A DNA stretch of 64,000 bases, taken from the NCBI RefSeq assembly GCF_000243235.1, contig NZ_JH594605.1:252660-316659 (forward strand), read 5' to 3'. The position numbers and the translations under genes are program-made. Of the stretch, positions 1 through 64,000 are shown piece by piece; the first letter of the stretch is position 1; each line of letters starts with the position of its first letter. Source of the DNA: Gillisia limnaea DSM 15749 (lineage in GTDB: Bacteria; Bacteroidota; Bacteroidia; Flavobacteriales; Flavobacteriaceae). The notes under the pieces are model-generated. The model did no database searches, was not told the origin of the DNA, and was given only the letters and a program-made list of their open reading frames with translations.

Positions 1-1
1 C

Positions 2-319
2 TCTAAAGATTCCATCAAACAATTTCGGATGAGTGAAAATGTGGATTATTTTGAAATTAAAGATGGTGTTGGTTTTAGAAAGAAGGTCCGCCCTCAATAT
101 GACGGCACCTACATCGTTACCGAAGATGCAGAAAAGATTGAAGCAAGGATCGAAAATGACAGTCTGAATTTATATTACGCTACGCCTTTCGATTCCTGGA
201 AGGAAACAGTTTTAAAAGCGAGCGAAGATAAAATGAGTATTAGGAGCAACCAGGGGTTTATTTATCATTACAAAAGATTTAAATCATTATTAAACGAGCT
301 AAATGAAGAAGAGATATAA
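2..319 (+). CDS. C-terminal part of an unrecognised protein (5' end outside window)
   Basis: The frame is open from base 2 and ends at the TAA at 317-319, so the window begins inside this gene and its real start lies upstream. An internal ATG at 29 exists, but nothing marks it as a start. The roughly 105 visible residues are charged and soluble-looking, with alternating short hydrophobic stretches and no membrane segment; I do not recognise a family. The last 17 bases overlap the start of the DUF721 gene, which suggests co-transcription and translational coupling. Function unknown. Confidence 0.6.
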   Translation, partial: SKDSIKQFRMSENVDYFEIKDGVGFRKKVRPQYDGTYIVTEDAEKIEARIENDSLNLYYATPFDSWKETVLKASEDKMSIRSNQGFIYHYKRFKSLLNELNEEEI

Positions 320-599
320 CGAAAACATGAAACTTAGTGATGCTTTGCAGGATTTTGTAGCAAGCAACAAGCTTCAAACAGGCCTGGATAAAGTAAATGC
401 AAGGGATGTATGGAATGCCCAAATGGGGCCGGCAATCGAAAAATATACCACCTCCATAAAACTTGATGGCAGCACGCTTTATGTCCAATTGAGTTCATCT
501 GTACTAAGGGAAGAATTGAGTTATGGGAAGGAAAAGATCGTCAAACTTCTTAATGAAGAATTAGGCAAGAACCTCATCACCAAATTGGTTTTAAGGTAG
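303..599 (+). CDS. DUF721 / DciA-like protein
   Basis: A 98-residue protein covering the whole compact DUF721 domain: an N-terminal helix (LSDALQDF), a central W-containing segment (VWNAQMG) and a C-terminal beta/helix part with LYVQLSSSVLREEL. Proteins of this family are related to DciA, which helps load the replicative helicase DnaB in bacteria that lack DnaC; the N-terminal zinc region found in some relatives is absent. The ATG at 303 lies inside the end of the upstream gene. Family assignment is from recognisable sequence pattern; the helicase-loading role is inferred from family knowledge. A weak inverted repeat at 737-760 follows some 140 bases downstream. Confidence 0.8.
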   Translation: MKKRYNENMKLSDALQDFVASNKLQTGLDKVNARDVWNAQMGPAIEKYTTSIKLDGSTLYVQLSSSVLREELSYGKEKIVKLLNEELGKNLITKLVLR

Positions 600-736
600 G
601 GTTCCCGAACCTTTTTAAACAAAGATCCTTAATTTTCTTCCAAACAATTCCTTATCAACCGGAGTAACCTTTTTCATAAAGGGGAAACTTCTTTTGCGAA
701 TCCATTATCCACAAAGAAGTTTGCCAGTAGGCTGAA

Positions 737-760
737 TTAAACCCTCAATGAGGGATTTAA
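737..760. other. Short inverted repeat in the DUF721-pcm gap
   Basis: The arms at 737-747 and 749-760 are complementary around CCCTCA/TGAGGG with one extra base and almost no loop. It is followed by no run of T, so it is a poor intrinsic terminator for the DUF721 gene. I see nothing else in the 258-base gap except A/T-rich DNA and a TAACTTTA box at 827-834 that could be a -7 element for pcm. Confidence 0.3.
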
Positions 761-857
761 CTTCACTGTTGGGATTAAAAAAAACTTAAAGCTTTCAAAT
801 TTATTTTATTTCGGGTCTTAATTAATTAACTTTAAGAAGATGTAACATCAGGGAATC

Positions 858-1487
858 ATGAATGTGAGCAGGGAAGAAATGATTGAAAATCAACTAATAA
901 GGAGGGGGATAAGCGACCCCATGGTTTTACAGGCGATGCGGGAGATAGATCGTGCACTTTTTATACCGGAGGAAATGCAGGAGTTCGCTTATGAAGACAG
1001 GCCTTTGAGCATTGGAAATGGACAAACTATAAGCCAGCCTTTTATAGTTGCTTATATGGCCCAGGAATTAAAACTAAACCGGGAAGATATAATCCTGGAG
1101 ATAGGCACTGGTTGTGGTTACAATGCTGCAATTATGGCTAACATCGTAAACCATGTGTACAGTATTGAAGTGATAGAATGGCTGGAGGAATACGCAAGTG
1201 AAAACCTGAAAAAAGCAGGAATTAAAAATGTAACAACACGTTGTGAAGATGGCTACAAAGGTTGGCCGGAAAAAGCCCCTTTTGATGCTATTACCCTCAC
1301 TGCGGCGCCACCCTACATCCCTCAACCTCTTAAAAAACAACTTGCAATTGGCGGACGTTTGCTTGCCCCGGTAGGTAGGGCAAGGCAACAACTAAAACTT
1401 TTGGAAAAAACCGGAGATGATACTTTTATTGAAAACAGGCTCTTGATGGTAAGTTTTGTCCCCATGACGGGGGAAGCACAGAAATAG
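858..1487 (+). CDS. pcm: Protein-L-isoaspartate O-methyltransferase
   Basis: The 209-residue length is normal for the enzyme that methylates L-isoaspartyl residues in damaged proteins with S-adenosylmethionine, starting their repair to aspartate. The family hallmark IGNGQTISQP is at residues 52-61, SAM motif I (EIGTGCGYNA) at 81-90, and the post-II segment TAAPPYIPQPL is present. It is cytosolic with no signal sequence. It starts at the ATG at 858, preceded by an A/G-rich stretch. It stands alone between the DUF721 gene and the convergent ndk, so it is probably its own transcription unit. The assignment is secure. Confidence 0.95.
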   Translation: MNVSREEMIENQLIRRGISDPMVLQAMREIDRALFIPEEMQEFAYEDRPLSIGNGQTISQPFIVAYMAQELKLNREDIILEIGTGCGYNAAIMANIVNHVYSIEVIEWLEEYASENLKKAGIKNVTTRCEDGYKGWPEKAPFDAITLTAAPPYIPQPLKKQLAIGGRLLAPVGRARQQLKLLEKTGDDTFIENRLLMVSFVPMTGEAQK

Positions 1488-1610
1488 AGGGCGTGATTTG
1501 AAAAATGATTGCCAAACCTTTTCAAGGCCATAGCAGCGAGCAAAGTTGCGAAAGAAATATTATACTGCTTTTTCAGGAAAATCCTGGGAAATGAAATTTA
1601 TAAGAAAGAA

Positions 1611-1642
1611 CAAAACAAAAAAACCACCCAAAAGTGGGTGGT
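1611..1642 (-). terminator. Intrinsic terminator of ndk
   Basis: An 8-bp perfect stem (1623-1630 with 1635-1642, ACCACCCA/TGGGTGGT) and a 4-base loop lie 25 bases beyond the ndk stop. On the minus strand the stem is followed by a T-rich run (complement of 1610-1622), the classic intrinsic terminator layout. Confidence 0.8.
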
Positions 1643-1666
1643 CATTAATTATTTTCTGAAAAATGG

Positions 1667-2086
1667 TTAAAACATTTCTCTTCCGGCGAAATGAAAAGCA
1701 GATTCTATTGCTGCATTTTCATCGCTATCGCTTCCGTGGATCGCATTTTCAGCGATTGAAGCAGCATATTTCTTTCTGATAGTTCCTTCAGCAGCATCCT
1801 CAGGATTGGTAGCACCAATCAAAGTTCTGAAATCTTCTACAGCGTTGTCCTTTTCTAAAACAGCAGCTACAATAGGTCCCTGTGTCATATAATCTACCAA
1901 TTCCCCGTAAAATGGACGTTCCTTATGCACTTCATAAAAAGTTTGTGCATCGCTTTTTGTCATTTGGGTCATTTTCAGTGCAACGATCCTGAAACCTGAA
2001 GCATTGATCTGTTCAAGGATCGCACCGATGTATCCTTTTTCAATTGCATCGGGCTTAAGCATTGTAAATGTTCTATTATTTGCCAT
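1667..2086 (-). CDS. ndk: Nucleoside diphosphate kinase
   Basis: This 139-residue enzyme moves the gamma-phosphate from ATP to NDPs through a phospho-histidine, balancing NTP and dNTP pools. Visible hallmarks are the N-terminal TFTMLKPDA with Lys11 and the active-site segment NAIHGSDS with the catalytic His117, followed by the usual C-terminal ESAFHF. The length matches the family. A Bacteroidota-type promoter lies just upstream (2109-2138) and a strong terminator downstream (1611-1642), so it looks like a monocistronic unit. Cytosolic. Confidence 0.97.
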
Positions 2087-2108
2087 CTTGTGGTATTTAA
2101 ATTTTCGG

Positions 2109-2138
2109 CAAAAATAAACAAATCAACCAAGTCTACAA
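2109..2138 (-). promoter_or_regulatory. Predicted ndk promoter
   Basis: Read on the minus strand: TTG (complement of 2136-2138), a 19-base spacer and TATTTTTG (complement of 2109-2116). This fits the Bacteroidota consensus of TTG and TAnnTTTG about 19 bases apart, 23 bases from the ndk ATG. Confidence 0.6.
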
Positions 2139-2165
2139 GTCTATTTATGCTTTTATATTAGGCAG

Positions 2166-3227
2166 TTAATTAAAGACCTGAATCAATTGCTGTTGCAACT
2201 TATTTCCCTGTCCCCGCATTTGCATGGTTATCTTTTTCTTGCCAAAATCAAAAAATAATAAACCAAAACTCAAATCGCTTATCACTTCTCCAACTCTGTA
2301 TTGATTTGGTTCTCCGGAAAAACTGGTATAGGTATGGGTTAGCCCGCTGGAGGTAAAATCAATCAATGGATATTTTAAGGATGTAATTTCTACTTTAGAA
2401 AACTCTGAAATATGGCGGTCCCCGCTTAAAAGGACAACATTTTCAGCTTTAGAGGCAATAATAAGGGCCTTCAATTTTTCCACTTCTTTCGGAAAATTGC
2501 CCCAGGTTTCAAAACCATGTTCCGCGGAAATGATCTGAATACTACTCACTATTAAATTAAAATCGGCTTTACTGTTTTTCAATTCACGTTCCAGCCATTT
2601 CCATTGTTCTTCTCCCAAAACAGTGCCTTCCAGGTTTGGATCATATCGCTTACCCGCTTCTTCACTCACTATCAAATTAGATCTGAAATATCTTGTGTCC
2701 AGCAGGATTACTTTTACACTTCCATTTTCGAGATTGAACTCCTTGCTGTGATAAACTCCTTTCCGCTGCCTGCGCTCATCATTTTGAGGAACATCTAAGA
2801 AATCCAAAAATTTTTGCTGACTTTCCTCTTTATATTCCCATTCGGTTCCTGCATCGTTTTTCCCATAGTCATGATCATCCCAGGTTGCTAAAACAGGCGT
2901 GGAAGAAATCAATTTTTGATAACCCGGGTTTGACTTTTGAATATTATAATCCTGCTCCATTCTATTCATATTCGGGGTATCTGCGTAGATATTATCACCA
3001 CCCCATATAAAAACATCCGGTTTGTTTGCAATTATTGGGTCCCAAAGGGGCTGCGGGAGATTTTGTTTATTACAACTTCCAAAAGCGATGGTGAAATCGG
3101 CACTTTCAACACGATTCAATTCAACAGTCTCCTCCGACTTTAAAGCCTGATTTTCTTCAGAATTTTTCCCAGGTCCACAGGAATTCAGAAGCAATAATAG
3201 TAACGATACCCTTAAAATTTGTTTCAT
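2166..3227 (-). CDS. PhoD-like metallophosphatase, lipoprotein
   Basis: A 353-residue protein with a lipoprotein signal: basic MKQILR, a leucine run and lipobox LNSC with Cys17. It is therefore expected to be membrane-anchored outside the cytoplasm. The mature part carries the alkaline-phosphatase-D/metallophosphatase signatures in order: FGSCNKQNLP, WGGDNIYAD, ATWDDHDYG and LLSGDRHISEF, which supply the Asp, His and Asn metal ligands of this fold. Relatives hydrolyse phosphate mono- or diesters; the substrate here is unknown. It is transcribed divergently from the nrnA-like gene, with a TATTTTTG box at 3249-3256 on the minus strand. The fold assignment is firm, the substrate is not. Confidence 0.88.
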   Translation of the reverse strand: MKQILRVSLLLLLLNSCGPGKNSEENQALKSEETVELNRVESADFTIAFGSCNKQNLPQPLWDPIIANKPDVFIWGGDNIYADTPNMNRMEQDYNIQKSNPGYQKLISSTPVLATWDDHDYGKNDAGTEWEYKEESQQKFLDFLDVPQNDERRQRKGVYHSKEFNLENGSVKVILLDTRYFRSNLIVSEEAGKRYDPNLEGTVLGEEQWKWLERELKNSKADFNLIVSSIQIISAEHGFETWGNFPKEVEKLKALIIASKAENVVLLSGDRHISEFSKVEITSLKYPLIDFTSSGLTHTYTSFSGEPNQYRVGEVISDLSFGLLFFDFGKKKITMQMRGQGNKLQQQLIQVFN

Positions 3228-3270
3228 TTGTGGTAAATTTCAGAATTACAAAAATAAGAAATCAGATTTA

Positions 3271-3298
3271 TTGAAAATGTTATTAAATTGTATCTTTA
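3271..3298 (+). promoter_or_regulatory. Predicted promoter of the nrnA-gldI-PPIase operon
   Basis: TTG at 3271-3273, a 17-base spacer and TATCTTTA at 3291-3298 (one mismatch to TAnnTTTG). It sits 9 bases before the ATG at 3308, so the leader would be very short. Confidence 0.5.
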
Positions 3299-3307
3299 CC
3301 CCTTATT

Positions 3308-4324
3308 ATGATAGAACAAAGTATTTTAGAGATTACTTCAGCACTTTCTGTAGCAAAAAATATAGTAATTGTCCCACATAAAGGCCCGGATGGAGATGCG
3401 ATTGGATCCTGCCTGGGACTTTATCATTTTTTGAAGGAAAAAAAACATGAAGTAAAAGTGATTGCTCCAAATGATTTTCCACAATTTTTAAAGTGGCTGC
3501 CTGGTAGTGAGGATGTTTTAATTTATGAAAATGAGGTAGATTATTGTACTACTTTAATTGACGCAGCCGAAATTGTATTTACACTGGATTTCAATGTTTT
3601 GGCCCGAACGGGAGCAATGGAAGAGCCATTGAGAGCATCTGATGCGATTTTTATAATGATCGACCATCACCCGGAACCATCAGATTATGCAAACCATACC
3701 TACAGCGATGCAACGATGAGTTCCACCTGCCAGATGGTATTTAAATTCCTTCAGAAATTAAGAGCCGTTAAGCACATTAGCCCAGAGATAGCCACTTGCC
3801 TCTACACCGGAATAATGACAGATACAGGCTCTTTTAGGTACAGGTCTACTTCCAGTGAAACACACCGGGTAATCGCTGAACTAATTGATAAAGGAGCAGA
3901 CAATACCCGAATACACCAACAGGTTTTTGACACATTTTCTCAAAACCGGATGCAACTTTTAGGCGTAGCTCTACAAAATTTACGAGTAAACAATGAATTA
4001 AGAACAGCATATATCACACTTTCTCAGGAAGAACTGGACAAAAACAACTTTAGAAAAGGAGATACCGAAGGATTTGTTAATTATGGATTGTCCCTGGAAG
4101 GAATTATATTTGCAGCCATTTTTATAGAACATAAAAAAGAAGGTATTATTAAGATTAGTTTCAGATCTAAAGGAAATTTTTCCGTAAATGCTTTTTCCAG
4201 AGCCCATTTTAGCGGGGGTGGCCATTTAAATGCCGCAGGAGGAAAAAGTGAACTTTCGCTGGAAAATACGGTAACAAAATTTAATGCCGTTTTACCGGAA
4301 TATAAAGAAGAATTAAGTCTATGA
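3308..4324 (+). CDS. DHH-family phosphoesterase (NrnA-like oligoribonuclease / pAp phosphatase)
   Basis: A 338-residue DHH/DHHA1 protein. The N-terminal DHH domain has HKGPDGDAIGS (residues 24-34) and the name-giving DHH at 119-121 (MIDHHPEP). The GIMTDTGSFRYRST segment is typical of the NrnA subgroup. The C-terminal DHHA1 domain ends with the glycine-rich GGGHLNAAGG. NrnA-type enzymes degrade nanoRNAs and dephosphorylate 3'-phosphoadenosine-5'-phosphate with Mn2+; the dual activity here is inferred from the family. The stop overlaps the gldI start by 4 bases (ATGA at 4321), indicating coupling, and a promoter is predicted directly upstream. Confidence 0.88.
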   Translation: MIEQSILEITSALSVAKNIVIVPHKGPDGDAIGSCLGLYHFLKEKKHEVKVIAPNDFPQFLKWLPGSEDVLIYENEVDYCTTLIDAAEIVFTLDFNVLARTGAMEEPLRASDAIFIMIDHHPEPSDYANHTYSDATMSSTCQMVFKFLQKLRAVKHISPEIATCLYTGIMTDTGSFRYRSTSSETHRVIAELIDKGADNTRIHQQVFDTFSQNRMQLLGVALQNLRVNNELRTAYITLSQEELDKNNFRKGDTEGFVNYGLSLEGIIFAAIFIEHKKEGIIKISFRSKGNFSVNAFSRAHFSGGGHLNAAGGKSELSLENTVTKFNAVLPEYKEELSL

Positions 4325-4887
4325 AATATTTGAGATATACGATGATCCTTATGGGAATTCTTGTTTTTGGATGCAAACCTCCGGAAGCCAGAAAGCCTGT
4401 AACTCAAAATTCGGGATCATTCATCAATGAATCCATTCAAAGGAATAAGCAACTGGTCGCTCAGGAAGAAGCTCAAATTTTAGAAATTATTGAACGCGAT
4501 TCCATCAACGACTATATCACCTCAGAAAATGGTTTCTGGTATTACTATACTAAAAGATCTACCGATTCCCTGAACACCTATACTCCCAAATTTGGGGATG
4601 TGGTGGAGTTTGATTATTCGATCAAATCCTTAGCCGGTCAGGATATTTATGCCGAAGGAGAATTGGCTACAAAAAACTATGCAATCGACAAAGAAGAACT
4701 TTTTGGCGGATTGCGGGAAGGATTAAAACTGATGAAAGAAGGGGAAGTGGTTACTTTTATCTTCCCTTCACATAAAGCATTTGGATATTATGGTGACAAA
4801 AATAAGATTGGCACCAATATCCCGATAATTGCCAAAGTAACTTTACATTTAATAACTGAAGAAACCAATAAAAATAACAATGATTAG
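4321..4887 (+). CDS. gldI: GldI-like gliding-motility FKBP-type peptidyl-prolyl isomerase lipoprotein
   Basis: A 188-residue lipoprotein: signal MKYLRYTMILMGILVFGC with lipobox VFGC (Cys18), a variable linker, then an FKBP-type domain from about residue 65, including FGDVVEFDYSIKSL, GGLREGLKLMKEGE and FPSHKAFGYYGD. The FKBP core keeps the general layout but with non-standard pocket residues. GldI of Flavobacterium johnsoniae is a lipoprotein of this design, needed for gliding and thought to fold envelope proteins; this gene matches in length, layout and position beside another PPIase. It overlaps the genes on both sides (4 and 8 bases). The orthology call is by pattern and context. Confidence 0.82.
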   Translation: MKYLRYTMILMGILVFGCKPPEARKPVTQNSGSFINESIQRNKQLVAQEEAQILEIIERDSINDYITSENGFWYYYTKRSTDSLNTYTPKFGDVVEFDYSIKSLAGQDIYAEGELATKNYAIDKEELFGGLREGLKLMKEGEVVTFIFPSHKAFGYYGDKNKIGTNIPIIAKVTLHLITEETNKNNND

Positions 4888-6013
4888 TATGAAAAAATTA
4901 AGTTTTCTATTTGTTTGTGCAATTTTAGTAGGCCTGGTAGGGTGTAAGGAAGATTATCCCGATTTAGAGGATGGTCTTTACGCAGAATTCAACACGAGCC
5001 ATGGCAGCTTTGTAGCCGAGTTATATTTTAAAGAAACTCCTATTACCGTAGCCAATTTTGTTTCTCTTGCCGAGGGTAAACCCCATAAAATGGTGGATAG
5101 CACTTATAAAGGAAAGAAATTTTATGACGGACTTACCTTTCACAGGGTAATAAAAGATTTTATGATTCAGGGTGGAGATCCTACCGGAACCGGATCCGGT
5201 GGACCTGGATACAGGTTTCCAGATGAAATCGTGGATTCTTTAAGCCACGATTCAAAAGGATATTTATCGATGGCCAATGCAGGCCCCGGGACCAATGGAA
5301 GTCAGTTTTTTGTAACACTTGCTCCAACAGAATGGCTGGATGGAAAACATACCATTTTTGGAAAAGTGCAGGAAGGGATGACCGTTGTAGATAGTATAGG
5401 TACCGTGGAAACTATTGGCCAGGATAAACCTGCAGAGGATATCGTGATAAAAGAGGTTAATATCATTCGGAAAGGGAATGATGCTAAAGTTTTCAACGCT
5501 GCCGAGGTATTTGAAAACAGCCTGGCAGAATTGAAAGCCGAAGAAGAAGAAATGCTTAAAAAACAGGAAGCTTCCAAAACAGCCAATGCTGAAAAGTTTG
5601 CGGCGATGAAGGAAGATGCGGAAGAACTTGAAAGCGGATTAATGATTCATTTCCTTGAAAAAGGAGAAGGCGATAAACCTACAGACGGTTCACAAGTAAA
5701 AGTTGATTACGCCGGATATTTTGCAGATGGAACTTTATTTGATACCAGTATGGAAGAAACTGCTGTTCAGGGTGGGGTATTCAATCAACAAAGGAAAGAT
5801 CAGGTTGGATATAATCCTATGCTTATCCCTTATGGACCAGATGCGCAAGTGATTCCAGGATTTAAAGAAGGAATACAGCAAATGAAAGTTGGAGATAGAG
5901 CTATTATCTACATTCCATCACACCTTGCGTATGGAGAAAGAGGAGCCGGAAATGTTATCCCTCCAAATACAGATTTGATCTTCGAGTTGAATATGTTAGG
6001 AATTGAGGAATAA
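4880..6013 (+). CDS. Cyclophilin-FKBP fusion peptidyl-prolyl isomerase, lipoprotein
   Basis: A 377-residue protein with two unrelated prolyl-isomerase domains. A lipoprotein signal ends at Cys22 (LVGC). The cyclophilin domain follows (about 33-190), with FHRVIKDFMIQGGDP, the GPGTNGSQFFVT active-site segment and WLDGKHTIFGKV. A charged, coiled-coil-like linker rich in E/K spans about 200-245. An FKBP domain fills the C-terminus (about 255-377), with VKVDYAGYFADGTLFDTS, VIPGFKEGIQQMKVGD and PSHLAYGERGAGNVIPPNT, a more canonical pocket than GldI's. The likely job is folding periplasmic or outer-membrane proteins. Start: ATG 4880 (overlapping gldI) or ATG 4889; both give a good signal. A terminator follows. 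Confidence 0.92.
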   Translation: MISMKKLSFLFVCAILVGLVGCKEDYPDLEDGLYAEFNTSHGSFVAELYFKETPITVANFVSLAEGKPHKMVDSTYKGKKFYDGLTFHRVIKDFMIQGGDPTGTGSGGPGYRFPDEIVDSLSHDSKGYLSMANAGPGTNGSQFFVTLAPTEWLDGKHTIFGKVQEGMTVVDSIGTVETIGQDKPAEDIVIKEVNIIRKGNDAKVFNAAEVFENSLAELKAEEEEMLKKQEASKTANAEKFAAMKEDAEELESGLMIHFLEKGEGDKPTDGSQVKVDYAGYFADGTLFDTSMEETAVQGGVFNQQRKDQVGYNPMLIPYGPDAQVIPGFKEGIQQMKVGDRAIIYIPSHLAYGERGAGNVIPPNTDLIFELNMLGIEE

Positions 6014-6036
6014 CTAATGGAAATTTTTAAGCATAC

Positions 6037-6070
6037 AAAAAGCCGGATCCACAAATGGATTCGGCTTTTT
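6037..6070. terminator. Bidirectional terminator between the PPIase operon and the DUF2383 gene
   Basis: The arms at 6037-6050 and 6057-6070 (AAAAAGCCGGATCC and its near-complement, one G-T wobble) enclose a 6-base loop. An A run on one side and a T run on the other let it act in both directions for these convergent genes. Confidence 0.8.
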
Positions 6071-6090
6071 CTTTGAATTTTTATTCCTTT

Positions 6091-6552
6091 TTAAGAAACT
6101 ACAGATTCAAATTTATTAACTTCCTGGAGGGTTGTCTTGATGTTGTCTCTTTGCATCTCCAAGACACTCTTTGTAGTTGAAGGCATGTTTTCTTCTCTAA
6201 GAATATCATTGTATTCTTCAACTGCTTTCCTCTCACCTCTTATGGTTTCTTCAAGGATCGCTTCTTCATTATCATTGCTAAAGGCGGTTTTTAAATTCAT
6301 CCAACCTCTGTGAGCGTCTCCTTTTAGGCTTGTTCCTTTATCAGGACTCTCACCGTAAGTTTTGATTTCATTTTTTATTTGGTGACCAAATTCATTTCTG
6401 GTCTTAGCTTTTTTAAGGAAGAAATCTTTAAGATCCCGATTGTTCACTTTTTCAGCGGCTAGGTTAAATCCTGCTTCGGCATCATAGTTTTTGGTTAATA
6501 GATCGTTCAATTTGTTTGTAATCTTTTCTGTATACTTCATCTTCATTATCAT
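6091..6552 (-). CDS. DUF2383 / PA2169-type four-helix ferritin-like protein
   Basis: A 153-residue all-helical protein. The pattern KLNDLLTKNYDAEAGFNLAA, a central KKAKTRNEFGHQIKNE and a late EETIRGERKAVEEYNDIL match the PA2169/DUF2383 family of four-helix-bundle proteins with ferritin-like carboxylate/His spacing. Relatives are often general-stress proteins; their biochemical role is not established. Three in-frame ATGs (6552, 6546, 6540) precede the conserved MKYTEKITNKL; the shortest start at 6540 matches relatives best, but the longest is given. It sits between a shared terminator and a 200-base A/T-rich gap before pepD. No signal peptide. Confidence 0.82.
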   Translation of the reverse strand: MIMKMKYTEKITNKLNDLLTKNYDAEAGFNLAAEKVNNRDLKDFFLKKAKTRNEFGHQIKNEIKTYGESPDKGTSLKGDAHRGWMNLKTAFSNDNEEAILEETIRGERKAVEEYNDILREENMPSTTKSVLEMQRDNIKTTLQEVNKFESVVS

Positions 6553-6757
6553 TTTAGTTAGCGAAACATTGTTTACTTAAAATGCGTCTCGTTTACATTC
6601 ATTCTTAATATAAGGCATAAAAGGCCTGAATGCAAGTAAATTAAGAGAGTTTAACGTAAAACCTTTAAGTTTAACACCAATTAAGTTTAATGAAGCCTTA
6701 TGTTCGATTAATGAACTTACATCTGACAACATTCGGCTACATTTCTTTTTAATAATA

Positions 6758-8221
6758 TTAATTCTTCTGTGGAATATTTTTCAGAATCTCCAGAACAAAT
6801 TTCCAGTATTTCTGAGCCGATTTAATACTTGCGCGTTCATCGGGAGAATGTGCTCCACGAATGGTGGGGCCAAAAGAGATCATATCCATCTCCGGATAAT
6901 GATTCCCTATAATTCCACACTCTAAACCTGCGTGACAGGCAGCAATGTCAGCTTTTTCATGAAACATTTTTTGATAAAGTTCATCCAGCACGGTTAAAAT
7001 AGCAGAATCCCGGTTTGGTGCCCATCCCGGATAATCACCACTCAACTCAACATCAAATCCTGCTAATTCAAAACCGGATCTTAAACCGTTGGCAAGATCA
7101 TCTTTTGAGGATTCTACAGAGGATCGGGTAAGACACTTTACAACAACATTTCCATCTTTAACCTCCACTCTGGCAACATTGTTCGAGGTTTCCACAAGCC
7201 CTTCTATTTCAGGACTCATTCTGTAAACTCCATTGTGAGCCGCATAAACAGACTTTAAAACCGCTTCCTGAACATTGGTTTCCATAATTTTTTCTGGAAC
7301 TTCTACCTCAGTGATGCTCACTGCAAGGTTGGGCTCCAGCTTGATGAATTCATCCTTTATTTTCTCAATTTCACCCTCAAGTTCAAACAGCAATGCTTTT
7401 TCCTGAAGATCGTCCATAACAACAACAGCTTCACTTTCTCTAGGAATCGCATTGCGAAGACCTCCTCCGTTAATTTCAGATATTCTAAGATCCAGATTTT
7501 CGGAAACACTAAATAAAAGTCGGTTCATCAGTTTATTGGCATTTCCCAAACCTTTAATAATATCCATTCCGGAGTGACCACCTTTCAAACCATTTAGTGT
7601 GATTTTAAATGCTTTGGAATCTTTGGTTGTGTTTTCCTGCTTATAAGATCTTGTAGCCGTAACATCTACTCCCCCGGCACAACCTATTCCTATCTCATCG
7701 TCTTCCTCGGTATCCAGATTCAAGAGGATCTCTCCTTTAAGCATTCCCGGCTCAAGTCCTTTTGCTCCGGTCATTCCCGTTTCTTCATCTATGGTAAACA
7801 AAGCTTCCAGGGAAGGGTGCTGGATAGAATCACTTTCAAGAATTGCCATAATAGTGGCAACACCAAGACCGTTATCTGCTCCAAGAGTTGTCCCTTTTGC
7901 CCTTACCCAATCTCCATCTACATACATTTCAATTCCCTGTGTATCAAAATCAAACCGGGTATCATTGTTTTTTTGGTGCACCATATCCAGGTGTGACTGT
8001 AAAACCACCGCTTTTTTATTTTCCATCCCGCTCGTGGCCGGTTTTTTGATAATCACATTACCAACTTTATCAACGATGGTTTCAAGATTGAGTTTATTTC
8101 CAAAATTCTTAATGAATTCTATCACTCTCTCCTCCTTTTTTGAAGGGCGGGGAACCTCGTTTAAGTCGGCGAATTTGTTCCAAAGATTATTGGGTGCAAG
8201 GGATCTTATTTCTTCATTCAT
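6758..8221 (-). CDS. pepD: Aminoacyl-histidine dipeptidase (cytosol non-specific dipeptidase, M20)
   Basis: A 487-residue M20-family metallopeptidase of the PepD type, which hydrolyses Xaa-His (carnosine-like) and other dipeptides in the cytosol using two Zn ions. Metal-site and catalytic motifs are visible in order: LQSHLDMVHQ (first His ligand and Asp), LGADNGLGVA (bridging Asp), IDEETGMTGA (catalytic Glu and ligand Glu), LNLDTEEDDE and the late ACHAGLECG. The lid domain (GGHSGMDI to about residue 390) is complete, so the length is normal. The ATG at 8221 gives the usual N-terminus. A TACCTTTG box on the minus strand at 8323-8330 may be its -7 element. Confidence 0.94.
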   Translation of the reverse strand: MNEEIRSLAPNNLWNKFADLNEVPRPSKKEERVIEFIKNFGNKLNLETIVDKVGNVIIKKPATSGMENKKAVVLQSHLDMVHQKNNDTRFDFDTQGIEMYVDGDWVRAKGTTLGADNGLGVATIMAILESDSIQHPSLEALFTIDEETGMTGAKGLEPGMLKGEILLNLDTEEDDEIGIGCAGGVDVTATRSYKQENTTKDSKAFKITLNGLKGGHSGMDIIKGLGNANKLMNRLLFSVSENLDLRISEINGGGLRNAIPRESEAVVVMDDLQEKALLFELEGEIEKIKDEFIKLEPNLAVSITEVEVPEKIMETNVQEAVLKSVYAAHNGVYRMSPEIEGLVETSNNVARVEVKDGNVVVKCLTRSSVESSKDDLANGLRSGFELAGFDVELSGDYPGWAPNRDSAILTVLDELYQKMFHEKADIAACHAGLECGIIGNHYPEMDMISFGPTIRGAHSPDERASIKSAQKYWKFVLEILKNIPQKN

Positions 8222-8322
8222 TATGTTGACTTTTATTGATTAATTAATATATTTCCCAAGGCTTGTTACAATAATTACCTTAGTTAGAAAGTTTGCTTTA
8301 CTTAAATAATATAGTGTGTTCA

Positions 8323-8330
8323 CAAAGGTA
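8323..8330 (-). promoter_or_regulatory. Possible -7 element for pepD
   Basis: The complement reads TACCTTTG, a perfect match to TAnnTTTG, about 100 bases before the pepD ATG. No TTG is found at the ideal distance, so confidence is modest. Confidence 0.35.
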
Positions 8331-8354
8331 TTAGTAATAAACAAAGCATGAAAA

Positions 8355-8385
8355 TTTGTCGCTGCTTAATTAGTTTGTAATTTTA
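8355..8385 (+). promoter_or_regulatory. Predicted promoter of the DUF3810 gene
   Basis: TTTG at 8355-8358, a 19-base spacer and TAATTTTA at 8378-8385. It ends only 4 bases before the GTG start at 8390, so the transcript would be nearly leaderless, or the true start is further downstream. Confidence 0.4.
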
Positions 8386-8389
8386 GAAA

Positions 8390-9463
8390 GTGAAAAAGAA
8401 GACCACGCTCATTTTAGCCATTTTATTACCTCTTCAATATATTGCGATAAAAATTATTGCGGGGTTTCCTGTTTTTATTGAAAACTGGTACAGCACAGGG
8501 TTATATCCATACATTTCCCGGATTATGCGTTACTCTCTGGGTGTTATTCCGTTTTCATTTGGAGATTTGCTCTATACCTTTTTTATTGTTTCTATAATAC
8601 GATGGATTGTGTTAAGAGCAAAGTCACGCTTTCGAAATCCCAAAAAATGGATCCTTGAAATTTTTGCGGTTTTTTCTATCATCTATTTCTGTTTTCATAT
8701 TTTTTGGGGACTAAATTATTACCGGCTTCCGCTGCATAAAACACTTAAAATCAAGAATACCTATACCACAGAAGAACTTGTTTTATTGACGGAAACCCTT
8801 ATTAAAAAATCCAATGAAGTTCACGAAGAACTTATGGACAACGATTCTTTGAAAGTGCCTTATGAATTTAAAAAAGGAAAACTGCTTAAATCAACCATTG
8901 AAGGATTTGATTATTTAAGTGTTAATTACCCTAAACTCAATTATGAAGGAAGATCATTAAAACCATCCCTATACAGCATTCCGCTCACTTATATGGGTTT
9001 TAACGGGTACTTGAATCCGTTGACAAACGAAGCCCAGGTAAACACCCAAATAATACAGTATAAAATCCCAACAACCGCAAGCCACGAAATTGGACATCAA
9101 CTGGGGTTTGCAAAGGAAAATGAAGCCAATTTTATCGCTTGTTTAGCAACTATGCATCATCCTGACCCGTATTTCAGGTATTCGGGCTTTACCTTCGCTT
9201 TACGTTATTGTTTAAATGAACTTTATATCCGGGACAAAACAAAAGCAGATGCCTTGTTGAAAAAAATTCATCCGGGAGTTTTGGAAAACTACAAGGAAGT
9301 ACGCATTTTTTGGGAGGAACACAAAAATCCTTTTGAACCCATTTTTCAGTTCACCTATAATGGATTTTTAAAGGCTAATAATCAGCAGGACGGAATGAAA
9401 AGCTATAGCTATGTAGTGGCCCTGCTCGTCAATTATTTTGATGATGTAGAAAATGCCTTTTAA
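8390..9463 (+). CDS. DUF3810 membrane-bound putative metalloprotease
   Basis: A 357-residue protein of the DUF3810 family, common in Bacteroidota. Three hydrophobic segments lie in the first 115 residues (about 7-27, 55-80, 90-112), followed by a large soluble domain. That domain contains TTASHEIGHQLGFAKENEANF, an HEIGH zincin-like motif followed by a Glu that could be the third zinc ligand, as in gluzincin metalloproteases. Peptidase activity is therefore a reasonable inference but unproven for the family. It starts at a GTG (8390), with no better in-frame ATG before the first membrane segment. It stands between divergent pepD and the amidohydrolase pair. Confidence 0.85.
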   Translation: MKKKTTLILAILLPLQYIAIKIIAGFPVFIENWYSTGLYPYISRIMRYSLGVIPFSFGDLLYTFFIVSIIRWIVLRAKSRFRNPKKWILEIFAVFSIIYFCFHIFWGLNYYRLPLHKTLKIKNTYTTEELVLLTETLIKKSNEVHEELMDNDSLKVPYEFKKGKLLKSTIEGFDYLSVNYPKLNYEGRSLKPSLYSIPLTYMGFNGYLNPLTNEAQVNTQIIQYKIPTTASHEIGHQLGFAKENEANFIACLATMHHPDPYFRYSGFTFALRYCLNELYIRDKTKADALLKKIHPGVLENYKEVRIFWEEHKNPFEPIFQFTYNGFLKANNQQDGMKSYSYVVALLVNYFDDVENAF

Positions 9464-9545
9464 AGAAAATTCTATTTATTAAATTTTTCTTAAATTTCCT
9501 TTTTTAAATAAATTATTTTCAACAAAAAATTCACCCCACTATTTT

Positions 9546-12515
9546 ATGAAATTTAAAATTTTAATCTTAACCCTTTTCCTGGCGCATAGTAGCTTGCAGG
9601 CCCAGGAGTATTTTCCGGATAATAAGGGAGTAAAAGCTAAAAACAATAATTATATGGTCTTTGAGAATGCAAAGATCCATGTAGATCCCAACACCATTAT
9701 AGAGAATGGCATGTTTGCAGTAAGGAACGGTAAGATCACCGCCATTGGGAAATCAATCGTTGTTCCGGAAAACAGTATTCGTATTGACCTTAAAGGAAAA
9801 GAAGTATATCCTTCCTTTATAGATATTTACAGTGAATTTGGAATTAAAGAACCAACACGGGCAGGAAATGAAAACGGGGAACCGCAGTATGAGGCTAACC
9901 GCGAAGGATATTACTGGAATGACCACATTCGCCCGGAAAACAAAGCTATTGAACATTTTAGTTTTAATAAAGAGGAAGCTGAAAAACTCCATAAAAACGG
10001 ATTTGGTGTGGTAAACACTCATGTAGCAGATGGAATAATACGCGGTAGCGGGATTTTGGTTGCACTTAAACCTGAGGGAACCGAAGGTGAGAGGATTATT
10101 AGCGACAGGTCTGCTCAATATTTATCTTTTGAAAAGAGCAATCAATCCCGGCAACTCTACCCCACTTCTATTATGGGCGCTATGGCCTTATTGCGCCAAA
10201 CCTATTTGGATGCGTCATGGTATGCCCAGGGAAAATCAAAAAACAAAGATCTTGCTTTAGAAGCATTGAACAGAAATAAGGATCTGGTCCAGATCTTTAA
10301 AACAGATGACTTACTTGATGAACTTAGAGCAGATAAAGTGGGAGATGATTCTGGGGTTCAATATGTCATTTTTGGAAGTGGAAATGAATTTGAAAAACTT
10401 GATGAGATCAAAAACACCAATGCTACTATAATAGTTCCGCTTAATTTTCCTGAAGCATATGACCTTGAAGATCCTTTTATGGCAAATTATGTGAGCCTAC
10501 AGGATATGAAACGTTGGAACCAGGCACCTACCAATTTAAAAATGCTTGCTCAAAAAGGAATCCCCTTTGTACTTACCACACATAACTTAAAAGATGAAAA
10601 GAAATTCAAACCTAATCTTCTAAAAGCTGTAGAATATGGATTGGATAAAAAAGCTGCACTAGCTGCGCTTACCACTACCCCTGCAAAAATAATAGGACAG
10701 GAAAATAAATTAGGCGTTTTAAAAGAAGGCGCCTGGGCAAATTTCCTGATCACTTCAGGAGATTTTTTTGATAAAGAAACTGTTCTATATGAAAACTGGG
10801 TTCTGGGAGAAAGAGCAATGCTGGAAAATATGAATGTGGTAGATCTTAGAGGAACCTATTCCCTGAAAGTGGATGAGAATCAATATGAATTGAAGATCTC
10901 CGGAAAACCAAACGATCCAAAAGCCGAAGTAAAACTAGGTGATAAAAAAATAAAATCCAAGCTATCCTATGACGATACCTGGATAAATTTACTACTTTCT
11001 TCCCCAGATTCTACCAAAACAGAGTTCACCCGCCTTCAGGCTAAAGTGACTTCAAAATCTGATGAGATTTCCGGTAAGGCTATTTTGAATAATGGTTCGG
11101 AAACTACCTTTACAGCGGTGAAAACCAAACCGGCGGCCGATGATTCCGATAAAAAAGAAAAAGAAATAAAGGTCTTTGAAGTACTCCCCGTAACGTTCCC
11201 AAATATGGCGTATGGAAATACCAGCCTTCCCAAGCAGGAAAACATTTTATTTAAAAATGCTACTGTCTGGACCAATACAGAGCAGGGAATTTTGGAAAAT
11301 ACAGATGTCCTGATCTCCAACGGAAAGATCTCAGCAATAGGAAAAGATTTAAACGCTGGAAACACCAGAGTTATAGATGCTACTGGAAAGCACTTAACCG
11401 CTGGAATTATAGATGAGCATTCACATTTAGCAGCCTCGGCCATAAATGAATCCGGACATAATTCTACTGCAGAGGTTACTATGGAAGATGTCATTGATCC
11501 CAATGACATCAATATTTACAGAAATTTGGCTGGTGGTGTAACCACGATTCAGCTCTTGCACGGATCTGCAAATCCAATTGGTGGGCGTTCTGCAATATTG
11601 AAGCTGAAATGGGGAGCTCCCGCACAGGATATGATCTTTAAAGAAGCCCCTAAATTTATAAAATTCGCTTTAGGCGAAAATGTAAAGCAGTCCAATAGAA
11701 GTAGCGCAAACCGTTTCCCACAAACCAGAATGGGCGTAGAACAGGTTTTTATAGATTACTTTGGAAGAGCTAAACAATATGAGCAGGAAAAGAAGAACGA
11801 TAAAAATTTCAGAAAAGACCTTGAAATGGAAACCCTTGTTGAAATTTTAAATGGGGAACGTTATGTTTCAAGCCATTCCTACGTTCAAAGTGAGATCAAT
11901 ATGTTAATGAAAGTGGCAGAGGCATTTGACTTTAGAATAAATACCTTCACACATATTCTTGAAGGTTATAAAGTTGCCGATAAAATGAAGGAACATGGGG
12001 TTGGTGCTTCCACTTTTTCAGACTGGTGGGCATATAAATACGAGGTAAAGGATGCAATCCCATACAATGCAGCAATTATGTATGATGCAGGATTAACCGT
12101 TGCAATAAATAGCGATGACAGTGAAATGAGCCGAAGATTGAACCAGGAGGCTGCAAAAACTGTGAAATATGGAGGTGTTCCGGAAGAAGAGGCTTGGAAA
12201 TTTGTCACTTTAAACCCGGCCAAACTTATGCATATTGAACAATATGTTGGAAGTGTTCAAACCGGAAGGGATGCCGATGTTGTTTTATGGTCCGGACATC
12301 CACTGTCCATTTACACCAAAGCAGAGAAAACCTTGATTGAAGGGGCTGTTTATTTTGATCTCGAAAAAGATAAAGCGATGCGGGAGGAAATTGAGCTTCA
12401 AAAAAACCTGTTAACGGGACAAATGCTGAGTGCTAAAAACGGAGGAGAAAAAACCCGACCTGTTAGCCCGAAAGAAGAACAGCATATTCACTGCAATACC
12501 CTGGAAATACATTAA
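9546..12515 (+). CDS. Exported double-domain amidohydrolase-family protein
   Basis: A 989-residue protein with a Sec signal peptide (MKFKILILTLFLAHSSLQAQ) and two amidohydrolase-superfamily halves. The N-terminal half (about 30-470) has the composite beta-domain entry (NGKITAIGKS) and the terminal KEGAWANFLI, but where the metal-binding HxH should be it reads PSFIDIYSEFG, so it probably cannot bind metal the usual way. A linker (about 470-580) is followed by a second half with intact GIIDEHSHLAA, FTHILEGYK and NSDDSEMSR, consistent with a working imidazolonepropionase/dipeptidase-like hydrolase. The substrate is unknown. The next gene begins 11 bases later, so they form an operon. Confidence 0.85.
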   Translation: MKFKILILTLFLAHSSLQAQEYFPDNKGVKAKNNNYMVFENAKIHVDPNTIIENGMFAVRNGKITAIGKSIVVPENSIRIDLKGKEVYPSFIDIYSEFGIKEPTRAGNENGEPQYEANREGYYWNDHIRPENKAIEHFSFNKEEAEKLHKNGFGVVNTHVADGIIRGSGILVALKPEGTEGERIISDRSAQYLSFEKSNQSRQLYPTSIMGAMALLRQTYLDASWYAQGKSKNKDLALEALNRNKDLVQIFKTDDLLDELRADKVGDDSGVQYVIFGSGNEFEKLDEIKNTNATIIVPLNFPEAYDLEDPFMANYVSLQDMKRWNQAPTNLKMLAQKGIPFVLTTHNLKDEKKFKPNLLKAVEYGLDKKAALAALTTTPAKIIGQENKLGVLKEGAWANFLITSGDFFDKETVLYENWVLGERAMLENMNVVDLRGTYSLKVDENQYELKISGKPNDPKAEVKLGDKKIKSKLSYDDTWINLLLSSPDSTKTEFTRLQAKVTSKSDEISGKAILNNGSETTFTAVKTKPAADDSDKKEKEIKVFEVLPVTFPNMAYGNTSLPKQENILFKNATVWTNTEQGILENTDVLISNGKISAIGKDLNAGNTRVIDATGKHLTAGIIDEHSHLAASAINESGHNSTAEVTMEDVIDPNDINIYRNLAGGVTTIQLLHGSANPIGGRSAILKLKWGAPAQDMIFKEAPKFIKFALGENVKQSNRSSANRFPQTRMGVEQVFIDYFGRAKQYEQEKKNDKNFRKDLEMETLVEILNGERYVSSHSYVQSEINMLMKVAEAFDFRINTFTHILEGYKVADKMKEHGVGASTFSDWWAYKYEVKDAIPYNAAIMYDAGLTVAINSDDSEMSRRLNQEAAKTVKYGGVPEEEAWKFVTLNPAKLMHIEQYVGSVQTGRDADVVLWSGHPLSIYTKAEKTLIEGAVYFDLEKDKAMREEIELQKNLLTGQMLSAKNGGEKTRPVSPKEEQHIHCNTLEIH

Positions 12516-12526
12516 AAAGTACAAAA

Positions 12527-13840
12527 ATGAAAATATTTAGGACAACCATACTAATGCTGCTAATTTCCATTACCGGAAATATAACAGCCCAACAAACTCC
12601 TGCGCCCAAACAAACAGAAGCCGTCACAATAGTAGGCGCAAAGGCACATCTTGGGAACGGGGAAGTAATCGAGAACAGCCTTATTATATTTGAAAACGGA
12701 AAAATCACCCATGTCATGGATGCCCTTACTACCAAGATGCAGTACCGTGGCGAGATTATAAATGCGGAAGGGAAGCATGTGTACCCCGGTTTTATCGCAC
12801 CAAATTCAACCTTGGGGCTTGTCGAGATCGCGGCAGTGCGAGCTACAGATGATGAAGATGAAATAGGAGAAATGTTACCGCATTTAAGGAGTTTGATCGC
12901 TTACAATGCCGAAAGTAAAATCGTGGAAAGCATGAGACCTAACGGGGTGTTGATTGGACAAATTACTCCGCGGGGAGGGACCATTTCCGGTACTTCCTCC
13001 ATTGTTCAGTTTGATGCCTGGAACTGGGAAGATGCGGCGATAAAGAAAGATGACGGGTTGCATATCAACTGGCCAAATAGTTTTACAAGAGGACGTTGGT
13101 GGTTAGGTGAAGAACGTGGAATGAAACCGAATAAAGAATATGCAGATCAGGTTTTAAAATTATCTCAGTTTTTTAATAATTCCAAAGCATTTTTGGCAGG
13201 CAAACAAATAGATATTCATTTACCTTTTAAAGCGATGGAGACTGTTTTTACCGGACAAAAGAAAGTTTATATCCACGTTAACGGTGAAAAGGAGATTCTG
13301 GATGCGATTCAGTTTAAAAAAGATCAAAATTTAAATGAAATGGTACTGGTGGGAGCTTATGATGCTTATAAAGTTACGGATAAGTTGAAGGACAATAACA
13401 TTGCTGTATTAGCTCAAAGGCCTCATCTAACTCCTAGTAATGATGGAGATCATTATGACGCTTCCTATAAATTGGCAAAAACCCTTTCAGACGCCGGAAT
13501 TTTGGTGGGGTTGGAAGGCAGTGGCCAAATGGAAACCATGAACACACGAAATTTACCTTTTTATGCGGGAACGGTAGCTGCACATGGAATGGATAAAGAA
13601 GATGCTTTAAAACTGATCACTTCCAATACCGCAAAAATTTTGGGCATCGATGAGTTTGTTGGAACCCTGGAAGGAGGAAAAGATGCAACCTTATTTATAA
13701 GCGAAGGAGATGCACTAGATATGAGGGGCAATAGAATTATAAAAGCCTTTATTCAAGGACGGGAAGTTAGCCTTGAAACTCATCAAACAGAATTATATCA
13801 ACGATATTCAAACAAGTATAAGTCTCAGAAAAAAAAGTAG
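12527..13840 (+). CDS. Exported amidohydrolase-fold protein lacking the metal-binding HxH
   Basis: A 437-residue protein with a Sec signal (MKIFRTTILMLLISITGNITAQQ) and amidohydrolase-fold landmarks: NGKITHVMDA near the N-terminus, KHVYPGFIAPNSTLGL at the strand where GLIDxHxH normally sits, then GTVAAHGMDKEDALKLITSNTAKILGI and LEGGKDATLFI at the end. The HxH motif is missing, as in the N-terminal half of its neighbour, which it resembles; the two may associate, or this one may be a binding or structural subunit. Eleven bases separate it from the upstream gene. The stop codon lies inside the terminator-like hairpin at 13820-13859. Confidence 0.82.
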   Translation: MKIFRTTILMLLISITGNITAQQTPAPKQTEAVTIVGAKAHLGNGEVIENSLIIFENGKITHVMDALTTKMQYRGEIINAEGKHVYPGFIAPNSTLGLVEIAAVRATDDEDEIGEMLPHLRSLIAYNAESKIVESMRPNGVLIGQITPRGGTISGTSSIVQFDAWNWEDAAIKKDDGLHINWPNSFTRGRWWLGEERGMKPNKEYADQVLKLSQFFNNSKAFLAGKQIDIHLPFKAMETVFTGQKKVYIHVNGEKEILDAIQFKKDQNLNEMVLVGAYDAYKVTDKLKDNNIAVLAQRPHLTPSNDGDHYDASYKLAKTLSDAGILVGLEGSGQMETMNTRNLPFYAGTVAAHGMDKEDALKLITSNTAKILGIDEFVGTLEGGKDATLFISEGDALDMRGNRIIKAFIQGREVSLETHQTELYQRYSNKYKSQKKK

Positions 13841-13859
13841 ATTCTATTTTCTGAGACTT
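13820..13859 (+). terminator. Hairpin overlapping the amidohydrolase stop codon
   Basis: The 13-base arms at 13820-13832 and 13847-13859 are perfectly complementary, with a 14-base loop; the TAG stop is in the loop side. The T run after it is short, so it may protect the mRNA end as much as terminate. Confidence 0.6.
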
Positions 13860-13868
13860 TTCACCTAG

Positions 13869-13909
13869 TAACCCCGCCAGGCTTTCAACCCCAGGCGGGG
13901 TTATTAATT
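13869..13909 (+). terminator. Second terminator after the amidohydrolase operon
   Basis: A 10-bp GC-rich stem (13869-13878 with 13894-13903, TAACCCCGCC and complement) has a 15-base loop and is followed by TTAATTTTAT. It is the second of two consecutive hairpins before the TrmH gene. Confidence 0.65.
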
Positions 13910-13959
13910 TTATGGGTTTTACAGCTCCTTTTTCCATCTTATCTGCTTATTTTAGCAGG

Positions 13960-14763
13960 ATGATAAAACAGATCTCAAGCGCTCAAAATCCAGCGGTAAA
14001 AAGACTTTTACAGCTTCAGGAAAAGTCACGTTCCCGTAAAAAGGAAGGTGTTTTTATCGTGGAAGGAATAAGAGAAATAAGCCTTGCAATTAAAGGTGGT
14101 TTTGAAATTGATGAAATTTATTTTTGTGCTGAATTGTTTAATGAAGGACAACTTTCAGCCCTGCTCAAAAACATAACATATCACCCGGAGATCACAGAGC
14201 TTTCTGCCGATGTTTATAATAAGATCGCGTATCGCGGGAGCACCGAAGGATTGGTAGGGGTGGTTAAATCCAAAAATACCAGTCTGGAAAATCTTCAGTT
14301 GGATTCCAAAACCCCACTTATCCTTGTAGCTGAAGCACCCGAAAAACCGGGAAATATTGGAGCGCTTCTTCGCACCGCCGATGCAGCAAATTTAGATGCG
14401 GTTTTAATTGCAAATCCTAAAACCGATCTTTTCAACCCAAATATCATACGATCCAGCGTAGGTTGTGTTTTCAGCAATAAAATAGCAACCGGGACCACTT
14501 CAGAGATCATTAAATTTTTAAAAAATAAAAACATCGGTATCTATGCAGCAGCATTGCAGGCCTCAAAAAATTATAGTGCTATAGATCTCACTGCTCCTTG
14601 CGCAATAGTGGTTGGTACAGAAGCCACTGGCCTGAGCAAGGAATGGCTTGAAAATTCCAATCAAAACATCATTATTCCCATGCATGGAGAAATAGATTCC
14701 ATGAACGTATCTGTAGCTGCAGGTATTATAATCTTTGAAGCAAAAAGGCAACGCGGGTTTTGA
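13960..14763 (+). CDS. TrmH/SpoU-family RNA 2'-O-methyltransferase
   Basis: About 267 residues from the ATG at 13960. A longer frame reaches an ATG at 13912, but that stretch is not family-like, abuts the terminator, and the 13960 start has AGCAGG upstream. The N-terminal substrate-binding part (MIKQISSAQNP, RSRKKEGVFIVEGIREI) is followed by the SPOUT knot domain with motif 1 EKPGNIGALLRTADAA, motif 2 IVVGTEATGLSKEWL and motif 3 IPMHGEIDSMNVSVAAGI. Such enzymes methylate ribose 2'-OH in rRNA or tRNA with SAM; the target nucleotide cannot be told from sequence. Cytosolic. Confidence 0.9.
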   Translation: MIKQISSAQNPAVKRLLQLQEKSRSRKKEGVFIVEGIREISLAIKGGFEIDEIYFCAELFNEGQLSALLKNITYHPEITELSADVYNKIAYRGSTEGLVGVVKSKNTSLENLQLDSKTPLILVAEAPEKPGNIGALLRTADAANLDAVLIANPKTDLFNPNIIRSSVGCVFSNKIATGTTSEIIKFLKNKNIGIYAAALQASKNYSAIDLTAPCAIVVGTEATGLSKEWLENSNQNIIIPMHGEIDSMNVSVAAGIIIFEAKRQRGF

Positions 14764-14923
14764 ATTATTCAGAATCAGCCTTAAGACAACTAAAAAAGAT
14801 CTCACATTTCCTGAAAAAAGTTGGTTTGGCCTTTTTTATTTTCCCGACAACAAAATACTCCTATTAAGACCGTAGATTCGGGATTCGTTAAATGGCTTTG
14901 ATGTTTAGGATTGGATTTTCCCG

Positions 14924-14931
14924 TATCTTTG
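14924..14931 (+). promoter_or_regulatory. Possible -7 element for the DEAD-box helicase gene
   Basis: TATCTTTG matches TAnnTTTG and lies 40 bases before the helicase ATG. A TTTG at 14897-14900 is 23 bases upstream, slightly longer than the usual spacer. Confidence 0.45.
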
Positions 14932-14971
14932 CAACTTGAAATTTCTTCAACCATAACAAGAACATACAATC

Positions 14972-16114
14972 ATGGATTTTTCTTCCTTAGGCTTATCTCC
15001 CTCGTTACTCCAAGCATTGGCAGATCAAAATTACAATCGGCCATACCCCATTCAAAAGGAGGTAATCCCGGCAATTTTAAATGGAAAGGATGTCCTGGGA
15101 ATTGGCCCAACAGGATCGGGAAAAACCGCGGGTTATGTATTGCCGGTTTTAATGAATTTAAGAAACAATACTACTTCAAAAAACAGGCACGTAAATGTTT
15201 TGGTTCTTGTGCCAACCCGTGAATTGGCAATGCAGGTAAGAGAAGTTTTCCGGTTGTTTGGATCGGCGCTTCCGGAACGAATAAAATCCCTGGCAGTTTT
15301 TGGGGGCGTTGCCATAAATCCTCAAATGAAGGCATTACAGGGTGTCAATATTTTAGTTGCTACTCCCGGAAGGTTATTGGAATTGGTTGAATCTAATGCC
15401 GTAAAATTATCCAATATCGAAACTCTGATTCTGGATGAGGCGGATAAAATGTTGAATCTGGGGTTCAAAGAAGAAATGAACCGCATATTTGCACTTTTGC
15501 CCAAAAAGCGTCAAAATTTACTGTTCTCTGCCACTCTGAATGACGATGTTACCAATATCAAACAAATCATTTTGCGCGATCCTCTGGTTGTTAAAATTGA
15601 ACCGGAAAGCGATACGATTGACCTAATCACCCAACTTGCTTATTTTGTGCAGGAAGAAAAAAAAGGCCAACTCTTACGGTATCTCATCAAAAACAAGGAT
15701 TTAAATCAGGTATTGGTTTTTACATCTTCAACTTATAAAGCAGATAATGTGGCCGATAAACTGCGCAAAAACGGAATAGAAGCCAAGGCAATTCACAGTA
15801 AAAAAAGTCAGAAAGCAAGGACCGAAGCTTTGAGTAAATTCAAATCCGGGGAACTGCGCGTTTTAGTTGCAACCGATTTAATATCACGGGGAATAGATAT
15901 TCAGTTTTTGCCTTATGTGATCAATTATGAATTGCCCCGATCTCCCAAGGATTATATTCACCGCATAGGTAGAACCGGCCGCGCAGAATCTCCCGGAGAA
16001 GCGATCTCCTTTATTTCTCCTGAAGAAGAACATCACTTTAAGATCGTTCAGAAAAAGATGGGAAAATGGGTTACTATGATCGATACTGAAAATATAGAGC
16101 TTCATGGATATTAA
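14972..16114 (+). CDS. DEAD-box ATP-dependent RNA helicase
   Basis: A 380-residue minimal two-RecA-domain helicase with no long tail. Motifs in order: Q motif (YNRPYPIQ), Walker A GPTGSGKT (45-52), VPTREL, GG, TPGRLLEL, DEADKML, SAT, then in domain 2 VFTSSTYKA, ATDLISRGID and HRIGRTGRA. The design fits the RhlE/DeaD-like group that remodels rRNA or mRNA, often in cold adaptation and ribosome assembly. The absence of a basic C-terminal extension limits subgroup assignment. The Ste24-like gene follows after 31 bases. Confidence 0.93.
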   Translation: MDFSSLGLSPSLLQALADQNYNRPYPIQKEVIPAILNGKDVLGIGPTGSGKTAGYVLPVLMNLRNNTTSKNRHVNVLVLVPTRELAMQVREVFRLFGSALPERIKSLAVFGGVAINPQMKALQGVNILVATPGRLLELVESNAVKLSNIETLILDEADKMLNLGFKEEMNRIFALLPKKRQNLLFSATLNDDVTNIKQIILRDPLVVKIEPESDTIDLITQLAYFVQEEKKGQLLRYLIKNKDLNQVLVFTSSTYKADNVADKLRKNGIEAKAIHSKKSQKARTEALSKFKSGELRVLVATDLISRGIDIQFLPYVINYELPRSPKDYIHRIGRTGRAESPGEAISFISPEEEHHFKIVQKKMGKWVTMIDTENIELHGY

Positions 16115-16145
16115 ACGCACCTTTAATTTTTAAAAACTAATCAAT

Positions 16146-17378
16146 TTGACTCCACAAACCTTATTTTATATAATCGTTGCCATTATCATTATCGATTTTA
16201 TAATCGATAAAGTTCTTGACACCCTTAATGCAAAGCATTTTGATGATGCAATTCCCAAGGAATTACAGGATGTCTATGACAAAAATGAATATGAAAAATC
16301 CCAGCGATACAAAAAGGAGCGTTACAGATTTGGCATGATCACTTCCACATTTTCTGTTTTACTAATGCTTGCATTTTTATTTTTTGACGGATTTGCCTAT
16401 GTGGATTCCGTCGCTGGAAGTATTACCGAAAATTCAATCCTTATCGCTTTGATATTCTTCGGGGTTATACTGTTTGCAAGTGATCTACTTACACTACCAT
16501 TTTCCTGGTACAGCACTTTTGTAATCGAGGAAAAGTATGGTTTTAACAAAACCACCAAAGCTACTTTCTTTTTGGACAAACTCAAGTCCTGGGTACTCAT
16601 GGCTGTTGTGGGAGGAGGCATTTTGGCTCTTATCGTTTGGTTCTATACTATCACACAAGAGGAATTCTGGTGGTATACCTGGATCCTGGTAACAGTTTTC
16701 ACCTTATTTGTAACCATGTTTTATGCAAAACTTATAGTTCCGTTATTCAATAAGCAAACTCCCTTACCGGAAGGTTCCTTAAGGTCTAAAATTGAAAATT
16801 ATGCAGAAAAAGTAGGTTTTAAACTCAATAATATTTTTGTGATAGACGGTTCGAAACGCAGCACCAAAGCAAATGCATATTTTTCAGGGTTTGGTTCGGA
16901 AAAAAGAATTACACTGTATGATACACTTATCAATGACCTTGAGGAAGAAGAAATTTTAAGTGTACTTGCTCATGAAGTAGGACACTACAAGAAAAAACAT
17001 GTTTTTGCAAATATCACCGCCTCTATTATTACAACAGGATTTACCCTTTGGCTCCTTTCCTTATTTGTAGGAAATCCACTATTATCAAAGGCATTGGGGG
17101 TTTCGGAACCGAATTTTCACATAGGATTAATAGCCTTTGGGATTTTATATAGTCCAATTTCTGAGGTTACAGGTCTTATTATGAATTACCTGTCCCGAAA
17201 ATTTGAATATCAGGCAGATGATTTTGCGAAAAATACCTATAATGCGGAAGCTTTAATTTCGGGTTTAAAAAAGCTATCAAGAACCAGTTTAAGCAACTTA
17301 ACTCCGCACAAAGCATACGTTTTCATGCACTACTCTCACCCTACTCTTTTACAACGATATAAAAACCTTCAGGGGTAG
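16146..17378 (+). CDS. M48 family (Ste24/CAAX prenyl protease 1-like) membrane metalloprotease
   Basis: A 410-residue integral membrane zinc protease. Hydrophobic segments are evident near residues 5-22, 62-80, 100-118, 150-170, 180-198 and 295-320. The zinc site HEVGH is at 276-280, and the third ligand is in EYQADDFA near 357-364. This is the Ste24-type layout, where relatives cleave inside a membrane chamber; the bacterial homologues act in envelope protein quality control, which is an inference here. The start is a TTG at 16146; no in-frame ATG is suitably placed. Next, 42 bases downstream, is the rsh gene. Confidence 0.9.
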   Translation: MTPQTLFYIIVAIIIIDFIIDKVLDTLNAKHFDDAIPKELQDVYDKNEYEKSQRYKKERYRFGMITSTFSVLLMLAFLFFDGFAYVDSVAGSITENSILIALIFFGVILFASDLLTLPFSWYSTFVIEEKYGFNKTTKATFFLDKLKSWVLMAVVGGGILALIVWFYTITQEEFWWYTWILVTVFTLFVTMFYAKLIVPLFNKQTPLPEGSLRSKIENYAEKVGFKLNNIFVIDGSKRSTKANAYFSGFGSEKRITLYDTLINDLEEEEILSVLAHEVGHYKKKHVFANITASIITTGFTLWLLSLFVGNPLLSKALGVSEPNFHIGLIAFGILYSPISEVTGLIMNYLSRKFEYQADDFAKNTYNAEALISGLKKLSRTSLSNLTPHKAYVFMHYSHPTLLQRYKNLQG

Positions 17379-17385
17379 TTTGTAG

Positions 17386-17416
17386 TTGTTTGTTTATAAT
17401 CTAAATCGTAATTTTA
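17386..17416 (+). promoter_or_regulatory. Predicted rsh (spoT) promoter
   Basis: TTG at 17386-17388, a 20-base spacer and TAATTTTA at 17409-17416, just before the ATG at 17421. One mismatch to TAnnTTTG. Confidence 0.4.
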
Positions 17417-17420
17417 TAGC

Positions 17421-19628
17421 ATGACAGAAGTTGAAATAGATAAGGAAAATAAAAATATTGCCCGGCAATATAAGGAGCTGCTGCGCATAAGTTACCGGTT
17501 CCTTTCTGATGATGATAAAAAACTTATAAGACTGGCTTTTGATACTGCTGTAAATGCCCATAAAGCACAACGTAGAAAATCTGGTGAAGCTTATATTTTT
17601 CACCCCATTGCGGTGGCCAAAATAGTCGCTTCGGAAATAGGTTTAGATGCTACATCCATTGTCGCTGCATTGTTACACGATGTTGTAGAGGACACGCTTT
17701 TTACCCTGGAGGAAATAGAGCGAATGTTTGGCAAAACGGTTGCCAAGATCGTAGATGGACTCACCAAGATATCGAGTTTAAAAAAAGACAAGGATGTTTC
17801 CCTTCAGGCAGAAAACTTCAGAAAAATGCTGCTTACCCTAAATGATGATGTGAGGGTAATAATCATCAAGATCGCAGACAGGTTGCACAATATGCAAACC
17901 ATGGATTCCATGCAACCCGACAAACAGGTGAAAATCGCTTCAGAAACACTCTATATTTATGCTCCACTTGCTCATAGAATAGGGCTTTATAGCATAAAAA
18001 CAGAACTGGAAGATTTAGCTCTAAAATATACTGAACCAGAGGTTTACACGGATATTCTCAATAAAATAAGGGAAAGCAAGGAGGAGCAAGATGCGTATAT
18101 CCATGATTTCACCAAGGTAATTAAAGATTCTCTGGATCAGGAACATCTGCAATATGAAATTAAAGGCAGGCCCAAATCCATATTTTCCATCCGTAAAAAA
18201 ATGCAGGCTCAAAATATTACCTTCGATGAGGTTTTTGATAAGTTTGCCGTACGTATAATTTATAAAAGTGATCTTGCCAATGAAAAATTTCTGGCCTGGA
18301 AGATCTATTCCATCGTTACAGATCATTTTCGCCCAAACCCTATCCGGTTAAGAGACTGGATCTCTTCCCCTAAATCTACGGGATATGAAGCGCTTCACAT
18401 AACGGTTATGGGCCCTAAAGGAAGATGGGTGGAAGTGCAAATACGCAGTGAGCGCATGAATGAACTTGCCGAAAAAGGGTATGCAGCTCATTACAAGTAT
18501 AAACATGGGGAGGAACAGGAAGAGAAAAATATGGAGGAATGGCTCAACCGGTTGCAGGAAGCCCTGGAAAATTCTGAAACCAATGCCGTAGACTTTGTTG
18601 AACAATTCAAATTAAACCTGTATGCAAAGGAGATATTTGTATTTACTCCGCAGGGAGATTTAAAATCCTTGCCAAAAGGTTCTACACCACTGGATTTTGC
18701 ATTCAGCATTCATACAGAAATTGGATTGCATACCAGAGGTGCCAGAGTTAATAACAAACTTGTTCCCTTAAGCCATGAGCTTAAAAACGGAGATCAAATT
18801 GAGATCATTACCTCTGAAAATGCAAAACCTAATGCTAACTGGTTAGATTATGCAACAACTGCAAGGGCCCGGGCGAAGATCAAAAACTCTTTAAAAGACG
18901 AGAAAAAAGAGATAGCCGAGGAAGGAAAGGCAATTTTAGCGAGAAAACTCAAGTCTCAAAAACTAAGTTTTAATGAAAGTATCATCAATGAACTGGTGGT
19001 ATATTTTAAATTAAAGACAAGCTTAGACCTTTTCTACAGGGTGGGATCAGGAAAGATAGACAATGTTAAATTAAAAGAATTTACATCATCCAGAAGCAAT
19101 GCTTTTGTGAGTTATATAAAAAGCAAGATAAAAAAACCATCGATTGCTGAAGATCTTGATAAAGAAGAGTTTTCCTCCAAGTATGATCAATTGGTTTTTG
19201 GTCCGGATGAAGAAGTTCTGGATTATAAACTTGCAAACTGTTGCAATCCAATCCCCGGGGATAATGTTTTTGGATTCATAACGGTAAGTGAAGGTATTAA
19301 GGTACATAAGAAGGATTGTCCTAATGCAATTCAGTTTCAAAGCAATTATGCTTACAGGATCATTAAGGCAAAATGGATAGATTCATCACAACAAGACTTC
19401 AAAGCGGTGATCAAACTTACCGGGATAGATAACCTTGGGTTGGTAAGTGAAATTACCCGGGAAATCTCCAATAGCATGAACGTTAATATGAGAAGTATTA
19501 ATTTTGAAAGTTCTGCCGGAATTTTTACCGGGAAAATAACGTTAATTGTAAAAAATAACTCTATTTTGAATATCCTGATCGCACATCTTAAAAAAATTAA
19601 TGGGATAGATCAGGTCTCAAGAGAATAA
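17421..19628 (+). CDS. Bifunctional (p)ppGpp synthetase/hydrolase, RelA/SpoT homologue
   Basis: A 735-residue long-type RSH enzyme that makes and degrades the alarmone (p)ppGpp. It has an N-terminal HD hydrolase domain with [10 protein letters not shown] and LLHDVVEDT (about 55-200) and [11 protein letters not shown]. The synthetase domain (about 240-360) contains [19 protein letters not shown] and [20 protein letters not shown] domain (about 395-455, [21 protein letters not shown]) and a C-terminal ACT domain (about 655-735) follow. The intact HD site suggests hydrolase activity, the intact synthetase motifs suggest both functions. It is followed after 28 bases by fur and then purA; purA product inhibition by (p)ppGpp in other bacteria makes the neighbourhood meaningful. 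Confidence 0.94.
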
Positions 19629-19633
19629 ACTAA

Positions 19634-19641
19634 TACCTTTG
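19634..19641 (+). promoter_or_regulatory. Possible -7 element for fur
   Basis: TACCTTTG matches TAnnTTTG perfectly, 15 bases before the fur ATG at 19657; no TTG at the right spacing is evident. An AAGGA ribosome-binding-like stretch follows at about 19646. Confidence 0.4.
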
Positions 19642-19656
19642 CGGGGAAGGAATATT

Positions 19657-20115
19657 ATGAGCAAGAAAGTAGCCAATAAAAATGATCAGGCAATAGTCAA
19701 AAATGTTTTCACCAAATTTTTGGAGGAAAAGGGGCATCGTAAAACTCCCGAAAGATTTGCAATTCTTCAGGAAATATATAACCACGAGGAACATTTTGAT
19801 ATAGAATCACTCTACATTAAAATGAAAAATAAGAAATACCGGGTGAGCAGGGCAACGCTCTACAATACCATAGAATTGCTTTTGGCTTGCGGACTGGTAA
19901 GAAAACATCAGTTTGGGCAAAATCAATCCCAGTATGAAAAATCCTATTTTGACAGGCAACACGATCATATCATCCTTACAGATACAGGAGAAGTGATAGA
20001 ATTTTGCGATCCAAGGATACAAAGTATAAAACAAACAATAGAAGAGGTGTTTAATATTGATGTTTCTAAACATTCTTTATATTTTTACGGCACCAAAAAA
20101 GAACCAACTAATTAA
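19657..20115 (+). CDS. Fur family transcriptional regulator
   Basis: A 152-residue winged-helix ferric-uptake-type repressor. A TTG at 19639 would add six residues, but ATG 19657 with AAGGA upstream is better. The DNA-binding domain spans about 8-90 ([35 protein letters not shown]). The dimerisation domain has the metal-site [15 protein letters not shown]. The usual structural-zinc CxxC within that region is replaced (ILTDTG), leaving only one nearby Cys (EFCDP). It probably controls iron or another metal response; the ligand is not certain. The gene lies 28 bases after rsh and 6 bases before purA. Confidence 0.88.
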
Positions 20116-20121
20116 ATATTT

Positions 20122-21393
20122 ATGGCAGTAGACTTACTACTAGGATTACAATGGGGAGATGAGGGAAAAGGTAAAATTGTAGATGTATTTACCGAAAAAT
20201 ATAACATCATTGCACGTTTTCAGGGAGGGCCAAATGCCGGCCATACTTTGGAATTTGACGGGCAAAAGCACGTACTCCACACCATACCTTCAGGTATTTT
20301 TCATAAAGACACGATAAACCTGGTAGGAAACGGGGTAGTTATAGATCCCGTGATCTTCAAGAAAGAACTTAAGAATCTTGATAAGTATAACATAGATTAT
20401 AAATCTAATTTACTAATTTCCAGAAAAGCCCATTTAATTTTACCCACCCACCGTTTGCTTGATGCAGCTTCTGAAGCTTCCAAGGGAAAAGCCAAGATAG
20501 GATCTACCCTTAAAGGAATAGGACCTACCTATATGGACAAGACCGGAAGGAACGGATTAAGAGTTGGCGATCTGGAACTGGAAGACTGGAAAGACAGATA
20601 CCGCACCCTTGCCGATAAGCACGAGGGTATGATCGCTTATTACGATGTACAGATTCAGTACGACCTGGCAGAGCTGGAACTTGAATTCTTTGAAGCGGTA
20701 AAAACACTCAAGGAACTCACTTTTATAGACAGTGAAGAATATTTATACAGAGCTCAGGCAGAGGGTAAGACCATTCTTGCTGAAGGAGCCCAGGGATCTT
20801 TACTCGATATTGATTTTGGAACCTATCCTTTTGTTACGTCATCTACCACAACCGCGGCAGGAGCCTGTACAGGCCTTGGCGTTGCACCCAACCAGATAGG
20901 AAAAGCCTACGGGATCTTTAAGGCTTATGCTACCCGGGTAGGAAGCGGCCCCTTCCCTACCGAGTTATTTGATGAAGTTGGTGAAAAAATGGGGAGAGTA
21001 GGAAATGAATTTGGCGCTACTACAGGCCGCCCGCGTCGTTGTGGCTGGCTTGACCTGGTAGCTCTTAGGTATGCCGTTCAAATCAACGGGATCACAGAAC
21101 TCATTATGATGAAGGGTGATGTGTTAAGTGGATTTGAAACTTTAAAAGTCGCTACAGGCTATAATTATAAAGGCGAAGAAATAAAACATTTACCCTACAA
21201 TATAGAACCGGAAAATGTTACTCCTGTGTATACTGAGTTTAAAGGTTGGAAAGAAGATCTCACTAAGATGACAGAAGCTTCGGAATTACCGTCTGAATTT
21301 ATGGATTATGTGAAATTTTTGGAGGATGAATTAAAAACTCCGATTTCTGTAATTTCTGTGGGACCAGATAGAAAGCAAACAATTCAGAGATAA
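20122..21393 (+). CDS. purA: Adenylosuccinate synthetase
   Basis: A 423-residue enzyme that condenses IMP with aspartate using GTP to form adenylosuccinate in AMP synthesis. Signatures: LLGLQWGDEGKGK at residues 5-17 (P-loop variant with the catalytic Asp), NAGHTLEFDG (His of the active site), GIGPTYMDKTGR, EGAQGSLLDIDFGTYPFVTSS and GRPRRCGWLD. The length is standard. The start lies 6 bases after the fur stop, so it is co-transcribed with fur. The shared terminator at 21417-21445 follows. Confidence 0.97.
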   Translation: MAVDLLLGLQWGDEGKGKIVDVFTEKYNIIARFQGGPNAGHTLEFDGQKHVLHTIPSGIFHKDTINLVGNGVVIDPVIFKKELKNLDKYNIDYKSNLLISRKAHLILPTHRLLDAASEASKGKAKIGSTLKGIGPTYMDKTGRNGLRVGDLELEDWKDRYRTLADKHEGMIAYYDVQIQYDLAELELEFFEAVKTLKELTFIDSEEYLYRAQAEGKTILAEGAQGSLLDIDFGTYPFVTSSTTTAAGACTGLGVAPNQIGKAYGIFKAYATRVGSGPFPTELFDEVGEKMGRVGNEFGATTGRPRRCGWLDLVALRYAVQINGITELIMMKGDVLSGFETLKVATGYNYKGEEIKHLPYNIEPENVTPVYTEFKGWKEDLTKMTEASELPSEFMDYVKFLEDELKTPISVISVGPDRKQTIQR

Positions 21394-21416
21394 TTTTTTG
21401 GAATAATATCAAATAA

Positions 21417-21445
21417 AAAAAGCCTTCCAAATTGGAAGGCTTTTT
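21417..21445. terminator. Bidirectional terminator between purA and the ferritin-like genes
   Basis: The arms AAAAAGCCTTCCAA (21417-21430) and the complementary 21432-21445 form a strong stem, with A and T runs on either side. It serves convergent purA and the minus-strand ferritin-like pair. Confidence 0.85.
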
Positions 21446-21470
21446 CAATATAATTCAAATTAATCTAGAA

Positions 21471-22301
21471 TTATGAAACGATAAATATCCCACCTATAGC
21501 TAGTACTTCGTCCATAGTCAATGGTTCATCAAAGGCTTCCTGAACGGCTTGCGGCCCTCCAAAATCAGGAAACAATCCTGCAAGCTCTACACCACCTTGT
21601 ACAGTGTTTGCTTCTCCTGCATATATTGCATCGAAAACAGAAGGAATTCCGTTACTCGCGGCTGTACCGCCAGTTACCCATCCTTTTTGTCCTCTCATTC
21701 TTCGTACTTGAGAAGCATGTCTTGCCTCTACAGAGTGAACTTGTAAAGCAAAAGTCAATAAATCATTATCATTTGCTAATGCTCCAGCTTGACCTTTAAA
21801 GGCTCTTACACCAGTATCCTCAAAACCTTGAGATAATGCCATGAAAGTTGCATAGTTCTCAAAAGTATCCAACATCAAATCTCCACCTGTAAAATCAAAA
21901 GTTGGTTCAGGAATAGGTTCCTCGCCTAAACCTTCTACAGCTGCTTTGAAAAACTCTACGTGAGAACTTTCATGTTTTAATATTTGTCCAAAAACTGCAC
22001 GATCTGCTTCAGGAATAAGTCCATCGGTATCCATCGCTATTTGATAAAAATTACGCTCCAAGTATTCTAAAGTTAAAGCAAAATTTAACACCTCTGATGG
22101 TGTAGCTTGGAATGCCGCAGCAGACATTGATGCCGTTGCAGCCTTTGCTTTGCTACTAGTAGCAGCTAATGCAAAAGGAATGGATGCTAAAGCAATATTT
22201 TTTCCTGTTTTTCCAAATTGTTTGAAGGAATCTCTCCTAGAACCTTTAGAATTCAAAAATTCTTGATTAGAAAGATTATCTAATAATTTTATAAAATTCA
22301 T
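21471..22301 (-). CDS. Exported ferritin-like domain protein (second of a pair)
   Basis: A 276-residue protein with a long N-region, then SRRDSFKQFGKTGKNIALASIPFALAA, a twin-arginine-like signal ahead of a hydrophobic stretch. The mature part is helical with ferritin-like metal-ligand spacing: ALTLEYLERNFY, KHESSHVEFFKAAV, FEDTGVRAF and VHSVEARHASQVRRM, two ExxH/HxxxxE-type pairs. Relatives are annotated only as ferritin-like domain proteins; iron, manganese or another metal could be bound. The upstream gene (22329-23096) encodes a paralogue 27 bases away, so they form an operon. Tat export would allow folding and cofactor loading in the cytoplasm first. Confidence 0.85.
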   Translation of the reverse strand: MNFIKLLDNLSNQEFLNSKGSRRDSFKQFGKTGKNIALASIPFALAATSSKAKAATASMSAAAFQATPSEVLNFALTLEYLERNFYQIAMDTDGLIPEADRAVFGQILKHESSHVEFFKAAVEGLGEEPIPEPTFDFTGGDLMLDTFENYATFMALSQGFEDTGVRAFKGQAGALANDNDLLTFALQVHSVEARHASQVRRMRGQKGWVTGGTAASNGIPSVFDAIYAGEANTVQGGVELAGLFPDFGGPQAVQEAFDEPLTMDEVLAIGGIFIVS

Positions 22302-22328
22302 TTTTTTCGTTTTAAATTAATAATTTAA

Positions 22329-23096
22329 TTATGAGGTTGGTAATTGATTTGCTGTAAATTCAGTTGTGATAAATCCGCCAGCCGCTGCAATAACTTCACT
22401 TGGCGGTAATGCTTTATCATAAGACAATCCTGTTCCACCTAAGTCTACCAAGATGCCATCTCTAGCAAAAGCAGTGGTACCTGGGTTAATTAAATCTGCA
22501 AACGCAGCTGCGTGTCTAGCCTCTACTGAAACTATTTTTCCTGCAAGCAATAAATAGACATCACCCAATGGGGCAGTCACGTCAATTAACTTACCTGCTC
22601 CATTATATGCAGATACACCGGTATCTTCAAGAAGAAGAGCTGTGCTTAGCACTGAATCCCTATTATCGAAATCTATAGATCCATAATCAAATTCCAATTC
22701 TGGCAAGATATCATTTGGAGCAACATCACTAATGGCTGCTTTAAAGAATTCACGGTGTATTACTTCGTGATACCATGCATCTCTAATAATTTGTTTTTCT
22801 TCAGAGTCATCTGCCAATCCTGTATAATAAGCTCCTGCAACTGCTTTGGTATAAAAATCAGCTTCAAGTTGTTCTAAGGCATACGCGTAATTTAAGATTC
22901 CCAAATTTCCGCTTCCAAGGTCAAAAACTTCTTCCGGGTCCACTGGCTCTGTAAAATCATCGTCATTGCTACAGGATAGTAAAAAGCCGGATCCTACTAC
23001 TGCTAAACTTCCCATTTTCAAAAATTGTCTACGTGAGTTGTTGTTCTCAATTGGTGCAAATTCCTTTTTCTGCACTTTAATCACTGGTTTTTTCAT
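22329..23096 (-). CDS. Tat-exported ferritin-like lipoprotein (first of a pair)
   Basis: About 255 residues from the ATG at 23096. The frame runs on to a TTG at 23123, but a TAAGTTTG promoter-like box covers that codon. The N-terminus has a canonical Tat motif SRRQFLK, a hydrophobic stretch and lipobox LLSC, followed by acidic SNDDD, so it is a Tat-dependent lipoprotein. The ferritin-like domain shows YALEQLEADFY, WYHEVIHREFFKAA, LLEDTGVSAY and SVEARHAAAFADL. It is the paralogue of the downstream protein. The likely site is the periplasm or outer membrane. Metal and substrate are unknown. Confidence 0.85.
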   Translation of the reverse strand: MKKPVIKVQKKEFAPIENNNSRRQFLKMGSLAVVGSGFLLSCSNDDDFTEPVDPEEVFDLGSGNLGILNYAYALEQLEADFYTKAVAGAYYTGLADDSEEKQIIRDAWYHEVIHREFFKAAISDVAPNDILPELEFDYGSIDFDNRDSVLSTALLLEDTGVSAYNGAGKLIDVTAPLGDVYLLLAGKIVSVEARHAAAFADLINPGTTAFARDGILVDLGGTGLSYDKALPPSEVIAAAGGFITTEFTANQLPTS

Positions 23097-23120
23097 AATT
23101 CTATTTTTGTTGATTATGCC

Positions 23121-23128
23121 CAAACTTA
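23121..23128 (-). promoter_or_regulatory. Possible -7 element of the ferritin-like operon
   Basis: The complement reads TAAGTTTG, matching TAnnTTTG, about 25 bases before ATG 23096. No clear TTG upstream at the right spacing. Confidence 0.35.
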
Positions 23129-23342
23129 CGTAGCTAAAGCGAGTATGGTTTCCTTACATGCGTTAATTTAATCCTAAAGAGATATTGATTTGGTTAAATT
23201 ATCTTAATTTTTTAAAAGTTTGTGATTATTTGGGTTTTTTAAACATAGCAAACGCACCTGTTAATAGGTACTTCCAATGATTATTCAGCATGCTAAAAGG
23301 AGTATCTCTAAATATTATTGACACATAAAAACAAGTTCTTTA

Positions 23343-25157
23343 ATGGCTTTTAATTACTTTTGGTACAAATTTATTCCTGTGAAAGTTCCAGCGTTATTAA
23401 TAATATTCCTTTTTGTAATCATAACCGGTGTAGCCCCAACCTATGCCCAGGAAACCAAGAAAATAGATTATACCAGTGACCGTACCCTAAAGGATGAGAT
23501 CAAATATCCGGGTGCAATAATTTTGAGTAAAGTAACCAACCAGGTTTATTTTATTCACGAAGGAATTGAAATATGGTGTGATCAGGCCATTCATTATGAT
23601 CAGGATAATTTTTTCAAGGCCTACGGAAATGTACGAATGCAGCAGGGTGATACCGTTACTATGCAAAGCAATTACGCCGAATATAATGGAACCACACAAT
23701 TTGCATTCGCCAGCGGAAAGGTGAAAATGACACGCCCTCAAACCTCCTTAGAAACAGACACCTTGTTTTTTGACAGGATAAAACAACAGGCATATTATAG
23801 AAGTGGTGGTACTGTTAGAGATTCTGCAAGTGTTTTAACCAGCCGGGTAGGCAGGTATTTTATGGAGGATGATAAATATTCCTTTCTTTCAAAGGTAAAA
23901 GTGACCAATCCGGAATATGTAATAAATTCTGAGCAACTTGATTTTTATTCCGAAACAGGACATGCGTATCTCTACGGCCCAACCACAATAGAAAGCGAGA
24001 CCAGCACAGTATATTGTGAACGCGGTTTTTATGATACCCGAAATGACACAGGGTATTTCGTGAAAAATTCCAGGATAGATTATGAGAATAGGATTCTGGC
24101 AGGAGACAGTCTTTATTTTAACCGAAATAATGCTTTTGCATCTGGCACAAATAATATAAAAGTTACCGACACACTCAACAAAAGTTTGATTACCGGACAT
24201 TATGCTGAAGTTTTTCGGGATAAGGATTCTGTTTTCATCACAAAAAGAGCATTGGCAGCAACCCTTCAGGATAAAGATTCTGTATTTATTCATAGCGACA
24301 CCATTATGATAACGGGAAAACCCGAAGACAGGATTATCCGGGGGTATTATGATGTACGAATGTTCAAAACCGATATGAGTGGGAAAAGCGATTCCATATA
24401 TCTCAACCAAAAATCCGGTCTTACAAAGCTCATAAATATCAATAAAGGTCCGGTTTCCACAATCGATAAAAGAAGAAGCCCGGTTATCTGGTCTGGAAAT
24501 AATCAAATGACAGGAGATACCATTCATATCTTAAGCGATCCGGAGACCGAGCAACTCGATTCTTTAAAGGTGTTCAATAACGCATTTCTTGTTCAAAAGG
24601 ACAGTATCCAGGGCTACAATCAAGTTAAAGGACAGGAACTTACAGGTTTGTTCGTAAATAATGAGTTATACCAGGTAGATATTGTAAAGAATACAGAGAC
24701 AATTTATTATACGCGTAATGAAGCAACGGAATTAGTTGGGATTAACAAAACCCTTTCCAGTTCTATAAAGATCCTGTTCCAGGAGCAAGTTATACAGGAA
24801 ATTTATTATTACAAACAGGTGGATGGAACCCTCACTGCTCCCGAAGAATTCCCCCAAAATGCGAGGGAGTTAAGCGGTTTCAACTGGCGAGGAGACGAAC
24901 AGCTAAAATCGAAAGATGATCTGTTCGCCGGAAAACCTGCACCAAAACTTAGACAGATTAAAGGAATTCCTTTGCCTGAAGAAGAAACCGACTTTTTCGA
25001 TGAAAGCAATTCTGCAGAAACCCTACTAAATGAAAATTCCCGCTTAAAACCTGGAGATTTAAAAGATAAGGAAAAGGATAGCACAGCAGTTCCCGAAAGT
25101 ACAATTAGACCAGAATTATTGAAAGAAGATAAAGAAGAAGAAGGAGAAAGCAATTGA
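23343..25157 (+). CDS. OstA-like (LptA-related) LPS transport protein
   Basis: A 604-residue exported protein: a hydrophobic signal (about 17-34, ending TYAQE), then repeated short beta-strand units typical of the LptA/OstA beta-jellyroll (YGNVRMQQGDTVTMQSNYAEYNG, FASGKVKMTRP, LYGPTTIES), consistent with two or more OstA-N modules. The C-terminal ~80 residues are acidic and low-complexity (DLKDKEKDS, KEDKEEEGES). In Bacteroidota such proteins stand in for the bridge that carries lipopolysaccharide across the periplasm. The stop overlaps the TTG start of the aminotransferase gene. Confidence 0.85.
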   Translation: MAFNYFWYKFIPVKVPALLIIFLFVIITGVAPTYAQETKKIDYTSDRTLKDEIKYPGAIILSKVTNQVYFIHEGIEIWCDQAIHYDQDNFFKAYGNVRMQQGDTVTMQSNYAEYNGTTQFAFASGKVKMTRPQTSLETDTLFFDRIKQQAYYRSGGTVRDSASVLTSRVGRYFMEDDKYSFLSKVKVTNPEYVINSEQLDFYSETGHAYLYGPTTIESETSTVYCERGFYDTRNDTGYFVKNSRIDYENRILAGDSLYFNRNNAFASGTNNIKVTDTLNKSLITGHYAEVFRDKDSVFITKRALAATLQDKDSVFIHSDTIMITGKPEDRIIRGYYDVRMFKTDMSGKSDSIYLNQKSGLTKLININKGPVSTIDKRRSPVIWSGNNQMTGDTIHILSDPETEQLDSLKVFNNAFLVQKDSIQGYNQVKGQELTGLFVNNELYQVDIVKNTETIYYTRNEATELVGINKTLSSSIKILFQEQVIQEIYYYKQVDGTLTAPEEFPQNARELSGFNWRGDEQLKSKDDLFAGKPAPKLRQIKGIPLPEEETDFFDESNSAETLLNENSRLKPGDLKDKEKDSTAVPESTIRPELLKEDKEEEGESN

Positions 25158-26332
25158 AAGAAGATTTTTTAAAATACCAGGCTCAAACAACCCCACATCC
25201 TTTGGCTTTGGAAATTTCACATGCCAAAGGATCCTATATCTATTCGATTCAGGGGAAAAAATACCTGGATTTTGTAGCAGGAGTTTCCGCCTGCAGCTTA
25301 GGGCATTGTCATCCAAGGGTAGTGAATGCAGTAAAAAAACAGTTAGACAGCTATTTGCACGTGATGGTTTATGGAGAATATGCTCAAGGCCCTGCTGTGG
25401 AATACGCAAAGTTACTAGCGCATCAACTTCCAGAAAACCTAAATAAGACCTACCTCACAAATTCGGGAACCGAAGCTATTGAAGGCGCTTTAAAATTAGC
25501 CAGAAGAGCAACTGGAAAAACAGAACTTATCGCGGCAAAAAATGCCTATCACGGAAATACCATGGGCTCCCTCAGTTTGATGGATTATGAAGAACGAGTG
25601 AAACCTTTTCGCCCTCTTATTGGCGATGTTTCCTTTATTGAATTTAATTTAGAAGACGATTTAAAAAAGATCACACATAAAACGGCGGCTGTATTGCTTG
25701 AAACCATCCAGGGTGGCGCAGGTTTTATTTTGCCCGTCAATAAGTACTTAGAAAAAGTTAAAAAAAGATGTGAGGAAGTGGGCGCCTTATTAATCCTGGA
25801 TGAGATCCAACCCGGATTTGGACGTACCGGTAAATTGTTTGGATTTCAACATTTCCAGGTTATACCGGATATTCTGGTTATGGGAAAGGGAATGGGTGGC
25901 GGACTTCCAATTGGTGCTTTTACAGCTTCAGAAAAAGTAATGGACCTTTTAATGGATAACCCAAAATTAGGACATATTACTACTTTTGGAGGAAATGCAG
26001 TAATTGCAGCAGCAGCCCTTGCTACCCTTAAAGAAATCATCCAATCTGACCTTATGGCAGAAAGCCTGGAGAAAGAAAAGCTTTTTCGGGAATTACTGGT
26101 ACATCCGCTTTTAAAAGAAATAAGAGGAAAAGGTTTGATGCTGGCGCTGATAACCCCTTCTGAAGAAATTGCAACAGAAATCATTTTGAAATGTCAGGAT
26201 AGAGGATTGATTCTATTTTGGTTGCTTTTTGAGAAAAAGGCCATTCGAATCACGCCCCCGCTCACCATTTCAATGGCAGAAATAAGAGAAGGATGTGGCA
26301 TTATTATTGACATTCTTAATGACATAAAGTAA
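25154..26332 (+). CDS. Class III PLP-dependent aminotransferase
   Basis: A 392-residue fold-type I aminotransferase of the ArgD/ornithine aminotransferase group. Landmarks: LDFVAGVSACSLGHCHP, TNSGTEAIEGALKLARRATG (PLP phosphate cup), AYHGNTMGS, ILDEIQPGFGRTGK (cofactor Asp) and VMGKGMGGGLPIGAF, with the Schiff-base Lys at about 245. The family uses omega-amino donors such as acetylornithine; the substrate is not determined here. It begins at a TTG (25154) that overlaps the TGA of the OstA-like gene, so translation is coupled; the unusual start may lower output. The pairing with OstA is a frequent Flavobacteriaceae order. Confidence 0.9.
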   Translation: MKEDFLKYQAQTTPHPLALEISHAKGSYIYSIQGKKYLDFVAGVSACSLGHCHPRVVNAVKKQLDSYLHVMVYGEYAQGPAVEYAKLLAHQLPENLNKTYLTNSGTEAIEGALKLARRATGKTELIAAKNAYHGNTMGSLSLMDYEERVKPFRPLIGDVSFIEFNLEDDLKKITHKTAAVLLETIQGGAGFILPVNKYLEKVKKRCEEVGALLILDEIQPGFGRTGKLFGFQHFQVIPDILVMGKGMGGGLPIGAFTASEKVMDLLMDNPKLGHITTFGGNAVIAAAALATLKEIIQSDLMAESLEKEKLFRELLVHPLLKEIRGKGLMLALITPSEEIATEIILKCQDRGLILFWLLFEKKAIRITPPLTISMAEIREGCGIIIDILNDIK

Positions 26333-26441
26333 TAGCTCATAAGTTGTTCATTACTTTGTTAAAAACAATATCGATTTCAACAGGGTTGAATGCTAAACAT
26401 AGGTAACTTTAAAACTGTAGAAATCCCGTAATCCCCAGTGT

Positions 26442-27839
26442 ATGCTATTAAGTCATAACGAAGAAAACAATTTCTCACTTACCCGGTTTGAATCAATGCT
26501 AAAAACAAATGATGTTTTGTTTTTTGATTCAGAAGAATTTGAGGATATCATTAACCATTATTTAGAAAATGGTAAAATTGCATTGGCAAAAAAAGCGGTG
26601 AAGTTAGGATTGGCACAACACCCAACCTCTACAAACCTTAAACTTTACAAGGTTGAAATCCTCGTTTTTGAAGATAAACTTGATCTGGCTGATGGTTTGT
26701 TGAATGAACTTTACGACCTGGAATCCTCCAACGAAGAGATTTATATTCAAAAAGCCAATATATTCTCTAAAAGGGACGATCACGAAAAGGCGATCGAAAT
26801 GCTGGAACTCGCATTGGAAATCTCCATGGATGAAGCCGATGTGTATTCATTACTTGGCATGGAATACCTTTTTATGGAGGATTTTGAAAATGCAAAATTC
26901 AGTTTCATGAAATGCCTGGAGGCGGATGAAGAAGATTATTCCTCCTTATATAATATCATGTATTGCTTTGATTTTTTAGAACAAAAAACAGAAGCGATTG
27001 ATTACCTGAATATGTTTTTGGACAAAAACCCATATTGTGAAGTCGCCTGGCATCAAATAGGAAAACAATATTTTGACTTAAAAGACCTGGAAAAAGCATT
27101 AACTGCTTTTGATTTTGCAATAATAAGCGATGAATATTTTATTGGAGCTTATCTTGAAAAAGGAAAAGTCCTTGAGAAATTAGGCCGTTTTCACGAAGCG
27201 ATAGAAAATTATAAAATCACACTGGATCTTGATGATCCAACCTCCTTTGCATTCCTTAGAATTGGGAAATGTTTTGAGAAATTAGGCGAGAATGAACTGG
27301 CTCTGGAACATTATTCAAAAACAGTTCACGAGGATCCGCTTTTGGATAAAGGCTGGATTGCTATCACCGATTTTTATTACAAAAAGAAAAATTTCCAGAA
27401 AGCTTTATACTACATCAATAAAGCGATTGCTATTGATGAAGAAAACGTACTTTACTGGAAGCGATATGCCAAGATAAACAGCAGATTAGGGTTTTTTGAA
27501 GAGGCCGAACGTGGCTACCAAAAAACAATCGATCTGGGAAATTATGAACTGGAAACCTGGATACGCCGCTGTGACATCCTTATCAATCTTGGGGAGTATG
27601 AATCTGCAATACAAAATTTAATACAAGCTGTTGAATTTTATCCTGAAACAGCCGAAATAGAATATAGGTTTGCCGGTTTATATTTCAATTTAAATGAAGG
27701 TGATAAAGGATATTTCCATTTAAATAACGGCCTTAAAATAGATGCCGAATATTACATCATTATTGAAGAACTTTTTCCGAAGATTTTCTGCAGAAAAAGT
27801 GTTAAAGAAATGATTAACTCTTACCTCAAGACCTCCTGA
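26442..27839 (+). CDS. Tetratricopeptide-repeat protein
   Basis: A 465-residue cytosolic protein made almost wholly of TPR units, with about ten 34-residue helix pairs recognisable by W/A/G/Y/P spacing (for example AIEMLELALEISMDEADVYSLLG, ALTAFDFAIISDEYFIGAYLEKGKV, ALYYINKAIAIDEENVLYWKRYA). No signal peptide or enzymatic domain. It is likely a protein-interaction scaffold. It starts at ATG 26442 after a 109-base gap from the aminotransferase gene, with no clear partner gene; the DUF368 pair follows after 37 bases. Confidence 0.88.
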   Translation: MLLSHNEENNFSLTRFESMLKTNDVLFFDSEEFEDIINHYLENGKIALAKKAVKLGLAQHPTSTNLKLYKVEILVFEDKLDLADGLLNELYDLESSNEEIYIQKANIFSKRDDHEKAIEMLELALEISMDEADVYSLLGMEYLFMEDFENAKFSFMKCLEADEEDYSSLYNIMYCFDFLEQKTEAIDYLNMFLDKNPYCEVAWHQIGKQYFDLKDLEKALTAFDFAIISDEYFIGAYLEKGKVLEKLGRFHEAIENYKITLDLDDPTSFAFLRIGKCFEKLGENELALEHYSKTVHEDPLLDKGWIAITDFYYKKKNFQKALYYINKAIAIDEENVLYWKRYAKINSRLGFFEEAERGYQKTIDLGNYELETWIRRCDILINLGEYESAIQNLIQAVEFYPETAEIEYRFAGLYFNLNEGDKGYFHLNNGLKIDAEYYIIIEELFPKIFCRKSVKEMINSYLKTS

Positions 27840-27876
27840 TAATTATTTATATTTACCCAAAATATTTATTCAGGTA

Positions 27877-28824
27877 ATGCAAAGAACTTTCAGGGAATAT
27901 TTCACGATCACTTTAAAAGGAATGGCCATGGGTGCAGCAGATGTTGTACCTGGTGTATCCGGGGGAACAATAGCTTTTATAACAGGGATTTATCAGGAAC
28001 TTATAGGTACTATAAGCGGGGTAGATCTTTCTTTGCTCAAAACCTGGAAAGCAAAGGGTTTTAAAGCGATGTGGGAGCAGCTAAACGGATCCTTTATCCT
28101 TGCCCTTTTTACCGGTATTTTAATTAGTGTTTTTACTTTGATGCGCCTTACCAATTTTCTTTTGGAAGAACATCCAGTTTTGATATGGTCATTTTTTTTC
28201 GGTCTTATTCTGGCAAGTGTCTGGTTTGTGGCCAAGCAAATTCCAAAATGGAATTTTAAAATGATTATCGCACTTTTGGTTGGAGCTGTTTTTGCATACT
28301 ATATAGTATCCCTTCCTCCTTCGGAATCAGCGACCAGCAATTGGTTTCTTTTTATAGCCGGGGCTATTGCTATTTGTGCCATGATTTTGCCTGGAATTTC
28401 TGGAGCTTTTATTTTAGTGCTTTTGGGTGCTTATAAAACAGTTACAGAAGCTGCACAGGATTTTGATCTAAAAACATTGGGAATAGTTGCACTGGGTGCT
28501 GTTTTTGGCCTGTTATCGTTTTCCCATATCCTAAAGTGGTTGTTTAAACATTACAGCAATATCACACTTGCAGTACTTACAGGTTTTATCGCCGGTTCGC
28601 TCAATAAGATATGGCCTTGGAAGAAAGTTCTGGAAACCGAACAATATGGAGAAAAAATCCTGATAATAAAAGAGGTTTCTGTTTTACCAGGGAATTTTGA
28701 AGGGAATTCTTACCTGTTTCCCGCGATTATATTAATGCTTTCTGGTTTTTTATTAATTCTTATATTAGAGCGCGTCGCAAATCAAAAACCTATTCAACAG
28801 AATGCAACAAACCCGGACTCTTAG
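27877..28824 (+). CDS. DUF368 membrane protein (first of tandem pair)
   Basis: A 315-residue polytopic membrane protein of the DUF368 family. The family shows two inverted repeats, each opening with a G/P-rich re-entrant motif: AMGAADVVPGVSGGTIAFITGIY near the N-terminus and ICAMILPGISGAFILVLLGAY in the middle, both present here. DUF368 proteins (PopT) have been implicated in recycling undecaprenyl phosphate across the membrane for envelope glycan synthesis; I infer the same class of lipid-carrier transport here. Its last 23 bases overlap the start of a paralogue, so both are translated from one message. Confidence 0.9.
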   Translation: MQRTFREYFTITLKGMAMGAADVVPGVSGGTIAFITGIYQELIGTISGVDLSLLKTWKAKGFKAMWEQLNGSFILALFTGILISVFTLMRLTNFLLEEHPVLIWSFFFGLILASVWFVAKQIPKWNFKMIIALLVGAVFAYYIVSLPPSESATSNWFLFIAGAIAICAMILPGISGAFILVLLGAYKTVTEAAQDFDLKTLGIVALGAVFGLLSFSHILKWLFKHYSNITLAVLTGFIAGSLNKIWPWKKVLETEQYGEKILIIKEVSVLPGNFEGNSYLFPAIILMLSGFLLILILERVANQKPIQQNATNPDS

Positions 28825-29818
28825 TGATAAGGTATTTTTAGTACTTAAAGGCTTAGCCATGGGTGCTGCAAATAAAGTTCCCGGAGTATCCGGTGGGGTC
28901 GTTGCTTTTGTAGCAGGGTTTTACGAAGAATTTATCCACTCCCTTCAAAAAATAAATTTCAAAGCTTTTAAACTTCTCATCAATGGAAGGTTTAAAAGTC
29001 TATACGTTTATACCAACGGTAAATTTCTAGGATTGCTTATCCTTGGAATGGTTATAAGTTACTTTAGCGTTTCAAAATTACTGGATTATCTAATCCTCCA
29101 TTACGAATTGTATGTTTGGGCATCTTTCTTTGGAATGATCATAGGTTCAATTTATTATATCTTCCGGGAATTTGACGATTGGTCTAGAAAACTAATGCTT
29201 TATGTTTTTATAGGAATAATTGCCGGAATAGGCATTAGTTTCCTGGAACCTGCCAAAGAAAATGATAACTTATGGTTTGTATTTTTTTGCGGGATTGTGG
29301 GTGTTTCCGGTATGACCCTACCTGGTCTTTCTGGCTCTTTTATCCTCATTTTATTTGGGAATTATGTGCTTTTGCTTGTAGATTCAGTAAATGCTCTTTT
29401 TGATACTATCGCTCAGCTGATCACACTAGATTTTTCTTTTATAGACAACGATAGCCAAATGCGATTGCTGCAGGTTTTAATGGTGTTTTCGTTAGGTTCC
29501 CTGGTTGGTTTGGTGTCGCTCTCCCATTTACTGGGATATGTTCTCAAGAGGTTTAAAAAAGAGACCTACGCAGTAATTATTGGTTTTATCGCTGGTTCGC
29601 TTGGAGTGGTATGGCCCTGGAAAGAAAAAATTTATAAAATCAATGCCGAAGGAGAAATCCTCCTCGATATAAAAGGAAATCAAATCCTCGATAATTACGA
29701 CCGCTACTTACCCGATTTAACTGCTTCTGAAAGCTGGATTGCTATGGTTTTTATCCTAGTGGGAATATTTATAGTATTAGGACTCGTATGGTATGAAAAA
29801 AGAGAGAAATTAATTTGA
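28802..29818 (+). CDS. DUF368 membrane protein (second of tandem pair)
   Basis: A 338-residue paralogue of the upstream protein with the same two motifs: AMGAANKVPGVSGGVVAFVAGFY and GVSGMTLPGLSGSFILILFGNY. It differs by a longer loop around residue 270 (KINAEGEILLDIKGNQ). About eight hydrophobic segments are visible. It starts at ATG 28802 inside the previous gene. The two could form a heteromer or have divided substrates; sequence alone does not decide. Confidence 0.9.
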   Translation: MQQTRTLSDKVFLVLKGLAMGAANKVPGVSGGVVAFVAGFYEEFIHSLQKINFKAFKLLINGRFKSLYVYTNGKFLGLLILGMVISYFSVSKLLDYLILHYELYVWASFFGMIIGSIYYIFREFDDWSRKLMLYVFIGIIAGIGISFLEPAKENDNLWFVFFCGIVGVSGMTLPGLSGSFILILFGNYVLLLVDSVNALFDTIAQLITLDFSFIDNDSQMRLLQVLMVFSLGSLVGLVSLSHLLGYVLKRFKKETYAVIIGFIAGSLGVVWPWKEKIYKINAEGEILLDIKGNQILDNYDRYLPDLTASESWIAMVFILVGIFIVLGLVWYEKREKLI

Positions 29819-29902
29819 AACATCCATTGGTGAATTTTTTTCACACAGGGGAATGGATTATATGGATGTTAAATGTTGCCGCAAAAACAATAAAATAAAC
29901 AG

Positions 29903-30634
29903 ATGAAAACCTTTGGCCTTATAGGCAAAAATATAGCCTATTCATTTTCCCGAAATTACTTCAGCAATAAATTCGAATTGGAAAATATTTCTGCAGTTTA
30001 TAAAAATTTTGATCTTGATCAAATCGCAGAATTCCCTAAAGTAATTTCTGAAAATCCTGAGGTTAAAGGATTAAATGTCACTATTCCTTATAAAGAGACG
30101 ATAATCCCTTTTCTGGATCACCTGGATCCTATTGCAAAGGAAATTGGAGCTGTTAACACCATTAAAATCGAAAAATCGCAGAAATTAACAGGTTATAATA
30201 CAGATTATTTTGGATTTCTGGAATCCCTAAAGCCCCACTTAGAGCCACAGCATACCCACGCGCTCATTTTAGGAAAAGGAGGAGCTTCAAAAGCTATTGC
30301 GTACGGTTTAAAAGAATTAAAAATCAAATTTAAATTTGTTTCCCGATCTCCTTTAGCCGAAGATCTTAGCTATACCGAACTGAACAAAGGTCATTTCGAT
30401 CAATATAAATTAATAATTAACTGCACACCTCTGGGAACGCATCCTCAAACCGAAGAATTCCCCCCTATTCCAACATCGCATTTCACTTTAGATCATCTTT
30501 TATTTGATCTTATCTACAATCCCCCTATTACACAATTGATGAACTTGGCAATTCAGAATAACGCCAAAGTACTTAATGGACAGAAAATGCTGGAACTTCA
30601 GGCAGAAAAGGCTTGGGAAATCTGGAATAAATAA
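29903..30634 (+). CDS. aroE: Shikimate dehydrogenase
   Basis: A 243-residue NADPH-dependent enzyme reducing 3-dehydroshikimate in aromatic amino acid synthesis. The substrate-binding N-domain has FGLIGKNIAYSFSRNYF (a variant of the usual HSLSP loop), GLNVTIPYKE with the catalytic Lys, and GAVNTI; GYNTDYFGF carries the catalytic Asp. The cofactor domain has ILGKGGASKAIAY and FVSRSP. The C-terminal NGQKMLELQAEKAWEIW is typical. It is slightly shorter than the roughly 270 residues of E. coli AroE but complete. It stands alone between the DUF368 pair and the DUF349 gene. Confidence 0.93.
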   Translation: MKTFGLIGKNIAYSFSRNYFSNKFELENISAVYKNFDLDQIAEFPKVISENPEVKGLNVTIPYKETIIPFLDHLDPIAKEIGAVNTIKIEKSQKLTGYNTDYFGFLESLKPHLEPQHTHALILGKGGASKAIAYGLKELKIKFKFVSRSPLAEDLSYTELNKGHFDQYKLIINCTPLGTHPQTEEFPPIPTSHFTLDHLLFDLIYNPPITQLMNLAIQNNAKVLNGQKMLELQAEKAWEIWNK

Positions 30635-30749
30635 GCAGCCTCCATTATTACCTATACAAATTATAAATTGAAGCAAAATCTTGGCAGGTTTTGGTGGAGT
30701 TAGTATCTTTCAGAATTAATAATTTGAACGAACCTTAACATTGAAAGAT

Positions 30750-33029
30750 ATGTCTCAGCAAGAAAATGACCACACGAAGAAAGAACTTCCAAACGAGGAT
30801 TTGAAAAAATCTGAAACTGTTTCCGGTGAAAACAGTAAAACAACGGAAGATTCCAATGACAGCAGGAAAGATAAATCCCCGGAGGAGGTATTTCCAGGAG
30901 CCGCTGAAGATTCTAATATAATCCAATCTAAAGCAGAAGATGCTTCAGAAGAGCCTTCAGCAGAAAAAACTGAAGAACCTAAAGAGAACGAAGATAGCTC
31001 AGAAAAAACTCTGGCAGCTGAAAGCGATGCTTCAGAAACAAAGAAAAAAGAGGAATCTACCAAATCTGAAGAAAATGAAGAAACTTTGGAAAAAGCGATG
31101 GTAGACGAAAGTAAAGCTTCAGAAAAATCATCGGAAACAAAAGAGATCGAAAAAAATTTCGCCGAAGCTCAGAAATCAGACGAAACAAAGGATGCTACAG
31201 TGGAAGATGAGGAAGATCGAGAGCCTTTGGAGAAAAAAAATGTAGAGTCTGAATTTGAAGATTCTGTAGCCGAAGATAGCGAAGATGAAAGCACCTCTGA
31301 ACGTCACGGGATAGAAAAAAAGGATTATCATTCTATGTCCAAGGAAGACCTTGTAGCCGAAATGCAATTGTTGGTTAAAAAAGAAAAGATCCAGGCAATA
31401 AAAGAGCATATAGAGGAAATAAAGGTAGAATTCAATGCGAAATTTGATGAGGAACTTGAAGAAAAGAAGGAAGAATTTCTTGCCGATGGTGGAAATATAA
31501 TAGACTTTCACTACTCCACTCCTATCAAAAAGGAATTCAACTCGGTTTATTTCGATTATAAAGAAAAACGAAATAATTACTACCAACAGTTAAAACAGGA
31601 TCTCAATAAAAACCTGAATATAAGGCTGCAAATAATAGAAGAACTTAAAGGCCTTATAGATGTTGAAGAAAACATCAATACTACCTACAAGCATTTTAAA
31701 GAATTACAAGACAGATGGCGCACGGCAGGATCAATTCCACGGGATAAATACAATACCGTTTGGAATACCTATCACCACCACGTAGAGAATTTTTACGACT
31801 TTTTGCATTTGAACCGCGATTTCCGTGATATGGATTTCAAACACAATCTGGAACAAAAACTAAAAATAATAGACCGCGCAGAGGAACTTACACAGGAACA
31901 GGACACGAGCAGAGCATTTAGAGAACTTCAAATGCTTCATAAGATGTGGAAGGAAGAACTTGGCCCTGTTGGAAAAGAATTTAGGGACGATATATGGGAA
32001 CGTTTTAGCGATGCCACTAAAAAGATCCACGACTTGCGTCAGGCCTACTATGATGACCTGGAAAAAGAATTTGAGAAGAACCTGGAAGTAAAACAAGAGA
32101 TTATTTCGAAGATCCGGGAACTGGCAGAAGCAAAATTTACCACCCACAATCAGTGGCAACAAAAAATTAAGGAACTCGAAGCCTTACGGGATATGTTCTT
32201 TAAAGCCGGGAAAGTACCAAGAGACAAGAACGAAGCGACCTGGAGTGAGTTCAAACAAAATGTTCGTCAGTTTAACCGCAATAAAAATGCGTATTACAAA
32301 GGACTGAAAAAAGAACAATATGACAACCTGGAAAAAAAGAGGGAACTCATTCAAATTGCAGAAGATAATAAGGATAGTGAAGACTTTAAAGCAACCACTG
32401 CTTTAATGAAAAAAATCCAGGACGATTGGAAAAAGGTTGGGCATGTTCCAAGAAAAGATAGCGATAAGGTATGGAAACAATTTAAGGCCGCTTGTAATCA
32501 TTATTTTGACCGCCTCCACAAATCCAATAATGCTGAAAATGCTGAAGAAACAAAGGCATTTGACCAAAAAAAGGAAATTCTGGACGGGTTAAAATCCTTT
32601 GATTTCACAGGTGAGAAGAAAAAAGATCTTCCAAAGATAAAAGCTGCGATAGAAGAATGGAAAAATATAGGAAAAGTACCTTATAACAAACGTTTTATAG
32701 AAGGGAAATTCAACAAGTTACTCGACCAATTATTTTCTAAACTGGATGTAGACCGCACCAAAGCAGAAATGATGAAGTATGAGAATAAAATCCAGGCTTT
32801 AAATAATGCCGATGATGATAAAAAATTAAGAAATGAGCATTATTTCCTTAGCAAAAAAGTGGAGGAAACCATTGCAGATATTCGCCAGCTAGAAAATAAT
32901 TTACAATTCTTCTCCAATGCAGCAGATGACAACCCACTTGTTATGGAAGTTCATAAAAACATTGCAGATCAAAAAGAACAATTAAAGGTTTGGAAGGAAA
33001 AACTCGAAAAAATTAAATCTATTTACTAA
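30750..33029 (+). CDS. DUF349 repeat protein with long acidic N-terminal region
   Basis: About 759 residues from ATG 30750 (a TTG at 30741 would add three residues). The first ~195 residues are very rich in E, K, S and D and surely disordered; from about 200 the protein is helical coiled-coil made of DUF349 repeats, seen as recurring W-x(2-3)-(A/V)G-x-(I/V)P(R/Y) units (WRTAGSIPRDK, FKAGKVPRDK, WKKVGHVPRKD, WKNIGKVPYNK). DUF349 proteins have no settled biochemical role. No signal peptide or membrane segment, so cytosolic. The methyltransferase pseudogene follows after 35 bases. Confidence 0.87.
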   Translation: MSQQENDHTKKELPNEDLKKSETVSGENSKTTEDSNDSRKDKSPEEVFPGAAEDSNIIQSKAEDASEEPSAEKTEEPKENEDSSEKTLAAESDASETKKKEESTKSEENEETLEKAMVDESKASEKSSETKEIEKNFAEAQKSDETKDATVEDEEDREPLEKKNVESEFEDSVAEDSEDESTSERHGIEKKDYHSMSKEDLVAEMQLLVKKEKIQAIKEHIEEIKVEFNAKFDEELEEKKEEFLADGGNIIDFHYSTPIKKEFNSVYFDYKEKRNNYYQQLKQDLNKNLNIRLQIIEELKGLIDVEENINTTYKHFKELQDRWRTAGSIPRDKYNTVWNTYHHHVENFYDFLHLNRDFRDMDFKHNLEQKLKIIDRAEELTQEQDTSRAFRELQMLHKMWKEELGPVGKEFRDDIWERFSDATKKIHDLRQAYYDDLEKEFEKNLEVKQEIISKIRELAEAKFTTHNQWQQKIKELEALRDMFFKAGKVPRDKNEATWSEFKQNVRQFNRNKNAYYKGLKKEQYDNLEKKRELIQIAEDNKDSEDFKATTALMKKIQDDWKKVGHVPRKDSDKVWKQFKAACNHYFDRLHKSNNAENAEETKAFDQKKEILDGLKSFDFTGEKKKDLPKIKAAIEEWKNIGKVPYNKRFIEGKFNKLLDQLFSKLDVDRTKAEMMKYENKIQALNNADDDKKLRNEHYFLSKKVEETIADIRQLENNLQFFSNAADDNPLVMEVHKNIADQKEQLKVWKEKLEKIKSIY

Positions 33030-33496
33030 AATAATTTTAGGGAAGATTTTTTCAATTTCACACAATGAAATGTACGCTTTGTAAAGGTAAGGCTACGGAA
33101 TTTTTAAGATAATACATTAGAAATATATCCGTTGCCAAAACTGCAAAGCTGTACTCCTTCATCCCAGCGATTATATCACTGCCGACTCTGAAAAAGAGCG
33201 ATATCTGGAACATAATAATGACGTTAGCGACCACCGCTATCAAAATTTTGTAAGTCAGTCCAATCACTTCCCGGGTAGTTCAAGATTTTTCTATCACATC
33301 CCGTGGATTGGATTATGGATGTGGGACAGGACCCGTTGCAACCGCTGAGTTGGTAAAACATTCTTATAAAGTCAATTTGTATGATCCGTATTTTGAGAAT
33401 CATCCTGAAGTTTTTGAAGAAACCTATGATTTTATAATTTGTTGTGAAGTCATGGAACATTTCCACAATCCTTTCGAAGAATTTAATCGACTCTTT

Positions 33497-33506
33497 AAAC
33501 TTTTAA
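33497..33506 (+). repeat. Left copy of 10-bp flanking direct repeat (probable target-site duplication)
   Basis: AAACTTTTAA at 33497-33506 is repeated exactly at 34182-34191. Joining the flanks with one copy recreates an unbroken methyltransferase frame (FKLLNPGG). Confidence 0.7.
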
Positions 33507-33543
33507 TGCTTATCCGTTTAGAAACCTAAAACAGTTTTTGTCC

Positions 33544-33590
33544 CCCTGAGACCCGTGATAAAAAAATTACCTAGCGTAGGTTTTTGACGT
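33544..33590 (+). repeat. Diverged direct repeat inside the element (copy 1)
   Basis: This stretch resembles 33964-34011 in the same orientation: shared blocks include GAGACC, AAAAATTACCTA and GACGT with scattered changes. The copies lie 420 bases apart on either side of the GIY-YIG relic. Confidence 0.55.
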
Positions 33591-33777
33591 AAATTTACTG
33601 GTAAGTATAACAAACCACGGGTTAACCGATATAAGTATAGTGTTCTCATACCTGCTCCTGAGTATGGTTTTGGAAAATATTGTTAGCGATGCTGGTGCTC
33701 AATTTAATTGATGCCGAATGGTAGTCTGTTGAAGTGCACTTATCGATTTACGCCTGTCACACTGGGCCTGTCGAAGT

Positions 33778-33903
33778 GCTTATACCTATAAAAGGGGACC
33801 AGTTGTTATAAAATTGTTTGAATATTTCATAGATGCTTCTCAGGCAATCAAGTTTGAAAAAAAATTGAAAGGATGGAACAGAAGAAAAAAAATAGCCTTT
33901 TAA
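33778..33903 (+). pseudogene. C-terminal relic of a GIY-YIG nuclease gene
   Basis: Forty-one codons before a TAA read as the typical C-terminal end of the small GIY-YIG (UPF0213-like) proteins: AYTYKRGPVVIKLFEYF, then ASQAIKFEKKLKGWNRRKK. A one-base frame change at about 33900 continues in LIEENLEYSKVFDRLRLT, an ending often seen where such genes run into GACAGGCTCAG repeats. The catalytic GIY and YIG motifs are absent, so the fragment cannot be active. It lies wholly inside the mobile element. Confidence 0.65.
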
Positions 33904-33963
33904 TTGAAGAAAATTTAGAGTACTCAAAAGTCTTCGACAGGCTCAGACTGACTTGCGTTGGCA

Positions 33964-34011
33964 TCCCGAGACCAGAGATAATAAAAATTACCTAACGAAG
34001 GAAAACGACGT
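33964..34011 (+). repeat. Diverged direct repeat inside the element (copy 2)
   Basis: Partner of 33544-33590 in the same orientation; the shared blocks are GAGACC, AAAAATTACCTA and GACGT. Confidence 0.55.
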
Positions 34012-34181
34012 TTTAAGTCTGATAAATTAAATTTTAATTCATCTTAATTTACTAAATAACAGTTTGTTGCAAAACACGTCAATGGTAGCGCAGTCGAAGG
34101 GTCAAACAAAACGTCTCGACTGCACTCGACGTGACACTTTTAGTTCAATTTTGTCTTTTGGGTCTCTTAACGGATATACAA

Positions 34182-34191
34182 AAACTTTTAA
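34182..34191 (+). repeat. Right copy of 10-bp flanking direct repeat
   Basis: AAACTTTTAA, identical to 33497-33506, directly after the right inverted terminal repeat and tail. Confidence 0.7.
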
Positions 34192-34409
34192 ATCCTGGCG
34201 GAACACTTTACTGCAAAACCTTGATTTTTAATGAATCTTTAGATTTTGACAGGTGGTATTACAAGAACGATCCCACGCGTGTGTTTTTTTATTCGGAAGA
34301 AAGTTTAGAATAGATTAGGGGAAATTTTGGATTTGAAAAATTAGAGATTGCTCCGAAGCTTATCGTTTTTGAAAAATAGTATTTTTCGGGCTTCAACCTG
34401 ATTTTTGAA

Positions 34410-35183
34410 TTATAAAAGTTTAGCCTCATTCCAAAAAACATCCATTTCTGCAAGCGTCATCTCACTCAGGGATTTATTTTTCTCTTTGGCCTTTTCTTCC
34501 AGATATTGAAAACGTTTAATGAATTTCTTATTGGTTCGTTCCAGCGCATTTTCCGGATTGATATTTAAAAACCTGGCATAATTGATCATAGAGAATAAAA
34601 CATCCCCAAATTCGGCTTCCATTTTATCGGTATCCATCACTTTAATTTCATCCTGTAACTCTTCCAGCTCTTCTTTCAGTTTTTCCATCACCTGTTGCGG
34701 CTCTTCCCAGTCAAATCCTACTCCGGCCACTTTTTCCTGAATCCTGCTGGCTTTTACCAAAGCAGGCAATGAAGCGGGCACACCTTCCAAAACGCTTTTT
34801 TTACCTTCCTTAAGTTTCAGGTTTTCCCAATTCCTTTTAACTTCATCTTCATCTGCAACTTCCACATCCCCATATATATGCGGATGCCGGGAAATCAATT
34901 TATCACAAATTGAATTCGTGACATCGGCAATATCAAAATCATTGGTTTCACTTCCTATTCTAGCATAGAAAACCATGTGTAACAAAATATCTCCAAGTTC
35001 TTTTTTGATCTCCTGCATATCCTTATCAAGAATCGCATCTCCTAATTCATAAACCTCCTCGATAGTTAAATGCCGAAGGGATTCCAGGGTTTGTTTTCGG
35101 TCCCAGGGACATTGTTCCCGAAGCTCGTCCATAATGGTTAAAAGCCGGTCAAATGCTTGTAACTGATCTTTTCTTGAATTCAT
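34410..35183 (-). CDS. mazG: MazG nucleoside triphosphate pyrophosphohydrolase
   Basis: About 257 residues from ATG 35183 (a TTG at 35210 would add nine residues that do not look native; MNSRKDQLQAFDRLL is the usual start). It has two MazG domains: the first with CPWDRKQTLESL, IEEVYELGDAI and KKELGDILLHMVF, the second with LKEELEELQDE and EAEFGDVLFSMINY. Both carry the EExxE...ExxD magnesium-binding pattern. The enzyme hydrolyses NTPs to NMPs and pyrophosphate, cleaning non-canonical nucleotides and lowering (p)ppGpp effects in E. coli. It follows DUF5606, def and ruvX on the same strand, separated by a terminator. Confidence 0.94.
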   Translation of the reverse strand: MNSRKDQLQAFDRLLTIMDELREQCPWDRKQTLESLRHLTIEEVYELGDAILDKDMQEIKKELGDILLHMVFYARIGSETNDFDIADVTNSICDKLISRHPHIYGDVEVADEDEVKRNWENLKLKEGKKSVLEGVPASLPALVKASRIQEKVAGVGFDWEEPQQVMEKLKEELEELQDEIKVMDTDKMEAEFGDVLFSMINYARFLNINPENALERTNKKFIKRFQYLEEKAKEKNKSLSEMTLAEMDVFWNEAKLL

Positions 35184-35244
35184 CCCTCTTATTTTTTTGT
35201 AAAAATACAACTGTGATTATTTTAAACCGAAAAATATTAAAATA

Positions 35245-35279
35245 AAAAAGCAGCTTTAATAAACTTAAAACTGCTTTTT
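35245..35279 (-). terminator. Terminator after the DUF5606 gene
   Basis: A 9-bp stem (35245-35253 with 35271-35279, AAAAAGCAG/CTGCTTTTT) and a 17-base loop. On the minus strand a T-rich stretch follows. It separates the DUF5606 transcript from mazG. Confidence 0.65.
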
Positions 35280-35298
35280 CCTATTAGATAGTTTAACC

Positions 35299-35718
35299 CT
35301 ATTCTTCCTCGTCTGAAGTTTTTTCTTCTCCTTTGGAAAAATCGGTGAAATCATTTTTCACAAGAAGATTATACCACTGAAGAATTTTTTTAATGTCGCT
35401 TTGGTAAACCCTTTCCACGTCATAATCTGGAAGTATTTCAGCAAAATAAGCCTCTTGTTCCTTTTTAGAAGCCTTATGATCTATTGCTTCTCCTCCGTTC
35501 TCTTTCTCACTTATCTTTTTAAAGATCTCTCCAAGAGGAACTTCTTCTGTGTACGTGTAAATCGCAATCTCGCTGAGCAAACTAACATTATTTCGAACGT
35601 TAACCGCTATTTTTTTTCCATCAATAATGGATTTTGCGACGAAACCACCACGGGTTTGCGCTGTTAATTCATATAATCCCGGTTTTCCGGAAATCGATAA
35701 AATTTTTTCTAAACCCAT
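35299..35718 (-). CDS. DUF5606 domain protein
   Basis: A 139-residue acidic cytosolic protein, conserved in Bacteroidota. The N-terminal half (MGLEKILSISGKPGLYELTAQTRGGFVAKSIIDGKK) forms a predicted beta-rich module, and the C-terminal part is helical and ends in an acidic tail (EEKTSDEEE). I recognise the family but no biochemical function is established. Its position right after def, in the order ruvX-def-DUF5606-mazG, is typical of Flavobacteriaceae and suggests a housekeeping role linked to translation or nucleic-acid maintenance (inference). Confidence 0.85.
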   Translation of the reverse strand: MGLEKILSISGKPGLYELTAQTRGGFVAKSIIDGKKIAVNVRNNVSLLSEIAIYTYTEEVPLGEIFKKISEKENGGEAIDHKASKKEQEAYFAEILPDYDVERVYQSDIKKILQWYNLLVKNDFTDFSKGEEKTSDEEE

Positions 35719-35776
35719 ACTTTTTTATAATTTTTGGCTGGCAAATATCATATCTCTCCAAGTAATATCAAAAGAA

Positions 35777-36367
35777 TCAACGTCCTTTTTTCATCAACGG
35801 AAATTTCATTTTATAATCGCCTTGTATTTTTCCTTTTGAAATGTTAGCTAACTTTCCTTTAATTAAACGCTTTTTAAGACTAGAAAGTTTATCGGTAAAT
35901 AAAATTCCTTCTATATGATCATATTCATGTTGGATAACCCTTGCGGCTAGGCCTTCATAAACCTCACTAAAAGAATTAAAGTTTTCGTCCTGATATTCTA
36001 TGGTAATTTGTTGTTTTCTAAAGACATCTTCCCTTACCTCCGGAATGCTTAAGCATCCCTCATTAAAGGCCCATTCCTCTCCCTCTTCGGCTACGATTTT
36101 AGGATTTATAAAAACCTTTCTAAGATTTTTTAATTGTTCTTGTTCTGCAATTTCCAATTCCTCATCTTCTCCAAAAGCACTTGGATCTATAATAAATAAA
36201 CGTATTGGGAGTCCAATTTGTTGAGCTGCAAGTCCCACCCCGTATGCTTCATACATGGTATCCCACATATTTTCAATGAGTTCATCCAGCTTTGGATACT
36301 CTTTAGTGATCTCCTTTCCTTCCTTTCTTAAAACCGGATCTCCGTATGCAATAATTGGTAATATCAT
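35777..36367 (-). CDS. def: Peptide deformylase
   Basis: A 196-residue metal-dependent enzyme that removes the formyl group from nascent N-terminal methionine. All three signature motifs are visible: GVGLAAQQIG (motif 1), EGCLSIPE (motif 2 with the metal-ligand Cys) and QHEYDHIEG (motif 3, HExxH with two His ligands and catalytic Glu). The C-terminal basic extension (KGKIQGDYKMKFPLMKKGR) is common in Bacteroidota. It is followed after 58 bases by the DUF5606 gene. Ribosome-associated, cytosolic. Confidence 0.96.
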   Translation of the reverse strand: MILPIIAYGDPVLRKEGKEITKEYPKLDELIENMWDTMYEAYGVGLAAQQIGLPIRLFIIDPSAFGEDEELEIAEQEQLKNLRKVFINPKIVAEEGEEWAFNEGCLSIPEVREDVFRKQQITIEYQDENFNSFSEVYEGLAARVIQHEYDHIEGILFTDKLSSLKKRLIKGKLANISKGKIQGDYKMKFPLMKKGR

Positions 36368-36564
36368 TTAGTATGGTATAATTAGTATTGAATAATGTAT
36401 TATTATAAAAAATCAACTATTCCTATCTTTTATAGCTGTAAAATTTAATATAGGCTTGTGTGATTTTTACTGATGGGTTTTAAATAGTTATTTCAGTAAC
36501 ATAGCTTTTTATTTCCAGCAGATCCCCTCAGAAAAAATCTTCACTTTTTTTTAACCCTATCTAC

Positions 36565-36640
36565 TCAAAAAAGTCTCTTTTCTATTCTCTATATTCTACA
36601 TTCTATTTTCTCTCCACTTTCTACTTTCAACTTTCAACTT
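36565..36640. repeat. Polypyrimidine tract with degenerate short tandem motifs
   Basis: Nearly all C and T on the plus strand, with loosely repeated units such as TTCTAT, TCTACTTTC and CAACTTTC. It lies between ruvX and def. I see no hairpin; it may be a simple-sequence expansion. The rest of the 276-base gap shows nothing else I can interpret. Confidence 0.5.
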
Positions 36641-36643
36641 TTT

Positions 36644-37048
36644 TTAATAAAGATATGATTGCAAAATTATGGTCGCACTTATCTCATCCAATAGAGCCTT
36701 ATTCTGACGTTTTTTCTTTTTTAATCCGCTATCGATCATCGTCCTAACCGCCATCTTCGATGTAAACCGTTCATCTACCCGTTTCATTTCCATAGTTGGA
36801 AATTTTTCCTGAAATTTCTTCAAAAACTCCTGAATTGGGACTTCATTATTGGAAGCCGTATTATCCATTTGTTTTGGTTCCCCAACAAGGACAAGCTCCA
36901 CATTTTCGATCTTAAAATAGTTCTCGAGATAAGGGATCAATTCTTTGGTAGGAATAGTCGCGAGCCCGGACGCAATGATCTGAAGATCATCGGTTACTGC
37001 AATTCCGGTGCGTTTGACACCATAATCTAAAGCTAAAATCCGTGCCAT
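36644..37048 (-). CDS. ruvX: RuvX/YqgF Holliday-junction resolvase-like protein
   Basis: A 134-residue RNase-H-fold protein. LALDYGVKRTGIAVTD carries the first catalytic Asp, VELVLVGEPK the central strand, VDERFTSKMA the Glu, and LLDEISATIILQSYL the last acidic residue and helix. Relatives process the 5' end of pre-16S rRNA and were first noticed as predicted junction resolvases; the rRNA role is better supported in E. coli (yqgF). It starts at ATG 37048 with a good promoter upstream. It is divergent from dapD. Confidence 0.92.
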   Translation of the reverse strand: MARILALDYGVKRTGIAVTDDLQIIASGLATIPTKELIPYLENYFKIENVELVLVGEPKQMDNTASNNEVPIQEFLKKFQEKFPTMEMKRVDERFTSKMAVRTMIDSGLKKKKRQNKALLDEISATIILQSYLY

Positions 37049-37061
37049 TGCAAATTTTACG

Positions 37062-37095
37062 CAAAGGTAAGGTTTATCTTCCTATACTCCCAAAA
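37062..37095 (-). promoter_or_regulatory. Predicted ruvX promoter
   Basis: The minus strand reads TTTTG (complement of 37091-37095), a spacer of about 21 bases and TACCTTTG (complement of 37062-37069), a perfect -7 match, 13 bases before the ruvX ATG. Confidence 0.6.
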
Positions 37096-37111
37096 ATTGG
37101 ACATAAGCTGT

Positions 37112-37119
37112 TATATTTG
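37112..37119 (+). promoter_or_regulatory. Possible -7 element for dapD
   Basis: TATATTTG matches TAnnTTTG perfectly and lies 16 bases before ATG 37136. The upstream TTG at 37097 is closer than usual (12 bases), so the -33 box is uncertain. The region is shared with the ruvX promoter. Confidence 0.4.
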
Positions 37120-37135
37120 CTAAAAACAAATTAAA

Positions 37136-37951
37136 ATGAAATTACTGGAAGATATTATTACCAAGGCCTGGGAAGACAGAAGTTTACTGGGCGATTCTAT
37201 AACTATCGATGCTATTCGACAAGTAATTTTGCATCTGGATGAAGGAAAACTACGGGTTGCCGAACCAACAAGTGATGGCTGGAAGGTGAATGAATGGGTG
37301 AAAAAGGCGGTTGTGCTCTATTTCCCTATCCAAAAGATGAAAACCCTTGAAGCCGGAATTTTTGAATACCACGATAAAATTCCCTTAAAAACAGGATTTG
37401 CAGACAAAGGGATTCGGGTGGTTCCAAATGCCGTTGCGCGCTACGGAGCATATATCTCTGCCGGAGTGATTTTAATGCCGAGCTATGTAAATATTGGCGC
37501 TTTTGTAGATGAGGGAACTATGGTAGATACCTGGGCCACCGTGGGAAGCTGTGCCCAAATAGGCAAAAATGTTCACTTAAGTGGCGGTGTTGGAATTGGT
37601 GGAGTTTTGGAACCTTTACAGGCTGCACCGGTAATTATTGAAGACAATGCCTTTATAGGTTCCAGATGCATCGTTGTTGAAGGGATTAGAGTTGAAAAGG
37701 AAGCCGTTTTGGGCGCCAATGTTGTGCTTACCGGCTCAACAAAAATCATTGATGTTACCGGAACAGAACCCAAAGAAATAAAAGGACACATCCCTTCACG
37801 ATCTGTGGTAATCCCTGGAAGTTACACCAAAAAATTCCCCGCAGGAGAATTTCAGGTGCCTTGTGCATTGATTATAGGAAAAAGAAAAGAAAGCACCAAC
37901 AAGAAAACCTCTTTAAATGATGCTTTAAGGGAATATAATGTGGCGGTGTAA
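37136..37951 (+). CDS. dapD: 2,3,4,5-tetrahydropyridine-2,6-dicarboxylate N-succinyltransferase
   Basis: A 271-residue left-handed beta-helix acyltransferase of the succinylase branch of lysine and diaminopimelate synthesis. The N-terminal helical domain has AWEDRSLLGDS and DEGKLRVAEP; the hexapeptide-repeat region includes GAYISAGVILMPSYVNIGAFVDEGTMVDTWATVGSCAQIGKNVHLSGGVGIGGVLEP with the substrate residues Asp and Glu; SVVIPGSYTKKFPAGEF marks the end. It supplies meso-DAP for peptidoglycan. The intact C-terminus is duplicated as a broken fragment at 40299-40455. A palindromic repeat block follows immediately after the stop. Confidence 0.96.
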   Translation: MKLLEDIITKAWEDRSLLGDSITIDAIRQVILHLDEGKLRVAEPTSDGWKVNEWVKKAVVLYFPIQKMKTLEAGIFEYHDKIPLKTGFADKGIRVVPNAVARYGAYISAGVILMPSYVNIGAFVDEGTMVDTWATVGSCAQIGKNVHLSGGVGIGGVLEPLQAAPVIIEDNAFIGSRCIVVEGIRVEKEAVLGANVVLTGSTKIIDVTGTEPKEIKGHIPSRSVVIPGSYTKKFPAGEFQVPCALIIGKRKESTNKKTSLNDALREYNVAV

Positions 37952-38060
37952 GCCCCCTAACCCCCGAAGGGGGAGCTAATAAACAGGGATGAATAGATCG
38001 ATAAAACGTTAAACCATTTAGAATAACTCCTCCCCTTTGGGGAGGCCGGGAGGGGCTTTT
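37951..38060 (+). repeat. Palindromic intergenic repeat after dapD
   Basis: Two strong hairpins, CCCCC-GAA-GGGGG at 37961-37973 and CCTCCCC-TTT-GGGGAGG at 38029-38045, sit between complementary outer arms AGCCCC near 37951 and GGGGCTTTT at 38052-38060. This design is a familiar Flavobacteriaceae intergenic repeat and may also stop transcription from dapD just before the glycosyltransferase gene at 38062. Confidence 0.7.
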
Positions 38061-38061
38061 T

Positions 38062-39126
38062 ATGAAAATACTCATTATTCAACAAAAAATGATTGGAGAC
38101 GTTTTGACGTCCTCAATCCTTTTTGAAGCCTTACGAAAGGAATTTCCTAAAGCTGAATTACATTATTTAATTTATCCGCATACCAAGCCTGTAGTAGAAA
38201 ATAATCCGTTTATAGATAAGCTTATTGAATACGATCCAGGAATTGGAAAAGACCCCATAAGATTCCTGAAGTTTTTAAATTTTATTCGCAAGGAATCTTA
38301 TACTGTGGTAATTGATATTTATTCAAAAATAAGTTCGGGAATAATTGCAAAATACTCTGGTGCATCAATCAGATTGGGGTTTCAGAAAAATTATACCCAC
38401 GCATTTTACACCCAAACTTTTAACTATAAAGAGAAACCTGAAACACAGGCAGGGCTGGCCATAGAAAACCGAACGCAGGTTTTAGAGGCATTTCACAAAA
38501 ATTTCCCCAGGGATTTAAAACCTAAAATTCACATATCTTCGGAAGAAAAAGAAAACTTCAGAAAAAAACTTGAAAAACAAGGTGTAAACTTAGAACATCC
38601 ACTAATTATGTGTGGCATATTAGGCAGTTCTGCAATGAAAACTTATCCAGGAAATTATATGGCTTTCCTTCTGGATGAAGTGATAAAACAGGCCCCAAAG
38701 GCTCAAATACTCTTTAATTATTTACCCTGGCAAAAAACTGAGGCGAAGAATATTTATAACCAATGTAAGACTAAAACCCAGTCTCAAATTTTCTTTAATA
38801 TTTATGAAAGTTCCCTAAATGGTTTTATGCTGAATTGCGCTAATTGCGACCTCTATTTTGGCAACGAAGGTGGAGCAGCAAATATTATGAAAGCATTGGA
38901 TAAACCCACTTTTTCTATACATTCTCCCATAATAAAAAAGAATTATTGGGCTATTTATGAAGATGGCGAAAAGCATGTTTCAGTGCACCTGGAAGATTTT
39001 CAACCTCAGCTTTTCAAAACTTGTCCACGCAGATATAACAAAAAACTGAATACGACTTTATATCAAAAACTAAAACCTGAATTGCTCAGCTTAAAATTAA
39101 GTAACTTCCTGAAAAACTTCAAATAA
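38062..39126 (+). CDS. Glycosyltransferase family 9 (heptosyltransferase-like)
   Basis: A 354-residue GT-B fold enzyme like LPS heptosyltransferases. Landmarks: MKILIIQQKMIGDVLTSSILFEALRKEFPKAELHYL (N-terminal Rossmann entry with the typical IGDVL), YTVVIDIYSKISSGIIAKYSGA, CGILGSSAMKTYP (donor side) and CDLYFGNEGGAANIMKALDKPTFSIHSP (equivalent of the usual NDSGxMHxAxA). ADP-heptose or a related nucleotide sugar is the family donor; the acceptor is unknown. The stop overlaps the next start by one base (TAATG). Lies in the AT-rich glycan block bracketed by dapD and its tail copy. Confidence 0.87.
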   Translation: MKILIIQQKMIGDVLTSSILFEALRKEFPKAELHYLIYPHTKPVVENNPFIDKLIEYDPGIGKDPIRFLKFLNFIRKESYTVVIDIYSKISSGIIAKYSGASIRLGFQKNYTHAFYTQTFNYKEKPETQAGLAIENRTQVLEAFHKNFPRDLKPKIHISSEEKENFRKKLEKQGVNLEHPLIMCGILGSSAMKTYPGNYMAFLLDEVIKQAPKAQILFNYLPWQKTEAKNIYNQCKTKTQSQIFFNIYESSLNGFMLNCANCDLYFGNEGGAANIMKALDKPTFSIHSPIIKKNYWAIYEDGEKHVSVHLEDFQPQLFKTCPRRYNKKLNTTLYQKLKPELLSLKLSNFLKNFK

Positions 39127-40190
39127 TGAACTACCGGTTTCTAATTTACATCAGCTACACCTACGCTTTTCCTATTGGCGAACCTTTGGAAAAAGAAATC
39201 CAAAAGCGTGGTTACGAGGTGAAATGGTTTGCAGATGTAGAGGAAACCAAAAAAAAAATTAGCAAGGATAAGACTGTTTTAGAAGATATTCAATCAGTTA
39301 TGGCTTATCAACCACATGTTATTTTAAGTATCACAGACAGCATTGCTGATTTTATTCCTGGAATTAAAGTCCAGGTTTTTCATGGGTTTCTGGCAAATAA
39401 ACATAGTTTCAAAAAAGGTCATTTCAGAATTAGAGGATTATTCGACTTGTACTGCACTCAAGGACCTTCTACCACAGGACCTTTTAAAGAATTACAGAAA
39501 CAACACAAACATTTTGAGGTAATAGAAACAGGTTGGTCTAAGGTAGATTCTTTGTTCCCTATAGAGAAAAATTCTACCGAAAAACCTGTAATATTGATCT
39601 CTTCGACCTTCTCCCCCAAATATAGCCTGACCTATGTGGAAGAGGTAATAAATGAAATAAAACGATTATCTAAAACAGGGAAGTGGGAATTCAAAATCGT
39701 TTTACATCCAAAATTGGCTAAAGATAAGATCGAAATTTTCAAGGCTATGCAGAATGAAAACCTTACTTATTATGATACCACAGATATAATACCGCTCTTC
39801 AAACAGGCAGATATTATGTTTTCTGATACAACTTCTGCAATCACTGAGTTTATACTTCAAAAGAAACCTGTAGTAACTTTTAAAAACAATAAGCCAGGAG
39901 AACATTTTATTAATATTACTGAAGTTTCTGAAATTGAATATGCCCTTTCCAAAGCTTTAACAAGACCGCAACCTATTATGGAAGCAATTCAGAATTATAT
40001 TGATGTTACTCACCCTTATTCCGATGGTAATTCAAGCCAACGTGTAATTAATAGTTGTATCGAGTTTTTAAATAGCGATAGATCCCATCTGAAAAAGAAA
40101 CCTCTTAATTTAATTAGGAAATTCAAGGTGAGAAAAAAACTTGGTTTTTATCCGCTCAAAACATATCGGCGACCTCCTACTATTAAATAG
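39126..40190 (+). CDS. CDP-glycerol glycerophosphotransferase-like protein
   Basis: A 354-residue protein related to the glycerophosphotransferase (teichoic-acid TagB/TagF) family. The conserved QVFHGFLANKHSFKKG carries the catalytic-type His near residue 88. KPVILISSTFSPKYSL, WEFKIVLHPKLAKD (donor-binding HP) and ADIMFSDTTSAITEFILQKKPVVTF (the SDTSS-type phosphate loop) are in place. Gram-negative homologues add phosphoglycerol-like units to surface glycans; the donor is inferred. Directly coupled to the upstream GT9 gene. A likely decayed dapD tail begins about 110 bases after the stop. Confidence 0.82.
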   Translation: MNYRFLIYISYTYAFPIGEPLEKEIQKRGYEVKWFADVEETKKKISKDKTVLEDIQSVMAYQPHVILSITDSIADFIPGIKVQVFHGFLANKHSFKKGHFRIRGLFDLYCTQGPSTTGPFKELQKQHKHFEVIETGWSKVDSLFPIEKNSTEKPVILISSTFSPKYSLTYVEEVINEIKRLSKTGKWEFKIVLHPKLAKDKIEIFKAMQNENLTYYDTTDIIPLFKQADIMFSDTTSAITEFILQKKPVVTFKNNKPGEHFINITEVSEIEYALSKALTRPQPIMEAIQNYIDVTHPYSDGNSSQRVINSCIEFLNSDRSHLKKKPLNLIRKFKVRKKLGFYPLKTYRRPPTIK

Positions 40191-40298
40191 TGAAAACTAA
40201 TTTTGTAATTTTCACTATTTGAATGTAGAAATGATTTTAACCTATTGAATTTGTGCAGACTTTTTGTGTTATTTAATTTCTCGAAAATTTAACTTAGT

Positions 40299-40453
40299 AT
40301 GGAAAAAAAATTGATTCTTATTCCAGGAAGCTATGCCAAAGAGTTTCCTGCAGGAACTTTTAACGTGCCTTGATCATTGAGAAACGTAAAGAAAGCACGA
40401 ATAATAAAACGTCTTTAAATGATGCTTTGCGGGAGTATAATGTGGTGGTTTAG
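40299..40453 (+). pseudogene. Broken copy of the dapD 3' end
   Basis: This stretch matches the last ~46 codons of dapD. A short frame starting ATG 40299 reads LIPGSYAKEFPAGTFNVP then hits TGA; with a several-base deletion near 40371 corrected it continues LIIEKRKESTNNKTSLNDALREYNVVV and a TAG at 40451-40453. The intact dapD end (37805-37951) reads VIPGSYTKKFPAGEFQVPCALIIGKRKESTNKK and so on. The copies are clearly homologous but diverged (several silent and missense changes), so this is not a recent duplication. The 347-base gap between 40190 and 40538 holds nothing else recognisable. Confidence 0.85.
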
Positions 40454-40537
40454 ATGAAAACCTAAGAATATTTCTTATTTTTACATAAATAAATAATCCG
40501 AATTATAACCTGAATTCTTGGGTTAAACTCATATCGA

Positions 40538-41527
40538 ATGACAGAACCTTTTGAAAACATTCAAGTTGATGCCGTTATAACTTGGGTGAATGGAAACGAT
40601 AAAATTTGGCAGGGAAAAATAAATGCTTATTCTGAATCTAAAATAAATTTCTCTTCTAAAAATCATCTTAAGCGATACAATTCGATTGGAGAAATTGATA
40701 TGGCCATTAAATCTATAATTAAGTTTGCGCCTTTTATTAAGAATATTTTTTTAGTAACCGATAATCAATCGCCTCAATCCTTTGATTCCTTAAAAGCATT
40801 AGCAAAAAACAAAGGTGTAAACTTAGAACTGGTTGATCATAAGATTATTTTCAGGGGGTTTGAAGAATATCTACCCACCTTCAACTCGTGCTCTATTATA
40901 TCTATGTTATTTAGAATTCCCTACTTATCTGAGCACTTTATAATTTTTAATGATGATACTCTATTAATGAGAGAGGTATTAGTAGATGATTTCTTTATTA
41001 ATGGTGAACCAATTATAAGAGGTAAATGGCAACAGTTTAATGAAAACAAATCTTTAAGAAAATCTTATAATGAAATTTTGACTTTTTTAGATATTCCGAT
41101 AAAAAAAAGTGAAATTAGTTTCAAGAAATTACAACAGAATAGTGCCAAATTGGCTCAAATGGATAAGTATGTCAGACGTTTTCATACGCCAGTTTGTGTA
41201 AGAAAGTCCACCCTAACTAACTTCTTTAAGGAAGATACATTGCTTAGAAAGAACATACAACATAGGTTTAGAAGTGAAAATCAATTTCTTATATCTTCCT
41301 TATCTGAGCACTTAGAAATTAAAAATAATACTTATCATTACCGGAATAATTCCCAATTGACATACTTCCGATCTTATAAAAAATTATGGTTGACTAGATT
41401 AAAGTTAAAGTGGTTTAAAAATAATCCGAATAAACTCTTCATCACATTTCAAAGCTTGGACATGGCAAATGATGAAATTTTAGAATATATATTGTATTGG
41501 ATAAAGAAACGATTGAGTAAGAACTAA
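40538..41527 (+). CDS. Stealth-family sugar-1-phosphate transferase
   Basis: A 329-residue member of the Stealth family (capsule/exopolysaccharide hexose-1-phosphate transferases, related to human GNPTAB). Conserved region 1 is near the N-terminus (IQVDAVITWVNGNDKIWQGK), region 2 follows (FLVTDNQSPQSF and FIIFNDDTLLMREV, with the acidic FNDDT metal/nucleotide site). Later parts include RFHTPVCVRKS. These enzymes form phosphodiester-linked glycans, giving the neighbourhood a capsule-like role. The gene is conspicuously AT-rich: one 60-base line I counted by hand (40681-40740) has 17 G/C against about 30 in a purA line. Confidence 0.88.
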   Translation: MTEPFENIQVDAVITWVNGNDKIWQGKINAYSESKINFSSKNHLKRYNSIGEIDMAIKSIIKFAPFIKNIFLVTDNQSPQSFDSLKALAKNKGVNLELVDHKIIFRGFEEYLPTFNSCSIISMLFRIPYLSEHFIIFNDDTLLMREVLVDDFFINGEPIIRGKWQQFNENKSLRKSYNEILTFLDIPIKKSEISFKKLQQNSAKLAQMDKYVRRFHTPVCVRKSTLTNFFKEDTLLRKNIQHRFRSENQFLISSLSEHLEIKNNTYHYRNNSQLTYFRSYKKLWLTRLKLKWFKNNPNKLFITFQSLDMANDEILEYILYWIKKRLSKN

Positions 41528-41613
41528 GATGTTTCTGATTATAAAGTAGAAAAGTCAAGTATTATTTTGCGTTCTTCCCCGAAGCGAACAAAAATTTTAA
41601 ATTCATATCTAAT

Positions 41614-42381
41614 TTATTTAATTCCCAAAAGATTTTTGAATTTCTGTTTCACTTTTCTGTTCTTACCACGGTTAACGAAAAAGGAATTCGCAAAAAACCA
41701 CATCTTCTTAAAAACATCGTTTTCCGGTTTTCCAAGAAGATCTGCGTATTCTTCAGCCATAATTTTCACCAGTTCTTTATTGGAAGTCAGCCTCTCAAAG
41801 TTCTTCATCCTTTCAGTAAAATTAAGCGACTTGAAAATCATTCGGTTTAAATCTACCAAATAGAATTGGAAATTTCCATTATTTAAATGAATCAACGTAT
41901 TTCCGGGACTATGATCTAAAAATTCAACCTTTTTCTCATGTAAATTATAGGTAAACTTTGTAAAGGCGCGTAAAATATCTTCGTGTCCAGGCTTAGCCAA
42001 ATCTAAATCCCTAAACGTAAGGTTATACTCCAAATGTTCACTGATATAATAACTCTTGGTTAGCGCACCTTTGCTTGTTTCTTCGGCAAAAGCAATGGGT
42101 TTTGGGGTCCCAATTCCTTTTGTCATCAATCTTTCAGCAAATTCAAAGGAACGTTCTGCTTTAGATTTTCTAAAATACACATAAACATACCTATTGATGT
42201 AATTTGGTTGTTTAAAAGATTTTATATTAAATTTTATCCCATCTATCTCAACCACTTTTATATGGTTTCTACGTCGCTTTTTACCGGTGAAAAACGATTG
42301 ACCAACAGCGTTGAAATTAAGCAAGATTTCTTCAACACCTTTTTCCGATAACTTATGATATTTTGATAAATATATCTTCAT
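41614..42381 (-). CDS. InaA-type lipopolysaccharide kinase family protein
   Basis: A 255-residue kinase-like protein of the InaA/WaaP (Kdo kinase) group. The N-lobe has the ATP-binding lysine region VEIDGIKFNIKSFK and the hinge YISEHLEYN. The catalytic loop EFLDHSPGNTLI (HxxPxN variant of HxD...N) and metal-binding VDLNRM (in place of DFG) are visible. A role in phosphorylating a lipid A/core or other glycan sugar fits the neighbourhood, but the substrate is inferred. It is the only minus-strand gene in the block, opposite to Stealth and GT4 genes. Confidence 0.83.
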   Translation of the reverse strand: MKIYLSKYHKLSEKGVEEILLNFNAVGQSFFTGKKRRRNHIKVVEIDGIKFNIKSFKQPNYINRYVYVYFRKSKAERSFEFAERLMTKGIGTPKPIAFAEETSKGALTKSYYISEHLEYNLTFRDLDLAKPGHEDILRAFTKFTYNLHEKKVEFLDHSPGNTLIHLNNGNFQFYLVDLNRMIFKSLNFTERMKNFERLTSNKELVKIMAEEYADLLGKPENDVFKKMWFFANSFFVNRGKNRKVKQKFKNLLGIK

Positions 42382-42466
42382 TAACCTATAATATTGAAAT
42401 TTTTACCAGAAAATTCAGGTAATATAAAAAGTATTTCATGATTTCTAAAAATCACGCGTAAATCAC

Positions 42467-42474
42467 TATTTTTG
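42467..42474 (+). promoter_or_regulatory. Possible -7 element for the GT4-tsaC-cca operon
   Basis: TATTTTTG matches TAnnTTTG about 90 bases before the GT4 ATG at 42565. No TTG at proper spacing is evident. Confidence 0.3.
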
Positions 42475-42564
42475 CGCCCATAGTCTGTTGTGCATTACCT
42501 AAAATCAGGTTTAGAATAATTAGCAAATATAGCCATATCAAAGGCGAAAAAAGAAAAACTTCTA

Positions 42565-43677
42565 ATGAAAATCCTTCATTTATCGGCAGTACATAGTTGG
42601 GGAGGCGGCGAAAAACAAATTGAATTGCTGTGCGAAGAATTTCAAACCGGTTTTCCAGAAGTAGAAAATATTATTCTTTGTGTTGAGGAAGGATTATTTC
42701 ATAGAAAATTGAAAAACACTAACATAAATTTCAAAACTGCCCCGCTAAAATTTAATTTAGATCTTCGGTATAGCTTGAGAATTATTAGTTTTTGTAAAAA
42801 AAAGCAAATAGATCTTATACATATTCATGATCCGAAAGCACTTTCCCTAGCGGTTATAGCGGATAAATTTTACAATTTACCCTTAATGGTATTTAGTAAA
42901 AAAACGACCTTTCCTATTAAAAACCGGAAACAAACACTTTTTAAATATAACTATCCAAAATTAAAACGCATTTTATGTGTCTCAAATAGGACCAAAGAGA
43001 TTACGGCAGAAACGCTAAAAAATTATGACCGGTTAAAAACAATTTATCACGGTATTAGTCTGATAAAGCAACAAAATATTACTACAAAAATCGATCTTCG
43101 AAAGAAACTTGGGCTTGGTAAAGATGTTATTCTAGTAGGAAATATTGGAAACCATATTCCCGCAAAAGATCTGACTACTTTTATCAAAACTGCTAAAAAA
43201 GTAATTCAGCAGCAAGAAAAGCTGAAATTTCATTTTGTTCAAATTGGCCAATTTACATCTGAGACCCCTAATTTACTTAAACAAGTAAACACTAATAATT
43301 TAGAAAAAGATATCAGCTTTTTAGGATTTATGGAAAATGCATCGGCCGTAATTCCGCAATTAGAAGTTTTACTCTTAACCTCAAATTCAGAAGGCGTACC
43401 AAACGTAATTTTCGAAGCATTCTATCATAAAACTCCAGTAATTACGACTAATGTGGGCGGAATTTCCGAAATTGTGACCCATATGGAAAATGGGCTTTTA
43501 ACTGAAGCTTTTGATGCTAAAAAATTAGCAGAACAAATCCTCTTTTTACAGAAAAATCAGGAACTAATACCTCGTTTTACAGAAAACGGTCATAAAAAAG
43601 TGGTAGAACATTTTACAACTAAACAGATGGCAACAAAAACATTACAAGAATATAAATTAGTTCTCAATGGAAAATAA
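42565..43677 (+). CDS. Glycosyltransferase family 4
   Basis: A 370-residue GT-B retaining glycosyltransferase. N-terminal domain: LHLSAVHSWGGGEKQIELL and IHIHDPKAL. The C-terminal domain has VGNIGNHIPAKDL, the donor-binding SNSEGVPNVIFEAFYHKTPVITTNVGG (E-x7-E motif) and ENGLL. The donor sugar is not predictable. Its last 11 bases overlap the tsaC start, tying it to a housekeeping operon although its function belongs to the glycan block. Confidence 0.9.
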   Translation: MKILHLSAVHSWGGGEKQIELLCEEFQTGFPEVENIILCVEEGLFHRKLKNTNINFKTAPLKFNLDLRYSLRIISFCKKKQIDLIHIHDPKALSLAVIADKFYNLPLMVFSKKTTFPIKNRKQTLFKYNYPKLKRILCVSNRTKEITAETLKNYDRLKTIYHGISLIKQQNITTKIDLRKKLGLGKDVILVGNIGNHIPAKDLTTFIKTAKKVIQQQEKLKFHFVQIGQFTSETPNLLKQVNTNNLEKDISFLGFMENASAVIPQLEVLLLTSNSEGVPNVIFEAFYHKTPVITTNVGGISEIVTHMENGLLTEAFDAKKLAEQILFLQKNQELIPRFTENGHKKVVEHFTTKQMATKTLQEYKLVLNGK

Positions 43678-44239
43678 TATAAAACAGGAAATAGAAAACA
43701 CCCTTGAAGTTTTAAAAAAAGGAGGGATCATTTTATATCCAACGGATACAGTTTGGGGAATTGGTTGCGATGCTACCAACCCACAAGCAGTGGAACGGAT
43801 ATATAAATTAAAAAAACGAGCCGATAGCAAAGCGATGATCTGTCTTGTGAACAGCGTAAAAATGCTGGAACAGTTTGTAGATAAGGTTCCGGATCCCGCA
43901 TATGATGTTATTGATCATTCCAATAAACCAACAACCATTATTTATGATAACCCAATTCGGGTGGCAAATAATCTGGTTGCTGAAGATGAAACTCTGGCTA
44001 TACGCGTGGTGAAGGAAAAGTTTTGTGAACAACTTATCTACAAATTAAGAAAACCCCTGGTTTCGACTTCTGCAAATATCAGTGGGGAACCTACCCCAAA
44101 ATCTTTTGCTCAAATAGCTCCGGAAATTTTAAAAGGTGTAGACTATATAGTAAATTTGTATCATTCAAAAATATCAGATAAACCTTCGTCCATAATTAAA
44201 ATTGGGAACGATAGAACTGTAAAAGTGATACGCAAATAA
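43667..44239 (+). CDS. tsaC: L-threonylcarbamoyladenylate synthase (TsaC/Sua5 family)
   Basis: A 190-residue YrdC-fold enzyme making threonylcarbamoyl-AMP from threonine, bicarbonate and ATP for tRNA t6A. Conserved blocks: ILYPTDTVWGIGCDA, KLKKRADSKAMICLV (Lys/Arg/Ser/Lys signature), TTIIYD and LVSTSANISGEPTPKSF. It has the YrdC domain only, so it is TsaC-like rather than Sua5-like. It starts inside the GT4 gene and is followed after 3 bases by the CCA-adding gene, so the tRNA-modification and tRNA-maturation genes are co-transcribed. Confidence 0.93.
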   Translation: MENNIKQEIENTLEVLKKGGIILYPTDTVWGIGCDATNPQAVERIYKLKKRADSKAMICLVNSVKMLEQFVDKVPDPAYDVIDHSNKPTTIIYDNPIRVANNLVAEDETLAIRVVKEKFCEQLIYKLRKPLVSTSANISGEPTPKSFAQIAPEILKGVDYIVNLYHSKISDKPSSIIKIGNDRTVKVIRK

Positions 44240-44242
44240 GAC

Positions 44243-45667
44243 ATGCCCAAAAACAAGAATTTCAGCAAAGCACTCAAACCTGAAATATTTAAAATTATAT
44301 CCTGCGCCACCGAAGAATTAGGCCTCGAGAGTTATGTGATAGGTGGGTTTGTAAGAGATCATATCTTACAGCGTGGAGATCCAAAAGACATCGATATTGT
44401 TGCTGTAGGAAGCGGAATTGTGCTGGCAAAAAAAGTTTCTGAATTACTGCCCCATCAACCAAAAGTTCAGATTTTCAAAAATTACGGAACCGCTATGTTG
44501 CGGGCTTTTGATATGGAGATCGAATTTGTGGGAGCCCGTACCGAAAGTTATAATGAAGATAGCCGAAATCCCATGGTGGAAAATGGTTCCCTGGAAGATG
44601 ATCAAAACCGTAGAGATTTCACTATTAATGCCCTTGCTTTAAGTTTAAATGAAAAAAATTTTGGAGAGCTTATAGATCCTTTTGACGGCCTGGGAGATCT
44701 TGAATCACAACTGATTAAAACCCCTCTGGATCCGGATATAACCTACTCTGATGATCCTTTGCGCATGCTTCGCGCTATAAGGTTTGCAACTCAATTGGGT
44801 TTTAAAATTGAAACTCAATCCATGGAAGCGATTTCCAGGAACAACGAGCGCATTAAAATAATTTCCGGAGAACGTATTGTAGATGAACTTCATAAAATAT
44901 TGCTTTCTAAGAAACCTTCAAAAGGGTTTAGCCTTTTGCATAAAACAGGCTTACTTCAGCTTATTTTACCTGAATTAACCGCCCTGGAAGGAATTGAAGA
45001 AATCGAAGGTCAGCGACATAAAGACAATTTTTGGCATACACTGGAAGTAGTGGATAACATTTCCAATAACACCGATGATCTCTGGTTACGCTGGGCGGCT
45101 CTTTTACACGATATTGGAAAGGCGCCTACCAAGAAATTCCATAAGAAAATAGGCTGGACCTTCCATGGACACGAATTTATAGGAGCTAAAATGGTTTTTA
45201 AACTTTTTAAACGCCTACGGATGCCATTGAATGAGAAGATGAAATACGTTCAAAAACTCGTATTGATGAGTTCCAGACCTATTGTGATAGCCGATGAAAA
45301 TGTTACAGATTCTGCTGTGCGTAGGTTGGTATTTGATGCGGGGGACGAGATTGAAGATCTAATGACACTTTGTGAAGCAGACATCACAACAAAAAATCCG
45401 AAAAAATTTAAAAAATACCATAATAACTTTCAGAAAGTAAGGGAGAAAATTAAAGAAGTTGAAGAACGGGATCATGTTCGAAATTTCCAGCCACCTGTTA
45501 CAGGGGAAGAAATAATGAAGACCTTCCACCTGAAACCATCCAGAGAAATAGGAATTATTAAAGATGCTATAAAAGAGGCTATTCTGGAAGGGGAAATTCC
45601 TAATGAATATGAAGCAGCCAGGAATTTCATGCTTAAAAAAGGCAAAGAAATAGGCTTAAAAACTTAA
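44243..45667 (+). CDS. CCA tRNA nucleotidyltransferase with HD domain
   Basis: A 474-residue class II polymerase-beta-type enzyme. Head domain: [15 protein letters not shown] with the GG...R motif and KDIDIVAVG with the DxD metal site. Next come [13 protein letters not shown], the nucleotide-selecting [13 protein letters not shown], and then helical neck and body. The C-terminal part carries an HD phosphohydrolase motif, [24 protein letters not shown]. It adds or repairs the 3' CCA of tRNA; since A-only and CC-only variants exist, the exact activity is inferred. Three bases after tsaC. Confidence 0.92.
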
Positions 45668-45769
45668 AATACATAGACCTGAATAAATAAAGATTGGATC
45701 AAAATGAAAATAGCTTTTAAACGTTTGTTAATCTTGATTTTTCCGGTAAGGTTTAGAAATTAGAAGGAC

Positions 45770-45777
45770 TAAATTTG
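45770..45777 (+). promoter_or_regulatory. Possible -7 element for ctaA
   Basis: TAAATTTG matches TAnnTTTG and ends 4 bases before ATG 45782. The nearest TTG (45734-45736) is too far away. Confidence 0.3.
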
Positions 45778-45781
45778 CGCT

Positions 45782-46804
45782 ATGAAAAGAGACCTAAAAC
45801 CTGTTGCAATCTGGCTTCTCACTGGATGTTTTCTTATTTTTATAATGGTGGTAGTGGGAGGGATAACCCGGCTCACAAATTCCGGACTTTCTATGACCGA
45901 TTGGCATCTGGTAACCGAAGTAATTCCACCAATTACGCACACGCAATGGGAAGCGGCTTTTGAAGAATATAAAAAATATCCGGAATATCAGAAGATCAAT
46001 ATTCATTTTGATTTCACACTTGAAGATTATCAGCAAATCTATTTCTGGGAATGGTTTCATCGATTACTTGGCAGACTGTTAGGGATTGTATTTATTGTTC
46101 CTTTCATTTATTTCCTGATAACGAAAAAGATTAGCGGAGAAGTCCTAAAAAAATGTATTGCTCTTTTATTCCTGGGAGGATTCCAAGGATTTTTGGGCTG
46201 GTATATGGTAAAAAGTGGCTTGATTGATCAACCGGATGTGAGTCATTACAGGCTCGCCATGCATCTTACCACCGCATTCATAACCTTTGCTTTTACCCTT
46301 TGGGTAGCATTGGATATTATGTATCCAGCTAAAAAAATCATAAAAACCGGTTTCCGAAATTTAATAAGGTTTACCCTGGTGATTTTGTTGATACAGATTG
46401 TTTGGGGAGCATTTGTGGCAGGTTTAAATGCAGGTTTAATACATAATACCTGGCCATTGATGAATGAAGGTAAACTCATACATGAAACGGTATACATAGA
46501 ACAATCGCCACTATGGAGGAATTTTGTAGAAGGAAAAAGTGGCGTACAGTTTGTGCATCGATACCTGGCTTACGTCGTGGTAGCGCTTATAGGTTTAATT
46601 TGGTTAAAAAGTTGGAAATTAGATCTTACCGGCCCGCAAACCACCGGAATTAGCGCACTGGTAATTTTAGTCGTTGTACAATTTGTTTTGGGAGTTTTTA
46701 CCCTTATTTTTGCCGTACCGCTTTGGTTGGGAATTTTGCACCAGGTAGGAGCATTTTTCCTTCTTGCCGCAATTACATTTACCCTGCATAGATTTAGCCG
46801 ATAA
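45782..46804 (+). CDS. ctaA: Heme A synthase (COX15/CtaA family)
   Basis: A 340-residue polytopic membrane enzyme that oxidises heme O to heme A for aa3-type cytochrome oxidase. Hydrophobic segments fall at about 10-30, 93-115, 128-145, 163-185, 200-220, 250-270, 282-305 and 312-335. Heme-ligand histidines are in EWFHRLLGR, HLTTAFITFAF, FVHRYLAYV and ILHQVGAFF. The NSGLSMTDWHLVTEVIPP loop is family-typical. It implies an aerobic respiratory chain. It follows the CCA gene by 114 bases and has its own promoter-like box. Confidence 0.93.
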   Translation: MKRDLKPVAIWLLTGCFLIFIMVVVGGITRLTNSGLSMTDWHLVTEVIPPITHTQWEAAFEEYKKYPEYQKINIHFDFTLEDYQQIYFWEWFHRLLGRLLGIVFIVPFIYFLITKKISGEVLKKCIALLFLGGFQGFLGWYMVKSGLIDQPDVSHYRLAMHLTTAFITFAFTLWVALDIMYPAKKIIKTGFRNLIRFTLVILLIQIVWGAFVAGLNAGLIHNTWPLMNEGKLIHETVYIEQSPLWRNFVEGKSGVQFVHRYLAYVVVALIGLIWLKSWKLDLTGPQTTGISALVILVVVQFVLGVFTLIFAVPLWLGILHQVGAFFLLAAITFTLHRFSR

Positions 46805-46968
46805 ATGTTATAAACTATAGTTACTATAAAATCAATTTTCCCACAACAATTGCGGGAAATAGGTAAAATAAAGAAAAATCCAAAATTTGGATGAAATCCC
46901 ATCCGTAAAAAAAATGAGGATATCAGCGTATTAAACCCACTAGTGGGATCAAAAATAAAAAACATAGA

Positions 46969-47478
46969 ATGATTTATAGATTCAGGATAATATTAGATAC
47001 TCATGAGGATGTTTTCCGGGACATTGAAATTGAAGAAGAAGCAACTTTAGAAGATTTTCATAATGCTATTATCAATGCCTTCGGATTTGATGGCAATGAA
47101 ATGGCCTCTTTCTATTTAAGCGATGGAGATTGGAATCAGGGAGAAGAGATCTCACAATTTGATCTTAGCGAAGGTGCCGATTCTATCCGGTTGATGAATG
47201 AAACTTCCCTGGATTCGGTAGTTTCTGAATCGCAAACCAAGTTGATTTATGTGTACGACTTTCTTAGCATGTGGACATTTCTTATTGAACTGGGAGAAAT
47301 TGCAGAACCGGAACCGGGACGAGATTACCCCAATTTAATGTTCGTTCACGGCCAAATTCCACTGGAAGCGCCAGACAAGGAGTTTATTGCTGAAAAAGAC
47401 GAATTTGCAGAGGATATGGATTCAGATTTTGATTTAGAGGATTACGACGATCTTCCCTTTGATGAAAACTGGAATTAA
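46969..47478 (+). CDS. Plasmid pRiA4b ORF-3-like (IS1096 TnpR-type) protein
   Basis: A 169-residue protein of the family named after plasmid pRiA4b ORF-3, which shows a core of YRFRIILDTHEDVFRDIEIEEEATLEDFHNAIINAFGFD, then ASFYLSD and a long very acidic C-terminus (AEDMDSDFDLEDYDDLPFDENW). Despite the family's mobile-element name, chromosomal flavobacterial copies are common and their role is unknown. No transposase is nearby, so I would not treat it as part of an insertion sequence. REP-like repeats directly follow it. Confidence 0.75.
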   Translation: MIYRFRIILDTHEDVFRDIEIEEEATLEDFHNAIINAFGFDGNEMASFYLSDGDWNQGEEISQFDLSEGADSIRLMNETSLDSVVSESQTKLIYVYDFLSMWTFLIELGEIAEPEPGRDYPNLMFVHGQIPLEAPDKEFIAEKDEFAEDMDSDFDLEDYDDLPFDENWN

Positions 47479-47484
47479 CCCTTC

Positions 47485-47533
47485 GGCTGCGCTCAGGGTG
47501 ACAATCACTTAGGCTGTGCTCAGGGTGACAATC
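47485..47533 (+). repeat. Two tandem copies of a 22-base GC-rich repeat
   Basis: Copy 1 at 47485-47506 and copy 2 at 47512-47533 (GCTCAGGGTGACAATC core) differ at one position; a degenerate third piece with GTGCGCTGAGG lies at about 47540. Similar strings occur inside the mobile element near 33.7-34.1 kb, so it appears to be a dispersed flavobacterial repeat. Confidence 0.65.
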
Positions 47534-47640
47534 CCTTCTCGTGCGCTGAGGATAAGGATTCGCTAATTGTTTTCCGTTCACTATCACCATTAAGTTTTAA
47601 TTTTTTTCTCAATTCTCATATCTCAATACTATTTTCTCAA

Positions 47641-48699
47641 ATGATCAACTTATATAACGCACAAATTGAATCGCTTTCAATTCACAGAGTTGGAAATAAA
47701 AGCCGCAATGAGACTATATTTCTTTCTGCCGAACCATTTCAATTAAACGATGAGATCACACCGCTTATCAAGGAATATTTCTTAAAACCTTTCCGGGAAA
47801 AAGAGGAAAATTATTATCAGTTTTTTCACGAAACAGACCTGGAGTTTAATGAACTTTTTAATTTAACCAATAAAATTTTTGATCAGCCGGAAGATATTCA
47901 TGAGGTTTCTAAAAAAATAAATACGTTATTATTCGAGCAATCCTCCCATCCCCACATCAAAAGTGGGGAAGTGTATGTGGTGTATTTTGAAAATATGTTG
48001 TTGGATAACGAGAAAGTTCCGGCAATAGGAATATTCAAATCTGAATTAAAACAGGATTTCCTTCAGTTTCAGGAAAAGGGAAGCACGCTGGAAATGATTA
48101 TTCAGCAGGGGATCAATATTCAGAAACTTGATAAAGGAGCGCTTATATTCAATAAAAACAGAGAGGAAGGGTATAAAATCCTTTCTGTAGATTCAAATAA
48201 ATACGATACCAAATACTGGCTTGAAAACTTTTTAGGAGTTGATGTGCTGGCCGACAATAATTTCTACACCAAGAAGTATTTAAAATTTTGCCAGAATTTT
48301 GCCAAGGACGTGGTTTTACCTGCTGAAGACAAGAAAGAAGAGGTGATGTTTATGAACCGAAGTGTGGATTATTTCGCGAAAAATGACGATTTTGAAGAAA
48401 CCGCTTTTATGAACTCTGTGATCGATAATCCAGATTTAATCCCGGAATTCAAAAATTACAAAACAGATAAAGGACAAAAATATAAAATCGAAGATCTTAC
48501 CTCCTTCCCTATCGCGAACACCGCGGTTACAGCCGCCAGAAAAACAATTAAGAACACCATCAATCTGGATACCCATATCCAGATAAGGTTGGATTTTATC
48601 AATCCGGAATCGGCTGAGAAATTTGTGGAAAAAGGCTGGGATGAAGAAAAACAAATGTATTACTACCTGGTTTATTTCAATAAGGAAGAAAAGAGCTAA
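47641..48699 (+). CDS. Nucleoid-associated protein (NdpA/YejK family)
   Basis: A 352-residue cytosolic protein of the nucleoid-associated NdpA/YejK family, seen from the opening LYNAQIESLSIHRVGNKSRNE, the central VYVVYFENMLLDNEKVPAIGIFKSE and HIQIRLDFINPESAEKFVEKGWDEEK. Family members bind nucleoid DNA, but their detailed role is unclear. ATG 47641 follows an A/T-rich leader after the REP repeats. A GC-rich repeat block follows the stop. Confidence 0.8.
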   Translation: MINLYNAQIESLSIHRVGNKSRNETIFLSAEPFQLNDEITPLIKEYFLKPFREKEENYYQFFHETDLEFNELFNLTNKIFDQPEDIHEVSKKINTLLFEQSSHPHIKSGEVYVVYFENMLLDNEKVPAIGIFKSELKQDFLQFQEKGSTLEMIIQQGINIQKLDKGALIFNKNREEGYKILSVDSNKYDTKYWLENFLGVDVLADNNFYTKKYLKFCQNFAKDVVLPAEDKKEEVMFMNRSVDYFAKNDDFEETAFMNSVIDNPDLIPEFKNYKTDKGQKYKIEDLTSFPIANTAVTAARKTIKNTINLDTHIQIRLDFINPESAEKFVEKGWDEEKQMYYYLVYFNKEEKS

Positions 48700-48706
48700 A
48701 TCATTT

Positions 48707-48830
48707 TGCCCCGGAGCGAACCCGCCCGAACGTTACAGGCAGGCTCACGGGTAAAGTGGACGGAAGAACTATTCGGAATTTCTTGAAATCCCGCACGAAT
48801 GGAACGGGCAGGCATCGGGGAATAAATCCA
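48707..48830 (+). repeat. GC-rich intergenic repeat block
   Basis: A 124-base stretch of unusual GC content with ends GCCCCGG and CGGGGAA in inverted orientation. The middle part (GGAAGAACTAT) is also found, inverted, at 59080-59164; the GGCATCGGGG end is found at 55432-55473. It fills the gap between two convergent genes. Confidence 0.65.
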
Positions 48831-48840
48831 GATAATTTAC

Positions 48841-49902
48841 TTAACGCAGACCTTTCGGATTTACATCTTCATAATTTCTTCTTACAAATTCAAGGGCTGT
48901 GCGCAATATTTGTCCCATAGTGCGAGCCCTTTTAAATTTCATATCCTTGGTAAAATCATAAAGATCTTTTCGCAATTGCCTAACATTTGCCTGAGTAGAC
49001 ACATGATCGTTTATCATACACCGTATTAGTTCTTTAAATCGGGTCCTGGCATTGATCATTCTTTTAGCCAGCAGTGAGCGTTCTTCCCTACGATACTGTT
49101 CTATGGAATCTGCCTGTAATTTATCTGAAACCAACTGTACCATTTTAAAGTTTTCTTTGAAAAACTGTGGCCTGTAAACTTTTAAATTTCCTTCATAACT
49201 TTGTTGATCGAAATCGATTGCACGAATGGTATAATCTACATGGTCAAAATCATGGGTTGGAATCACCACATAATTATAGGAGCGCATATCCCCCAGCAAT
49301 CGAACCATACATCGCTCATTGAATTTCACAAACTGTTTCGCTATTTGCGTTTTTGCACGTTCATCACAATGCGGCAATTCATCCTCCAAAAATACATCTC
49401 CCGGAATCCCGGCGATATGTTCCTCTATTAGGGTGTCTTTATAGACCAAAAAATTGATCCTGTGGGGAGAAAGTATATGCTCAATTTCCAGTCCGTAAAT
49501 TCGGGAAGCATCTGCCAGTTTTACATAGAAATAGGTGAAACTATCGTTTAAAATATTCCTGACTTTTATTCTGAAAGGTTTTGAATTTCCAAAAGTGCAA
49601 TAATCTATGGCGTCTATGTTTAAAGATTCCAGGGAGTCCATATTTCCATCAGAATGCAAAATGGTATACACATGTTTTAGGGATTCATCGATTTCTATTC
49701 TTTCAGAATCTGCATAATAACAGCGCACCCAAAGCGTATCTTCGTCATGCTGGTCATAGACCGCAATACAGCCGGAAAAGCGAAGTAAATCATCGTAAAA
49801 TACCGGAATCTTAGTGTTCCTATTGTATCTGGCGAGGTAACTGTTAAATCTATCGTTTATAGGAAAGGAAGGTTTTTTCCTGGACATTAACTTTTCTTCC
49901 AT
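48841..49902 (-). CDS. Conserved protein of unknown function with kinase-like motifs
   Basis: A 353-residue cytosolic protein; I do not recognise its family. An ATG at 49887 (MSRKKPSF) is an alternative start. The central region reads RCMVRLLGDMRSYNYVVIPTH, then YTIRAIDFDQQSYEG. The spacing of GD...N followed 20 or so residues later by IDFD recalls the catalytic loop and metal-binding D-x-D of protein-kinase-like folds, and IAGIPGDVF upstream could match an active-site loop. This is inference from pattern only. The C-terminus is helical and basic. It is convergent with the nucleoid-protein gene and divergent from the ABC exporter. Confidence 0.55.
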   Translation of the reverse strand: MEEKLMSRKKPSFPINDRFNSYLARYNRNTKIPVFYDDLLRFSGCIAVYDQHDEDTLWVRCYYADSERIEIDESLKHVYTILHSDGNMDSLESLNIDAIDYCTFGNSKPFRIKVRNILNDSFTYFYVKLADASRIYGLEIEHILSPHRINFLVYKDTLIEEHIAGIPGDVFLEDELPHCDERAKTQIAKQFVKFNERCMVRLLGDMRSYNYVVIPTHDFDHVDYTIRAIDFDQQSYEGNLKVYRPQFFKENFKMVQLVSDKLQADSIEQYRREERSLLAKRMINARTRFKELIRCMINDHVSTQANVRQLRKDLYDFTKDMKFKRARTMGQILRTALEFVRRNYEDVNPKGLR

Positions 49903-49992
49903 GAACTGTTTTTTTCAAAAATACGGGTTCTAAATCACTTCTCCTGTAACAAAACGTTAACTTCGGCGTCACATGTTAAAACTAAGCATACC

Positions 49993-50895
49993 TTGGAGAC
50001 AATACTTACACTAAATAATCTCACCAAAAAATACGGCCCACTCACCGCGGTTAAAAATCTCTCCTTCACGATCCACAAAGGAAACGTATACGGAATATTA
50101 GGCCCCAATGGAAGTGGGAAATCCACAACCCTTGGAATGGTTTTAAATGTGGTGAATAAAACAAGTGGCGAATATCACTGGTTTGACGGAAAAGATTCCA
50201 CTCATGAGGCCTTAAAACAGGTAGGAGCAATAATAGAACATCCCAATTTCTATCCGTATATGACCGCCAGGCAAAATCTTGCTTTGGTGTGTAAGATAAA
50301 AGGAATTAATTCGCATAAAATTGAAGAAAAACTAGAAATTGTAGGCTTGCTGGACAGGAAGGACAGTAAATTCCGAACCTTTTCTTTAGGAATGAAACAG
50401 CGTCTTGCCATTGCTTCGGCCCTTTTAAACGATCCGGAAATCCTTATTCTGGATGAACCTACCAATGGACTGGATCCTCAGGGAATTCATCAAATTAGAG
50501 AAATAATAAGGCGAATTGCTTCTGAAGGTACTACTATTTTACTCGCATCCCATTTGCTGGATGAAGTTGAAAAAGTTTGTACCCACGTTGTGATCATCAG
50601 GAAAGGTGAAAAGCTTTATAGTGGAAGGGTGGACGAAATGAATGCAAGCCACGGATTTTTCGAATTAAGAGCTTCCAATTTACAAAAACTTGAGAGCATT
50701 TTAGTAAGTCATCCTTCCATTGGAAAAGTGACTAATTCTGAAGGTTTAGTTACCGCAATCCTTGAAGAGCCTATGGATGCAGAGACCATGAACTCCTTTC
50801 TTTTTGAAAACGGGATCGTGCTGTCTTATCTCAACAAGCGCAAAGAAAGTCTGGAAGAACAATTCCTACAATTAACCAACCAAACAAGTCACTAA
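49993..50895 (+). CDS. ABC transporter ATP-binding protein
   Basis: A 300-residue ABC ATPase: Walker A GPNGSGKST, Q-loop, signature FSLGMKQR, Walker B ILILDEPTNG and a switch His in LLASHLLDE. The C-terminal ~80 residues form the extension seen in multidrug/bacitracin-type exporters (LSYLNKRKESLEEQFLQL). It starts at a TTG (49993): the nearest upstream ATG (49973) is in another frame and METILTLNNLTKKYG is the expected N-terminus. It directly abuts the permease gene (50896), so the two form one exporter. Substrate unknown. Confidence 0.92.
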   Translation: METILTLNNLTKKYGPLTAVKNLSFTIHKGNVYGILGPNGSGKSTTLGMVLNVVNKTSGEYHWFDGKDSTHEALKQVGAIIEHPNFYPYMTARQNLALVCKIKGINSHKIEEKLEIVGLLDRKDSKFRTFSLGMKQRLAIASALLNDPEILILDEPTNGLDPQGIHQIREIIRRIASEGTTILLASHLLDEVEKVCTHVVIIRKGEKLYSGRVDEMNASHGFFELRASNLQKLESILVSHPSIGKVTNSEGLVTAILEEPMDAETMNSFLFENGIVLSYLNKRKESLEEQFLQLTNQTSH

Positions 50896-51732
50896 ATGTT
50901 TCGTTTACTAGATATTGAATTACATAAACTAAAATATAGCAGGTCTGCAAAGATTCTTACTATTACTTATTTTATCCTGATAACTTTCATTGCCCTTATC
51001 GCTTCCATAGAATTCGATTTGGGACAAATCCATTTCAGGTTGGCAGACCAGGGAATCTTTAATTTCCCTTTTATATGGCATTTCAACAGTTATATTGCGG
51101 CACTTTTAAAACTTTTCCTCGCCATTGTAATTGTATCCATGATGTCGAATGAATACAGCAACAGGACCTTAAAACAAAACCTTATTGACGGTTTAAGCAA
51201 GAAAGAATTTGTGCTTTCCAAGTTTCTTACGGTCGTGCTTTTTTCCATTATTTCAACCTTATTTCTCATTGTAGTTTCCCTGATACTTGGGTATTCATTT
51301 TCTGATTACACCGAATTTTCCATCGTTTTTTCAGATATGGAATATTTACTTGGCTATTTTATCAAACTTCTTGGATTCTTTTCCTTTTGTATGTTTATAG
51401 GGATCTTGATAAAACGATCGGCTTTTGCGCTGGGATTTCTTTTTATCTGGTGGGTATTAGAAAATATTGTAAACGGAATTCTCACCTGGAGAATTTTCCG
51501 CGACAGCGATATTGCTGACAATATAGTGCAGTTCTTTCCTCTGGCATCTATGAGCAATCTCGTGGTTGAACCTTTTTCACGGTTAAATTTCATTCAAACC
51601 GCTGCCTCACAAATCGGATCGGAATTAGATAAAGATTACGGCGTGCATTGGTACCAGCTTTTAATAGTTTTGGTATGGACGTTCCTTTTTGTGTTTTTAT
51701 CCTACAAGTTATTAAAAATAAGAGATTTATAA
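50896..51732 (+). CDS. ABC transporter permease
   Basis: A 278-residue membrane protein with about six hydrophobic segments (about 20-40, 62-84, 110-135, 150-178, 180-200, 248-272) of the ABC-2/BcrB-like type. MMSNEYSNRTLKQNLIDGLSKKEF is the family's intracellular segment between helices. It immediately follows the ATPase gene without a gap. No partner solute-binding protein, so it is an exporter or antibiotic-resistance-type transporter by family. Substrate unknown. Confidence 0.87.
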   Translation: MFRLLDIELHKLKYSRSAKILTITYFILITFIALIASIEFDLGQIHFRLADQGIFNFPFIWHFNSYIAALLKLFLAIVIVSMMSNEYSNRTLKQNLIDGLSKKEFVLSKFLTVVLFSIISTLFLIVVSLILGYSFSDYTEFSIVFSDMEYLLGYFIKLLGFFSFCMFIGILIKRSAFALGFLFIWWVLENIVNGILTWRIFRDSDIADNIVQFFPLASMSNLVVEPFSRLNFIQTAASQIGSELDKDYGVHWYQLLIVLVWTFLFVFLSYKLLKIRDL

Positions 51733-51903
51733 TTATTTAGGGGATTCCGGTTGTTGTCATTTGCGCACCACTTTACGCAACATTTTTGATGCTTTTTGGA
51801 CTAACTGTCTAACCTTCTATTCTGGTTTAGTAGGATTTTAGAGAACAGCAAAGAAATAAAATGTCACTTTACGTTAAAAAGATAACATTCAAAATATCCC
51901 TGG

Positions 51904-51934
51904 TTTGAATAGGCATGATAATTGCTTAATTTCG
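51904..51934 (+). promoter_or_regulatory. Predicted uvrB promoter
   Basis: TTTG at 51904-51907, a 19-base spacer and TAATTTCG at 51927-51934 (one mismatch to TAnnTTTG), 23 bases before the uvrB ATG. I see no LexA-type operator in the leader. Confidence 0.45.
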
Positions 51935-51956
51935 TGGTGCTAGCAAAAAGAAATTC

Positions 51957-53960
51957 ATGAAGTTCAATATAAAATCCAATTTTAAACCCACCGGGGACCA
52001 GCCACAGGCAATCAATAAACTGGTTTCCGGACTCAATAAAAACGAACAGTATCAAACCTTACTGGGAGTTACCGGTTCTGGAAAAACCTTTACGGTTGCC
52101 AACGTAATTGAAGAAGTACAACGTCCAACCCTTATCCTTGCCCATAATAAAACATTAGCCGCACAGCTCTACTCCGAGTTTAAGCAATTCTTCCCTGAAA
52201 ATGCAGTGGAATATTTTGTTAGTTACTATGATTATTATCAGCCCGAAGCTTTTATCCCCTCCTCCGGTACTTATATTGAGAAAGACCTTTCCAGGAATGA
52301 AGAATTGGAAAAGCTAAGATTGAGCACAACCTCTTCCCTACTTAGCGGAAGAAGGGATATCCTTGTGATTGCATCCGTTTCCTGTTTATATGGGATTGGA
52401 AATCCTGTAGAATTTCAGAAAAATGTGATCTCCATTGAAAAAGATATGCATATTTCCAGGACAAAACTGCTTCACCGGCTGGTGCAGAGTTTATATTCCA
52501 GAACTGAAGCTGATTTTAACCGCGGAAATTTCAGAATTAAGGGAGATACCGTGGATATTTTTCCGGGTTACGCAGACCATGCCTTCAGAGTACATTTCTT
52601 TGGAGATGATATAGAAGAGATTGAAGCATTTAATCCGCTTACAAATGAAATAGTTGAAAAATACGACCGTCTGAATATTTATCCTGCGAATATGTTCGTG
52701 ACTTCTCCTGATGTTTTGCAGGGAGCAATTAGGGAAATTCAGGATGATTTAGTAAAACAAATTGATTATTTCAAAGATATTGGTAAACACCTGGAGGCAA
52801 AACGTCTGGAAGAACGTACCAATTTTGACCTGGAAATGATTCGTGAACTTGGATATTGCTCCGGAATTGAAAATTATTCCCGCTATCTCGACGGAAGACT
52901 TGCCGGAACTCGTCCCTTTTGCCTTTTAGACTATTTCCCCGATGATTTTCTGATGGTTATAGACGAAAGTCACGTTACAATTCCACAAGTGCATGCGATG
53001 TATGGAGGTGACCGATCCAGGAAAGAAACGCTTGTAGATTACGGCTTCCGCTTACCGGCAGCAATGGATAACCGGCCCCTAAAATTTGAAGAATTTGAAG
53101 CGCTTCAGAATCAGGTGATTTATGTAAGTGCCACTCCTGCCGATTATGAATTACAAAAAACAGAAGGAGTTTATATCGAACAGGTAATTCGACCTACCGG
53201 TTTGCTTGACCCTGTAATAGAAGTAAGACCAAGCCTGAATCAAATCGATGATTTAATAGAAGAAATTCAGGTTCGTTCTGAAAAAGATCAACGGGTATTG
53301 GTTACGACACTAACCAAAAGAATGGCAGAAGAACTCACCAAATATCTTACCCGGATAAATGTAAGGTGCCGTTACATACATTCTGACGTGGATACCCTGG
53401 AAAGAGTTGAGATCATGAATGATCTTAGAAGAGGTATTTTTGATGTGCTTATTGGAGTTAACTTATTACGGGAAGGTTTGGATCTTCCTGAAGTATCCCT
53501 TGTGGCGATTCTGGATGCCGATAAGGAAGGTTTTCTGCGTAGCAATCGTTCGCTTACTCAAACCATTGGCCGGGCAGCCAGACACCTTGAAGGCCGTGCA
53601 ATACTGTATGCAGATAAAATAACCAGAAGTATGCAGTTAACAATAGATCAAACCGAATATCGCCGGTCAAAGCAAATGGAGTTCAATAAAGAGCATAACA
53701 TAACCCCTACTACACTTATAAAAGCTTTTAATGAAACGCTGGTAAAAAAGAAAGAAGCCTACAAAATAGAATCTGCCCCAACATTAAAAGCAGCAGAAAA
53801 AGAAACTGCTTATTTCAGCAAGGCACAACTGGAGAAGCGAATTAGGGAAAAAAGAAAAGAAATGGAAACAGCTGCCAAAGACCTTGATTTTATGACTGCA
53901 GCCCGGTTAAGAGATGAAATAAAAATGCTTCAGGAAAAAACGACCGCTCTTGCTGAATAA
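51957..53960 (+). CDS. uvrB: Excinuclease ABC subunit B
   Basis: A 667-residue nucleotide-excision-repair helicase. Walker A GVTGSGKTFT, the beta-hairpin region YYDYYQPEAFIPSSGTYIEKD, IDESHV (motif II), YVSATPADYEL, the C-terminal helicase motifs LRRGIFDVLIGVNLLREGLDLPEVSLVAILDADKEGFLRS and QTIGRAARH, and a final UVR domain (EKRIREKRKEMETAAKDLDFMTAARLRDEI) are all intact. It verifies damage handed over by UvrA and recruits UvrC. Separated from the ABC pair by 224 bases with its own promoter, so probably monocistronic. Confidence 0.97.
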   Translation: MKFNIKSNFKPTGDQPQAINKLVSGLNKNEQYQTLLGVTGSGKTFTVANVIEEVQRPTLILAHNKTLAAQLYSEFKQFFPENAVEYFVSYYDYYQPEAFIPSSGTYIEKDLSRNEELEKLRLSTTSSLLSGRRDILVIASVSCLYGIGNPVEFQKNVISIEKDMHISRTKLLHRLVQSLYSRTEADFNRGNFRIKGDTVDIFPGYADHAFRVHFFGDDIEEIEAFNPLTNEIVEKYDRLNIYPANMFVTSPDVLQGAIREIQDDLVKQIDYFKDIGKHLEAKRLEERTNFDLEMIRELGYCSGIENYSRYLDGRLAGTRPFCLLDYFPDDFLMVIDESHVTIPQVHAMYGGDRSRKETLVDYGFRLPAAMDNRPLKFEEFEALQNQVIYVSATPADYELQKTEGVYIEQVIRPTGLLDPVIEVRPSLNQIDDLIEEIQVRSEKDQRVLVTTLTKRMAEELTKYLTRINVRCRYIHSDVDTLERVEIMNDLRRGIFDVLIGVNLLREGLDLPEVSLVAILDADKEGFLRSNRSLTQTIGRAARHLEGRAILYADKITRSMQLTIDQTEYRRSKQMEFNKEHNITPTTLIKAFNETLVKKKEAYKIESAPTLKAAEKETAYFSKAQLEKRIREKRKEMETAAKDLDFMTAARLRDEIKMLQEKTTALAE

Positions 53961-54068
53961 GTTTAAAGCCGAATTTTCTTAATTAATTTATAATATTTTA
54001 CAAATAACTAATATTCAGAAGTTTAATCTTCTTATATTATAGTACCCTTTAATACTTTTTTTTACTGA

Positions 54069-54093
54069 TGTGACGGTCTAAAACCGTAACACA
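54069..54093 (+). promoter_or_regulatory. Hairpin ending at the start codon of the secreted-protein gene
   Basis: TGTG-ACGGT (54069-54077) can pair with ACCGT-AA-CACA (54083-54093), with a 2-base bulge and a 5-base loop. The last base is the A of the ATG at 54093, so the stem could mask the start. Confidence 0.35.
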
Positions 54094-55307
54094 TGAAAAA
54101 TTTTATTTTTATTTTATCAATTTTAACAGGTTTATGCTCTTTTTCGCAGGTTGGCATTGGAACCTCCAACCCACAAGCACAACTTGATATTATTTCAGAT
54201 TCTCCCTCAAATCCGTCGGTGATTGATGGATTATTAATTCCGAGAATCGATAAATTTCCAACGACAAATCCAGGTTCAAATCAACATGCGATGTTGATTT
54301 ATTTAACCAAAACCGTTAACGAATATCCCAAAGGCTTTTATTTCTGGAATAATTCAGAAATAAAATGGGAAACCATTAGCGGAACCGGTTTTGGTAATTT
54401 CTTTAAACCTGGAACAAGCAGCAATCCAAACAATATTTTAGATGCTATGTATAGATTAGGGAGTATTGGGATTGGCACACAGGATATCACTGCTAAACTT
54501 CAAATCGTTTTGAATTCGGTTAAAGATGCCACAGTTAAAAAAGGTTTGGAAGTAGACAATAATAATCCTACGGTGGACAATCTTACAACCTATGGTATTA
54601 TAAGTGACAACAGGAGCGCTACTAATGGAAATAAATATGGGTTTAAAAACAATGTAGGAGGAGCAGGCACCGGGATTCATTATGGAATTTTTAATGAAAC
54701 CTATCAAAACTCAGGCACTAATGATATTTATGGGATGTATAACCGGGTTGGAAAAACTTTTGGCGCTAACAGTAATAATTTTGGTATTTATTCTGTGATT
54801 GGAAGCAATGAGGGTATTGGTACTGTTATTGGAATTTACAGCAGTGCCATTGGAAGCAATACTGCCAAGGTTTTTGCAGGATATTTTGCAGGCCGTCTTG
54901 GGATTGGATTAACCCCGGCAGAAGAGTATATTTTCCCCGCTGCCAAAGGAAATCCAGGACAAATTTTGGTCCTGGATTCCAGCGGAAATATGAATTGGAA
55001 ATACCCCAATGTCATGAATTATTCCTCTACCGGAACCGCAACAGGCGACTATGTTATTGCAGAAGAAGTTTACACTTTAAGAGTTAACAGTCAGGTTTCC
55101 AGTATTACAATCCCTGATGCTTCTTTAAACAAGGGAAGAATACTAATTCTAATCTCTTTTCAGGGAACGGGAAACAGGCCTTTTAACTTTTTGAACGGAG
55201 ATACCCTTGAAGATATATCTACCGGAAATAATATTACTTCTATTTCATCCGGGAACAGGTTAATGATTCAAAGTATTGGGACGAGATGGATTGTGCTTTT
55301 TAAATAG
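54093..55307 (+). CDS. Secreted protein of unknown function with tail-fibre-like opening
   Basis: A 404-residue protein with a Sec signal (MKNFIFILSILTGLCSFSQ). It opens VGIGTSNPQAQLDI, an opening typical of Bacteroidota secreted proteins with tail-fibre/collagen-like folds, then has many G, N, S, T-rich segments with repeated IGIGT/YGIYS phrases (GTQDITAKLQIVLNSV, YGIFNETYQN, FGIYSVIGSN, VIGIYSSAIGSN). These suggest a beta-rich, probably trimeric, fibrous surface protein. No enzyme motif or sorting tail is visible. Transferred or phage-like origin is possible but not demonstrated. Confidence 0.65.
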   Translation: MKNFIFILSILTGLCSFSQVGIGTSNPQAQLDIISDSPSNPSVIDGLLIPRIDKFPTTNPGSNQHAMLIYLTKTVNEYPKGFYFWNNSEIKWETISGTGFGNFFKPGTSSNPNNILDAMYRLGSIGIGTQDITAKLQIVLNSVKDATVKKGLEVDNNNPTVDNLTTYGIISDNRSATNGNKYGFKNNVGGAGTGIHYGIFNETYQNSGTNDIYGMYNRVGKTFGANSNNFGIYSVIGSNEGIGTVIGIYSSAIGSNTAKVFAGYFAGRLGIGLTPAEEYIFPAAKGNPGQILVLDSSGNMNWKYPNVMNYSSTGTATGDYVIAEEVYTLRVNSQVSSITIPDASLNKGRILILISFQGTGNRPFNFLNGDTLEDISTGNNITSISSGNRLMIQSIGTRWIVLFK

Positions 55308-55431
55308 AAAAGCATCGACATCGAAACTTTTTCAGCAAATACAGTAAAACATCTATAAAATCTTAATAAATCGTTTTGGGTGGTCTTCGGTTGCTTTTAA
55401 TTTAGGAAGAATGATTTCAAAATTTTGATAA

Positions 55432-55473
55432 AATCCTGTCCGAACAAAATTGGTGGGCATCGGGGATTAAAAC
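55432..55473 (+). repeat. Fragment of the dispersed GC-rich repeat
   Basis: Contains GGGCATCGGGGATTAAAACC, closely resembling the end of the 48707-48830 repeat (GGCATCGGGGAATAAATCC). Only this end is present. Confidence 0.5.
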
Positions 55474-55648
55474 CTGCCAGTGAATTTAAAATTGTGTTAT
55501 ATAAGCAACTTATTTAGGCTCTTTTATTCTTAAATGTTTAATTTTAATCATTGAAATTTAAAAAAAAAAAACATCTCAAACGGCAATCGGTCAAATAGCA
55601 GGATAATTTGAGGGATGTTCGTACTCTAAACATTCAAATAAACAGATG

Positions 55649-55713
55649 AAATGAGCATAACGGGAATACGTTACAAACACCGATGAAAATATGCGAATTG
55701 CATATGCTCATTT
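55649..55713 (+). promoter_or_regulatory. Nested, mutually exclusive palindromes before the DUF2254 gene
   Basis: An 11-base perfect inverted repeat, AAATGAGCATA at 55649-55659 and its complement at 55703-55713, encloses a second hairpin ATATGC-GAATT-GCATAT at 55689-55705. The two stems share bases 55703-55705, so they cannot form fully together. They end about 22 bases before ATG 55735 and may be a regulatory leader. Confidence 0.4.
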
Positions 55714-55734
55714 AAAAGCAATAAATATCTACAT

Positions 55735-57027
55735 ATGAAACAATTATACAATCGCACCCTTGCATTTTTCAGCATTATCCAAAGCAAAATCGCCTTTTAT
55801 CCTACAACTTTTGCCATTATAGGAGTTCTGTCAGCATTTTTACTATTTTATTTGGAAGAGCGCGGGATTTCCAGATACCTAGTGGATCATATTCCATTTT
55901 TGGTGGTAAATAATAGTACCACGGCCCTTACCATAATAAGTGCATTAATGACGGGACTGATATCCATGATGGTTTTCAGTTTTTCCATGGTGATGCTTCT
56001 GCTTAGTCAGGCTTCAAATAATTATTCTCCAAGACTTTTACCCGAATTGATTTCAGATAAAGTGCATCAAATAATTCTGGGGGTCTACCTGGCTACAATC
56101 CTGTATTTAATTTTTATATTATTTTCTATTCAGCCTACAGGTGATAAATACCAAACACCGGGATTTTCGGTATTAATTGGAATTCTAGGATCCGTAATTT
56201 GTATTTATGCTTTTATTTACTTTATCCATAATATATCACAAAGTATTCAGATAAATAATATCATGGATGGAATACATAACCTGGCAAAAATCAAGTTAAA
56301 TGCCATGATAGAAGACGATTCAAAAAGCTCAAATGAATTTCCGTCTTCGGAGCATTGGTATGAATATAGTACTGAAGAAAGCGGATATCTTCAAAATATT
56401 TCCATTTCTAATTTGATGGATATTTGTGATAAAAAAAATACCCAGATTCATATTTTACCGATTACGGGCACTTTTGTGCTGAAGGGAATTCCTCTTTTTA
56501 AATCGAAAGAAGAGTTAGATGAAAAAACAATTAAAGTGATTTTAGCTAATTTCAATCTTGCCAGAGCAGAACTTGTAGCCGATAATTATCTCCTGGCATT
56601 TAAACAAATTACAGAAGTTATCGTAAAAGCAATGTCTCCAGGAATTAACGACCCAGGAACCGCCATAAACGGGATAGATTATCTTACAGAACTTTTTTCT
56701 TTAAGGCTGTTGAAAAAAGAAAATAATGTGATTGGAAGAGATGAGAAAGCATTTATAAAAATTAATTCCGTGAGCTTTTCAGAACTTATTTATAATGTAA
56801 TGGCCTCTATTCGTACCTATTGCAAACATGATATCATCCTGGTACAAAAATTAGTGATCATGTTCAAATATTTGAAAATGCAAAAAATGGAAAATACAGG
56901 CAATTTAAAAAGTATAGATCTTGAAGCCAAAACACTTTTAAATGATGCGAGATCGAGCATTACCAATACAAGAGATTTACAAACAGTCGAAAAAATGGCA
57001 GTTGATTTCGGACTTAAAATAATTTAA
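55735..57027 (+). CDS. DUF2254 membrane protein
   Basis: A 430-residue protein of the DUF2254 family. About four hydrophobic segments occupy residues 20-170 (for example TTFAIIGVLSAFLLFYL, TALTIISALMTGLISMMVFSFSMVMLLL, IILGVYLATILYLIFILF, VLIGILGSVICIYAFIYF). The cytosolic or periplasmic remainder carries the family-typical AMSPGINDPGTAINGIDYL at about 300-320, a well-conserved motif. Function is not established; relatives are sometimes compared to small-solute channels, which I regard as unproven. It is convergent with the DUF885 gene. Confidence 0.85.
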   Translation: MKQLYNRTLAFFSIIQSKIAFYPTTFAIIGVLSAFLLFYLEERGISRYLVDHIPFLVVNNSTTALTIISALMTGLISMMVFSFSMVMLLLSQASNNYSPRLLPELISDKVHQIILGVYLATILYLIFILFSIQPTGDKYQTPGFSVLIGILGSVICIYAFIYFIHNISQSIQINNIMDGIHNLAKIKLNAMIEDDSKSSNEFPSSEHWYEYSTEESGYLQNISISNLMDICDKKNTQIHILPITGTFVLKGIPLFKSKEELDEKTIKVILANFNLARAELVADNYLLAFKQITEVIVKAMSPGINDPGTAINGIDYLTELFSLRLLKKENNVIGRDEKAFIKINSVSFSELIYNVMASIRTYCKHDIILVQKLVIMFKYLKMQKMENTGNLKSIDLEAKTLLNDARSSITNTRDLQTVEKMAVDFGLKII

Positions 57028-57123
57028 TTCACAGACACAACTTGTTCGCACAGTTCAGCCTTTATTTTGGGAAGTTTATATCCTTCTGAAACATAACTTT
57101 TAGAAAAAAGAGCTTCGAAACAA

Positions 57124-58950
57124 CTAGCTTTTTTTGGAATCTGCCCATTCCTGGACCATCTCTTCCAGAATATTTAAAGGAACCGCCCCACTTAAAAGAA
57201 CCACATCGTGAAACTCCCTCAAGTCAAAATCGTTTCCTAACTGGACTTTTGCTTCTTCCCTTAATTCCACAATTTTATTCATTCCAATTTTATAAGCGGT
57301 TGCCTGTCCGGGCATAACGATATGTCGTTCTACCATTTTAATGCAATCACTCTCTGCATTAGGGGTATTTTGCTTATAATAATCGATACCCTGCTCACGG
57401 GTCCATTTTTTTGAATGTATGCCCGTATCTACCACCAACCTGCAAGAGCGCCACAATTCCATAGCCAGGCGTCCAAAATCTGAATACGGATCTTTATAGA
57501 ATCCTATTTCTTTTGGAACTAGTTCACTGTACAATCCCCATCCTTCCGTATAGGCTGTATAGCGACTAAATTTTCTGAACATTGGTACGCTATCCAATTC
57601 CTGTGCGATCGCTATTTGCATATGATGTCCGGGAATTCCTTCATGATATGCCAATGCTTCCATTTGATAAGTTGGCATCGCATTCATGTCATATAAATTC
57701 GCATAATAGGTTCCTGGTCTCGATCCATCAATGGCAGGCTGTTGATAAAAAGCTTTTCCGGCACTTTTTTCCCTAAAAGGTTCTACCGCCTTTACTATAA
57801 TATCGGCTTTGGGTTTCGTTAAAAACAGTTCATCAAGGCGCCCTTTCATAGTATTGATAAGCGAAGTGGCTTCATTAAGATATTTTTCCTTTCCTTCAGG
57901 CGTATTGGCATAATAGAACTGTGGATCATTTCGCATAAATTCAAAGAAATCCTGAAGGGAACCTTTAAATCCAACCTTTTTCATGATTGCTTCCATTTCA
58001 CCGTGAATCCTGGCAACCTCGACTAGTCCAATTTCGTGGATCTCATTTGCGGTAAGATCTGTAGTAGTAATTCGTTTTAACCTGTTCCTATAAAATGCTT
58101 CCCCTTTTGGAAATTTCCATGCACCATGGTCTGATGTAGCTCTTTGTTGTTGATCTTCCATCGTAGCAATCAACTTTTCATAAGCAGGTTTTACCGACTT
58201 TACAAGGGCTTTTTCTGCCTCTGCAATTAATTCCCGTTGTTGGCTTTGGGATAAGTCAAGTTTGGAAACCTTGGTTTTGAAATCATCCAAAAGTACACTT
58301 GCCTCCGTAGAATTGGTAAAAGGTTTTCCTTTTATCACATTTTGAGAATCGTCTAAAACTTTTTCAAAAACAAATTTAGGCGGAAGTATCCCGTTCTGTT
58401 CTCTAAGTTTTATGCCTTCTATTACATCATCAAAAGCTTTGGGAATTCCATTTAGCCTGGAAATGTAGGCTTTCGCATCTGCCTCAGAATCTATGCGATG
58501 CATATTAATTAGAAATGCAGGAAGCTGGGAATGAAACCCAAACATTTGATTTACAGGGTAATTATGGAACCTAAATTCAAAATCGGCGATTTCGTTTTCA
58601 ACCTCCTGTTTAAATAAGCGGTAACTAAGCCTGGTTTCGTCATTTAAAACAATTTCCTCCACATTATCCTTAAGATATTTTTGTCGTTCCTTAGCCTGCT
58701 CAAGATCCTGAACTAATTTTTTATTTGAAAAGTCATCCCATTTCCCGTAATCGGTTTTTCTCCCGAGCTGGGTTTGCATCATGGGAGATTCTGCGACATC
58801 CTTTTCAAACTCTACTTCAAAATAATCGTTCAATGCTGCGGATGCTTCTGATATTTCCATTTCAGAATATTTCTCGTCCTCTACATCGTTTTTACATGCG
58901 AGCATTCCAAAAATGCTGAGGAATATTGCGAATAGTTTTAGATTCTTCAT
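57124..58950 (-). CDS. DUF885 family lipoprotein, putative metallopeptidase
   Basis: About 608 residues from ATG 58950 (a TTG two codons upstream is not needed). Lipoprotein signal MKNLKLFAIFLSIFGMLAC with lipobox MLAC. The helical body ends with LAYHEGIPGHHMQIAIAQE, an HExxxHH-like zinc motif, and YTAYTEGWGLYSELVPKE, both hallmarks of the DUF885 (M32-like) group. ARHIVMPGQATAYKIG is also conserved. Probably a zinc carboxypeptidase-type enzyme anchored in the envelope; activity is inferred. A 14-bp hairpin lies about 20 bases before its ATG. Confidence 0.87.
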   Translation of the reverse strand: MKNLKLFAIFLSIFGMLACKNDVEDEKYSEMEISEASAALNDYFEVEFEKDVAESPMMQTQLGRKTDYGKWDDFSNKKLVQDLEQAKERQKYLKDNVEEIVLNDETRLSYRLFKQEVENEIADFEFRFHNYPVNQMFGFHSQLPAFLINMHRIDSEADAKAYISRLNGIPKAFDDVIEGIKLREQNGILPPKFVFEKVLDDSQNVIKGKPFTNSTEASVLLDDFKTKVSKLDLSQSQQRELIAEAEKALVKSVKPAYEKLIATMEDQQQRATSDHGAWKFPKGEAFYRNRLKRITTTDLTANEIHEIGLVEVARIHGEMEAIMKKVGFKGSLQDFFEFMRNDPQFYYANTPEGKEKYLNEATSLINTMKGRLDELFLTKPKADIIVKAVEPFREKSAGKAFYQQPAIDGSRPGTYYANLYDMNAMPTYQMEALAYHEGIPGHHMQIAIAQELDSVPMFRKFSRYTAYTEGWGLYSELVPKEIGFYKDPYSDFGRLAMELWRSCRLVVDTGIHSKKWTREQGIDYYKQNTPNAESDCIKMVERHIVMPGQATAYKIGMNKIVELREEAKVQLGNDFDLREFHDVVLLSGAVPLNILEEMVQEWADSKKS

Positions 58951-58970
58951 TACCAAATTCTTTTTTAGTT

Positions 58971-59007
58971 AAAATCTCTTTCTGAAAATAATCCAGAAAG
59001 AGATTTT
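58971..59007 (-). terminator. Strong hairpin between the CocE-like and DUF885 genes
   Basis: Fourteen perfectly paired bases (58971-58984 with 58994-59007) and a 9-base loop. On the minus strand it follows the CocE-like gene and ends 20 bases before the DUF885 ATG. It may terminate upstream transcription or serve as a leader hairpin of the DUF885 mRNA. Confidence 0.6.
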
Positions 59008-59079
59008 TATTTAGAGTCAACGCTATTAAAATTCTATTGTTTTTACACCCAACACTGGTTGTAATTCACAAATACCAAC

Positions 59080-59164
59080 CGCCCCGTTCGGGTTAGATTT
59101 CATCGAATTCCCGATAGTTCTTCCTTCGAAATACCTCGTGAGTTTACTCACGGGTAATCGATGC
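59080..59164. repeat. Dispersed GC-rich repeat, inverted copy
   Basis: The complement of this stretch shares the AAGGAAGAACTAT and following GAAATC segments with the 48707-48830 repeat. It also has a CGTGAG-TTTA-CTCACG hairpin at about 59137-59152. It lies just beyond the CocE-like gene stop. Confidence 0.55.
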
Positions 59165-59168
59165 TTAT

Positions 59169-61022
59169 TTAATTTTCTAAAACCGAAAAATTTATAAATG
59201 AATCTCCAAATACGGTATGGGTTTGTTTGGTGAAATCTTTCTCTTCAGCCATAAAAATATTGGGAACATAGGTTTGCGGATTGAGATCTATCAATGGAAA
59301 CCAAGTACTTTGCACCTGAATTTGAAGTTTGTGTCCCTTTTTAAATGTATGGTTTATATCCTGCAAATTAAACGATACATCTGTTTTCTTGTTTGCTTCA
59401 AAAGGTTCTGGATTTTCAAAACTGTTTCTAAATCGTCCACGAATCACCTCGCTTCTTACCATCATATGGTAATTGCTCATCTTTAAATGATCCTGCATTT
59501 CTTCAGAATCTTCAGCATCTGGAGGATAAACATCGATAACTTTCACTACCCAGTCTGCAGCGGTTCCTGTGGTTGCAACCTTTAAATGGGCTTCAATTAG
59601 ACCGGCCATGGTCATATCTTTCTCCAAAACAGGGGTTTCAAACACCAAAACATCCGGTCTTCTCGCTGCAAAACGTTGATCATCTGTCATATATTTCCGT
59701 GGTGTAAATACCATCTTTATATCTTCAGAATAAGGCACTGGTTTTTTGGGATCACTCACAAAAGAGATTTCCGCAGAAGATGCATTCTCAGTTAGTTTTT
59801 GATCATCTCCCAGGAAATAGGTTTTCTTCACTGCATTTTTTGGAGGCCAGGTTTCATAGGAATTCCATTCCATTTTTCCAGTGTCAAAAACATAAGCTTC
59901 AGGCAACCCACTATCCTTAGAACCACTTCCTTTTAAGAAATGATTGAAGAATTTGGTTTCAATATCCTTTTGATAACCTTCAGAAATATCATCTCCAAAA
60001 TAAACATTCCCTACGGCCTGTCGTTTGGAGGTCCTGGCCCAGTCTCCGTGGCTCCAGGGTCCAAATACCATAGTGTTATAGTTATCACTGCTCTTTTCAA
60101 TAGTTTTGTAAGTTTCGAAAGGGCCATAAAGATCTTCCGCATCAAATAATCCTCCCACAGTCATTACCGCTGGTTTGATATCATTTAAATGCTGGATAAC
60201 CCCTCTGGACTTCCAGAATTCATTATAGTTGGGATTTTCCTTGAGCTGTTGCCAAAAGATATTATCTTCTTTATAATACTGGTCCAGGTTGCTCAATGGC
60301 CCTATGTCAAGAAAGAATTGATACTGATCCTGGCTTCCAAGATCTGGCATTTCATACCAGGCCTCCGTGGTAGGACCTTTTTTATCATATCCAAACAGGG
60401 CTGTTGCCCTCCAGTAGCTCAATAAATAAGCGCCGTTATGATGAAAATCATCAAAAAAGAAATCACCAATTCCCGCCTGCGGAGAAACAGCTTTTAATGC
60501 AGGATGAGCATCAATCAAAGACATTACAGCGTAGTGACCGGGATAGGAAATCCCCCAGGTACCCACTTTACCGTTATTATTCTTTACATTTTTGATCAAC
60601 CATTCTATGCTGTCATAGGTATCACTTGTTTCATCTGACTGCTTTCTCTTTTTATTTGGAATATACGCCCGCATATTGTCGTAGGTTCCTTCACTCATCC
60701 AGCGACCGCGAACATCCTGATAAACTATAATATTGCCTTCCTGCATAAGAAACTCATTGGGCCCAATTTTAGATCTAAATTGATCTGCACCATAAGGTTG
60801 CGAACTGTAAGGAGTACGCTGCATGATCACAGGGTATCTCTTTGATGTATCTTTTGGTGAGTATATGGTGGTGTGTAGTTTTACACCGTCACGCATAGTA
60901 ATATAAACTTCCTGCTTATTGTAGTTTTCTGAAACTTCAAATTTTTGAGTAGTTTGGGAAAAAAGCGGGATTGATAAGAATAAACTTATCAAGAACAATA
61001 GTGGGGTTTGTTTTAATGTCAT
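59169..61022 (-). CDS. Secreted CocE/NonD (X-Pro dipeptidyl-peptidase S15-like) hydrolase
   Basis: A 617-residue alpha/beta-hydrolase with a Sec signal (MTLKQTPLLFLISLFLSIPLFSQ). The nucleophile Ser lies in TWGISYPGHYAV, the Asp in GGLFDAEDLYGPF, and the His in GPWSHGDWAR, forming the S15/CocE catalytic triad. RDGVKLHTTIYSPKD is the family's N-terminal strand, and the C-terminal ~230 residues form the jelly-roll cap (NIFMAEEKDF). CocE/NonD enzymes hydrolyse esters or release Xaa-Pro dipeptides; here peptide or ester substrate is not decided. Located in the periplasm. Confidence 0.9.
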   Translation of the reverse strand: MTLKQTPLLFLISLFLSIPLFSQTTQKFEVSENYNKQEVYITMRDGVKLHTTIYSPKDTSKRYPVIMQRTPYSSQPYGADQFRSKIGPNEFLMQEGNIIVYQDVRGRWMSEGTYDNMRAYIPNKKRKQSDETSDTYDSIEWLIKNVKNNNGKVGTWGISYPGHYAVMSLIDAHPALKAVSPQAGIGDFFFDDFHHNGAYLLSYWRATALFGYDKKGPTTEAWYEMPDLGSQDQYQFFLDIGPLSNLDQYYKEDNIFWQQLKENPNYNEFWKSRGVIQHLNDIKPAVMTVGGLFDAEDLYGPFETYKTIEKSSDNYNTMVFGPWSHGDWARTSKRQAVGNVYFGDDISEGYQKDIETKFFNHFLKGSGSKDSGLPEAYVFDTGKMEWNSYETWPPKNAVKKTYFLGDDQKLTENASSAEISFVSDPKKPVPYSEDIKMVFTPRKYMTDDQRFAARRPDVLVFETPVLEKDMTMAGLIEAHLKVATTGTAADWVVKVIDVYPPDAEDSEEMQDHLKMSNYHMMVRSEVIRGRFRNSFENPEPFEANKKTDVSFNLQDINHTFKKGHKLQIQVQSTWFPLIDLNPQTYVPNIFMAEEKDFTKQTHTVFGDSFINFSVLEN

Positions 61023-61159
61023 TTAACTTATTTTTTTGAGGTTAAAAAGATCATTTTTTAAAGAAATTTAATAAATAATCCGAAAAAGGGAATTAAAGCC
61101 CTTAAAAATTTCATTCGAAGTCCTAAAGATAGAAATTAACTGTTAACTCGTAAAGAATA

Positions 61160-63163
61160 TTATTCTGCAGAGGCAGTTTTAAATTTTGTAAGTCCATCCT
61201 TAAGCCAATCTAAATACTCTTCTTCATTTGGCGTATATCCAACCGGCTGATTAAGGATTTTCACGTTAGGATCCAAAAGAACATAAAACGGTTGGGAATT
61301 ATTCCTGAAATTCACCGTTTGGAACGTTGCCCATTTGTCACCTACCGTTCGTATCTTCTTAATTCCACCATTCTCACGAACATAATTAAATTTATCCTGT
61401 TCCGATAATTCCATTTTATCATCCACATAAAGTGAAATTAGGATGTATTTATTATTGATCATATCATAAACCTCAGGGTTGCTCCATACCTGTTCTTCCA
61501 TTTTTCGACAGTTCACACAAGCCCAACCTGTAAAATCCAGCATAATAGGTTTATTTTGGGCTTTAGATACTGCCAAACCTTCCTCCCAGGATTTGTACGC
61601 TTTTAATCCCAGTGGTCCTTCGGTTTCTTTTTCATAAACACTATAGAACAAAGGAGGCGGAAATCCACTCAATAACTTCAAATTGGCAAATGGGGTATTG
61701 GTTAATCCCGGGAATAAATATAGCACAAATAAAAAGCTAAGGCTTCCAAATGCAAACCGGGTTTTAGAAAGTTTCTTTTTGGGCCCATCGTGTGGGAAAC
61801 GGATTAATCCGAATAAATACAGCGTCAACCCTATTCCAACAATAATCCAGATTCCAATAAAGATCTCTCTTTTTAACAAGCCCCAGTGCTGGACCAAATC
61901 TGCATTCGACAAAAATTTAAATGCAAGGCCAAGCTCAATAAAGCCAAGCACGACTTTAACCGTATTTAACCAACCGCCACTTTTTGGAAGAGAACTCAAC
62001 CAGTTTGGAAAAAGTGCAAATAACGCAAATGGCAATGCGAGGGCCAGTCCAAAACCACCCATTCCAAAGGACAGCTGTATAGCTCCTCCATCACTGCTTA
62101 AAGAACCACCTAGTAATGATCCCAGGATAGGTCCCGTACATGAGAAGGAAACCAGCGCCAAAGTAAGCGCCATAAAAAAGATCCCTACTATTCCACCAAC
62201 ACTGGAAGCCTTATCATCCATTTTACTGCTCCAGGAAGTAGGTAGAGTGATCTCGTAATATCCAAAGAATGAAAACGCAAAAAATATAAAAATGACAAAA
62301 AACACAATATTCAGAGTGACATTTGTGGATATGTTATTAAGGATTTCCGGGGCAACACTATCCAATAAATGGAACGGAAGACTTAGCAAAAGATAGATTA
62401 GGAATATGAAAACCCCATACAAAATGGCATTTACAAGTCCTTTTTTACGTGTTCTCGCTCCTTTGGTGAAAAAGGAAACGGTAAGTGGGATCATTGGGAA
62501 AACACAAGGGGTTAGAAGAGCAATTAATCCTCCTATAAATCCTAAAAAGAAAATATTCCAGTAAGTACTTCCTTCCTCCTTTTCCGGTTGATAGTTTTCC
62601 CAACCCTGCATTTCAATATCTAGGGCTTTGGTTTTTTCTATATCAAGCGAAGTCACATCGGCATCTGCATAGCCTTTGATCGCTTTTTTTTCATTTACGG
62701 AAAACTGAAATGGAGCTATATCCGGCGGAAGGCACTGCTCATCATCACATACCATAAATTCCACTTCCACTTCAATGTTGGCATCTTTGTCAAAAACCTT
62801 TATTTCCTGAATAAAAACAGCTTCTTTGTCAAAGAATTTGATGTCCATTCCAAATACCTCATCATAAATAGCGGGAACATCGGGTTCCTTAGTGTTTCCT
62901 ATAAGTTCGTAGGTATTTGCTGAAGAATTAAAGGTAAAGGTAGTAGGGATCGGCCCATCTTCATCCACTTCCTGAGAATATAAATGCCAACCTTTTTCCA
63001 GCCTGGCAGTAAATATAAGGTTGTAAATACTATCGTTTTTCTGTTCCAGTTTTGCATCCCAGGTTATGGGATCTGCGATTTGAGAATTGGGGGTACTAAA
63101 AACCTGAGCCTGAACAGAGAATAAAGCGATTATCAGAAAGGCCAGCGTCATTATGTATTTCAT
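61160..63163 (-). CDS. DsbD-like thiol:disulfide interchange protein
   Basis: A 667-residue three-part protein. Signal MKYIMTLAFLIIALFSVQAQ. The N-terminal immunoglobulin-like domain (about 20-180) has the CDDEQCLPPD active-site Cys pair. The central membrane domain (about 205-480, eight hydrophobic segments) has Cys in LLTPCVFPMIPLT and SFSCTGPILGS. The C-terminal thioredoxin-like domain has WACVNCRKMEEQVW (CxxC). It would carry electrons from cytosolic thioredoxin to periplasmic disulfides and cytochrome c assembly. Its start overlaps the tilS stop by 4 bases (ATGA). Confidence 0.93.
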   Translation of the reverse strand: MKYIMTLAFLIIALFSVQAQVFSTPNSQIADPITWDAKLEQKNDSIYNLIFTARLEKGWHLYSQEVDEDGPIPTTFTFNSSANTYELIGNTKEPDVPAIYDEVFGMDIKFFDKEAVFIQEIKVFDKDANIEVEVEFMVCDDEQCLPPDIAPFQFSVNEKKAIKGYADADVTSLDIEKTKALDIEMQGWENYQPEKEEGSTYWNIFFLGFIGGLIALLTPCVFPMIPLTVSFFTKGARTRKKGLVNAILYGVFIFLIYLLLSLPFHLLDSVAPEILNNISTNVTLNIVFFVIFIFFAFSFFGYYEITLPTSWSSKMDDKASSVGGIVGIFFMALTLALVSFSCTGPILGSLLGGSLSSDGGAIQLSFGMGGFGLALALPFALFALFPNWLSSLPKSGGWLNTVKVVLGFIELGLAFKFLSNADLVQHWGLLKREIFIGIWIIVGIGLTLYLFGLIRFPHDGPKKKLSKTRFAFGSLSFLFVLYLFPGLTNTPFANLKLLSGFPPPLFYSVYEKETEGPLGLKAYKSWEEGLAVSKAQNKPIMLDFTGWACVNCRKMEEQVWSNPEVYDMINNKYILISLYVDDKMELSEQDKFNYVRENGGIKKIRTVGDKWATFQTVNFRNNSQPFYVLLDPNVKILNQPVGYTPNEEEYLDWLKDGLTKFKTASAE

Positions 63164-64000
63164 ACGGAATAGGTAATTTTCAATATTTTATTTGAAGGAT
63201 CTTTAATGGCAAAACGTGCATCTGCCCTATGATTAACAACCCAAAGGATCTTATCTTGAGAGCAAAGCAACCAACAATTTTCCTTCTCGGGCAAAGATAA
63301 TTTTTTGTCTTTAAAAAAGTCGCTAATCTTCTTCTTTCCTTTCATTCCAAATGGATGGAAAATATCCCCTTCCTTCCATTTCCTTAAGGTTAGTGGATAC
63401 TTAAGGGTTTCCTGTGCTACATAAATACAATGTGTCCCCTTTTCCAAAATCTCTGTAACCTCCTCAAAAACAAAGGTCCCAATTGGAAGCATTACAATAT
63501 CATCTCCTTCTAGGATTTTATAAATTTTATTGTTTTTTTCTGAAGGAATCTCGGTAAGCAACAAAAAGTTTCGGTCTTTTATCAATCGGTGTGTAGCCGA
63601 AAATACCATTTTTCCCGGTTGTGCTTTTAAAAGACCATGAATATCATCCCATTCTGTAAAGCCGAAGGATCTCAGCAATTGATACAAAACAGCTTTTGTA
63701 TTTGGGATCTTCTCTAAAATTTCAATATTTAGTTTATACCCGTGCGCATCTTTTGAAACGATTTCAGAATACAGCAAACCTATATAATCTTCAACCAAGT
63801 TTAAACTTTCATTCAAATGTGACTGAGTTTGAGCAAAGCCTTCCAGCAACTGCGAATTAATTTCTTCCATAATGGGAATCACCTCCAGCCTGATCTTATT
63901 CCGAAGGTATTTTGGAGAAGCATTGCTGCTGTCCTCACGCCAGGGGATATTTTTCTCACGGGCATAGGATTCAATTTCCTTTCTTGAAAATTTTATCAAA
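63160..64000 (-). CDS. tilS: tRNA(Ile)-lysidine synthetase, C-terminal part (5' end outside window)
   Basis: The frame runs open to the window edge, so the N-terminal ATP-PPi catalytic domain (SGGxDS) is not seen. The visible part starts FSRKEIESYAREKNIPWREDSSNASPKYLRNKIRLEVIP, the well-known segment of TilS, continues through a helical connector, and ends with a TilS C-terminal domain (LTLRKWKEGDIFHPFGMKGKKKISDFFKDKKLSLPEKENCWLL). It makes lysidine at the wobble position of tRNA-Ile(CAU), essential in bacteria. The gene overlaps dsbD by 4 bases; a full-length gene is expected upstream. Confidence 0.94.
   Translation of the reverse strand, partial: LIKFSRKEIESYAREKNIPWREDSSNASPKYLRNKIRLEVIPIMEEINSQLLEGFAQTQSHLNESLNLVEDYIGLLYSEIVSKDAHGYKLNIEILEKIPNTKAVLYQLLRSFGFTEWDDIHGLLKAQPGKMVFSATHRLIKDRNFLLLTEIPSEKNNKIYKILEGDDIVMLPIGTFVFEEVTEILEKGTHCIYVAQETLKYPLTLRKWKEGDIFHPFGMKGKKKISDFFKDKKLSLPEKENCWLLCSQDKILWVVNHRADARFAIKDPSNKILKITYSV

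Follow-up and report, generated by a model that had tools for sequence, protein, structure and literature searches.

A displaced, apparently foreign dapD 3' end in front of a Stealth gene in the variable dapD–sua5 interval of Gillisia limnaea

Gene content of the locus

The locus treated here lies in the window, i.e. the whole stretch of 64,000 nucleotides from Gillisia limnaea that was analysed, and encodes eight proteins from ruvX to sua5. Its conserved left flank is ruvX (36644..37048, minus strand, Pfam RuvX), followed on the plus strand by an intact dapD (37136..37951, Pfam THDPS_N_2/hexapeptide). A stretch with a paired palindromic interspersed repeat (37952..38061, plus strand) separates dapD from a GT9 gene (heptosyltransferase-like, 38062..39126, Pfam PF01075). 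Behind it come a Glyphos_transf-like gene (39126..40190), the displaced dapD 3' end and a Stealth-family gene (40538..41527, Pfam Stealth_CR1/CR2), all on the plus strand, then a Kdo/WaaP-family kinase gene on the minus strand (41614..42381, Pfam PF06293) and, again on the plus strand, a GT4 glycosyltransferase gene (42565..43677) and sua5/yrdC (43667..44239), the last two also assigned by Pfam.

The exchanged block and its boundaries

Judged from sequence comparison, the exchanged block begins with GT9 and finishes with GT4 (38062-43677), with the repeat-bearing stretch at its left breakpoint, dapD as left and sua5 as right boundary. It is larger than two genes, and the two-gene cassette between two dapD ends that an earlier note on this DNA had described is not supported. 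GT9, Stealth, the Kdo kinase and GT4 appear to be of foreign type and group with Salegentibacter, while dapD and sua5 group with the window's own genus. In the protein trees GT9 stands with 6 of 9 Salegentibacter rows and the kinase with 7 of 9 (starred sets, both at 100), Stealth with three rows (starred, 100) and GT4 with three and eight rows (starred, 98 and 99); these are quick trees with SH-aLRT only, and those of Stealth and GT4 hold long branches and call for caution. On the other side dapD forms a set with 5 own-genus rows (starred, 97) and sua5 with 12 (starred, 99), and the nearest rows of ruvX are from the own genus with no starred set. For dapD, ruvX, the kinase and sua5, only the first 30 rows outside these two groups entered the tree.

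Median identities to Salegentibacter and the own genus, respectively, are 72/48% for GT9, 78/54% for the kinase and 72/50% for GT4, and the relation is reversed in ruvX (73% versus 81%), dapD and sua5. The boundaries are sharp; already the first 120-nt window of sua5 shows 91% identity to the own genus versus 71% to Salegentibacter. The best third-position identity to Salegentibacter is 0.58-0.74 in GT9, Stealth, kinase and GT4 and 0.46-0.53 in def, ruvX, dapD, sua5 and pcnB. Contrary to the flank pattern, def has medians of 75 (own genus) and 79 (Salegentibacter, n=3), and pcnB is level between the genera (82/82). For Salegentibacter these comparisons cover the loci of nine genomes out of the 15 that were found, and HSPs covering <60% of a gene were omitted from medians, protein trees, motif counts and third-position identities; after this filter def is represented by 3/9 and DUF5606 by 1/9 Salegentibacter loci, mazG by none in either genus. 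The block type is missing from some Salegentibacter (identities of 33-78% for GT9 and 47-81% for the kinase). Base composition is weak evidence, since the left flank, too, has a GC content of 33-37% (block 29-35%). A search for Stealth in 15 other own-genus genomes, some of them incomplete, gave no match at E<=1e-20.

The Glyphos_transf-like gene is a mosaic by informative sites and windowed identity: its ends are Salegentibacter-like and its middle (about 39306-40115) is own-genus-like. Sites in favour of Salegentibacter and the own genus number 16:1 at the start, 4:58 in the middle and 5:2 at the end; the count uses four of the eight rows of the own genus and four of the five of Salegentibacter.

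Seen across the family, dapD–sua5 is a variable surface-glycan interval of Flavobacteriaceae, in which related genera swap genes. Of 117 dapD loci, 75 (two pairs of them being from the same genome) give a distance between both genes, which ranges from -11 to 8677 bp and is about 0 in four; the other 42 loci, having no sua5 downstream on the same strand, do not enter this count. GT9 is found downstream of dapD in all 14 own-genus and all 9 Salegentibacter loci, Stealth at 0/14 and 3/9 of them. The suggestion that the dapD 3' end bounds an exchange of surface-glycan genes is supported, as is a highly variable content of the locus, and an interval of about 0 to 8.7 kb contradicts the opposite outcome, namely constant gene content in relatives.

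The displaced dapD 3' end

The displaced end (40318..40453, plus strand) is a pseudogene. Against a profile built from 136 dapD tails it reaches 102.2 bits at 40318-40452, and a repeat search in the window pairs 37863-37950 with 40365-40452 (82% over 88 nt), so its earlier recognition is confirmed. Its reading frame is broken by a 7-nt deletion, the first in-frame stop being TGA at 40371-40373, which specifies the frameshift and stop named earlier. Its homology runs to the dapD stop codon, where both copies end, in agreement with the earlier description. The extent given there (40299-40453) holds for its end only, because clear dapD homology starts at 40318-40320 and the preceding letters probably belong to a different gene (see below). 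With 106 of 136 positions identical (78%), the two tails differ far beyond assembly error.

Such a second tail seems to be rare. At the other dapD loci (117, two pairs from the same genome) the profile detected none, its only three matches having E values of 4-5. A tail-protein search matched 368 of 397 family genomes, with more than one match only in the own genome and in G231, G233 and G315, where the second matches consist of a piece at a contig edge, a frame of full length from a 6%-contaminated assembly and a weak match of 28 residues. A wider family of dapD-end remnants was hence not found among the 117 loci and 397 genomes.

By its sequence the displaced end is of foreign type and no duplicate of the local dapD, as had been supposed for one of both ends. 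Its motif YAKEFPAGTFNV occurs in one of 136 distinct dapD genes (four of them without readable motif), namely in G028 from another genus, and in 0/15 own-genus dapD genes (the window's own included) and 0/9 of Salegentibacter. At each of the four positions that differ from the own dapD motif (T-A, K-E, E-T, Q-N) the residue is that of G028, and identity is 113/136 to the dapD of G028 versus 106/136 to the own dapD. The best DNA matches in 397 genomes come from one genus (G028 and G431; a third member, G281, is lower). In a tree of the tails the displaced end falls inside a 10-row set (99/92, starred) without any own-genus or Salegentibacter row; the local dapD goes with its own genus in the dapD tree given above. 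Against the foreign type stands the AU test, which on 141 columns does not reject placing the displaced end among own-genus tails (p 0.257). That the local dapD end was recently duplicated in tandem, named previously as the outcome that would speak against a foreign end, is contradicted by motif and best matches, for which the AU test alone would be insufficient.

Stealth and the junction upstream of it

In all eight of the closest Stealth genomes outside Salegentibacter the gene lies 15-443 bp behind dapD, and G371 aligns as one piece over displaced end, spacer and Stealth at 64%. From this adjacency the displaced end is best read as a donor dapD end carried with Stealth. The assumption that a cassette had brought its own dapD end thus survives in part: the end is foreign, but it would be the left end of a piece consisting of dapD end and Stealth and not of GT9 and Glyphos. 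Against this reading it has to be said that none of the genomes examined combines the adjacency of dapD and Stealth with a close match to the displaced end, and that G028 has GT9 behind dapD.

The spacer between displaced end and Stealth (40454..40537, plus strand) is conserved with three Salegentibacter genomes, and a BLAST match of G436 spans 40436, inside the displaced end, to 41527. When all 15 Salegentibacter genomes were searched with the DNA of displaced end and Stealth, three had the Stealth haplotype. A position-anchored shuffle test for a dapD vestige before Stealth was significant in G438 (25/2000 shuffles) and G436 (5/2000) and not in G294 (1103/2000); in these three genomes the tail profile gave nothing at E<5, and unanchored shuffle tests were also empty. 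Sequence 3' of Stealth varies among carriers.

G438 and G439 are alike in the Glyphos end (86% over 84 nt) and in the GT90-kinase part (90% over 1751 nt), and only G438 has Stealth in between. Homology of the window with the Stealth-less G439 extends up to the displaced end, and this Salegentibacter haplotype places the junction just 5' of it, at about 40318, with short similarity only. The spacer behind Glyphos (40191..40298, plus strand) is homologous to that of Salegentibacter, as 0/1000 shuffles reach the alignment score either with G439 (40193-40329) or with G438 (40192-40254). The segment 40299..40317 (plus strand) is probably what is left of the opening codons of the gene behind Glyphos in G439, a glycosyltransferase (Glycos_transf_1 by Pfam), for which a colinear alignment of 14/19 nt and the translations MAKNLILVTG (G439) and MEKKLIL (window) provide moderate evidence. 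This glycosyltransferase was found in 0/60 relatives in a search without positive control.

Possible origin of the arrangement

We consider the displaced end a donor dapD end that came in with Stealth, the haplotype then being moved by homologous replacement between core genes, and assign a probability of roughly 0.7 to this reading. In the donor lineage Stealth would have been located directly behind dapD, and a piece of DNA with its left end inside the donor dapD would have entered a recipient with the order dapD-GT9-Glyphos-other glycan genes-Kdo kinase-GT4-sua5. There an illegitimate event or microhomology may have joined its left side to sequence directly 3' of Glyphos, probably inside the opening codons of the glycosyltransferase gene that came next, leaving the truncated donor dapD end as dead sequence before Stealth. 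The haplotype would then have circulated, with its dapD end almost fully eroded in Salegentibacter and best preserved in the window genome, and may have reached the window lineage, or moved from one genus to the other, through homologous replacement of the interval that the core genes dapD and sua5 enclose.

The reverse polarity, in which a dapD-GT9-Glyphos piece entered an old dapD-Stealth locus, dapD being rebuilt and the resident tail left before Stealth, would yield the same final gene order, and the next closest Stealth relatives after Salegentibacter are indeed dapD-adjacent. We regard it as unlikely, though worth keeping in mind, as all loci of both genera have GT9 behind dapD and only three Salegentibacter loci have Stealth, Stealth is the swapped module between G438 and G439, and homology to the Stealth-less haplotype reaches the displaced end. 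That the local dapD end was duplicated in tandem long ago and then decayed would agree with the non-significant AU test and is nevertheless highly improbable, given that all four motif differences are of G028 type and that the displaced end is nearer to G028 than to the own dapD.

Site-specific integration into the 3' end of dapD, suggested in the earlier note, would regard both tails as attachment-site copies. Intact gene, cargo, broken tail and homology ending at the stop codon resemble such an event, but near-identical direct repeats would be expected instead of divergent tails with a 7-nt deletion. Moreover, Pfam detected no integrase or recombinase in the eight proteins (36644-44239), the window contains no tRNA, Rfam has no match across 36000-46000, and 117 loci lack a second tail despite variable cargo. 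This explanation is hardly credible, and homologous exchange between the flanking core genes would account better for the locus. Within dapD itself no crossover or foreign stretch was seen in 24 genes by windowed identity, a between-species comparison from which two genes with apparent indels were dropped. A family-wide integrase-free glycan exchange at dapD–sua5, in which cargo-borne donor dapD ends act as secondary landing sites favouring further swaps, appears rather doubtful.

Relation to known systems

The locus, with variable content between the same conserved flanks and no integrase or mobile element, is of a known kind, this instance being apparently undescribed; the matches listed from open-licence literature included no description of a dapD–sua5 exchange locus. 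As outlined in PMC5635113, core-gene-flanked hotspots likewise hold variable content between core genes, have boundaries at core genes and lack recognised mobile elements. Here, in contrast, genera are compared through a single genome of each species, which gives no population recombination rates, and the window adds a fossil of the donor's flanking gene. Salmonella O-antigen clusters also swap modules by recombination with remnants marking junctions, and the sections of PMC3715488 at hand name as remnants cluster genes such as wzy, or H-repeat/IS elements, whereas the window holds the foreign-type end of a flanking housekeeping gene. Homology-facilitated illegitimate recombination, as presented in PMC3240628, would with one homologous and one illegitimate end leave a truncated donor gene, though in our case only a fitting product is seen.

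The stretch from dapD to sua5 is a fixed address at which Flavobacteriaceae genera trade genes of a type that builds the outer surface glycan, and the exchange may affect this glycan. Surface glycan is commonly recognised by phages. When cargo is transferred, the end of the housekeeping gene beside it can be carried along and disclose how the donor's genes were ordered, and exchange between genera thereby becomes traceable from single genomes.

As a minor observation, the palindromic interspersed repeat between dapD and GT9 is present at the locus despite no recognised mobile element, and 23 further partial matches to it (E<=0.01) are found in the own genome.

The displaced dapD end and its origin

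Approximately the last 47 codons of dapD (37136-37951) are repeated at 40318-40453, between a Glyphos-type gene (39126-40190) and the Stealth gene (40538-41527), and a 7-nt deletion in this copy leads to a TGA at 40371-40373. The earlier note was right that a displaced dapD tail is present, and its presence goes beyond chance: the scrap scores 102.2 bits against a profile built from 136 dapD tails, and the same profile detected no second tail in 117 other dapD loci. Among 397 genomes of the family Flavobacteriaceae, 368 gave a tail match and only four, including the genome studied here, more than one. The extra match in the remaining three is, one each, a fragment at a contig edge, a full-length frame from an assembly with 6% contamination, and a weak match of 28 residues.

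Displaced and own tail are identical at 106 of 136 positions only and no integrase was found among the eight proteins scanned at the locus, so the site-specific integration at the dapD 3' end proposed earlier does not hold. With the dapD tail of G028, a genome of another genus, the scrap shares 113 of 136 positions. Its motif YAKEFPAGTFNV occurs in one of 136 distinct dapD genes (four without a readable motif), namely that of G028, and in none of the 15 own-genus genes (the window's own counted) or nine genes from the neighbour genus Salegentibacter. The top DNA matches to the scrap in the 397 genomes come from G028 and G431 of the same genus, with its third member G281 ranked below. In a tree of 133 tails the scrap lies within a supported 10-row set (99/92) that lacks own-genus and Salegentibacter rows; forcing it together with the own genus was not significantly worse (AU test, p 0.257), so that the tail tree by itself leaves the origin unsettled. 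Judged from these sequence comparisons as a whole, the scrap is not derived from the local dapD, and a tandem duplication of the local dapD end, with which the AU result would agree, is very improbable.

A glycan block probably exchanged between genera

The earlier note had also suspected variable gene content at this locus, which was confirmed. A downstream sua5 on the dapD strand could be located in 75 of 117 loci; its distance from dapD in these ranges from -11 to 8677 bp, and the glycan genes in between differ. Four loci (L064, L072, L074, L085) have an essentially empty interval, dapD and sua5 being directly adjacent. Relatives of GT9, Glyphos, Stealth, kinase or GT4 are often found there, both within the own genus and among named relatives of other genera, and the Maribacter interval contains two GT2-type genes and a third slightly below the Pfam cut-off.

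Identities were compared over 14 own-genus and nine Salegentibacter loci. The flanks are closer to the own genus than to Salegentibacter (ruvX 81 vs 73, dapD 89 vs 84, sua5 82 vs 65), except for def (75 vs 79, only three Salegentibacter loci) and pcnB (82 vs 82), whereas the block is closer to Salegentibacter (GT9 72 vs 48, kinase 78 vs 54, GT4 72 vs 50). Stealth shows an identity of 82 to Salegentibacter (three loci) and is absent from the own-genus loci. Some Salegentibacter species have other types (GT9 33-78%, kinase 47-81%, GT4 55-80%). Quick protein trees place GT9, Stealth and kinase (all 100) and GT4 (98/99) in supported sets with Salegentibacter, and dapD (97) and sua5 (99) in sets with own-genus rows; the nearest rows to ruvX are likewise own-genus, but no set there is supported. 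The best own-genus and Salegentibacter identities switch from 88/83 in the last dapD window to 60/85 in the second GT9 window, and back from 59/81 in the last GT4 window to 91/71 in the first sua5 window (sua5, 43667-44239). At third positions, the best identity to Salegentibacter lies at 0.58-0.74 for GT9, Stealth, kinase and GT4, compared with 0.46-0.53 for def, ruvX, dapD, sua5 and pcnB; the block therefore most likely moved after the two genera had split. Its GC content is about 29-35%, compared with 42% in dapD, 36-39% on the right side and 33-37% on the left.

The block may have been exchanged by recombination at the flanking core genes, a step that we infer since no crossover was found within dapD in 24 genes. 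The locus resembles the integrase-free hotspots whose content, according to PMC5635113, is altered through recombination in flanking core genes, and the Salmonella O-antigen clusters that carry remnants, as described in PMC3715488.

Over its full length the Glyphos gene clusters with own-genus rows (97/98, quick tree), but its Salegentibacter-like and own-genus-like sites (four of eight own-genus and four of five Salegentibacter rows) number 16:1 in 39126-39305, 4:58 in 39306-40115 and 5:2 in 40116-40260. This site pattern marks the gene as a mosaic: the middle (39306-40115) of an otherwise Salegentibacter-like gene was evidently replaced by a copy of an own-genus allele.

Probable arrival of the Stealth piece

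Matches to Stealth at E<=1e-20 occur in 42 of the 397 family genomes and in none of 15 other own-genus genomes, several of which are incomplete. Among the nine best of these 42, which were inspected, eight, all non-Salegentibacter, have Stealth 15-443 bp behind dapD; the widest gap (G426) contains no same-strand frame of at least 60 aa. Five more distant Stealth relatives in the locus set lie 1.0-2.9 kb behind dapD, so this adjacency, though common, has exceptions. A single alignment (64%) carries the window's scrap, spacer and Stealth across the undamaged dapD tail, spacer and Stealth of G371. Together with the eight genomes this shows that a dapD end followed by Stealth is a normal unit elsewhere. 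G028, which has the best-matching tail, counts against such an origin, for GT9 and not Stealth follows its dapD.

Three of 15 Salegentibacter genomes (G294, G436, G438) have the order dapD-GT9-Glyphos-Stealth-one gene-kinase-GT4-sua5. The additional gene is a GT90 gene in G438 (L182 5436-6407) and an unrelated 282-aa frame on the opposite strand in G294 and G436 (L151 9371-10219, L185 7526-8374); in the window Stealth and kinase are separated by 86 bp without a gene. The pre-Stealth spacers of all three are homologous to that of the window, and the G436 match begins inside the scrap, less than 19 nt from its end. Shuffle tests of the dapD part gave 25/2000 for G438, 5/2000 for G436 and 1103/2000 for G294.

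G439 is near the G438 haplotype and shares its GT90 gene, but the place of Stealth in front of that gene is taken by a group-1 glycosyltransferase and a polysaccharide pyruvyl transferase. The two genomes are 86% identical across 84 nt where Glyphos ends and 90% identical across a stretch of 1751 nt that begins in GT90 and takes in the kinase. Between Glyphos and GT90, the two-gene module occupies L184 4175-6454 and Stealth L182 4295-5284 in these similar Salegentibacter haplotypes. The window spacer aligns to G439 from Glyphos as far as the scrap (whole alignment, 0/1000 shuffles), including the start of the G439 glycosyltransferase (MAKNLILVTG vs MEKKLIL, 14/19 nt). The in-frame ATG at 40299, from which the earlier note had let the copy begin, is real, but the 19 nt from there are probably not dapD and probably represent the start of that other gene.

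The simplest reading of this junction is that a piece consisting of a dapD end and Stealth would have been inserted behind Glyphos, with the scrap remaining as its left end. We consider it rather probable (about 0.7) that the scrap is a fossil of the donor gene order that arrived with Stealth, in a glycan locus exchanged between genera. The reverse polarity, a dapD-GT9-Glyphos piece inserted into a dapD-Stealth locus, appears unlikely beside the continuity of the window spacer with G439 behind Glyphos. The lack of adjacency in G028 and the differing gene behind Stealth among its carriers slightly lower our confidence in the donor fossil and slightly raise both this alternative and the local duplication. 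The displaced end is ordinary in kind but unusually clear as a record of exchange.

Repeats in the vicinity

Between dapD and GT9 (37952-38061) there are two palindromic halves, CCCCTAACCCCCGAAGGGGG and CTCCCCTTTGGGGAGGCCGGGAGGGGC. This repeat has 23 more partial matches dispersed through the own genome, and some relatives have similar sequence behind dapD; it is possibly a further recombination handle. At 33308-34313 a methyltransferase-like gene is split by about 600 bp into two Methyltransf_23 pieces (33308-33529 and 34131-34313), and the interruption contains two imperfect repeats, one inverted (27 nt) and one direct (19 nt).
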